From the IMG/VR virus record IMGVR_UViG_3300018059_000034, positions 1 through 30,264 of that record: DNA of 30,264 nt; one strand, given 5' to 3'. Both the position numbers and the translations under genes were made by a program. The notes beneath the pieces were generated by a model. The model saw only the letters and a program-made list of their open reading frames with translations. It searched no databases and had not been told where the DNA came from. Position 1 is the stretch's first letter, and every line of letters starts with the position of its first letter. Positions 1 to 30,264 of this stretch are shown here, one piece after another. This DNA comes from a virus.

Positions 1-938
1 ATAGCATTGATACTGCCAATCGTATCTATCCAACTTGATATTAAATTATTTGCGTCATAAGTCAGTCCAGATTGAGCAGTCCATTTTGCTACTAATCCAG
101 TTGTAAAGTCAGGTAATGGATAAGTTGCATTTAAAATTACAGTATTTGAAATCCAATCACTTACTCCAAAACTATTTCTTCCTCTAACACGCCAATAATA
201 TGTAGCATTAGAAGTAAAAGTATATTCATAAGTAGTTTGTGTTAAATTTGTATCTATTAATAAACTCGTAAATCCAGAATCAGTAGCCAATTGAAAATCA
301 TATGAAATACTTCTATCAGAAATATTCCATACAAAATCAACTACGGCCCCAACTTCTATATTTCCATTGGGAGGAGAAACTAAAACTGGTATTTCTGGCA
401 AACTAGCTTCATTAACAGTAAAATCTCTGACTTCTGACCAAGGTCCAGACGTATTTGCATTCACACCTCTTACGTGCCAAAAATAAGACTGACCATTAGT
501 TAATGTTTCATCTAAAGGAATTGTGAATGATGGAACGTCTATACCATATTGAGCTATTACTATGTTAGAAAAATCACCAGTTGTTGAAATCTCAAAATCA
601 TAAGTATCTGCATATGGTGTAACATCCCAATCAAAAGCTTGTCTTTGTAGTGCAGTTAAATAACCATCACCCGGTGTTAATAAATTTGTATTTTCAGGAG
701 GGTTAACAGTTGTGGTGAAACTAAAAATCTCTGACCATTCTCCATCACCGTGTATGTTAGAACATCTAACTCTCCAGAAGTATTCGGTTAAATAATCTAA
801 TGTAGGAAAGTCAGTTGAATAAGAATTAGTAGTTAATGAGTTATCATCTATTACTAAAGAACTAAAACCTGAATCTAAAGCAACCTGTATATAATAACCT
901 GTTGCACTTGGAACATTAGTCCACGTAAAATTTATCAT
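1..938 (-). CDS. Fibronectin-III repeat virion protein (3' end outside the window)
   Basis: The minus-strand reading frame is open from an ATG at 938 to the window edge, giving at least 312 residues. It shows three FN3-like modules. Each ends in the typical aromatic strand: FWRVRCSNIHGDGEWSE, YFWHVRGVNANTSGPWSE and YYWRVRGRNSFGVSDW. The modules are linked by proline-rich joints such as LPEIPVLVSPPNG. After them comes a segment resembling the start of a LamG/concanavalin-type module (GLVAKWTAQSG, then SSWIDTIGS), cut off at position 1. Such modules are common on phage tails and bind carbohydrate or decorate the tube. The ATG follows directly, in the same frame, on the TAA of the upstream tail-terminator gene. 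The last 20 residues of that gene supply the missing first strand of FN3 repeat 1, so the two frames look like one interrupted gene. The position between tail terminator and tail chaperone is where a major tail protein normally sits, so it could be a tail tube protein with FN3 domains; the sequence does not decide this. Confidence 0.75.
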   Translation of the reverse strand, partial: MINFTWTNVPSATGYYIQVALDSGFSSLVIDDNSLTTNSYSTDFPTLDYLTEYFWRVRCSNIHGDGEWSEIFSFTTTVNPPENTNLLTPGDGYLTALQRQAFDWDVTPYADTYDFEISTTGDFSNIVIAQYGIDVPSFTIPLDETLTNGQSYFWHVRGVNANTSGPWSEVRDFTVNEASLPEIPVLVSPPNGNIEVGAVVDFVWNISDRSISYDFQLATDSGFTSLLIDTNLTQTTYEYTFTSNATYYWRVRGRNSFGVSDWISNTVILNATYPLPDFTTGLVAKWTAQSGLTYDANNLISSWIDTIGSINA

Positions 939-1478
939 TTATTCACCTGCTCCTACGTTTATTGAATCATCGGCCGGTGTTAATAATGTTGGTGCAAACG
1001 GAACCAGTTGTTCTATAAAATTGAAATAATTTATTTTTATTAAGATACCTATGGAACTTATATTTTTGTTTCCTGCCACATAAGGATTTGCTTCTACTAC
1101 TTTATAATTTTGAACATATGTTATTTCTTCGAGTGTTGAAGTATAAGCAGCTGGAATAGATTCATCACGATTAAAAAATCTATATAAATCTTCAATCATT
1201 TCTTCTGCAGCATCTACTTGTTCTTCTTCAGGTGAATTAATATATACTAAAACTACAACGTCTAAATCAGAATCACCGTATGTGTAACCTTCTATTTGAG
1301 ATTGCATAATGTCCGGGCCGAAATAAACAGATGCAGTAGGAAAATTATTTATAGATGTAGTAGGAAAATAACCTTTTTTAACTTCAGCAATAGTATTGTT
1401 ATAACCATTAGCTGTGTTAATTAAAAGTAATTCTGTCGTTAAGTTATTTAATATTTTCTGTCTTACAGTATTATTCAT
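939..1478 (-). CDS. Tail-terminator-like protein with an FN3 lead-in at its C-terminus
   Basis: This 179-residue protein sits just after the head-tail connector, with its ATG overlapping the connector stop (TAATG). That is the usual place of the tail terminator or tail-completion protein that caps the tail tube at the neck. Residues 1-158 look like a small alpha/beta neck protein, with an N-terminal helix followed by YFGPDIMQSQIEGY and a central DSDLDVVVLVYIN strand; this is a match of size, order and character, not a proven family hit. The last 20 residues (PFAPTLLTPADDSINVGAGE) are unlike the rest and match the opening strand of an FN3 repeat. The frame then hits TAA and resumes at once with ATG and the rest of that FN3 repeat. 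Either termination-reinitiation, readthrough or a nonsense mutation separates the two parts. Confidence 0.6.
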   Translation of the reverse strand: MNNTVRQKILNNLTTELLLINTANGYNNTIAEVKKGYFPTTSINNFPTASVYFGPDIMQSQIEGYTYGDSDLDVVVLVYINSPEEEQVDAAEEMIEDLYRFFNRDESIPAAYTSTLEEITYVQNYKVVEANPYVAGNKNISSIGILIKINYFNFIEQLVPFAPTLLTPADDSINVGAGE

Positions 1479-2065
1479 TAGTATTGTGCTATTTTATATT
1501 TTTTTAATCTTTTTTTCCAATCAGGAGTTAGATCTACATATGTAGCTGACTCTGATGCAGTTGCATTCATATTAACTGAAGACTTACCTAACAAAGCATC
1601 TCCTGAAAAATTAGAGTTAGTATAATGTTTTGAAGCCATTTCTAATAAAACAGCTTTGATATCATCTGCAGCCATACCACTGGCCCATCCAGAAGTGTAA
1701 ACCACTTTTATATTTCTACATCCAGTTGGAAAACAATATCCTTTTATTAATTTGATTTGATTTATTTCAGGTATGATAAATAAAGAATCTGAAGGAACAT
1801 CAGGTGAATTGAATATATCAGTCCACGTAGCAGTGCCGTCGAATTCTGATATAGAAGTGATAGATGTTACAGGATAATTTCTAATAAATAATTCATTAGT
1901 GTAATATCTTCCGTTAGAATACTGAGTAAATGAACCAGAAGTAAATTTACGATTACAGTAGCTCTCCACATCTGAAACAGCTCTATCAATACAAGTTTGT
2001 AAGAAATCATCTTTATCAGATGTAGTAATCTGTAAGTATGTTTTTAATTGAGCTACTGTTATCAT
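1478..2065 (-). CDS. Head-tail connector protein (HK97 gp6 / YqbG-like)
   Basis: This 195-residue protein opens with ITVAQLKTYLQITTSDKDDF, then LQTCIDRAVSDVESYCNRKF. This is the helical N-terminus typical of the small connector (adaptor) proteins that form a ring under the portal in HK97-type phages. A second helix-rich segment (DDIKAVLLEMASKHYTNSNF) near residues 135-155 also fits the family. The gene follows the capsid gene and precedes the tail-terminator-like gene, the normal neck order. Its ATG overlaps the stop of the 59-aa gene upstream (TAATG) and its own stop overlaps the ATG of the next gene in the same way, so translation is probably coupled along this stretch. Confidence 0.75.
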   Translation of the reverse strand: MITVAQLKTYLQITTSDKDDFLQTCIDRAVSDVESYCNRKFTSGSFTQYSNGRYYTNELFIRNYPVTSITSISEFDGTATWTDIFNSPDVPSDSLFIIPEINQIKLIKGYCFPTGCRNIKVVYTSGWASGMAADDIKAVLLEMASKHYTNSNFSGDALLGKSSVNMNATASESATYVDLTPDWKKRLKKYKIAQY

Positions 2066-2244
2066 TATTTTGTTTTATAGTTGGTTACTGGTTTAGTTTC
2101 GTAGTCTGTGACTGATTTTATTTTACCAAGCTGAAGTAATACTAAAGCATCTGCTTCTGGTAAAACAATGTGCTGGCCTTTGATGTAAAAGCAATTATTT
2201 TTCTCGTCTAAAAAATCTGTTATGATCTCGTATTTGTTATTCAT
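2065..2244 (-). CDS. Small structural-operon protein, 59 aa, unknown
   Basis: A 59-residue frame runs from ATG at 2244 to TAA at 2065-2067. It begins MNNKYEIITDFLDEKNNCFY and continues IKGQHIVLPEADALVLLQLG. It overlaps the end of the HNH gene upstream by 8 bases, and its stop overlaps the start of the connector gene (TAATG). That tight fit and the normal residue mix argue it is real. The pattern (a short beta segment, then LPEADALVLLQLGKI) recalls the short proteins often found between capsid and connector genes, sometimes annotated as head fibre or hinge-like proteins, but I do not recognise a family. Confidence 0.7.
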   Translation of the reverse strand: MNNKYEIITDFLDEKNNCFYIKGQHIVLPEADALVLLQLGKIKSVTDYETKPVTNYKTK

Positions 2245-2665
2245 TGTTATACTTTCTTAAATAATTTGAGAGATTCTCAAGAGTTGTTTGTTTTTCTTTT
2301 ACTAATCCTATAACCTGATTACATTTATTACAAAGTAAAGATCTAATATCACCTGTTTCGTGATTATGATCTATGACTGCAGGATTTTCCGAACCTATTA
2401 TTATTGAAATTTTTTCATTGCATCCAGGACATTTACTATCTTGTAATTCATGCATCTTAATAAAATCTTCATAAATCAATCCATATCTTGTTTTTATATT
2501 ATGTGCTTTTCTTTTATATGGATTATTATTTTTCCAGATTTTTGAAGCCTCATTTTTACAGACTTTACAATGAGAATGTAATCCCGAAGGATTAGAAATA
2601 TCTGAATAAAACTCTGATATTATTTTTTCTTTTTTACATTTACTACAAGCTTTTGTTTCTTCCAT
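2237..2665 (-). CDS. Endonuclease VII-like HNH homing endonuclease (copy A)
   Basis: This 142-residue protein has an N-terminal zinc-ribbon pattern (CSKC near 7-10, then CKVC near 33-36). A C-terminal endonuclease-VII-type HNH domain carries CPGC, then VIDHNHETGDIRSLLC and NKCNQVIG. In this family the DHNH segment holds the metal-binding and general-base histidines and the cysteine pairs hold a structural zinc. It is a free-standing gene without intron features, inserted between the capsid gene and the 59-aa gene, just past the capsid terminator. It is one of four paralogues in the window, which suggests spread by homing rather than a dedicated resolvase role. A Holliday-junction-cleaving function, as in T4 gp49, cannot be excluded. 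Confidence 0.85.
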   Translation of the reverse strand: MEETKACSKCKKEKIISEFYSDISNPSGLHSHCKVCKNEASKIWKNNNPYKRKAHNIKTRYGLIYEDFIKMHELQDSKCPGCNEKISIIIGSENPAVIDHNHETGDIRSLLCNKCNQVIGLVKEKQTTLENLSNYLRKYNNE

Positions 2666-2687
2666 CTTAATTACCTCGTTTTATTTA

Positions 2688-2722
2688 ATAAAAAAGCTGG
2701 CAGACAATCTGCCTACCAGCTT
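2688..2722 (-). terminator. Rho-independent terminator after the capsid gene
   Basis: On the minus strand a nested hairpin is followed by six T residues. Outer arms are 2694-2700 and 2716-2722 (AAGCTGG with CCAGCTT); inner arms are 2699-2704 and 2708-2713 (GGCAGA with TCTGCC); the T run is the complement of the A run at 2690-2695. It lies between the capsid stop and the HNH gene, so it would cap the abundant capsid mRNA and leave the neck genes to readthrough or other promoters. Confidence 0.8.
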
Positions 2723-2754
2723 AAATCTTCACAAGCAACTTATAACATCTAAGT

Positions 2755-2772
2755 CCTATATATTTATATAGG
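2755..2772 (-). repeat. Perfect inverted repeat abutting the capsid stop codon
   Basis: CCTATATA, two bases, TATATAGG: an 18-base hairpin directly next to the capsid stop at 2773-2775. On the mRNA it would fold just past the stop codon, upstream of the terminator hairpin. It may protect the 3' end or affect termination; this is inference. Confidence 0.5.
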
Positions 2773-3909
2773 TTATGAGGCTACCTCACGAAGGACACTG
2801 AATGCACCAGGTAATACAATCTCGATATCGAATGACTCTTCGAATCTGAATGCAAGCTGGTTAGTTCCGAATAAATCTTCACTTCCAACATAAGCCTGAT
2901 CTGCTACGTCTACTCTGAATCCTTCTCTCTCACCTAACCAAGCATTTTTCAAATCACCGAAAATAACATAAGGTGTTTCTGAGCCGGTTACGGAGGTAGC
3001 ATTTAATACTTCAGTTAATCTAACTGGGTAGCCTAAGATATTAGGTTCTACCATATTAGGTGACCAGATGAGGTTATCTCCACCATCTTCAAGTCCTAAT
3101 ATTGCAGACCAAACACTTCTATGCATATAGAATGCAGCATTACCTGCATAATTTGAAGGGATAGCATAGATTAATTCAAGAATTTTCTGATATGTTAATG
3201 AAGAAGCAAGTGTTGTAGAAAGATGAACAACGTTTACACCAGAAGCAGAGTTGATACCTGTGATAGGTGAACCAGTTCCTAAGAAACCTTGAATATCTTC
3301 TGCACGAGCCATATCATTAGCTGCATATTCAGCAAGAATTTTCATCAAGTCTACACCTGAATCCTGCATTATTTCTCTTGAAACTTTTGAGATGAATGCA
3401 TAAGTGTGACGTGTGAAAGTAATTTTATTAAATGTGTTGTTTGAAATAGGTTTAGCAGCAGCTTCATTTACGAATGCTCCAGATGCCTGACCTGAAAGAG
3501 CAGGCATAGTTGCTGTTTTGCTGTTCATTTTGAAAACGGTTGCATATTTTCTAAACATACCGTAATCTTTTAACAGAGCTGCAACGTCTGCTATAAACTC
3601 GATAGGAACTAAAGCACCACCAACTGAGTCTGACGATTCAGCATTGTTTGCTTTTGTGATAGCTGTTCTAACGAATTTCTGAAACTTTTTGTGTTTTGCC
3701 TGTAAATCTGACAAACCAGTTACATCAACATCTTCTGTGCCGGGGAGTTTAGCATTTTTAAGATCTAACTTATCAATACCATATTTCTCAACAGCTTTAT
3801 TGACTGTAGTTTCCAGGAATGCTTGAAGATCTTCCAACTTCATTGTGGCTTCAGGAGCCGGTGCAACCGGAGTTTCTACTGTCTCTGTTACTTCTGTAGT
3901 TTTTTCCAT
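2773..3909 (-). CDS. Major capsid protein, HK97 fold, with N-terminal delta-like domain
   Basis: This 378-residue protein resembles HK97-type capsid proteins. The first ~100 residues are charged and partly helical (MKLEDLQAFLETTVNKAVEK near 23-42) and would act as an internal scaffold (delta domain) removed by the prohead protease encoded just upstream. The shell domain begins near GGALVPIEF (residues ~97-105) and shows the usual KISREIMQDS-like segment (seen as KVSREIMQDSG), the NAAFYMHRSVWSAILGL helix, ILGYPVRLTE, VIFGDLKNAWLGEREGF and a terminal strand pattern (QLAFRFEESFDIEIV). The leader is A-rich with no clear Shine-Dalgarno, as in highly expressed Bacteroidota genes. A strong terminator follows. 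Confidence 0.9.
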   Translation of the reverse strand: MEKTTEVTETVETPVAPAPEATMKLEDLQAFLETTVNKAVEKYGIDKLDLKNAKLPGTEDVDVTGLSDLQAKHKKFQKFVRTAITKANNAESSDSVGGALVPIEFIADVAALLKDYGMFRKYATVFKMNSKTATMPALSGQASGAFVNEAAAKPISNNTFNKITFTRHTYAFISKVSREIMQDSGVDLMKILAEYAANDMARAEDIQGFLGTGSPITGINSASGVNVVHLSTTLASSLTYQKILELIYAIPSNYAGNAAFYMHRSVWSAILGLEDGGDNLIWSPNMVEPNILGYPVRLTEVLNATSVTGSETPYVIFGDLKNAWLGEREGFRVDVADQAYVGSEDLFGTNQLAFRFEESFDIEIVLPGAFSVLREVAS

Positions 3910-4022
3910 AATTTGATTTTGTTTTTTAATTTGTTTATTAAAATTTTCGAAACCATTATCCTGAGCCTAATGTCTCTACCCGAAAGAGGCTAACATCTCC
4001 AGCAAATAATTTATTCTACTTT
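3910..4022 (-). other. Leader between protease and capsid genes, with an imperfect direct repeat
   Basis: About 113 bases without a gene. It holds an imperfect 17-base direct repeat (GAGCCTAATGTCTCTAC at 3963-3979 and GAGGCTAACATCTCCAG at 3986-4002; 12 of 17 match) and a weak hairpin (AGCCT at 3964-3968 with AGGCT at 3987-3991). On the minus strand this would be the 5' untranslated region or processing region of the capsid message. No -33/-7 promoter was seen here. Confidence 0.4.
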
Positions 4023-4751
4023 TTATCCTAATTTTCTTTTTATAACTTCTTCTATGATAGCAGCCATATCAGATTTTTGTTTCTCTAATTTGAAATTTGC
4101 TAACTTAGAATTTAATTCATTAAACCTTGGTTCAAATGAATTTGCAATCTCTTGTTTTATAAGTTCTTTGTAGTCTAATACGGGTGCTTCTTTTAAAGTT
4201 TGAATAGTTGATTTTAAAGATTTGATTTCGTTGTCGAATGAATCTAAAAGATAATCATTTATAAAAGCTTCTTTAATCTGGGCCGATTTTAATCCTTTAA
4301 CAAAAGATAAACACACGGCACCAGCATTTGCAGGAACACTTACAGCAGAATATTCAAACATCTCACATTTAGAAATAGTTCTAATGTTGTTTTTGTCTTT
4401 CCAATCTATAGGCATGAATCCTATTGACCAGCTGGTAAGAAAACCATCTTTATATAAACCAAAAACTTCATCCCCAAATTCAGTCTTTGCAAACTGAGTA
4501 GAAACTAACAATCCTTTTGAATCAACCTTCTGCCATAAAGATTTAGCAATAGGTGGTATATGAGACCAGCTCATATGATTCCATAAAACAACTGGATTCT
4601 TTTTGAAATTTTCAAGAACTATACCTTCTGGTAACACTATTTCACTATCACGATCTACCTCGTTTGTAGATGCATAATGGATAATTGTTCTATCTGTTTC
4701 ATTTATTTCAGCTTTTTCTGAAATGAAAAACTTAATCTTTTGATTGTCCAT
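4023..4751 (-). CDS. Prohead maturation protease (HK97 gp4 family) with C-terminal coiled coil
   Basis: This 242-residue protein matches the prohead serine protease family. It has ASTNEVDRDSEIVLPEG near the N-terminus, VVLWNHMSW with the catalytic histidine (H59), GFLTSWSIGF carrying the nucleophile serine (S107 or S109), and FEYSAVSVPANAGA near 132-145. The catalytic domain ends near residue 155. The rest is a charged, helical, probably coiled-coil tail (SLKSTIQTLKEAPVLDYKEL onward) that may act as scaffold or anchor it inside the prohead. It lies directly upstream of the capsid gene. Its ATG is preceded by a promoter-like element nearly identical to the one before terS, so protease and capsid probably have their own transcript. 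Confidence 0.9.
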   Translation of the reverse strand: MDNQKIKFFISEKAEINETDRTIIHYASTNEVDRDSEIVLPEGIVLENFKKNPVVLWNHMSWSHIPPIAKSLWQKVDSKGLLVSTQFAKTEFGDEVFGLYKDGFLTSWSIGFMPIDWKDKNNIRTISKCEMFEYSAVSVPANAGAVCLSFVKGLKSAQIKEAFINDYLLDSFDNEIKSLKSTIQTLKEAPVLDYKELIKQEIANSFEPRFNELNSKLANFKLEKQKSDMAAIIEEVIKRKLG

Positions 4752-4757
4752 ATGTAA

Positions 4758-4788
4758 TTAATATACTTTATTTTAACAAAATAACAAA
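4758..4788 (-). promoter_or_regulatory. Bacteroidota-type promoter of the protease-capsid unit
   Basis: Minus strand: TTTG (complement of 4785-4788), 19 bases, TATATTAA (complement of 4758-4765). This fits TTTG-N19-TANNTT(TG), the -33/-7 pattern of the Bacteroidota primary sigma factor. The surrounding 32 bases are almost the same as the element upstream of terS (9254-9284). The box ends only 7 bases from the protease ATG, which predicts an almost leaderless transcript. Confidence 0.65.
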
Positions 4789-4801
4789 ACTGTATCTGCT
4801 G

Positions 4802-5161
4802 TTATTTACTTTGATGAGGACAGAAACCATATAAACCATAAGAAACATTGCAATTATGACATAGAATTCTGAAACCTTCAGGGAATTCATTTCTAACTAT
4901 CCACAACATAGTATCAGTTCCTGTTTCTTTTCTATGTTGATTTCCTCCACCATTAATATGATCTAAAGCTAAAAATTCGTATTTATTTTCACCACAACAT
5001 TCACATTTATTACCGTAATATTCTATAACTTGTTTTCTTATAATAGTTCTTAACTTACTTTTACAAGCTTTACATTTATAATCATAACCATATTTATTTA
5101 ATTTACTAATATGATAATCTTCAAATGGTTTTTTTATTTTACATTTATTACATACTTGCAT
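4802..5161 (-). CDS. Free-standing HNH endonuclease of a different subfamily (copy B)
   Basis: This 119-residue protein has an N-terminal zinc-ribbon-like part (CNKC near 4-7, CKAC near 30-33). The HNH part has CECCGE, LALDHINGGGNQHRKETG, then FPEGFRILCHNCNVSYG and CPH at the end. The LDHINGGG and FRILCHNCN signatures belong to small phage HNH proteins distinct from the endonuclease-VII-like copies elsewhere in the window. Its ATG overlaps the portal stop codon (TAATG at about 5161). Its end lies just upstream of the promoter element of the protease gene. Its insertion between portal and protease genes suggests a homing endonuclease tolerated because it keeps the operon intact. Confidence 0.85.
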   Translation of the reverse strand: MQVCNKCKIKKPFEDYHISKLNKYGYDYKCKACKSKLRTIIRKQVIEYYGNKCECCGENKYEFLALDHINGGGNQHRKETGTDTMLWIVRNEFPEGFRILCHNCNVSYGLYGFCPHQSK

Positions 5162-6336
5162 TATTCAATAACCTCATTTGAGGGATCTACTTTTCCAGTT
5201 CCACCCGGTTTATCTGTTGAAAATCCAAATGCTTCACGAAGTTCACCAACTGTAATAGCTCCGTTTCTAAACAACATATCATACATATCTATATCAGTTT
5301 GAGGATCACCAGGTAGATCGTATTCAAATTTTATATAATACTCCGGCCCGTAATTCTTTTTGATAAAGATATTAAACTTATCAACTATAAATCTTGAGAA
5401 TGGTTCTATTACGTTTGCAATAAAGTTCCATTGTTCTGCTTCGGCTGTTGCACGATTAACAGTATCTGATAAACCAACAATTGATTTAGGAACAGACATC
5501 TTACCTAAAATCTCATCACGAACAGCATTACGACTGTTAACAAAATCCATTTCTTTTTGTGTAGTCTTAGTAGTATTGTATTTGAGACCATCCTGTAGAA
5601 GGATCCAACTGTTGGAATTCTCAACTCCTGTTCTTGCATCGAATGCTGCTTGTAAACGTGCTACTTCTTCTTCTGATAATTGTTCATCTGCCTCAATAAC
5701 AACATTAACAGAACCATCATTAACAAAGAATTTCTTTTGGAAAGTCTGTTGATAGTTGTCAATATCTATAACAGTTTTACAAGAATCAATTGTAGCACAA
5801 CCTCTGAATACTCTGTCTATATTTGGTAATTTAAAAAAGATAATCTCGTCTGGTGAATATCTTACAATGTTACCTACTGATTTGATTTGTTTAGAATAAT
5901 CAAAGTGAGAAATCTGGCCTGTGTTTTCGTCTACGATTGGTGTTACTTTATTTGTAGGTAATAAAAAAAATGAATTAGGTTTCTTACCTTTTGATTTTGC
6001 TACATAAACAAAAGCTTCTCCGTATACATCTAAAGAAATACTGATTAGATAAAGTAACTCATTAAATGTTTGTTCATATAGATTCGGGTTATAAATAACA
6101 TCTAAAAAAGGATGTTTCTCTACTTCTACTTCTTGTTTGTTTTGTTTCCTGTAAAGTAATATGTCTGCTTTTGATACGTTTGTTGCACGGATATTTACTG
6201 CTGTGTCTACCCAAGTAGTCCTGTAAGAGCTTATACGGTCTGAAGTATCACCAAAAATGTTATACCAATTCCCTTCATAAAGCTTTTTCTTGGGTGTTTC
6301 TACTGTTTTTTTACTACCAAAATTGAAAATTCCCAT
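5161..6336 (-). CDS. Portal protein (HK97-type)
   Basis: This 391-residue protein matches the HK97-like portal family in length and pattern. The N-terminus has WVDTAVNIRATNVSKADILL. The middle holds the stem and wing: HPFLDVIYNPN, LLYLISISLDVYGEAFVYV, IVRYSPDEIIFFKLPN. A region with AVRDEILGKMSVPKSIVGLS, NRATAEAEQWNF and the helix VIEPFSRFIVDKFNIFI precedes the C-terminal clip and crown segment (MYDMLFRNGAITVGELREAF). It forms the dodecameric ring at the capsid vertex to which the terminase docks. It sits in the standard order after the large terminase, separated from it only by an HNH gene; its stop overlaps the start of another HNH gene. Confidence 0.92.
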   Translation of the reverse strand: MGIFNFGSKKTVETPKKKLYEGNWYNIFGDTSDRISSYRTTWVDTAVNIRATNVSKADILLYRKQNKQEVEVEKHPFLDVIYNPNLYEQTFNELLYLISISLDVYGEAFVYVAKSKGKKPNSFFLLPTNKVTPIVDENTGQISHFDYSKQIKSVGNIVRYSPDEIIFFKLPNIDRVFRGCATIDSCKTVIDIDNYQQTFQKKFFVNDGSVNVVIEADEQLSEEEVARLQAAFDARTGVENSNSWILLQDGLKYNTTKTTQKEMDFVNSRNAVRDEILGKMSVPKSIVGLSDTVNRATAEAEQWNFIANVIEPFSRFIVDKFNIFIKKNYGPEYYIKFEYDLPGDPQTDIDMYDMLFRNGAITVGELREAFGFSTDKPGGTGKVDPSNEVIE

Positions 6337-6349
6337 TAGTTTTCTTTGT

Positions 6350-6769
6350 TTAAATTGTTAAGTAATCAATAGCCTTTTGTAATACTTGAACATCTTCGTT
6401 GAATAAACCAATACCTGTATTACAAAAACTACAAAGTAATGACCTAACGGCCAAATTTTTATGATTATGATCAACGTGTGCTCTTATATTTGTAGGAGCA
6501 TTGATTTCTATTGAAATAAATCTATCACATATTTTACATTTTCCTTCTTGGTTTGCATACATTTTTTCCAAGTCATTAACTGTAATTCCGTAATTAGATT
6601 TTAATTTTGTTTTACGTGTTTGTTTCTTAACAATATCAGGATTTTCTTTTTGATATTGTTTTCTTTGTTTCTGTTTACATTTTTTACACCAACTGTGTAA
6701 TTTACCTTTTCCTTTGATAGGAAAATCATTAATGTTTTTTTCTTCTTTACATTTACTACAAGTTTTCAT
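6350..6769 (-). CDS. Endonuclease VII-like HNH homing endonuclease (copy C)
   Basis: I choose the ATG at 6769 (MKTCSKCKEEK, 139 residues) over one two codons upstream. It gives the same N-terminus as copies D and E and overlaps the terminase stop as TAATG. The protein has an N-terminal CSKC/CKKC zinc ribbon, then CKICDR, HVDHNHKNLAVRSLLC and SFCNTGIG, the endonuclease-VII HNH core. The usual TG after DHNH is replaced by KNLA, a small departure from its paralogues that could weaken activity. It is wedged between the terminase and portal genes. Confidence 0.85.
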   Translation of the reverse strand: MKTCSKCKEEKNINDFPIKGKGKLHSWCKKCKQKQRKQYQKENPDIVKKQTRKTKLKSNYGITVNDLEKMYANQEGKCKICDRFISIEINAPTNIRAHVDHNHKNLAVRSLLCSFCNTGIGLFNEDVQVLQKAIDYLTI

Positions 6770-8187
6770 TACCATTGTTTTGTAAATACCATTGATGAAG
6801 GATTACGTTTCCTTTTACCTGTTGCATGAACTGCTAAAGCCAGAGCAAAGGCAGAATCTGAGTGACCTTTAGAAGTTCTTTCGGCTGTAAAACTCATCTT
6901 TCCGTTAGTAGAATATGTTCTTTTTATAGAATGTATCTGACTCATGAATTCAATTTCATCCGGAATTTGAATTGTTTTCTCTTCAAAAAGTTTTTTTAGA
7001 TTAGTAAATGCTTGTAATTTAAGGTCTTGAGACATAGAAACACCTTCTACACAATTAAAATCTTTCTCAAGATCTTCTAATAACTGATATCCAACTGCAC
7101 CTTTATCACCTAAAACTTTAATAGGATTAAACTTTTTAATTATTTCAGATATAATATAACGTTGTTCTACAAATGGTTTGTTTTTAATTTCCTGTTTAAA
7201 TATTAATTCATATTTACCAAGACTATTTAAATTCAGAACTATAATTGATGTAGCATCATTAGTTCTACCTACATCAATGCCTATAAATTTATTTCCAGGA
7301 CTTGTCTCACTTAAAGTATCAGACAAACAACCTTTAAGAAGATTATATGGAAAGAAGCTTGTTGATTCGTCTATAAACTCACACTCGTATTGTTCTCTAA
7401 ATGATTCATCATCGTTTTGATTCTGAGTAGCTTTTACGTCTATAGAACAACCAGCTGCAACTGCATCATATACGTTTGTTTGATGATTAACAAAGTCTGA
7501 GAATTGCCCACCTTCTTTGTTCCATATTTTATAAAACATATTTGACTGGCCAAAAGGACGTGAAACGATTCTCATATTATAACCTTTTGTTATGATAGGA
7601 AACAATGAAGCATACAACTGAACATCATCATCGTGTAAAGCAAACTCATCTAAATAAAGATTACCTGAATAACCTTCTCCTGTAACTGCTTTAGAAGTAA
7701 GAGACTTAACATCTACACCATTAATTTTACACTCTGTTTTAGTCCTACTGGTGATTGGGATATTCACTCCTGCTTCGATAAAAATATCAACCCATTTATA
7801 AAACTTATCAAGTAAGAATATAGATTGACGTTCTGATCTACTGACAAAAAACACGTTCTCTTTTTTCTCAAGCACATCGAAGATTAATGCCTCAAGTGCT
7901 ATTGCTTCTGATATACCTATTTGACGGGACTTATTGTATATTTTAAAACGGGCACGGTCTAAAATCCACTGAACCTGATAATCATAAAGTATCTCTGAAA
8001 AAATATAATCTATTATTATATCTAAATTCGATTTATTTTTTTTTCTTGAAACCTTATAACTATTTTTCGGTTTTGGTTGATTCTTTTTTAATTCAGCCTG
8101 TTTCTTTTTTTCAATAACTTTCTTAGTATCTTTTTTAATCTCTCTTGCTATTTGTATAGGGTTGTTAATAAATACAGGTTGTGCCAT
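6769..8187 (-). CDS. terL: Terminase large subunit
   Basis: This 472-residue protein has both terminase activities. The ATPase shows a Walker A-like loop KSRQIGIS (residues 86-93) and Walker B LYLDE (177-181, D180 and E181). The RNase H-like nuclease shows three acidic sites: FIGIDVGRTND (D305), KVLGDKGA (D361) and GHSDSAFALALA (D444). It cuts concatemeric DNA and pumps it into the prohead through the portal. The N-terminal 50 residues are unusually lysine-rich and may bind DNA or the small subunit. Its ATG overlaps the stop of the HNH gene upstream (TAATG), and its stop overlaps the start of the next HNH gene. No residue that I would expect in the active sites is missing. Confidence 0.95.
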   Translation of the reverse strand: MAQPVFINNPIQIAREIKKDTKKVIEKKKQAELKKNQPKPKNSYKVSRKKNKSNLDIIIDYIFSEILYDYQVQWILDRARFKIYNKSRQIGISEAIALEALIFDVLEKKENVFFVSRSERQSIFLLDKFYKWVDIFIEAGVNIPITSRTKTECKINGVDVKSLTSKAVTGEGYSGNLYLDEFALHDDDVQLYASLFPIITKGYNMRIVSRPFGQSNMFYKIWNKEGGQFSDFVNHQTNVYDAVAAGCSIDVKATQNQNDDESFREQYECEFIDESTSFFPYNLLKGCLSDTLSETSPGNKFIGIDVGRTNDATSIIVLNLNSLGKYELIFKQEIKNKPFVEQRYIISEIIKKFNPIKVLGDKGAVGYQLLEDLEKDFNCVEGVSMSQDLKLQAFTNLKKLFEEKTIQIPDEIEFMSQIHSIKRTYSTNGKMSFTAERTSKGHSDSAFALALAVHATGKRKRNPSSMVFTKQW

Positions 8188-8600
8188 TATACAGAATCCT
8201 TCAAATAATTTATTGATTCTTCAAGAATCAAAATATTATCCTTAGAAAATCCTAATAACTTATTACATGAACCACATAATAATTTTCTAACTTTTCCTGT
8301 TTGATGTGAGTGATCAACTACTGCAGGGTTAGAACCTTTAACTTCTATAGATATGAAGTTTTTACAAATTGCACATTTACCTTCTTGATTATCATATCTT
8401 TTAATATATTCTTCCCAAGAAATTCCATATTTCCATTTAATAAAACTCTTTTTATTTTGTTCTTTTATTTCTGGATATCTTTTTTTATTATGCTTTGAAC
8501 AACAGATTTTACAAGAAGAAGTTAAATTATCTTTAAATGTATTATTTTTATAATACTCTGATAATTCTTTTTCTTCTTGACACTTTTTACATTTTTTCAT
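8187..8600 (-). CDS. Endonuclease VII-like HNH homing endonuclease (copy D)
   Basis: This 137-residue protein starts MKKCKKCQEEK, with a second cysteine pair (CKIC) near 30-33. The HNH core is CAICKN, then VVDHSHQTGKVRKLLC and GSCNKLLG. The DHSH variant keeps both histidines of the usual DHNH. The gene lies between the small genes after terS and terL, with its stop overlapping the terL start (TAATG). It is closely similar to copies A, C and E in layout, including the YGISWEEYIKRYDNQEGKC segment that recurs in each with small changes. Confidence 0.85.
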   Translation of the reverse strand: MKKCKKCQEEKELSEYYKNNTFKDNLTSSCKICCSKHNKKRYPEIKEQNKKSFIKWKYGISWEEYIKRYDNQEGKCAICKNFISIEVKGSNPAVVDHSHQTGKVRKLLCGSCNKLLGFSKDNILILEESINYLKDSV

Positions 8601-8731
8601 CGTTCGTTCTATTTTATTATAAAAAAAATTTGTAGGTTATAGCTACAAGCCAACCCAATTCATCGGAAACTACAGCTCGTAATCTGGTACATCCCCAGAG
8701 TCCTCACCAATGGGCAATCTCTGGGAATCAA
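8601..8731 (-). other. Noncoding stretch with a stem-loop, between the 47-aa gene and the HNH gene
   Basis: About 131 bases with no supported gene. It contains a 7-bp perfect stem (CCCAGAG at 8694-8700 with CTCTGGG at 8719-8725, loop of 18). The left arm runs into GAGTCC, as does a second stem-loop at 9538-9562 upstream of terS, so the two may be related elements flanking terS. No T run follows, so it is not an obvious terminator. Confidence 0.45.
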
Positions 8732-8875
8732 TTAACAATTGTAATCTAAATCACAAACAGCATAGTAAGTTTGGTAGATACGATCTTTTAAGTCATCATC
8801 TAAACCTTGTATCCAAAGAGATTGATCATTTAACAATGCTGCATTTCGTAATGCTATTAGCTCGTTGAGTTCCAT
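8732..8875 (-). CDS. Small protein downstream of terS, 47 aa, unknown
   Basis: A frame runs from ATG at 8875 to TAA at 8732-8734, giving 47 residues. It opens MELNELIALRNAALLNDQSL and ends CDLDYNC. It starts two bases after the terS stop, in the packaging operon, with good codon use for this genome. The sequence is helical and acidic. Possible roles are a terminase accessory or a head protein; no family is recognised. Confidence 0.65.
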   Translation of the reverse strand: MELNELIALRNAALLNDQSLWIQGLDDDLKDRIYQTYYAVCDLDYNC

Positions 8876-8877
8876 AG

Positions 8878-9249
8878 TTACTTCTTTTTAAAGTATTTAT
8901 CTTTGATGCTTGCTAACTTCTTAGAGTCCAACTCTACAGTTGCTACCTCTACTTGGCTTGCATCTTTCCATCCAACTACATTCTTTAATAAGAACTGAAG
9001 ACCAGTGGTTGCAAACCCTTTATCTATAAGCTTCTTCACGAGTCTTGCTTCCATAATATCTCTGGCTTTCTCAAGAGCTTCCTTGAATTCCTTAGACTTT
9101 GTGCAAAACCCTGTGTGATAACTGTAAGGTATTTCTTTAAGTATAAACCAATCTTTGATGAACCATCTGTCTTCAGACTCTTTGATCCAATTCAGTAAAT
9201 CCTTTGCAAGATTATCTATTACTTGTTTATTATATAAGTTGTCATTCAT
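8878..9249 (-). CDS. terS: Terminase small subunit (probable)
   Basis: I choose the ATG at 9249 (MNDNLYNK), giving 123 residues. The same frame stays open to 9381 without an ATG, but that stretch carries a promoter-like element and reads as noncoding. The C-terminal half is typical of small terminases that bind the packaging site: a helix KEFKEALEKARDIMEARLVK, then FATTGLQFLLKNVVGW, where an L-KN-GW ending is characteristic. A charged lysine-rich tail (KLASIKDKYFKKK) follows. The gene is first in the packaging and head operon, with terL two genes downstream. The long noncoding region just upstream is a natural candidate for its binding site. Confidence 0.75.
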   Translation of the reverse strand: MNDNLYNKQVIDNLAKDLLNWIKESEDRWFIKDWFILKEIPYSYHTGFCTKSKEFKEALEKARDIMEARLVKKLIDKGFATTGLQFLLKNVVGWKDASQVEVATVELDSKKLASIKDKYFKKK

Positions 9250-9253
9250 ACAT

Positions 9254-9284
9254 TTAATATACTTTAAATAAACCAAATAGCAAA
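9254..9284 (-). promoter_or_regulatory. Bacteroidota-type promoter of the packaging/head operon
   Basis: Minus strand: TTTG (complement of 9281-9284), 19 bases, TATATTAA (complement of 9254-9261). It is nearly identical over 32 bases to the element before the protease gene, which marks it as a shared phage late promoter. The -7 box ends 5 bases before the terS ATG, so the message would begin at or next to the start codon. Confidence 0.65.
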
Positions 9285-9758
9285 ACAGTTCCCCAATTGA
9301 CAATTCCTGAGTAGGTGAGTCCCTCGTATAGTCCAACCTCGGATTGATTACTCTCGTATTGGTTGAGAAGACTTCACACAAATCTAATTCAGGGGTGGAC
9401 CATTGGGGTGTTGTTTCTTAGAAGTGTTTATACGGTGAGGAAAGTATACCACTCGAAGAGATGACTGTGCAATTCTGAGTTATAATTGAAGGATTTATAT
9501 TTATGGAAGAAATTCCCGGGAAAATACTCGTAGAGACCACCCAAGAGTCCAACTTCTGGGTGAGAATCTGCAGGTATTGATTTGGTAAACCGTCGATTGG
9601 ACCTTTGAGGGGACTAAATATGCTGATTACAACCCAGAAATGGTCAATTTGGGGTTGATTTATATAAATGTTAAATACTACATTTATCAAACAATTCTCA
9701 TAAAATATTATTACCCAAACAATTATCCTTTATTGTAAAAAAGTATTATTATATAACT
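9285..9758. other. Noncoding region between divergent blocks: repeats, stem-loop, candidate packaging or control site
   Basis: About 470 bases without a convincing gene, richer in G and C than its surroundings. It contains: a stem-loop with arms at 9538-9548 and 9552-9562 (CACCCA paired with TGGGTG, extended by GAGT with ACTT after one mismatch); CTCGTA three times plus one CTCGAA (near 9322, 9352, 9452 and 9528); AGTCCAAC twice (9330 and 9546); and a GTCAATT-GGGG-like word in both orientations (near 9291 reversed and 9642 forward), with a related GGACCATTGGGG near 9397. It lies directly upstream of terS, where cos or pac sites and early/late control regions usually occur. A frame at 9418-9690 starts only with TTG and does not look coding. 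Confidence 0.5.
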
Positions 9759-10169
9759 ATGATTATATATAATGCATATACAAAGGCTGGCCAATTAGTA
9801 TCATCCTATTTATCATTAGATGATGCAGCCGAAAACACTGGGGCCACTAAAGAACATATTTGCCACGTAATATCTGGTAAGAGAAAAACAGCAGCAAAAT
9901 TAAAATGGACTAAAGAACATATAGTGTTACCATCAGCTTATTATGGTGTGATAAGATGTGGTAAAGTTTATAAAGCTTTGACAGCAGATAAAACAACTGT
10001 TGGTTATTATTTAGATGCAATAGATGCAGCCAAAGCACACGACTGCTACTGTGTAATTAACAATCTAAATTGTCTGTTGAACTTTGAAAGATTAAGAAAA
10101 GAATATAAAACTAACTCATTTAAATACATTACTAAATATAAACTTAAGATAGAAGATGATAATATATAA
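9759..10169 (+). CDS. NUMOD1-AP2 DNA-binding protein without a nuclease domain
   Basis: This 136-residue protein has two DNA-binding modules usually attached to homing endonucleases. Residues ~10-52 are a NUMOD1-like helix-turn-helix: LVSSYLSLDDAAENTGATKE, then HICHVISGKRKTAAKLKW. Residues ~62-110 resemble an AP2 domain: YGVIRCGKVYKALTADK, then VGYYLDAIDAAKAHD and a terminal LLNF. I see no HNH, GIY-YIG or LAGLIDADG core. It could be a regulator derived from a homing endonuclease, or a decayed one. It is the first plus-strand gene opposite the packaging operon, and its end overlaps the start of a broken GIY-YIG gene by 14 bases. Confidence 0.7.
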   Translation: MIIYNAYTKAGQLVSSYLSLDDAAENTGATKEHICHVISGKRKTAAKLKWTKEHIVLPSAYYGVIRCGKVYKALTADKTTVGYYLDAIDAAKAHDCYCVINNLNCLLNFERLRKEYKTNSFKYITKYKLKIEDDNI

Positions 10170-10644
10170 AACAATTAATCTGATAAATAATAAAATCTAT
10201 ATAGGACAGGATTCTAAAAATAATCCTGTCTGGATCTATCTTTAAGAAAGCTTTAAAAAAGTATGGTAAAGAAAACTTTGTTAAAAAAGTTATAGATTAC
10301 TGTTATTCTAAAGAACATATGGATTTTATGGAATGTTTTCATATACAACAAAACCCAGAATTAATACTGGGTATAATATTTTAAAATTTGGTAGAAGTTC
10401 TTTAGGATACAAACATACTGAAAAATCTAAATCGAATATAGGTATAGCACAATTAGGTAATAAAAATACCAATTATAACAAATTCGGCCTAAATCCAAAA
10501 CAATAATAAAAATAATAATGTTATTAAAGAATTTGGGTCAACATTAGAGAATTAGGAATTAATCCATCTTCTATTTCTAAAGTTTGTAAAAAATCAAAAT
10601 ATTACAAAACAGCAGGAGGATTTAAATGGGAATATATAAAATAA
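10156..10644 (+). pseudogene. Decayed GIY-YIG homing endonuclease (GIY-YIG, NUMOD3, NUMOD1) with several frameshifts
   Basis: Pieces of one gene lie in alternating frames. At 10156-10231 the frame reads IYKTINLINNKIYIGQDSKN, the GIY-YIG N-terminus. From 10232 to 10384 the next frame continues SIFKKALKKYGKENFVKKVI with MECFHIQQNPE. From 10363 to 10506 the first frame resumes NTGYNILKFG and a NUMOD3-like segment (GYKHTEKSKSNIGIAQLGN). A fourth piece to 10555 reads VIKEFGS, and a fifth to 10644 reads RELGINPSSISKVCKKS and GGFKWEYIK, a NUMOD1 end. At least four frame changes are needed, so no active enzyme is expected. The downstream HExxH gene starts inside its last codons. The intact GIY-YIG gene at 12726 has the same N-terminal and NUMOD3 layout. 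Confidence 0.8.
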
Positions 10645-11147
10645 TGTTATTATTACTTCTGAATATATATTCCCCAATTGATATTTCGTTTCACGATAGT
10701 ATTTTTTTTGCTACCAGACCTGATGGCACGATTATGGAATTTACTTCTACAGACTCTTCTTATGTCAAGGCTAAAGTAGACTCTCTTCTGCCGGCTACCG
10801 ATTATAACAGATATAACTATGAACCTAAGTTTTATTATGGTAAATTCAGTTATTACTCTGACTTCAGAACACCTCGTATTGATTTAGCTTCTAATAGTCC
10901 TATCCAAGATACACTTTATATACCAATTTGGAATCAGGCCGGGACTGAATGGTTAACAACTATAGAATACGTTCCGTTAAATGATGATTACTCTATGATG
11001 TTTTTATTAACACACGAAGTTCTACATTATCTTGATTATTTAGAAGCTATTCGTCTGTATGGAAAAGATTATCATTTAGTAAGAGAGTATATGAGGTCTA
11101 TACCTGAGTCACAAGTAGATGCCCGAGCCAAGGAATTGTATAATTAG
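10626..11147 (+). CDS. Secreted HExxH (zincin-like) protein
   Basis: This 173-residue protein has a hydrophobic N-terminus (MGIYKIMLLLLLNIYS) that could be a signal peptide or membrane anchor. Near residues 137-141 it has HEVLH within MMFLLTHEVLHYLDYLEAI, the HExxH zinc-metallopeptidase motif on a helix. A possible third ligand lies in PESQVDARAKEL near the C-terminus, by analogy with zincins where a downstream helix offers a glutamate or aspartate. The start is supported by a perfect AGGAGG at 10614-10619, six bases before ATG; an internal ATG at 10644 is less likely. The Shine-Dalgarno and first codons lie inside the end of the decayed GIY-YIG gene. Substrate and family are unknown; an envelope-located role is inferred only from the signal. 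Confidence 0.6.
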   Translation: MGIYKIMLLLLLNIYSPIDISFHDSIFFATRPDGTIMEFTSTDSSYVKAKVDSLLPATDYNRYNYEPKFYYGKFSYYSDFRTPRIDLASNSPIQDTLYIPIWNQAGTEWLTTIEYVPLNDDYSMMFLLTHEVLHYLDYLEAIRLYGKDYHLVREYMRSIPESQVDARAKELYN

Positions 11148-11260
11148 ATAAAAGTCCAAGATTTAGGACTAATTATTAATTCCGGCCTGTTTTTGGTGAT
11201 AAGTGTAAAAGTCCAAAAAATTGGATAGTTAGTATACTTAGTGGAATTTCGGCCGGTCTT
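11148..11260 (+). repeat. Two degenerate tandem repeats, each with a small hairpin
   Basis: TAAAAGTCCAA occurs exactly at 11149-11159 and 11206-11216. Each copy is followed 30-40 bases later by TTCCGGCC or TTTCGGCC. Each also has its own inverted repeat: AGTCC at 11153-11157 with GGACT at 11166-11170, and TCCAA at 11212-11216 with TTGGA at 11221-11225. The layout suggests protein-binding sites, such as operators or origin repeats, ahead of the polymerase-like gene. The AGTCCAA core also occurs twice upstream of terS. Confidence 0.5.
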
Positions 11261-11426
11261 TGTTTCATACATCTATTTTATGTATTATTATCTTATATAC
11301 TGTTATTTACTATATCATATACTTACTTATACCTATTATACTATATCTTATTATATGTATATATCTTCTTAAGACTAAGAGAAAGAGTTTAAGTATACTC
11401 TATAGGTCGTATTGGGATACAACTCA
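11261..11426 (+). other. Extremely AT-rich stretch before the polymerase-like gene
   Basis: This stretch is dominated by TAT, ATA and TTA words. It could be an unwinding element or just leader DNA. A frame through it (TTG start at 11260, 61 hydrophobic residues) looks like a by-product of base composition, so I do not call a gene. Confidence 0.4.
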
Positions 11427-11458
11427 TTTGCATATTAATAAATAAAAATGTATATTTC
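11427..11458 (+). promoter_or_regulatory. Bacteroidota-type promoter of the polymerase-like gene
   Basis: TTTG at 11427-11430, 20 bases, TATATTTC at 11451-11458, close to the -33/-7 consensus. Transcription would start near 11462, leaving an 18-base leader with GAGAAAGAA before the ATG at 11480. Confidence 0.65.
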
Positions 11459-11479
11459 TATATAACCGAGAAAGAACAA

Positions 11480-12724
11480 ATGGGATTAACTACACAAACC
11501 AATAATTTCGAGATTTATAACAGTTTTTGGATAGATCAACAGAAAACCTTTAAAAATGAAGAAATATTCAATAAAATATGGGATTTACTTAAAATAGACT
11601 GTAGACAAGGTATTTCTAAATATAAAGAGTGTGTTAAATCAGTGATAGCTAATTTGAACGTGGCTGAATCAAGGAAGCATTATATTAGATATTCAAATAA
11701 GGCTATTCATTACTCACAAATGAGAAAAGAAAAGAAAGCTGATTGGTATACAGCCCGTATTTTAACTTATGTAATTGATTGTTTTGAAAAAGCCGGTTTT
11801 ATTGAAATAATTGCAGGTTATTGTAATTCTTTTACTGGTGTTACAAAATCCCCTATGTTCCGGCCACTTGATACATTTAAAGAGCTTGTAGGGGTCTTAG
11901 AATACGAATTAAAGCCACTCAGAGACTATGTTAGATTAAAGAATTCAGATGGTCTGATTGTTGATTTTACAGAATGTAAAGAATCTAAGAAAGCATATCG
12001 TATTGCAAGAAAATGGTTCAATTTATTAAATGAACAACCAATTACTAATGATGATATTATTCCTGAAGACGTTCAATATTTATTCAAGGGTAATACTTTA
12101 ATTCCTACAGAACCTAAAATTATTTATTCAGATAATTTTAAAAAGGAAGGAAGATTTTATTCTACTGTCTGTAATCTTCCAAACAAAAATGAACGTAAAG
12201 TTAGAGAGAGCTTAAAAATAAATGGTAACAAAACTATTGAATTGGATTTTAAATCAATGCATCCTAATATCTTATTACATATGGAAGGTAAACAATCTTC
12301 TTCTACAGTTTATACTATACCTGATAATCATAAAGACTTAGTTAAAATTATAGTATTAACTGCAATTAATTGTAAAGATATAAACGTATTATGTAAGGCA
12401 GTAAGAAAAAAAGTTTCAGATGATGGTATGAGATTTGATTATAAATTAACTGATGATGTAATTTTAGACTTATTTGAAAAATGGTGTAAAGAATATCCTA
12501 TGCTTGTAGAATATATGAATAAGAATATGGGATTAAAATTAATGTTCATAGATGGTCAGATTTGTTTAGATGTATTAGATTATTTTAATAAGAAGAATAT
12601 ATTATGTTTAAGTATACACGATAGTTTTAGAATAGAAGAAAAATATATGAAAGAACTTGAGGAAGTAATGAAACGTGTTTATAGAAAACACACTGGATGT
12701 TACCCAATTATAGAGGTAAAATAA
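11480..12724 (+). CDS. Polymerase-like protein (family A-type palm motifs), putative replication protein
   Basis: This 414-residue protein has a set of motifs in the order of a family A polymerase palm. First comes GRFYSTVCNLPNKNERKVRE, then IELDFKSMHPNILLHMEG with D256 as a motif A-like aspartate. KDLVKIIVLTAIN (285-297) follows as a motif B-like helix, and LSIHDSFRIEE (H380, D381) as a motif C-like site. The helix KYMKELEEVMKRVYRK follows, as after motif C in DNA polymerase I. No 3'-5' or 5'-3' exonuclease domain is visible, and residues 1-210 are not recognised. It is much shorter than a usual PolA. It may be a primase-polymerase or a small replicative or repair polymerase. It has its own promoter, and a GIY-YIG nuclease gene follows after one base. 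No other replication gene is seen in the window. Confidence 0.5.
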   Translation: MGLTTQTNNFEIYNSFWIDQQKTFKNEEIFNKIWDLLKIDCRQGISKYKECVKSVIANLNVAESRKHYIRYSNKAIHYSQMRKEKKADWYTARILTYVIDCFEKAGFIEIIAGYCNSFTGVTKSPMFRPLDTFKELVGVLEYELKPLRDYVRLKNSDGLIVDFTECKESKKAYRIARKWFNLLNEQPITNDDIIPEDVQYLFKGNTLIPTEPKIIYSDNFKKEGRFYSTVCNLPNKNERKVRESLKINGNKTIELDFKSMHPNILLHMEGKQSSSTVYTIPDNHKDLVKIIVLTAINCKDINVLCKAVRKKVSDDGMRFDYKLTDDVILDLFEKWCKEYPMLVEYMNKNMGLKLMFIDGQICLDVLDYFNKKNILCLSIHDSFRIEEKYMKELEEVMKRVYRKHTGCYPIIEVK

Positions 12725-12725
12725 A

Positions 12726-13145
12726 ATGAGAATAATTTATAGATTCACATTCCCTAATGGGAAAGTTTATATAGGACAAACAAATAATTTCAAACAAAGA
12801 TTATATATGCACAAGGCTGATATGAGAAAAGAAACAGATACACCTGTATATAGAGCTTTAAATAAATATGGATGGGATAAAGTAATTAAAGAAATATTTA
12901 TGTATTGTCCTGATTTATTAATTGATGAAATAGAAACTCATTGGATTTCATTTTATAAAAACAAAAACTTATCATATAATTTAGAATCTGGTGGCCATAA
13001 AAATAAAAAATTATCAGATGAAACTAAAAAGAAAATGAGTAAAGCAGGTAAGGAAAGATGGTTTGGATATTGTTTTATGTGTGAAGTTTTAGGTGGCTGT
13101 CCTTATAATGCTATTCATTCAGATAATTGTCCATATGAATTTTAA
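12726..13145 (+). CDS. GIY-YIG homing endonuclease with NUMOD3 and C-terminal cysteine cluster
   Basis: This 139-residue protein starts RIIYRFTFPNGKVYIGQTNN, with the IY and YIG strands of the GIY-YIG fold. ALNKYGWDKVIKEIF and a glutamate in LIDEIETHWISFY, at the expected catalytic position, follow. LSDETKKKMSKAGKERW near 97-113 is a NUMOD3 DNA-binding motif. The last 25 residues hold four cysteines (CFMC, then GGCPYNAIHSDNC) that could bind zinc. It begins one base after the polymerase-like gene, a common spot for homing nucleases that target replication genes. It appears intact, unlike its relative at 10156-10644. Confidence 0.85.
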   Translation: MRIIYRFTFPNGKVYIGQTNNFKQRLYMHKADMRKETDTPVYRALNKYGWDKVIKEIFMYCPDLLIDEIETHWISFYKNKNLSYNLESGGHKNKKLSDETKKKMSKAGKERWFGYCFMCEVLGGCPYNAIHSDNCPYEF

Positions 13146-13156
13146 GGAGATACATA

Positions 13157-13297
13157 ATGTTTAATCCTATATTTATAGAGGATTTTTATAGTCTTTGTTT
13201 AATGGATTGTATAGTATTTTCATATTATTCAATAAAGAAAGGTGAAACAGTAAATTCTTTATTAGTTTCTTATCCCTTCGAGATTTTGATAAAGTAA
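13157..13297 (+). CDS. Small protein, 46 aa, unknown
   Basis: ATG at 13157 follows a strong Shine-Dalgarno (AAGGAGA at 13144-13150) with good spacing and runs to TAA at 13295-13297. The product begins MFNPIFIEDFYSLCLMDCIV and ends PFEILIK. It is rich in hydrophobic and aromatic residues but has no clear transmembrane segment. It lies 11 bases after the GIY-YIG gene. The ribosome site is the main reason to call it. Confidence 0.6.
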   Translation: MFNPIFIEDFYSLCLMDCIVFSYYSIKKGETVNSLLVSYPFEILIK

Positions 13298-13337
13298 ATT
13301 CAAATAATAAATTATATTAACTTAAACGGAGCAGACA

Positions 13338-13619
13338 ATGCAAATTATAGTAATACAAGAAAATTCAAAACCAATTGATTCAGAACTTGCATCTGATTTA
13401 ATTGAGTTAGCTTTAGAAAGACTTTCAAAAGATTTCTTCCACGAAGAAACTGATTTAGTTTTACAAAGAATGGGTGAAGACTATGATGTTTCCTTTATGA
13501 GAGTTAGAGATATTGAGAAAGTGAAATACTACGATCCTATTGTTTCTTATATTTTCAATTCAAGTTTAGAAGAACTTTATATTAAACGTTACACATCAAT
13601 AACAGATAAGGAGTCCTAA
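13338..13619 (+). CDS. Small acidic protein, 93 aa, unknown
   Basis: This 93-residue acidic protein has helical segments (DSELASDLIELALERLSKDF) and no recognised family. GGAG lies 7 bases before its ATG. A TATATTAA box at 13313-13320 precedes it, but the nearest TTTG is 24 bases away, so a promoter here is doubtful. Its TAATG stop/start overlap with the next gene shows co-translation. The three genes 13338-14123 form a compact unit of small, acidic, soluble proteins, ended by a terminator. Confidence 0.65.
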   Translation: MQIIVIQENSKPIDSELASDLIELALERLSKDFFHEETDLVLQRMGEDYDVSFMRVRDIEKVKYYDPIVSYIFNSSLEELYIKRYTSITDKES

Positions 13620-13876
13620 TGGATAAAACGAAAGAAATATTTAATGCTTTTGCAGCAAAAATGAAAGAAGAAGGCTGGGATGTATCAATTAAAATTCAAT
13701 TTGATACTAACAATGAAAAATACGGCCCGTATCATAATTTAACAGGTTTACTTATAGATGTATTTAATTCACCTGAATTTGAACCAACATTAAACATTAT
13801 TAAACAGTTAGTAGATGAAACTTATACAAAAGCTATAGAGAGAATGGAGACTAAAGATGAAAATAAAAGTAGGTAA
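13619..13876 (+). CDS. Small protein, 85 aa, unknown
   Basis: This 85-residue protein starts at an ATG overlapping the previous stop (TAATG), with AAGGAG 8-13 bases upstream. It has an N-terminal helix (TKEIFNAFAAKMKEEGWDVS), a strand KIQFDTN and a C-terminal helix with LVDETYTKAIERMETKDENK. It overlaps the next gene by 20 bases. I recognise no family. Confidence 0.65.
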   Translation: MDKTKEIFNAFAAKMKEEGWDVSIKIQFDTNNEKYGPYHNLTGLLIDVFNSPEFEPTLNIIKQLVDETYTKAIERMETKDENKSR

Positions 13877-14123
13877 TATTGTTTATTCTGGAGATGATTA
13901 TCCTATAATGGTTATTCTAACTGAAAAAGATAAAGAAGCTATTAAAAGTATGCATTCAGAAACTTATAAATATACAGAATGTCCTAATGGTTATGACCAG
14001 CAGGAATTAACCGATTGGATGAATGATCTTGAAGGAGTTCAGAAAACAGTTAAAGAAAGAACAATGATTTTACAAACTGAGGATGGAGAATCTGAAGTAT
14101 TTAAAATACGTAAAATCAAATAA
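13857..14123 (+). CDS. Small protein, 88 aa, unknown
   Basis: This 88-residue protein begins MKIKVGNIVYSGDDYPIMVI, then LTEKDKEAIKSM. The opening (K-x-G-x-I-V-Y) resembles small beta-barrel proteins, and ILTEKDKEAIKSM would follow as a helix. It starts inside the previous gene and is followed by a clear terminator, so it ends the operon. Function unknown. Confidence 0.65.
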   Translation: MKIKVGNIVYSGDDYPIMVILTEKDKEAIKSMHSETYKYTECPNGYDQQELTDWMNDLEGVQKTVKERTMILQTEDGESEVFKIRKIK

Positions 14124-14145
14124 TTTTGTCAAATGCAACTCTATA

Positions 14146-14179
14146 AACCCTGTCTGGCTACGGCTTTACAGGGTTTTTT
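14146..14179 (+). terminator. Rho-independent terminator
   Basis: AACCCTGT at 14146-14153 pairs with ACAGGGTT at 14168-14175, with a 14-base loop, and the right arm runs into TTTTTT up to 14179. It ends the unit of small genes before 14123. Confidence 0.85.
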
Positions 14180-14236
14180 GATTTTCCTAATTCAAATATT
14201 AAAATATATGTATAACTAACTTAAAGGAGAACTAAA

Positions 14237-14731
14237 ATGTTATACAATTTACCAAAAGGAGAAATAGTGTTTTTAACCCAAGCTGAGGCTGACATTGTTA
14301 AAGATGCTTTAAAAGATTTAGAAGCTGAGAAACTCAAAGAAGATTATTATAAAAGAGATTCAAAAGATATTGCCGGCAGATTCGAAACAGGATGGCTTGG
14401 AGAAATGGCTGTATGTAAGTTTTTAGGATTACCTGCACCAGATTTTACAATCGGATGTTCTTATGATTTTAATAATCCTGATCTTCCAAATGGAACAGGA
14501 GTTAAAACAAGTGTCAGAGATTTTCATACAGTTGCAAAATATAATAGCTACCCTCAGATTCTTGTAAAGAAACACTCATTATTAAAATATGAAATATATG
14601 GTGTTGTTAGTGCAGCTGACCTTGAATCAAAGGGTAATATTAACTTAATAACAAATCCAGATCTTAAAGCTCGTGGGACTAAAGTAGGTTTTAATAATTA
14701 TGAATTATGTAAACCAATAAAGAAAGACTAA
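14237..14731 (+). CDS. Possible PD-(D/E)XK-type nuclease-like protein
   Basis: This 164-residue protein has a textbook Shine-Dalgarno (AAAGGAG) before its ATG. Residues ~50-62 read FETGWLGEMAVCKFLGLP, and later NNPDLPNGTGVKTS. A conserved glutamate in a GE-A-FLG helix followed by PD, a short gap and VK is the order seen in phage members of the PD-(D/E)XK nuclease fold, though here the usual E-x-K is only V-K. It may therefore be a degenerate or non-catalytic relative. It starts a new transcript after the terminator at 14146. No restriction or recombination partner gene is adjacent. Confidence 0.4.
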   Translation: MLYNLPKGEIVFLTQAEADIVKDALKDLEAEKLKEDYYKRDSKDIAGRFETGWLGEMAVCKFLGLPAPDFTIGCSYDFNNPDLPNGTGVKTSVRDFHTVAKYNSYPQILVKKHSLLKYEIYGVVSAADLESKGNINLITNPDLKARGTKVGFNNYELCKPIKKD

Positions 14732-14732
14732 A

Positions 14733-14873
14733 ATGATGACAGGAATAAGTAGAACATTCGAAACTCAAGAAGAACTTTTAACATATGTTAAATTAATGTT
14801 AAATAGTTTTAAAATATTTACATTAGATATAGATAACTTAACTCTATTCATTTCATATAAAAACAATGACTAA
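14733..14873 (+). CDS. Small protein, 46 aa, unknown
   Basis: ATG at 14733 (a second ATG follows directly) to TAA at 14871-14873. It reads MMTGISRTFETQEELLTYVK, then LMLNSFKIFTLDIDNLTLFI. It fills the gap between two called genes and overlaps the next ATG by 8 bases, which supports it. Predicted helix plus two strands; no family recognised. Confidence 0.55.
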   Translation: MMTGISRTFETQEELLTYVKLMLNSFKIFTLDIDNLTLFISYKNND

Positions 14874-15195
14874 AAAACAATTTGAAAAACAATACTATTC
14901 ATCAACCAGCCAGAAGGTTGCTGATTATTTTAACATTAGTCGTGTTAAAGTGTATGAATATGTAAAACAATTTGGCCTGACTAAAAAATCAACTATTAAA
15001 AAAGAACCAAAATGGTTTTCTAAAATTCCTTCTACACCAGAAGAGTATCATAAAAAATGGGCCAAAGAGAAAAACAAAAACTGGTGGCAGAAAGCTTACA
15101 ATGATATGATGAAGTATGAATTTGTAAGACGTAAAGTTTTAGACGAACAACCTTATGAATATAACAAAAGAAAGAGAGCTGGTAATGCAGACTAA
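14866..15195 (+). CDS. Helix-turn-helix protein
   Basis: This 109-residue, very basic protein has a helix-turn-helix near residues 13-37 (TSQKVADYFNISRVKVYEYV), of the kind found in small phage regulators. The rest is rich in tryptophan and lysine (KWAKEKNKNWWQKAYNDMMK). DNA binding is likely; whether it acts as regulator or packaging/replication accessory is not visible. It overlaps both neighbours, so it belongs to the operon that starts at 14237. Confidence 0.6.
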   Translation: MTKKQFEKQYYSSTSQKVADYFNISRVKVYEYVKQFGLTKKSTIKKEPKWFSKIPSTPEEYHKKWAKEKNKNWWQKAYNDMMKYEFVRRKVLDEQPYEYNKRKRAGNAD

Positions 15196-15406
15196 ACATT
15201 GGATTTACTTAGGTTTTACATGGTTGGCTGTTTGTATATCTGTATTTTATATTGGTTATTCAATAACTCCAATCCCATCTCGTCAAGCAGAAAGAGTTGA
15301 TACAACATTAATTGAATTAGAAAAATCTGTTGATAGACTATTACAACAGGTTTTATTACGTGAACGTATGTTAGAAATATTAACGGATACATTAAATGCC
15401 AACTAA
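15185..15406 (+). CDS. Single-pass membrane protein, 73 aa
   Basis: I choose the ATG at 15185 (MQTKHWIYLG), which gives 73 residues and a short overlap with the HTH gene; a start 10 codons upstream is in frame but would lie deeper in that gene. It has one transmembrane helix (IYLGFTWLAVCISVFYIGYS) near the N-terminus followed by a helical, probably coiled-coil segment (TTLIELEKSVDRLLQQVLLR). Such small anchored coiled-coil proteins can be spanin-, antiholin- or exclusion-like; nothing here decides which. It overlaps the glycosyltransferase gene by 11 bases. Confidence 0.6.
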   Translation: MQTKHWIYLGFTWLAVCISVFYIGYSITPIPSRQAERVDTTLIELEKSVDRLLQQVLLRERMLEILTDTLNAN

Positions 15407-16388
15407 AAAAATAACAGGATATGTAAGTGGTGCAAACGGATGTGATTATTACAGAATACTCTCACCATTTAAATATTTAGATCCTACAAAATTTACTGCT
15501 CAGTATAAAACTATAATGGAACCAAAAGATTTTGACTGTATGGATATTATGGTTTTAGGCAGGGCCGACTCTTTTGAGGTTTATCAAAATATGTTTGTTG
15601 CTATAGAAAATGGTATCAAAGTAGTTTATGAATTTGATGATTTATTTCACGAGGTTCCTGAATATAATCCAGCTTTTGAATATTATAATCATCCATTCTT
15701 AAAACCTAATATAGAGATGTTTATACAGAATTCAAATGCAGTAACTGTATCTACAGAATACTTAAAAGAATATTATTCAAAGTATAATTCTAATATACAC
15801 GTTTTACCTAATAGTATTGATTTTACATTATGGAATAAGTTTGAAAAATCCAGATCATCTGATATAGTGATTGGTTGGGCAGGATCTCCAACTCATTCAA
15901 AAGATCTTGATTTAGTAGTAGAAGCTTTGGTTGAAATCTTAAAGTCCAACCCTAAAGTTAAACTTAATGCTGTAGGTTATAATTTCTTAAATGATGAACG
16001 TTTTAAAGAAGTAGGATATCAGCTCAAATTTGCTTCACATTTAGATGTGTATAATTTTCCAAGGTTATTAACAGACTTTACTATAGGTATTGCTCCTATA
16101 GTCGATAATCCTTTCAATAATGGAAAATCTAATATTAAGTTCTTAGAGTATTCTGCTCTTAAGATACCTACTATAGCATCAAACGTAGGGTCTTATAAAT
16201 GCATTCAAGACGGTATTACAGGGTTATTATGTAATACAAAAGAAGAGTGGATTTCGGGTTTACAAAGTCTTATAGATAACCCATCAATTGTCCAAGATCT
16301 TGGACAATTGGCTTATGATTACGTATACGAAAACTTTAATATGGCTAAAACAGCTCAAAAATGGGAAAAGTTGTATAATTCGTTATAA
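15396..16388 (+). CDS. Glycosyltransferase, GT4-like (GT-B fold)
   Basis: This 330-residue protein has the pattern of GT4 enzymes. The N-terminal half begins ITGYVSGANGCDYYRILSPF and has VVYEFDDLFHEVPEYNP and VLPNSIDFTLW. The C-terminal donor-binding half has IVIGWAGSPTHSKDLDLV, then SNIKFLEYSALKIPTIASNV and DGITGLLCNTKEEW, which holds the conserved acidic residues of the E-x7-E type site. It would move a sugar from a nucleotide sugar to an acceptor. It is far from the minus-strand GT2 genes but may serve the same purpose: changing virion, DNA or host surface sugars. It ends the plus-strand operon before the moron promoter. Confidence 0.85.
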   Translation: MPTKKITGYVSGANGCDYYRILSPFKYLDPTKFTAQYKTIMEPKDFDCMDIMVLGRADSFEVYQNMFVAIENGIKVVYEFDDLFHEVPEYNPAFEYYNHPFLKPNIEMFIQNSNAVTVSTEYLKEYYSKYNSNIHVLPNSIDFTLWNKFEKSRSSDIVIGWAGSPTHSKDLDLVVEALVEILKSNPKVKLNAVGYNFLNDERFKEVGYQLKFASHLDVYNFPRLLTDFTIGIAPIVDNPFNNGKSNIKFLEYSALKIPTIASNVGSYKCIQDGITGLLCNTKEEWISGLQSLIDNPSIVQDLGQLAYDYVYENFNMAKTAQKWEKLYNSL

Positions 16389-16393
16389 GAGTA

Positions 16394-16424
16394 TTGACTT
16401 TGAAAAAAAGAATGTGTATATTTG
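16394..16424 (+). promoter_or_regulatory. Bacteroidota-type promoter of the secreted-protein gene
   Basis: TTG at 16394-16396, 20 bases, TATATTTG at 16417-16424: an exact TANNTTTG -7 box. Transcription would start near 16428, 24 bases before the ATG at 16452, with AAGGA in the leader. Confidence 0.75.
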
Positions 16425-16451
16425 TATATATTTAATTAAGGAAAAAACATA

Positions 16452-16805
16452 ATGAAATCAATTTTAATAGTTCTATTTTTAACAGCAACATCAATTTTCG
16501 GACAGAGTTTTAAAAAAGAGTTTGTAAAGGATTTATATGAATATACAACAGATAATAAGAATTTCTATTCTGATAATACAAAAACTGTTTTAGTTATAAA
16601 TCAGGAATTTTCATATCCTACTGTAACATTGAATATTAACTTATTTAATTATATTAAGGGTAGTTTAGATTTAAGTTATGAAGGATTTGTAATTAATGAA
16701 GATAATTATAAAATCGAATATAAATGTGAATGGTGTGATTTTGTTTTAATTAAACCTACATCTGAAGGTAGTAAATTCTATTTAACTGGAATAATGCACG
16801 AATAA
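16452..16805 (+). CDS. Secreted protein, moron-like, 117 aa
   Basis: This 117-residue protein begins with a signal peptide (MKSILIVLFLTATSIFGQ); a cut before or after FGQ is common in Bacteroidota. The mature part has alternating strands (TVTLNINLFNYIKGSLDLSY) and a CEWC pair. No family is recognised. The gene has its own promoter and a terminator, and sits alone between the early block and the lysis block. That is the layout of a moron: an accessory gene that can be expressed from a prophage to alter the host, for example its surface. It could also be a late-secreted factor. Confidence 0.65.
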   Translation: MKSILIVLFLTATSIFGQSFKKEFVKDLYEYTTDNKNFYSDNTKTVLVINQEFSYPTVTLNINLFNYIKGSLDLSYEGFVINEDNYKIEYKCEWCDFVLIKPTSEGSKFYLTGIMHE

Positions 16806-16825
16806 TTAATTTTTCTCCTTGTAGT

Positions 16826-16865
16826 AAAACCCGATTAGTTTATTCTCCTTTACTAATCGGGTTTT
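16826..16865. terminator. Bidirectional terminator between converging blocks
   Basis: AAAACCCGATTAGT at 16826-16839 pairs perfectly with ACTAATCGGGTTTT at 16852-16865, with a 12-base loop. T runs fit on both strands. It lies between the plus-strand gene ending at 16805 and the minus-strand amidase gene ending at 16870. Confidence 0.9.
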
Positions 16866-16869
16866 CTAT

Positions 16870-17427
16870 TTAGTCTTTACTTCTTGTTGCTTTACGAGCA
16901 ATATTCTCTCCTTCAGCATCATTCCCATCAACTGATTCTGCCATCTCAGGATTTACTCCAGTCTTAATATCATCTGGTATCTCATCCATCTTAGCTTTTA
17001 CAAAATCCAAAAACTTCTTAGCCTTCTTAATTTTACTACAAGGACATGCTTTGGCTACCCCAGGAAAATCATTATGTCCCCAGATATCTGTTAACTTTAA
17101 ATCATATTTTTTACATACTTGTGCTGTTATTAAAACCAATCCGTCATATTGTTCTGTAGTCATATATTTCCCAAGATCTGAAGTAGAATCCGTATCAGAA
17201 CCTCTACTAATATAACTAATACCAATATTACCAGTATTTTGCCCAGCTACATGAGCACCTGTAATATTTTCAGGTCTCATTGGATATATAATACCCTTAC
17301 GGTCTACCAGGAAATGATACCCACATTGTGACCATCCATTAGCTATATGAATTGCTTCTATATCTGCTGGTGTTGCATCATTATTTGATGCAGTGATATG
17401 AATAGTCAAACGATTAATTTTAGCCAT
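16870..17427 (-). CDS. N-acetylmuramoyl-L-alanine amidase endolysin (Amidase_2, T7 lysozyme-like)
   Basis: This 185-residue enzyme cuts the amide bond between muramic acid and the stem peptide to lyse the host. Zinc ligands by analogy with T7 lysozyme are H10 (TIHITAS), H118 (GHNDFPG) and C128 (KACPC); Y37 in CGYHFLVDRKG and K126 match the catalytic tyrosine and lysine. GAHVAGQNTGNIGISYI (57-73) is the usual core. There is no signal peptide, so it needs a holin; the candidate lies at 19798. The last ~35 residues (DDIKTGVNPEMAESVDGN onward) are polar, probably disordered, and beyond the normal domain. It is the last gene of the minus-strand block before the bidirectional terminator. Confidence 0.93.
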   Translation of the reverse strand: MAKINRLTIHITASNNDATPADIEAIHIANGWSQCGYHFLVDRKGIIYPMRPENITGAHVAGQNTGNIGISYISRGSDTDSTSDLGKYMTTEQYDGLVLITAQVCKKYDLKLTDIWGHNDFPGVAKACPCSKIKKAKKFLDFVKAKMDEIPDDIKTGVNPEMAESVDGNDAEGENIARKATRSKD

Positions 17428-17429
17428 TA

Positions 17430-18005
17430 TTATTGAACCTTTCCTTGAACACTAAAGTTATGGAAACATAAAATCTTATCCACAAACATTGTTGTGTTTT
17501 TATAATCTTTATATAATTGTTGTAATAAAATTCCGTCTGCTGTAAGACATTCTTCCCATAATCTGCCATTATTTCTATAGACTATTTGAGCACCATCAAC
17601 TTTACATGGTATCATATTTTCTGGTGCTGCTTTTAAGAAATTACCTTCACATCTATCTTGCCCAAACACAAACATATCAATATAAGGATTTTCATTTATC
17701 AATTTATTAATTTCTACAAAAAAATCTGGATGAACTATATTATCTGAATCAACATAACAAACCCACTCTCCAAATGGTATTTCTTTTAATGATGAATTTC
17801 TATTTCGATTAGCCTTGAATGTTTTATTTAATTCACATCTTTCATCTATCCAATTTTCTTCATAGAAGTGGTCAATCATATAATCATAAACTATATACCA
17901 TTTGATCTTAAAAAATTCATGACCGGGAATAATACTTTCCTTAGTTAACTGTAGAAATTCATGATCCCTAATGCAAGTTGTTGTTTGAATATTTAGTTTA
18001 TTCAT
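17430..18005 (-). CDS. Glycosyltransferase, GT2-like (GT-A fold)
   Basis: This 191-residue protein has the marks of a short GT-A enzyme: NIQTTTCIRDHEF at the start, FKANRNRNSSLKEI and then GEWVCYVDSDNIVHPDFF with a DSD metal-binding motif (86-88). The acceptor side has DGAQIVYRNNGRLW and ECLTADGILLQQL. It starts 8 bases inside the end of the upstream gene and is 2 bases from the amidase gene. Three glycosyltransferases and one methyltransferase in the window suggest a modification pathway. Confidence 0.75.
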   Translation of the reverse strand: MNKLNIQTTTCIRDHEFLQLTKESIIPGHEFFKIKWYIVYDYMIDHFYEENWIDERCELNKTFKANRNRNSSLKEIPFGEWVCYVDSDNIVHPDFFVEINKLINENPYIDMFVFGQDRCEGNFLKAAPENMIPCKVDGAQIVYRNNGRLWEECLTADGILLQQLYKDYKNTTMFVDKILCFHNFSVQGKVQ

Positions 18006-18231
18006 ATTTAGATAAGAACTCCGTCTCTGCTTTTAAAATAGCTTCTAATGTTTCTTTTGGAAGAGGTAAATCTATCTTTTCTTGGATAAATTCAATTAAT
18101 TTAATATTCCAGTCTTGATCAGACTCTATTCTTGTTTTGGGAGGTCCAATTTTCATAGGAATTATTTGTGTAGGATAGTTATATGTAAAATTACAATTCA
18201 CGTAGATTCCTTGTTCTTCAGTTTGTTCCAT
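17998..18231 (-). CDS. Small protein, 77 aa, unknown
   Basis: This 77-residue acidic protein (MEQTEEQGIYVNCNFTYNYP, later LIEFIQEKIDLPLPKETLEA) overlaps both neighbours by 8-14 bases. The overlaps and residue mix support it. I recognise no family; the C-terminus is helical. Confidence 0.6.
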   Translation of the reverse strand: MEQTEEQGIYVNCNFTYNYPTQIIPMKIGPPKTRIESDQDWNIKLIEFIQEKIDLPLPKETLEAILKAETEFLSKYE

Positions 18232-18556
18232 ATTGTTCTATAACCTCCTTAATTTGGTCATCATTAAATGGTTGTATTGACTGTTCAACTAAACTTTTAA
18301 ATTTTCTAATATTAAACTTATTAAGAAACCACATGAAATAAATCTCAGGGAACCATTGATGTTTCATATTACATCCACGACATTGTGCATGGCAATTTAG
18401 AGGATTATATCTAATTCCAATTCTCTTCGATGTAATTAGATGTCCTGCAGAAACCCCATCCTTAGATCCACAGATAACACACTGTAAATCTCTTTCTCTT
18501 ATAAATTTATTAAAAACCTTATCAGCTTTATTAATTAGTGATTTTCTTTTAGTCAT
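18218..18556 (-). CDS. NinG/Rap-like HNH protein
   Basis: This 112-residue protein matches the NinG (lambda Rap) type of HNH protein: FNKFIRERDLQCVICGSKDG, then VSAGHLITSKRIGIRYNPLN and CHAQCRGCNMKHQWFP, with the helix YFMWFLNKFNIRKF. Two cysteine pairs hold zinc; the histidine in AGH and the asparagine in YNPLN are the catalytic-site positions of the family. Lambda Rap is a structure-specific nuclease that helps recombination. Its place here, in a cluster of sugar-modifying genes, is odd for a recombination gene, so it may be a homing relative instead. It overlaps the methyltransferase gene by 8 bases. Confidence 0.75.
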   Translation of the reverse strand: MTKRKSLINKADKVFNKFIRERDLQCVICGSKDGVSAGHLITSKRIGIRYNPLNCHAQCRGCNMKHQWFPEIYFMWFLNKFNIRKFKSLVEQSIQPFNDDQIKEVIEQYGTN

Positions 18557-19130
18557 TTTTTCTCACTATTATACAGATTCCATTAAAAACCTTATCGTCA
18601 ATGGGTAATAATTCTATAACTTCTGTATTACAATATTCAAATAATTCTTTTAAATTCTCAGGTAAAAACACAGAATGATGGTCATCCCTTTTAGGATTTA
18701 ATTCTGGATGTTTGTTTCTATCAATCCATTCTTCTAATCGAGTGATGGGTCTTGATTTATCTGATTCAAGTCCTCTTTCTTTATGAGGAACTATGCAGTA
18801 AATGAAACCTTCTTGTTTAAGAACACGAAGCCATTCTTTTATACAAAAAATAGGATCCCAGATATGTTCTAATAAATGACTTGAGAGCACGTAATCTAAA
18901 GAATTATCTTCAAATGGTAAACAGGAAGCATCAGCTATAATATCTATTTTCTGTATATCATTACATAATCTTAATTGTTCTAAACCATAAGCATGTGTTG
19001 ATTGAGGTTGATATTGGTCAACAAAAATACAATCTTTTATATTAAACGGATTATGTTTTGATGGACCAAGTTCGATTCCTTTTAATCCATCCAAATATTT
19101 ATGTGCTATTTTACTATCTTGAAATATCAT
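18549..19130 (-). CDS. Class I SAM-dependent methyltransferase (type 11)
   Basis: This 193-residue protein resembles small methyltransferases of the kind found in sugar-modification clusters. KGIELGPSKHNPF (17-29) is the SAM-binding motif I variant ELGPS. DIIADASCLPFEDNSLDYVL (63-82) and SSHLLEHIWDP give the motifs II and III region. Then come EWLRVLKQEGFIYCIVPH and a distinct DDHHSVFLPENL. It probably methylates a sugar or related small acceptor transferred by the flanking glycosyltransferases. Its start overlaps the stop of the GT2 gene upstream. Confidence 0.8.
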   Translation of the reverse strand: MIFQDSKIAHKYLDGLKGIELGPSKHNPFNIKDCIFVDQYQPQSTHAYGLEQLRLCNDIQKIDIIADASCLPFEDNSLDYVLSSHLLEHIWDPIFCIKEWLRVLKQEGFIYCIVPHKERGLESDKSRPITRLEEWIDRNKHPELNPKRDDHHSVFLPENLKELFEYCNTEVIELLPIDDKVFNGICIIVRKND

Positions 19131-19798
19131 TTTACCTTCGTTTTATTTTTAACTGCATTATTAAATTCATAGATGGTTTCTAAGTTATTAAATCTAAATG
19201 ATCCTGCACCAGATTTTATATTATATTCAGACATCCTTTTAGAATATTTATTATTCTTTTGTAAAACAAAATCAATACCCATCCAACAATAATGTAGTAA
19301 TTTAATACCAGAATTACAAGTTTTTAGATTTGATTGATGATTACCTATACTTAAATGTTCTCCAATTGTTGGTTTGAAAATAATAGGTTTACTATAGAAT
19401 TCATTAGGAACTCCCTCAGTTATAGAATCAAACTCTTCTTGTGTTTTTGGAAATTCTAAGGCTACCATATTATATCCTATAGTAGAATAAACGTCTTCAT
19501 GAAGCTCTAATGAGTTCGAAATTTGGACAAACTCATCAATTGCAACTATTATTACATAATCTGCTGTAGAATTCTTCCAGCACGTATTAAATATTTTCAT
19601 CATTTCTAAATCATTTAAAGTATCTTGAGTATCCAAATATCGTATTTCTACTTTAGGGTGAGATTTTAAAATTTCTAAAGTTCTATCTGTAGAACCATTA
19701 TCATAAATAATTATTTTATCACAAAACTTTTCATAATGAAAAAGGAAAAAACTTATCATTTTTTCCTCATTCCAACAAATAGAATATACTTCTATCAT
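19127..19798 (-). CDS. Glycosyltransferase, GT2/GT92-like (GT-A fold)
   Basis: This 223-residue protein starts MIEVYSICWNEEKMISFFLF and has IIIYDNGSTDRTLEIL (29-44), the nucleotide-sugar-binding region of family 2. YVIIVAIDEFVQIS carries the acidic motif in the form AIDEF, where D-x-D is more usual; the first aspartate is replaced, so metal use may differ. GNHQSNLKTC and LHYCWMGIDFVLQKNNKYSK follow. It overlaps the methyltransferase gene by 4 bases and the holin candidate by one. It likely acts with the methyltransferase and the other GT2. Confidence 0.78.
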   Translation of the reverse strand: MIEVYSICWNEEKMISFFLFHYEKFCDKIIIYDNGSTDRTLEILKSHPKVEIRYLDTQDTLNDLEMMKIFNTCWKNSTADYVIIVAIDEFVQISNSLELHEDVYSTIGYNMVALEFPKTQEEFDSITEGVPNEFYSKPIIFKPTIGEHLSIGNHQSNLKTCNSGIKLLHYCWMGIDFVLQKNNKYSKRMSEYNIKSGAGSFRFNNLETIYEFNNAVKNKTKVK

Positions 19799-20034
19799 TA
19801 GTTTATATTAGTAGTTTTATCTTTCTCTGTGAATGATTGTGTAACTTTTGCACCTAAACCAAAACCAAGTAATACTGAAATTAAATAAGTCAAATCTGTG
19901 ATAACTTTACCAGCAAAAACTAACCATAATGCACTAAAAGCAATAAAAATAGCAGTCACCACTAAAACAAATGTAAGTAGACGTGTCATTGATAATTGAC
20001 CATTAGGTTCTTTAAAAAACTGACTAAAGGACAT
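19798..20034 (-). CDS. Holin candidate, two transmembrane segments
   Basis: This 78-residue protein has two hydrophobic helices: LLTFVLVVTAIFIAFSALWL (19-38) and ITDLTYLISVLLGFGLGAKV (45-64). The N-terminus and the charged tail (TEKDKTTNIN) are short. Size, two membrane spans and position between a spanin candidate and the endolysin block suit a holin, which makes the pores that free the amidase. No clear family signature is present. Confidence 0.6.
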   Translation of the reverse strand: MSFSQFFKEPNGQLSMTRLLTFVLVVTAIFIAFSALWLVFAGKVITDLTYLISVLLGFGLGAKVTQSFTEKDKTTNIN

Positions 20035-20657
20035 TAAAATAACCTCACTCCTGCTTTAACTTTTAATTTAAGATCTTTTTGATTAAGATCATACTCTCCA
20101 CCAATATCTAAAGAATATTTCTCTTTATAAGATAGCCCAGTTGTTATATCTACTTTATTATTAAACCTATTCTTTAAATCACTTATAGGACGTTCGTGTT
20201 GAAATCCTATATTTACACCCTTCCATTTATACTTTTCTGATTTGACTATTATTCTATCTGTGCTGGAATATGCAGTAAAATTTCCAAATACTTCTTCGAA
20301 AACTTGTTCTTTGATTAAGGAGTCATTTATATTTACTGCCCAAATTCTTAATGTAGTTCCCTTCTTCTCAAATCCTAAAGATAAATCATAATCTTTAAAC
20401 TTTTCTATATCTCTATAACTGATTTTTTCTTGATATATAATTGTTGGTTCTGATTCTTTAGAAATCAAATTCTTGATTATATTATTATGAATAGTATCGA
20501 TTCTACTTTCGTATCTTTCGAGAGTTGTAGTATCGTGAACAAATATTGTTTCAGAGTTTCTTTTTTCACCACAATCAAAATCAGGTAAGCTAAGAAAAAG
20601 AATTGCAATACATCCTAAAAGAAAACTTATTAAATGGGTTATTATTTGAGGTTTCAT
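20034..20657 (-). CDS. Membrane-anchored beta-rich protein, spanin candidate
   Basis: This 207-residue protein has an N-terminal membrane helix (IITHLISFLLGCIAILFLSL) followed by a charged helical stretch and then many alternating strands. The final strands (KYSLDIGGEYDLNQ, DLKLKVKAGVRLF) end in phenylalanine, like the C-terminal strand of outer-membrane barrels. An inner-membrane anchor plus a C-terminus able to meet the outer membrane is the logic of a spanin, and its neighbours are lysis genes. There is no lipobox, so a classic o-spanin is unlikely. The family is unknown, and a virion role is possible. Confidence 0.45.
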   Translation of the reverse strand: MKPQIITHLISFLLGCIAILFLSLPDFDCGEKRNSETIFVHDTTTLERYESRIDTIHNNIIKNLISKESEPTIIYQEKISYRDIEKFKDYDLSLGFEKKGTTLRIWAVNINDSLIKEQVFEEVFGNFTAYSSTDRIIVKSEKYKWKGVNIGFQHERPISDLKNRFNNKVDITTGLSYKEKYSLDIGGEYDLNQKDLKLKVKAGVRLF

Positions 20658-20908
20658 TTTTGATCCATTTTCTCTTTCATATCTTTTAACATACTTTCTA
20701 TATTAGTAAGCTTAGTGTCCATCCTAATTACAATATCATGATCTGATTTGTAATCAGACTTTAATTGTTCTATATCTCTTTCAGCCCGGTCTACCTTTTC
20801 TGTGTAACCACCTGTAGTTTTACCTGACACAAATACACTTGTGCCGACTGAAAGAACTAAAGCAATGAGTGGTATGATAAGGGGTTTTACCCAATTGTTG
20901 TTTAGCAT
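20654..20908 (-). CDS. Single-TM coiled-coil protein (XhlA-like layout), lysis-associated
   Basis: I choose the ATG at 20908 (MLNNNWVKPL, 84 residues) because it lies one base past the stop of the gene upstream, a usual coupling; the frame is open to 20941 with earlier starts. It has one transmembrane helix (PLIIPLIALVLSVGTSVFVS) and a long coiled coil (YTEKVDRAERDIEQLKSDYK to the end). The layout, with a coiled coil and a membrane span in a lysis cassette, resembles XhlA-type proteins, but the order of helix and membrane span is reversed. It overlaps the next gene by 4 bases. Confidence 0.6.
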   Translation of the reverse strand: MLNNNWVKPLIIPLIALVLSVGTSVFVSGKTTGGYTEKVDRAERDIEQLKSDYKSDHDIVIRMDTKLTNIESMLKDMKEKMDQK

Positions 20909-20909
20909 A

Positions 20910-21539
20910 TTATACGACATTAACAATAAACCAATATACATTCACACCCACATCGGCAGCACCAGCAGAAGAAGTTATTTGAAAATCTGTTCCATTAGTT
21001 ATACCACTTATATAAATTATACCAGTTGGAACGGGTTCAACACCTGTTGCTCTTAGTGTTAGTAATATTTTTGAGGCAGAAAGAACTTTATTAGTGGTAA
21101 CTGTTACTAAACCACTTGCATCTAATGTTGCTTGTCCAGCATATTCACCATCTCTAAGATTAATCCCATTAAGTTCTGGAATTGTAGCACCATTTGGATC
21201 TAAAATTATTTTTGGTGTATCTGCCTGAAGTATATTAACTGTTTCACCACCATCTGTTGTTACAGTTGAGCCTATATTGATTGTATTTACTGCTGAAAAT
21301 TCTAAACCTGTATCACTTAAAACTGTAGCTGTTTCAATAGTTACAGGATTAGTGATCACTACATCACCACCTATGATCAAATCAGGGTCAACAGGATCTA
21401 AAGTAAAATAAGTAGTACTACCTGATAATATTTCGGAACCAGATATATGAATATTACCTGCTTTTACTTCTCCTGAAAGTTCAAGCCCACCGGCAGTGTC
21501 ATCAGTAATTGTAGCTGTGCCTATTTCTATTTTTGTCAT
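20910..21539 (-). CDS. Tail fibre / receptor-binding protein
   Basis: This 209-residue protein is almost all beta strands with glycine and asparagine turns (IEIGTATITDDTAGG, VKAGNIHISGSEILSG), suggesting a trimeric beta-structured shaft. From about residue 138 it carries a C-terminal head module: GLVTVTTNKVLSASKILLTL, then GIIYISGITNGTDFQITSSA and a closing VNVYWFIVNVV. This type of module ends many phage fibres. Its place after a larger tail protein and an HNH gene, and before lysis genes, fits the distal fibre. The host receptor is not predictable. Its stop is followed after one base by the ATG of the coiled-coil gene. Confidence 0.75.
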   Translation of the reverse strand: MTKIEIGTATITDDTAGGLELSGEVKAGNIHISGSEILSGSTTYFTLDPVDPDLIIGGDVVITNPVTIETATVLSDTGLEFSAVNTINIGSTVTTDGGETVNILQADTPKIILDPNGATIPELNGINLRDGEYAGQATLDASGLVTVTTNKVLSASKILLTLRATGVEPVPTGIIYISGITNGTDFQITSSAGAADVGVNVYWFIVNVV

Positions 21540-21543
21540 TTAT

Positions 21544-21951
21544 TTATTTACTCTTTTCTAAATATTTAATAAGATTTTTTAAAGTTTCTATATTATCTTT
21601 TATATTACCAAGTGCTCTATTACAAGAGTCACATAATAATCCTCTAACGGATCCAGTAGAATGATTATGATCTACTACAGCAGGAGTATCAGAATTTACT
21701 TCAATGAATATTTTTCTTACACACCCTAAACATTTACCATTTTGGTTATTAAACATTTCTTCATATTCTTCTAAGGAAATACCATACCTAACTTTTAAGT
21801 TATTTCTTTTATTTTTTAAAGGATTATAATTTTCATTTCTTCTTTTATTACTGCAATCTTTACAAATATTTCTAAAACCTGATTTATAACGTTTATTTTT
21901 ATGAAAATCAGAGATAGGTTTATCAGTTTTGCAAGTAGGGCAAGTTTTCAT
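21544..21951 (-). CDS. Endonuclease VII-like HNH homing endonuclease (copy E)
   Basis: This 135-residue protein starts MKTCPTCKTDKPISDF, with a second cysteine pair (CKDC) near 31-34. The HNH core has CLGC, VVDHNHSTGSVRGLLC and DSCNRALG, the most canonical of the four endonuclease-VII-like copies. It starts one base after the stop of the tail protein upstream and ends 4 bases before the tail-fibre gene. It is the only such copy in the tail module; the other four HNH genes are in the head module. Confidence 0.87.
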   Translation of the reverse strand: MKTCPTCKTDKPISDFHKNKRYKSGFRNICKDCSNKRRNENYNPLKNKRNNLKVRYGISLEEYEEMFNNQNGKCLGCVRKIFIEVNSDTPAVVDHNHSTGSVRGLLCDSCNRALGNIKDNIETLKNLIKYLEKSK

Positions 21952-21952
21952 T

Positions 21953-23206
21953 TTAATAACTCGTCCCGTTAAAATAAATCTCAGTTACATCGTCAACATG
22001 GGCATAAGAATAAATCTTATCAGTCGATGCATCCCATGATATATCATAGTTTCCATAACAATTGATAACTCTATTTCCTGTTCCACTTGCTATTATTCCG
22101 GTTCCTGTTTCCTCAATTACATACAATCCTGTATTTTTTAACTGTGAAGTTGTTATTGTTAAAGTATGAGTTGAGGAAACATTCCAGATATAAAGATTAC
22201 AATTATCAAAACTTATGCTTTGTAATGTCTGATTGGTATTCACTCTTTCAAAATCAATATTTTTCCAGAATGATTTTGGAACACCAGACCAACTTCCACT
22301 TTGAGTAATCGAGCAAGATAATTTAACTTGCCCTATACCTATTAAATCTATATATGGATAAACTGTTAAATTGTCAGTATAACTCTGAGTATTACCTATC
22401 ATATAAGGCATGATATAAATCTTCCATCTATTTAAAATACCAGGTGATTGGGATTGTGCATAGGCAATTGCTGTATTAAGATTATTATATTTTTTACCTA
22501 CAACATTGCTTACAAGATTTTTATCTACTAAAAGAGCATTTCCCTCAATAGACCATCCTGCACTTGCTGAACCAAAATTGTCTTCTATCCAACTTTTCCA
22601 AACTAATGAAGAAGGAAAATCTGGTGCTCCTGCTAAATATTCAGGAGAATCATCAGCCATTGTAGGTGTTACGTAATTTGTATTAGCTGCACCAGTCCAA
22701 ACATTGGGAGAATCTAAGCCACCAAAATTATCAACAATATATTTATTACAAACTAAAACATCATCAGGAAATGCTGCTGTTGAGGGGTCGTAAGGATCAA
22801 ACGGAGGTGAATGCAGTGCATCGGGAACGTAAGTGATCCAATAGAATACTGTATCACCATCTCTATCAACACGATTATATGTGAATGAAAATGATGGTGA
22901 TTCATCATCATCATGATATACGTTGAATGTGCCGTATCCATCTTGAAATACATCATTGATTTTCAATCTTACTTGTTCACCTCTTGGAGAACCAGTTGTT
23001 CCTAAATCAACTGAATAAACAGGAACATCAAAACCCCAGAAAAGATAATTACCATTTCCATTGTTTGTAAAACCTGTAAAGTCAACTTCTGTAACGTTGT
23101 CGCTTGCTTTTATAAATTTAAAATCTGCTTGGACTAATGTAGTGACTGGTATTAACTCACCACCACTAACATCAATGTCCGTAACTGTAAGTGCCAATTT
23201 TTGCAT
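21953..23206 (-). CDS. Tail protein with beta-structured C-terminus (fibre or baseplate)
   Basis: This 417-residue protein follows the distal tail genes. The N-terminus (residues ~1-120) is a beta domain likely to attach to the tail (DVSGGELIPVTTLVQADFKF, GNGNYLFWGFDVPVYS). A linker rich in proline and aspartate (ALHSPPFDPYDPSTAAFPDD) leads to a region with YIVDNFGGLDSPNVWTG and then a repeat-like beta-helix (KIYIMPYMIGNTQSYTDNL, CNLYIWNVSSTHTLTITTSQ) of the pectate-lyase type common in fibres. It has a good Shine-Dalgarno (AAAGGAAA). It may bind or degrade surface glycans; no catalytic site is visible to me. Confidence 0.65.
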   Translation of the reverse strand: MQKLALTVTDIDVSGGELIPVTTLVQADFKFIKASDNVTEVDFTGFTNNGNGNYLFWGFDVPVYSVDLGTTGSPRGEQVRLKINDVFQDGYGTFNVYHDDDESPSFSFTYNRVDRDGDTVFYWITYVPDALHSPPFDPYDPSTAAFPDDVLVCNKYIVDNFGGLDSPNVWTGAANTNYVTPTMADDSPEYLAGAPDFPSSLVWKSWIEDNFGSASAGWSIEGNALLVDKNLVSNVVGKKYNNLNTAIAYAQSQSPGILNRWKIYIMPYMIGNTQSYTDNLTVYPYIDLIGIGQVKLSCSITQSGSWSGVPKSFWKNIDFERVNTNQTLQSISFDNCNLYIWNVSSTHTLTITTSQLKNTGLYVIEETGTGIIASGTGNRVINCYGNYDISWDASTDKIYSYAHVDDVTEIYFNGTSY

Positions 23207-23225
23207 TTGAGTTTCCTTTATTTTA

Positions 23226-23735
23226 TTATGTTTCTAAAACGTTTATTCTATTATGAAATAAGAAACCAGTATAGATTATATCGTTAGGATTAATCCAGCC
23301 TATATCATCTACCATATTTTTTGTAGTAAATTCTATTACTGTTAATCTATTACCAACAGCATTTGCACCACCACGTTTGATACCCATTTGTAATTCTTCA
23401 CCAGTATATATTACTTCAAAATTTCTTGTTGGTAGGTCTGCCCTTGGAGTTAAAACGATTTTACGGCCTGTTTTACAATGTCTTAGAATTTGTTGTATCT
23501 TCATCATTGTATCTACTCTTGCATACTCATCATAAGGTAAAGACCAGGAAATTCTAAAACCAAGAATCTTTTGAACAAATTTTCTGGAATTAAACTCATG
23601 GGTAATATTTAATGTTTGAACATTTTCTATTAAGCCTGATGCATTTACAATAGGTAATGCTATCGTTTCGATAATTATATTATCATCATATATTTTAAAT
23701 ATTGGATTTTTATATCCGTTAAGGAAGTTAGTCAT
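23226..23735 (-). CDS. Distal tail protein, 169 aa, unassigned
   Basis: This 169-residue protein begins MTNFLNGYKNPIFKIYDDNI. It is beta-rich, with a helix KIQQILRHCKTGRKIVLTPR near the middle. Position after the large tail protein and before the fibre genes suggests a tail-tip or baseplate component, similar in size to an adaptor domain. Its start overlaps the stop of the upstream gene. No family is recognised with confidence. Confidence 0.55.
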   Translation of the reverse strand: MTNFLNGYKNPIFKIYDDNIIIETIALPIVNASGLIENVQTLNITHEFNSRKFVQKILGFRISWSLPYDEYARVDTMMKIQQILRHCKTGRKIVLTPRADLPTRNFEVIYTGEELQMGIKRGGANAVGNRLTVIEFTTKNMVDDIGWINPNDIIYTGFLFHNRINVLET

Positions 23736-25228
23736 TATGTAATATTATTTATTAACTGGATATTGTATGACTTGTCATCAATATTTATATTGTTCACTCT
23801 TTCAACTGTATAAGTTTGACCTTCAAAAAGAGCTTCATCAAATGATAGAACCAAGAAATCAAACTCTGACATTATTTGTAGTTCTTTGACTCTTTGGAAT
23901 TGGTTTATTAAATGCATATATGTTACTGAGCTTACAAAATCTTTTGCAACTAAATCAGCACCATCATCACTATAATGAGTCCGTGTTACTCCAAAAGCAG
24001 AATAATTAAAATGGGCATATGTTTTAACGAAACATCTGCAAATTGATAAATGAGTGATATTAATATTGCCACTACCTATATTATTATTAATTTCCCAAAA
24101 AGCTTGTGAAGAATTTCCTATTAATAGAGCTGGAAGATTTTTCTCAACCATATCAATATCTATTGTTGTGAAATTTTTCTCTCCGGTTAAATCCCATATA
24201 CCAAAAGGGAAACCAGTAGATAAGAGAAAAAGCCATAACCTATGAGCTGAATTTGGAGTAACTGATGGATAAAATCTCATTTCAACATATTCTATATGAC
24301 CTGGGCCTGCTTTACCTACAACGATACCCTTAAAGTTATCACCCTCTGTATATTGACCTTCAGTTATTTTAACATGAGGAATACCATAAAACATTAAACG
24401 TTCATCAATATCTGTTCTTAGTTCGTGGTGATCTATTGTATCATCTATTACTACTGCTGGAACACCATAATTCAAACCGTATTTTCTGTTGAAAAATGTT
24501 ATTGTTAACCAATTCCATTGTTCAACTCTTACGTTATGTGCTGAGATTTTGAAAAGCAAACCGAAACCCTTACAAGCTGCAATCAGCATTTTATCACAAG
24601 TCTCATTATAAAACATTCTGTGTAAAGGTGACAACTTGTTAAACACTCCTATATTATTATTATTTAAACCGGCAGATAAATTAAATCCTGCATGACCATA
24701 ACTACATAAATGACTACACCACATCCAGAAGTTCTGTCCTTCAAGTCCATCTATTTGGCTTACAAATTCATAATAAGACTTTGTTTCTAACCCATTAATA
24801 AATTCTACCTCTGCACTGTATACTGTAAATTTTAAAGTCTGTGAATCACTCTCTTTCCAGTTATAATTAAAATCAAAGCTTGTGTTATCAATAAAGCCTA
24901 CTAATTTCTGGACACCATCTACTTCTATTATTATTCTTAAACGTATTCTTGTTGTTGTTGAATATCCGAATTGGAAAAATTTATTTACTGTTAAACCGTT
25001 ATTGGACCTAACTGAATCATCCAAGAGGCTTAATACCATATCATATTCACCACCCTGAAGTGTAACTGAATTATTATCCCTGGTGAATTCATCTGAGAAT
25101 AAAGGAAAGGAATCCAGTGGTAAATCATCAACAATCAAATAATCTTCGACAACTAAATTACCTGTAAGGAAATAGTTAATTCCAAAATCAACACTACCAC
25201 CTGAAAATTTTGTTATTAATACTTTCAT
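23735..25228 (-). CDS. Tail tip / baseplate hub-like protein
   Basis: This 497-residue protein directly follows the tape measure, the place of the distal tail and hub proteins. The N-terminal ~150 residues are beta-rich: FSGGSVDFGINYFLTGNLVV, SVTLQGGEYDMVLSLLDDSV and IIIEVDGVQKLVGFIDNTSF, the last like the first hub domain. The central part includes YNETCDKMLIAACKGFGLLF and KISAHNVRVEQWNW, a pattern of hub proteins that build a lysozyme-free channel. The C-terminus has EFDFLVLSFDEALFEGQTYT and VERVNNINID. Its start overlaps the tape-measure stop by 4 bases (ATGA type). The exact family is not proven. Confidence 0.6.
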   Translation of the reverse strand: MKVLITKFSGGSVDFGINYFLTGNLVVEDYLIVDDLPLDSFPLFSDEFTRDNNSVTLQGGEYDMVLSLLDDSVRSNNGLTVNKFFQFGYSTTTRIRLRIIIEVDGVQKLVGFIDNTSFDFNYNWKESDSQTLKFTVYSAEVEFINGLETKSYYEFVSQIDGLEGQNFWMWCSHLCSYGHAGFNLSAGLNNNNIGVFNKLSPLHRMFYNETCDKMLIAACKGFGLLFKISAHNVRVEQWNWLTITFFNRKYGLNYGVPAVVIDDTIDHHELRTDIDERLMFYGIPHVKITEGQYTEGDNFKGIVVGKAGPGHIEYVEMRFYPSVTPNSAHRLWLFLLSTGFPFGIWDLTGEKNFTTIDIDMVEKNLPALLIGNSSQAFWEINNNIGSGNINITHLSICRCFVKTYAHFNYSAFGVTRTHYSDDGADLVAKDFVSSVTYMHLINQFQRVKELQIMSEFDFLVLSFDEALFEGQTYTVERVNNINIDDKSYNIQLINNIT

Positions 25229-26736
25229 CCTAAAATCCTTTTGGGTTGTCGTGTATCGGCCTGTTGTTTACCATTAACATAAATCTTATAAGAGTCAAGT
25301 TTTTCAAATCTGGTTGAAAGGAATACATCTACTTTAGGTGATGTCATGGATGAACTTGCAACATAACCACCGTTCATAAATGTGGCTTGACCTATCTTAC
25401 CGGAACTACCATTTAATAAAGACAATAACGGATAATATTGTTCAGTTGATTTCTTGTTGATAACAAATTCTCCAGGAGTTAACATAGCTGGCACTGTGTC
25501 TCCGTTACCCGAACCAGGAACTGGGCCACCTTTTGCTAAAAAGAACGGTAATATACTTAAAGCAGTTGTAAATAATCCACCAAATATAGAACCTACATCA
25601 CCATTTTTAAATCCTTCAAACACTAAAGCAAGTCCAGCTGCTGCACCGGCTAATTGACCAAGTGCTGGTAATAAGCTTGAACCAGTTTGTTGTGAAGATT
25701 GTTTTAATGTGCCTGCAGCATCATTAGCTACTTCAGTATAATTTTCTATAGCTGAAGATAAACCACCACCTGCACCACCTTTATTAGCTTTAGGACGGGC
25801 TGACTTTGATGTATTACGTCCATTAGGAACGTCAAATATTATTTCATCCCAATCTTTATCTTTTGTTATATCAATAACTCTTTGAGGTGAACTTAATGAA
25901 GCTCTACCAGGATCACCTGAGAAAAATGGGTTAGCTGCTTGTGCAGGATTATCTACCCATACATGAACTCGTCCTTCTCCTGAAAGTCCACCACTACCTG
26001 GTTTTGTTTTAGCATTTATTTCATTTAAACCATTTATTAGTTTAGTTATTTCTTTAACTGTATCAATAAAACTAATTAGGGTTTGAACAAAACTAACTAC
26101 TTGGGTTGCCAAATCAACAACACGAGCAATACCTTCTGATACACGTCCAAGACTATCCCTTATTAGGGTAAAAAATTGATTAGCACCAGTAGCAATTGTA
26201 TTGAATATTTTTTTACCATATTCAGCTCTTGCTGTTTCTTTTAATATTTTTTCTTGTTTTTCTAATTCTTGAGTTTTCTTTTTTAATCCTTCACCTTCTG
26301 CACTATTAAGAACAACAGCTTCTGCAGTAGTTTCTAAATTAAGAATATTAGCTTCATAAATTCTCTGATACTCTAATAGATTTAATTTATTCTGTGAAAG
26401 AATTTTATTAGCATTAGCTAATTCTTCTCCACTTAATCCAACTATTACTGCCTCTTGTAAAGCTATTTGTTTTTTTAATTCTTCAGCATTTTGAAAAGCA
26501 GCAATTGCATCAACCGATGCTTGTGCAGTTTTTTGATCTATGAGTTTCTGATCAAAAGCTTTTTGAATTTGCTCTAATGAACTATTAAAATCATTTCCCT
26601 TAAATAGTTCTATAGTTCCTTCTTGTAATTCTTTAAATGTAGAAGTTATTTTTCTTCTCCATCCTTCGATATTACCATCTATCTGTGAATGATTTTTCAA
26701 TCTCACTTGTTGAAAAAGAAGAAATCCAAGCAGCAT
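25225..26736 (-). CDS. Tape measure protein, C-terminal part (frame 2)
   Basis: This frame is 503 residues long from a nominal ATG at 26736, but the first ~20 residues lie in the overlap with the N-terminal part and read poorly. The product is a helical and coiled-coil protein with a hydrophobic segment (SIFGGLFTTALSILPFFLA) and the typical tape-measure ending KGGPVPGSGNGDTVPAMLTP and GEFVINKKST. It therefore looks like the second half of the tape measure encoded upstream. The two frames differ by +1 (or -2). Tape measures set tail length and are normally one continuous chain, so this is a frameshift, an assembly error or a true two-gene form. Confidence 0.8.
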   Translation of the reverse strand: MLLGFLLFQQVRLKNHSQIDGNIEGWRRKITSTFKELQEGTIELFKGNDFNSSLEQIQKAFDQKLIDQKTAQASVDAIAAFQNAEELKKQIALQEAVIVGLSGEELANANKILSQNKLNLLEYQRIYEANILNLETTAEAVVLNSAEGEGLKKKTQELEKQEKILKETARAEYGKKIFNTIATGANQFFTLIRDSLGRVSEGIARVVDLATQVVSFVQTLISFIDTVKEITKLINGLNEINAKTKPGSGGLSGEGRVHVWVDNPAQAANPFFSGDPGRASLSSPQRVIDITKDKDWDEIIFDVPNGRNTSKSARPKANKGGAGGGLSSAIENYTEVANDAAGTLKQSSQQTGSSLLPALGQLAGAAAGLALVFEGFKNGDVGSIFGGLFTTALSILPFFLAKGGPVPGSGNGDTVPAMLTPGEFVINKKSTEQYYPLLSLLNGSSGKIGQATFMNGGYVASSSMTSPKVDVFLSTRFEKLDSYKIYVNGKQQADTRQPKRILG

Positions 26737-28510
26737 TTAAATCTAAACTTCTTTGTATTTCAAGAACACGTTCTTTTACACCTTGTAAAAATCTTATAGA
26801 CTCTAAAAATGTTTTTTGTGCTTCTCTAACAAGATTAGTTTGATTTTCAAAGTTCTTTAATCTTTCAAATTCTAAATTTTTAGACTTCTCAGTTAAAGTA
26901 AATATCTCCTGGTCAACTCTTTTTATGTTATCTTTTTCAGTTAACTGAGTTTTCAAAGTCTGTAGTTGAGTAGTATGCTTGTTATTTAATTTAACAGCAT
27001 CTTCTACAGAAGCTTCTCCACGAGAAATCTGACCATCAAGTATTTCTAATTCTTGTTTTTGTTTATCAAGAATATCATCTAATAATTTATCTTCAGTTTT
27101 TAACTCGTCATTATTTTCTTTAGAATTCTTGGTAATTTGTTTACCAAACTTAACCTGTTCTTCTCCTATACCTGTTCCACGAGAACCTGGACCTTGAGCT
27201 GTTTGTGTTGCTGTCTGAACTGATTGTATTTTAGAAATAATACCACTTACATCAAATCCTAATAACGAAGCAATAGGTTCTATTAATTTAAGAATAGTAA
27301 CTAAACCTTCTTTAAAGAATTTTAATTGTGCATTGATTTCACCTACTACATCACCGAAGATTGTTACAAGCACTTTAGAAACAAATCCAGCAACTGACAG
27401 TAAATCACTTGCTACTTGTAAAGCAACTTTACCAATTAACTTTAAAGCTGATATAATCTGAGGATTTTGCTCTATTATTTTAGAAAGCTCAGTGAATAAT
27501 TGAAATGATGCTTTCTGTGCAGACTTTATGGCCGGCACGATTGAATTAACAAATACAGTTGAAACTGATTTTAAAGCAGTCTTCAATGTATCAACTATAT
27601 CAACACCACCAGTAAGTTCTTTGAAAAGATTTTGAGCATTATCAATTAATTCAAGAACTGCTCTTACAAAAGGTTCAAAACCTTCAGCTAAAATACTAAG
27701 TAAGTTAGCTTCAAAGTCCTGTAAAATTGTATTTACCTTTTGAAAAGCATCAGCTTGATCTAATTGTTTTTTATTAATATCTGATATACTATTACCATAT
27801 AAAGCAAAGATTGCCTGTTTACGTAATAACTGTTGGTCTTCATCTGAAAAATTCTTAAGATTAGCAACAGTAGTATTACCTAATTTAGCCATCTCTTTTT
27901 CAAGCTCAACTATATCAATCTTTAAACCAAGAGCACCTTTTTTAGCACCAGTTTCTATAAAACGTGTAAGGGCTTCTACAGCAGCATCTACGTCACCACC
28001 AAAGAATTCAGTTCTTGTTTCTGCTACATCAAATAATTTAGCTATATCCTGGTCTGTGTTACCTAACAGTCTTAAACTATTAGCTAACTGCATTATTTTA
28101 GTCTGGTCTAAATTACCGGCCAGTGCTTTACCAAATAACTCTAATGATTTACGAGAATTGTCAGAACCACCTGATAACTCATCAAACTTTGATTTTAAAA
28201 CATTAAATTCTGCACCTGGTTTTAAAGCATTAACTGCTGCTATGAAACCTTTCACTGCTGCAATAGAAGCAACGATAGCTACTGTTACTGTTGCTACAGC
28301 AGCTCCTACAGCTAAAAATGCAGTAGAACCTGAAACACCAACTGCAGATAATCCTTGAGTAAGGGTTTTTGACTGACCAGTTAATCCTATTAAGGATTTA
28401 GACAAACCCTGAGATGTTTTTTCAACACCTTGAAGATTAGCATTAGTCTGTTGAACACCTTTATTATCAGATGTTGTAGTGACTTTAATATTTAAATTCT
28501 TATCAGCCAT
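26672..28510 (-). CDS. Tape measure protein, N-terminal part (frame 1)
   Basis: This frame gives 612 residues. It starts MADKNLNIKVTTTSDNKGVQ, then a long alanine- and valine-rich hydrophobic segment (FLAVGAAVATVTVAIVASIA near 64-83). The PhageMin_Tail-type region follows: FNVLKSKFDELSGG, KALAGNLDQTKIMQLANSLR, ETRTEFFGGDVDAAVEALTR and FAL-like repeats. It ends in coiled coil and a stop 65 bases past the nominal start of the second part. Its ATG overlaps the stop of the tail-completion gene (TAATG). It sets tail length and helps DNA ejection; it lacks the usual C-terminal membrane and PGEF-like segments, which are in the next frame. Confidence 0.85.
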   Translation of the reverse strand: MADKNLNIKVTTTSDNKGVQQTNANLQGVEKTSQGLSKSLIGLTGQSKTLTQGLSAVGVSGSTAFLAVGAAVATVTVAIVASIAAVKGFIAAVNALKPGAEFNVLKSKFDELSGGSDNSRKSLELFGKALAGNLDQTKIMQLANSLRLLGNTDQDIAKLFDVAETRTEFFGGDVDAAVEALTRFIETGAKKGALGLKIDIVELEKEMAKLGNTTVANLKNFSDEDQQLLRKQAIFALYGNSISDINKKQLDQADAFQKVNTILQDFEANLLSILAEGFEPFVRAVLELIDNAQNLFKELTGGVDIVDTLKTALKSVSTVFVNSIVPAIKSAQKASFQLFTELSKIIEQNPQIISALKLIGKVALQVASDLLSVAGFVSKVLVTIFGDVVGEINAQLKFFKEGLVTILKLIEPIASLLGFDVSGIISKIQSVQTATQTAQGPGSRGTGIGEEQVKFGKQITKNSKENNDELKTEDKLLDDILDKQKQELEILDGQISRGEASVEDAVKLNNKHTTQLQTLKTQLTEKDNIKRVDQEIFTLTEKSKNLEFERLKNFENQTNLVREAQKTFLESIRFLQGVKERVLEIQRSLDLNAAWISSFSTSEIEKSFTDRW

Positions 28511-28932
28511 TAAATTGTATTATTCTGTTTTTCTAAAATTTGATCAATCTGTTTCTGAACTGACTCACTGATACCGAAGAAAGGACGGGCAGGAATATTT
28601 CCTTGACCATTATTTAACATACCTGCAATAATAGATCTTGAACTATTAATAAAGACTTCCCCTGATTTACCGGAACCTTTTTTACCAACTGATCTTAATA
28701 ACAATCCTGTTCTAACAAATGGACGTGAGTTACCTTTTTCTCTAACTGTAAAAGGAGCTAAAGGTTTAACATTACCACCAGTCCATTCACGGCCTGCAGA
28801 AAGATTATCTTCTATACCTTTTCTAATTGCTTCAGTAATATTTAGAATCTGAGAATCTGTTACTGAACAGAATGTTTCTAAGGCTTTTGAAGATAAAAAC
28901 TTTTGTATTTCAGAAGTGTTAATCGTTATCAT
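28510..28932 (-). CDS. Tail completion / virion morphogenesis protein
   Basis: This 140-residue protein has the features of phage virion morphogenesis (tail completion) proteins: an N-terminal helical part, NLSAGREWTGGNVKPLAPFT, the FVRTGLLLRSV segment and a C-terminal IPARPFFGISESV, where PARPF-G-S is the hallmark. These proteins act at the head-tail joint or tail end. The location between tail chaperone and tape measure is a little unusual for that class, which more often sits near the connector. Its ATG lies inside the end of the upstream gene, and its stop overlaps the tape measure start. Confidence 0.65.
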   Translation of the reverse strand: MITINTSEIQKFLSSKALETFCSVTDSQILNITEAIRKGIEDNLSAGREWTGGNVKPLAPFTVREKGNSRPFVRTGLLLRSVGKKGSGKSGEVFINSSRSIIAGMLNNGQGNIPARPFFGISESVQKQIDQILEKQNNTI

Positions 28933-29143
28933 AAAGACAAATACCTATTTTATAACCTAAGATATAAGGTTTAGATTTTTCACTTAAATAATAAACAGCT
29001 TTAATTTTATTAATACTGTTAATCCCTTCAAGAGTTTGAAATGATAATGATGTTTTAGAGTATATAGAATCTTTAATAACTATAAAATCATTTTCATTTT
29101 TATACTTCGTTTTTAAAAAAGCTCTTATGTTATTTCTTTCCAT
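28919..29143 (-). CDS. Small tail-module protein, 74 aa, unknown
   Basis: This 74-residue, basic protein (MERNNIRAFLKTKYKNENDF, then SINKIKAVYYLSEKSKPYIL) overlaps both neighbours by 14 bases. It lies between the frameshifted chaperone and the tail-completion gene. No family is recognised; its tight fit in the operon supports it. Confidence 0.6.
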   Translation of the reverse strand: MERNNIRAFLKTKYKNENDFIVIKDSIYSKTSLSFQTLEGINSINKIKAVYYLSEKSKPYILGYKIGICLYDND

Positions 29144-29426
29144 CTGAATATCTTTCGTTTAGTTCTGCCTCTTGGAAGTTATCAAACTGTTTGAAGCTGG
29201 TCCACTCTATATAGTCAACTACGTCGTAATGTTCCTCTATGTAATGCTTCCGTGTGATATCTCCGTTACATAAAGTAAAAATCATATATTCTAATTCTAT
29301 ATTTTCTATGAGTTCGGCTGGTAACGTAATGTCTGCCATATTAGGCAAATCTTTTATTTTATAAACTTTAAAAATTTCTGTGAGTTCTTCACAGTATTTA
29401 TTTACTTGCTGAACTTCGAAAAAAAA
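29130..29426 (-). CDS. Tail assembly chaperone, frameshift extension (T part of a G-T-like fusion)
   Basis: This frame has no good start of its own (TTG at 29348, ATG at 29339, no Shine-Dalgarno), but it is open from the T9 run at 29419-29427. If the ribosome slips back one base there, the chaperone is extended with EVQQVNKYCEELTEIFKVYK, then IKDLPNMADITLPAELIENI, to the TAA at 29130. The fusion would be about 255 residues: 159 from the first frame and 96 from this one. This matches the G and G-T pair found next to the tape measure gene in many long-tailed phages, where the extension binds the tape measure. Confidence 0.7.
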   Translation of the reverse strand, partial: FFFEVQQVNKYCEELTEIFKVYKIKDLPNMADITLPAELIENIELEYMIFTLCNGDITRKHYIEEHYDVVDYIEWTSFKQFDNFQEAELNERYSDGKK

Positions 29427-29896
29427 ACATCCCAGACTTCATAAATAAACTTTAAATATTCATCGTATTCTTTTTCTGTCTGAGGATTATGATTAATAAC
29501 CTGATGATTATCGAACATTATTTCACAAAGTTTCTTACTATTTTCATCAGAAGGTTCACCCTTCAAATCAGTTGTTAAGAAAACTTCTTTAGCATACTCT
29601 TTTAATGACTGAAGTTCTTTAGCCTTTATAGCATATTCAGGATTATCTAAAAGAACTTTAGCAATGACTTCATTTAATTTAGAAGCATCACCATCGTTAT
29701 TAGCAGATATAATATATCCATTAACTTTTTTGTTCTTGAATAAGAAGTCGTTTATTTCTGTCTGAAGTTTTTCGGTGAGAGATTTTTCATATTCTGAAAA
29801 ACCTTTAATGAAAGGCATAGCCTTAACACGATAGGGTTTAAAGCTATTTTTACGTAAAGTAAGTTCTTTACCTTTATAGGTATATTTTTTTTCCAT
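29402..29896 (-). CDS. Tail assembly chaperone (G-like product)
   Basis: This 164-residue soluble, helical protein (KKYTYKGKELTLRKNSFKPY, IKAKELQSLKEYAKEVFLTT, DEYLKFIYEVWDVFFSKF) lies just upstream of the tape measure block, the place of tail assembly chaperones. These bind the tape measure during tail assembly and are not in the mature virion. The case rests on position and on a canonical slippery heptamer near its 3' end. Most ribosomes would stop here; a minority would make the longer fusion. The similarity to known chaperones at sequence level is not visible to me. Confidence 0.7.
   Translation of the reverse strand: MEKKYTYKGKELTLRKNSFKPYRVKAMPFIKGFSEYEKSLTEKLQTEINDFLFKNKKVNGYIISANNDGDASKLNEVIAKVLLDNPEYAIKAKELQSLKEYAKEVFLTTDLKGEPSDENSKKLCEIMFDNHQVINHNPQTEKEYDEYLKFIYEVWDVFFSKFSK
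29420..29426 (-). promoter_or_regulatory. -1 ribosomal frameshift site T-TTT-TTT
   Basis: In the chaperone frame the codons read GTT TTT TTT TCG; the heptamer T TTT TTT (X XXY YYZ type) is complement of 29420-29426, inside a run of nine T residues. A slip of one base gives TTT TTC GAA and then an open frame of about 96 codons. I did not identify a clear downstream pseudoknot or an upstream Shine-Dalgarno-like stimulator. Confidence 0.7.
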
Positions 29897-29920
29897 TTTA
29901 TATTCTCGTTAGAAGTTTCT

Positions 29921-29949
29921 AAATGGGGCCAGATTGACTAGCCCCGTTT
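29921..29949 (-). terminator. Hairpin after the upstream tail gene, possible weak terminator
   Basis: On the minus strand AAACGGGGC pairs with GCCCCATTT (complement of 29941-29949 and 29921-29929), with one mismatch and an 11-base loop. There is only a TTT after it, so termination may be partial or it may act in RNA processing between the upstream virion gene and the chaperone. Confidence 0.45.
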
Positions 29950-29970
29950 GAATTTACATTAAAACCCTGA

Positions 29971-30264
29971 TTAACTTACGGGTGTTTCAACAACTGTGTA
30001 GTAATCATTAGCTGCTATATTAACTGTCTGAGTTGCAAAAGCACCTATTGCAGTTAATTGTGCTACTGAAATAGTTACAGTCGTAGCAACGATTGAGGAT
30101 TTATACTCAAACGGCATACGTCCACCTATCCATGTTACACTTGCTTGAGGTGTAATCTGACCAACAGCAAAGAATATCTCTTGGTGTTTACCGTCTTTTA
30201 TTCCGTTGTATTTATACATCCACTCCACTGATGACCGACTGGTTGACACTCCCGCCGATGGAAA
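29971..30264 (-). CDS. C-terminal part of a virion protein (5' end outside the window), perhaps major tail protein
   Basis: The frame is open to the window edge, so the real start lies beyond 30264; a GTG at 30249 is only nominal. Visible residues include SAGVSTSRSSVEWMYKYNGI and a beta-rich end (IVATTVTISVAQLTAIGAFA, then NIAANDYYTVVETPVS). It is followed by a hairpin and the tail chaperone, the place of the major tail (tube) protein in siphophages. The sequence itself is not diagnostic, and it could also be the end of a different virion or fibre protein. Confidence 0.5.
   Translation of the reverse strand, partial: FPSAGVSTSRSSVEWMYKYNGIKDGKHQEIFFAVGQITPQASVTWIGGRMPFEYKSSIVATTVTISVAQLTAIGAFATQTVNIAANDYYTVVETPVS

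Follow-up and report, generated by a model that had tools for sequence, protein, structure and literature searches.

A candidate G/GT-type tail assembly chaperone pair with an all-T slippery site in an AT-rich phage genome

The window analysed here is the whole of IMG/VR record IMGVR_UViG_3300018059_000034, with a length of 30,264 bases and a GC content of 30.5%. Its gene products include a terminase, a portal, a head maturation protease, a major capsid protein and a head-tail adaptor, as well as a tail terminator-like protein and a tape measure-like protein. A minus-strand ORF of 164 aa (29402–29896) lies between a putative tail tube gene and the tape measure region, and from this place and the G/GT layout described below it was annotated as the candidate tail assembly chaperone (G-type product). 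The partial ORF upstream of it (29971–30264) has no family match, and we infer from its position that it encodes the tail tube protein. Downstream, past an extension termed T, two small genes, for a 74-aa and a neck-like 140-aa protein, precede a TMP-like ORF (26672–28510, minus strand) and a tape measure-like ORF with a PHROG tape measure match (25225–26736, minus strand).

Several further features of the window were recorded. The two tape measure-region ORFs overlap by 65 bp; codon-usage scores leave the first frame for the +1 frame at about 26690–26710, and the overlap ahead of this switch is not coding-like for the second ORF. The split could stem from an indel in the assembly, a recent mutation or a second recoding site. 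The gene for the neck/tail-completion-like protein (28510–28932; phrog_26, 1.4e-8) comes after the chaperone pair and before the tape measure gene. Both contig ends (1–938 and 29971–30264) cut minus-strand tail-region genes, with fn3 repeats followed by the apparent start of another domain at the left end and, likely, the tube C-terminus at the right end; the record may be a near-complete permuted genome minus a short piece between its ends. Two endonuclease VII-like genes are present in this 30-kb genome, one beside the terminase and the other between capsid and adaptor (2237–2665 and 8187–8600). A block at 15396–21539 contains glycosyltransferases, a methyltransferase and a K1-lyase-type C-terminal domain (20910–21539), which suggests a tail spike degrading or modifying polysaccharide.

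The 3′ end of the 164-aa ORF reads GAT GTT TTT TTT TCG AAG TTC AGC AAG TAA on the minus strand. It contains a T9 homopolymer (29419–29427), inside which the heptamer T_TTT_TTT (29420–29426) is in phase for tandem -1 slippage, with the codons GTT at 29428–29426, TTT at 29425–29423, TTT at 29422–29420 and TCG at 29419–29417. The 0-frame stop TAA (29402–29404) follows 15 nt beyond the heptamer. In the -1 frame, no stop occurs between a point just upstream of the T run and the TAA at 29132–29130; after a slip, this frame would be read as TTC GAA GTT CAG and onwards to that TAA. The resulting T extension (29130–29420, minus strand) comprises 96 residues and a stop, FEVQQVNKYCEEL...SDGKK, and the predicted fusion is 255 aa long, made up of 159 residues common to both products and the 96 of the extension. 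The initial annotation had described this heptamer, its phase and the open -1 frame down to 29130, all of which we confirmed. The 74-aa ORF begins at 29143 and shares 14 nt (29130–29143) with the end of the T extension; because of this overlap its translation may be coupled to frameshifted ribosomes.

We then evaluated whether the site exceeds chance. When codons were shuffled synonymously, genes of the window were expected to contain 0.79 runs of at least nine T, with one seen; the T9 run alone is therefore unsurprising at 30.5% GC. Runs of at least seven T are rarer than expected (4 seen versus 6.7 in the same shuffles), and of 40 genes the chaperone gene alone carries one within the final 12 codons. 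Taken together, however, the phase, the place and a coding -1 frame go beyond chance. Codon-usage scores favour the 0 frame as far as the T run and, from there on, the -1 frame. The 26 coding-like -1-frame codons ahead of any ATG (29340–29417, minus strand) score 0.21 per codon. Out of frame, this value was reached by 0 of 792 open windows; among true in-frame windows, 27% scored no higher. Intergenic windows were left out of this null, as they contain unassigned ORFs and a fair share of their open stretches attained the score. Among dinucleotide shuffles of the same 78 nt, 0.65% were open and scored as high. From these results, the -1-frame stretch ahead of any ATG is probably translated.

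This bears on the alternative that the T region is a separate gene, starting from ATG 29339 or TTG 29348 and perhaps expressed by re-initiation after the chaperone stop. These two possible starts lie 80 and 71 nt beyond the heptamer, respectively, and neither has a Shine-Dalgarno-like site. The initial annotation had stated that the downstream frame has no credible start; this wording was slightly overstated, since many real starts in the same phage also lack such a site. The sequence upstream of ATG 29339 is A-rich like that of other starts in the phage, and a weak DUF6648-like match begins near this ATG. Against a separate gene, the 26 codons ahead of the ATG are coding-like, and the ATG is not conserved in the relative described below. 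We consider a separate T gene extremely unlikely.

Relatives were sought with each part of the locus. The 164-aa ORF had no match in Pfam, PHROGs, NCBIfam, PDB sequences or 50,697 phage records, and an exact-peptide search of IMG/VR returned no direct relatives. Its AlphaFold model (pLDDT 45), with an N-terminal hairpin and helices, was too poor for fold comparison or search. The chaperone label is a positional one, based on gene place and layout and not on a family match; because chaperone-position ORFs show low sequence similarity among phages (PMC5009743), the missing match does not exclude membership. A phrog_6724 match to T was weak, was not reproduced on repeat and was discarded. The match of the T domain to DUF6648 (29130–29291, around the motif LCNGDITRKHYIEE) reached 25 bits versus a cut-off of 27 and was not used. 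A tape measure search yielded just a short common motif near the C-terminal part, and capsid and terminase searches yielded distant relatives only (roughly 24–33%), in which no homologue of the chaperone pair was detectable. Among viral contigs and phages, no close relative was found.

Distant relatives were finally recovered by a portal-based search. One of them, IMG/VR contig IMGVR_UViG_3300049483_000190 (L281; 8,554 bp, 54% GC), shares with the window its portal (27.5% identical) and capsid (27% identical), and also the tail terminator-like and neck-like genes. At the chaperone position, it has a 107-aa ORF (8114–8437) at the contig end, and the homologue of the window's T region lies in the -1 frame, overlapping the 3′ end of this ORF. 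The two T regions are 29% identical over 51 residues and share the motif LC[ND]GD[IV]T[RK], with a Smith-Waterman score of 78; the best of 3000 shuffles scored 54, and the best of about 11,300 other ORF pieces scored 52. The L281 homologue has no match to the DUF6648 model. The chaperone ORFs of the two contigs no longer align. The -1 relation between chaperone and T domain is thus kept in one distant relative. Because the L281 T frame contains no ATG, GTG or TTG ahead of the conserved core, it can hardly be a separate gene.

The slip site itself is less clearly conserved than the frame. Within the -1-open overlap of L281, the sole canonical X_XXY_YYZ heptamer is T_TTT_TTC (8356–8362), which is in phase; in 34 codons, chance would give about 0.004. 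This heptamer lies 72 nt ahead of the stop, leaving a 0-frame tail longer than that of the window (24 codons past the T-rich site). The 14 -1-frame codons right after it are not coding-like, and for this reason the shift in L281 may instead occur at GGG AAA AAG (8399–8407), the alternative site GGGAAAAAG. We therefore regard conservation of a T-rich site between the two contigs as suggestive. L281 also differs in that its neck-like gene, of the same family as that of the window, directly precedes the chaperone, whereas that of the window comes after T, and in that the contig ends within T.

The same comparison bears on whether the two frames are an artefact. A sequencing or assembly error, or a T9/T10 polymorphism in the population, would make the real gene one 255-aa ORF; the site is a homopolymer in a metagenome contig, and indels in this contig are conceivable given that the tape measure gene also changes frame (26736/26672). 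On the other side, frame is retained at two further homopolymers, A9 in the terminase (8044) and T8 in the portal (5970), and the short 0-frame tail and stop agree with the layout in other phages. Because two independent contigs share the -1 relation between chaperone and T domain, such an error or polymorphism is disfavoured, and we judge it very unlikely.

We surveyed all contigs collected to that point, checking phase, and obtained about 40 more chaperone-like ORFs, each followed by a long tape measure-like ORF. The counts are not a census, as the contigs had been selected for similarity in capsid, portal, terminase or tape measure; a few entries (e.g. L089, L179, L199 and L255) are probably not chaperones. 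In most of these ORFs the heptamer lies 0–39 nt before the stop, and the -1 extension is about 50 to 150 codons long. The commonest heptamer was A_AAA_AAC (23 of 44 entries), followed by G_GGA_AAC and C_CCA_AAC; T_TTT_TTT occurred in the window only. Phages sharing the HK97-type portal/capsid module, such as Erysipelothrix phage phi1605 and Javan630, have a homologous capsid and the same gene order as the window. Their pairs resemble that of the window in having a -1 extension, there of about 67 codons, and a heptamer 12–15 nt before the stop. They differ in using A_AAA_AAC or C_CCA_AAA as the site, and phrog_2115 is matched by the chaperone of phi1605 but not by that of the window.

A -1 frameshift producing a short chaperone and a T-extended fusion is known from lambda and most long-tailed phages (PMC5009743). 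The window has the features of such a G/GT pair, namely an in-phase heptamer near the end of the first ORF and an overlapping second ORF in the -1 frame that is coding-like ahead of its first ATG. Given the coding potential, the gene position, the layout shared with about 40 contigs and, above all, the T domain without a start in L281, we consider it probable that a G/GT-type tail assembly chaperone pair is made by a -1 frameshift on T_TTT_TTT, as the initial annotation had interpreted the locus. Most ribosomes would read the 164-aa 0-frame protein and terminate at 29402, while a minority would slip back by one base on T_TTT_TTT (29426–29420) and continue in the -1 frame to 29130, yielding the 255-aa fusion whose first 159 residues are those of the short protein. 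If the lambda case is a guide, the role of the short protein would be to coat the tape measure protein, and that of the T extension to bring in tail tube subunits.

The pair resembles lambda gpG/gpGT in position, in the -1 direction and in having a short major and a C-terminally extended minor product. It differs in the heptamer, which is GGGAAAG in lambda, in that no sequence match was found between the two, and in the two small genes that separate T from the tape measure gene in the window. A closer parallel for the site is found in P2 and its relatives, whose chaperone genes shift at TTTTTTG without downstream structure (PMC3091744). Like the site in the window, that of the -1 shift in P2 gene E/E+E′ is a T-only run where the chaperone gene ends, next to the tape measure gene, and no downstream RNA structure is involved. 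In P2, however, the last base of the heptamer is G, whereas in the window it is T within a run of T9. P2 is a myophage, and the window's chaperone matches no annotated family. In the window, folding of the 101-nt region is no more stable than that of shuffles (z = -0.16), and no stimulatory structure was found; a small hairpin, CTGTGA-AGAAC-TCACAG (29378–29394, minus strand; -5.7 kcal/mol), lies about 25 nt beyond the heptamer, too far downstream for a canonical stimulator. The initial annotation had called TTTTTTT a less common choice; all-T sites are uncommon, yet they are known, as P2 illustrates. A literature search covering mainly openly accessible papers found no report of TTTTTTT as a chaperone shift site. 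In E. coli, U_UUU_UUU slips less readily than A_AAA_AAG (PMC5009743), which we counted against the proposed shift, but shifting at a low rate is just what a G/GT pair calls for.

Slippage of RNA polymerase is the chief alternative; it could add one U on T9 and give a U10 mRNA, normally translated into the same 255-aa fusion. The added U gives the -1 frame and joins the two coding frames, and the run of nine exceeds what the heptamer needs. In many bacterial genomes, avoidance of slippage-prone runs sets in at 9A/9T, and some IS elements make use of such runs for their expression (PMC1088944); as A/T runs lengthen, insertions of a single base become steeply more frequent (PMC5574713). Conversely, the T9 run also holds a perfect in-phase ribosomal heptamer, and the G/GT shifts described in a review are ribosomal (PMC5009743). 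The canonical site of L281, the one distant homologue compared, has only T6, which is too short for polymerase slippage, and because of this we favour the ribosome over the polymerase as the slipping partner. That polymerase slippage on T9 sets the G:GT ratio wholly or partly, instead of or besides ribosomal frameshifting, is rather improbable in our assessment. The initial annotation had offered the junction peptide as a check of the frameshift; since ribosomal slippage, U10 transcripts and T10 DNA would all give VFFFEVQQ, mass spectrometry by itself does not reveal which of them is at work.

The putative ribosomal shift in the window is of the known G/GT kind, and its uncommon part is the all-T slip site. 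With it, the listed chaperone shift sites would gain an all-T heptamer from an AT-rich phage that lacks close relatives, and the -1 frame relation persists in a relative although the chaperones can no longer be aligned. The site is a natural one at which ribosomal and polymerase slippage would yield the same protein, making it a simple case for telling the two apart.
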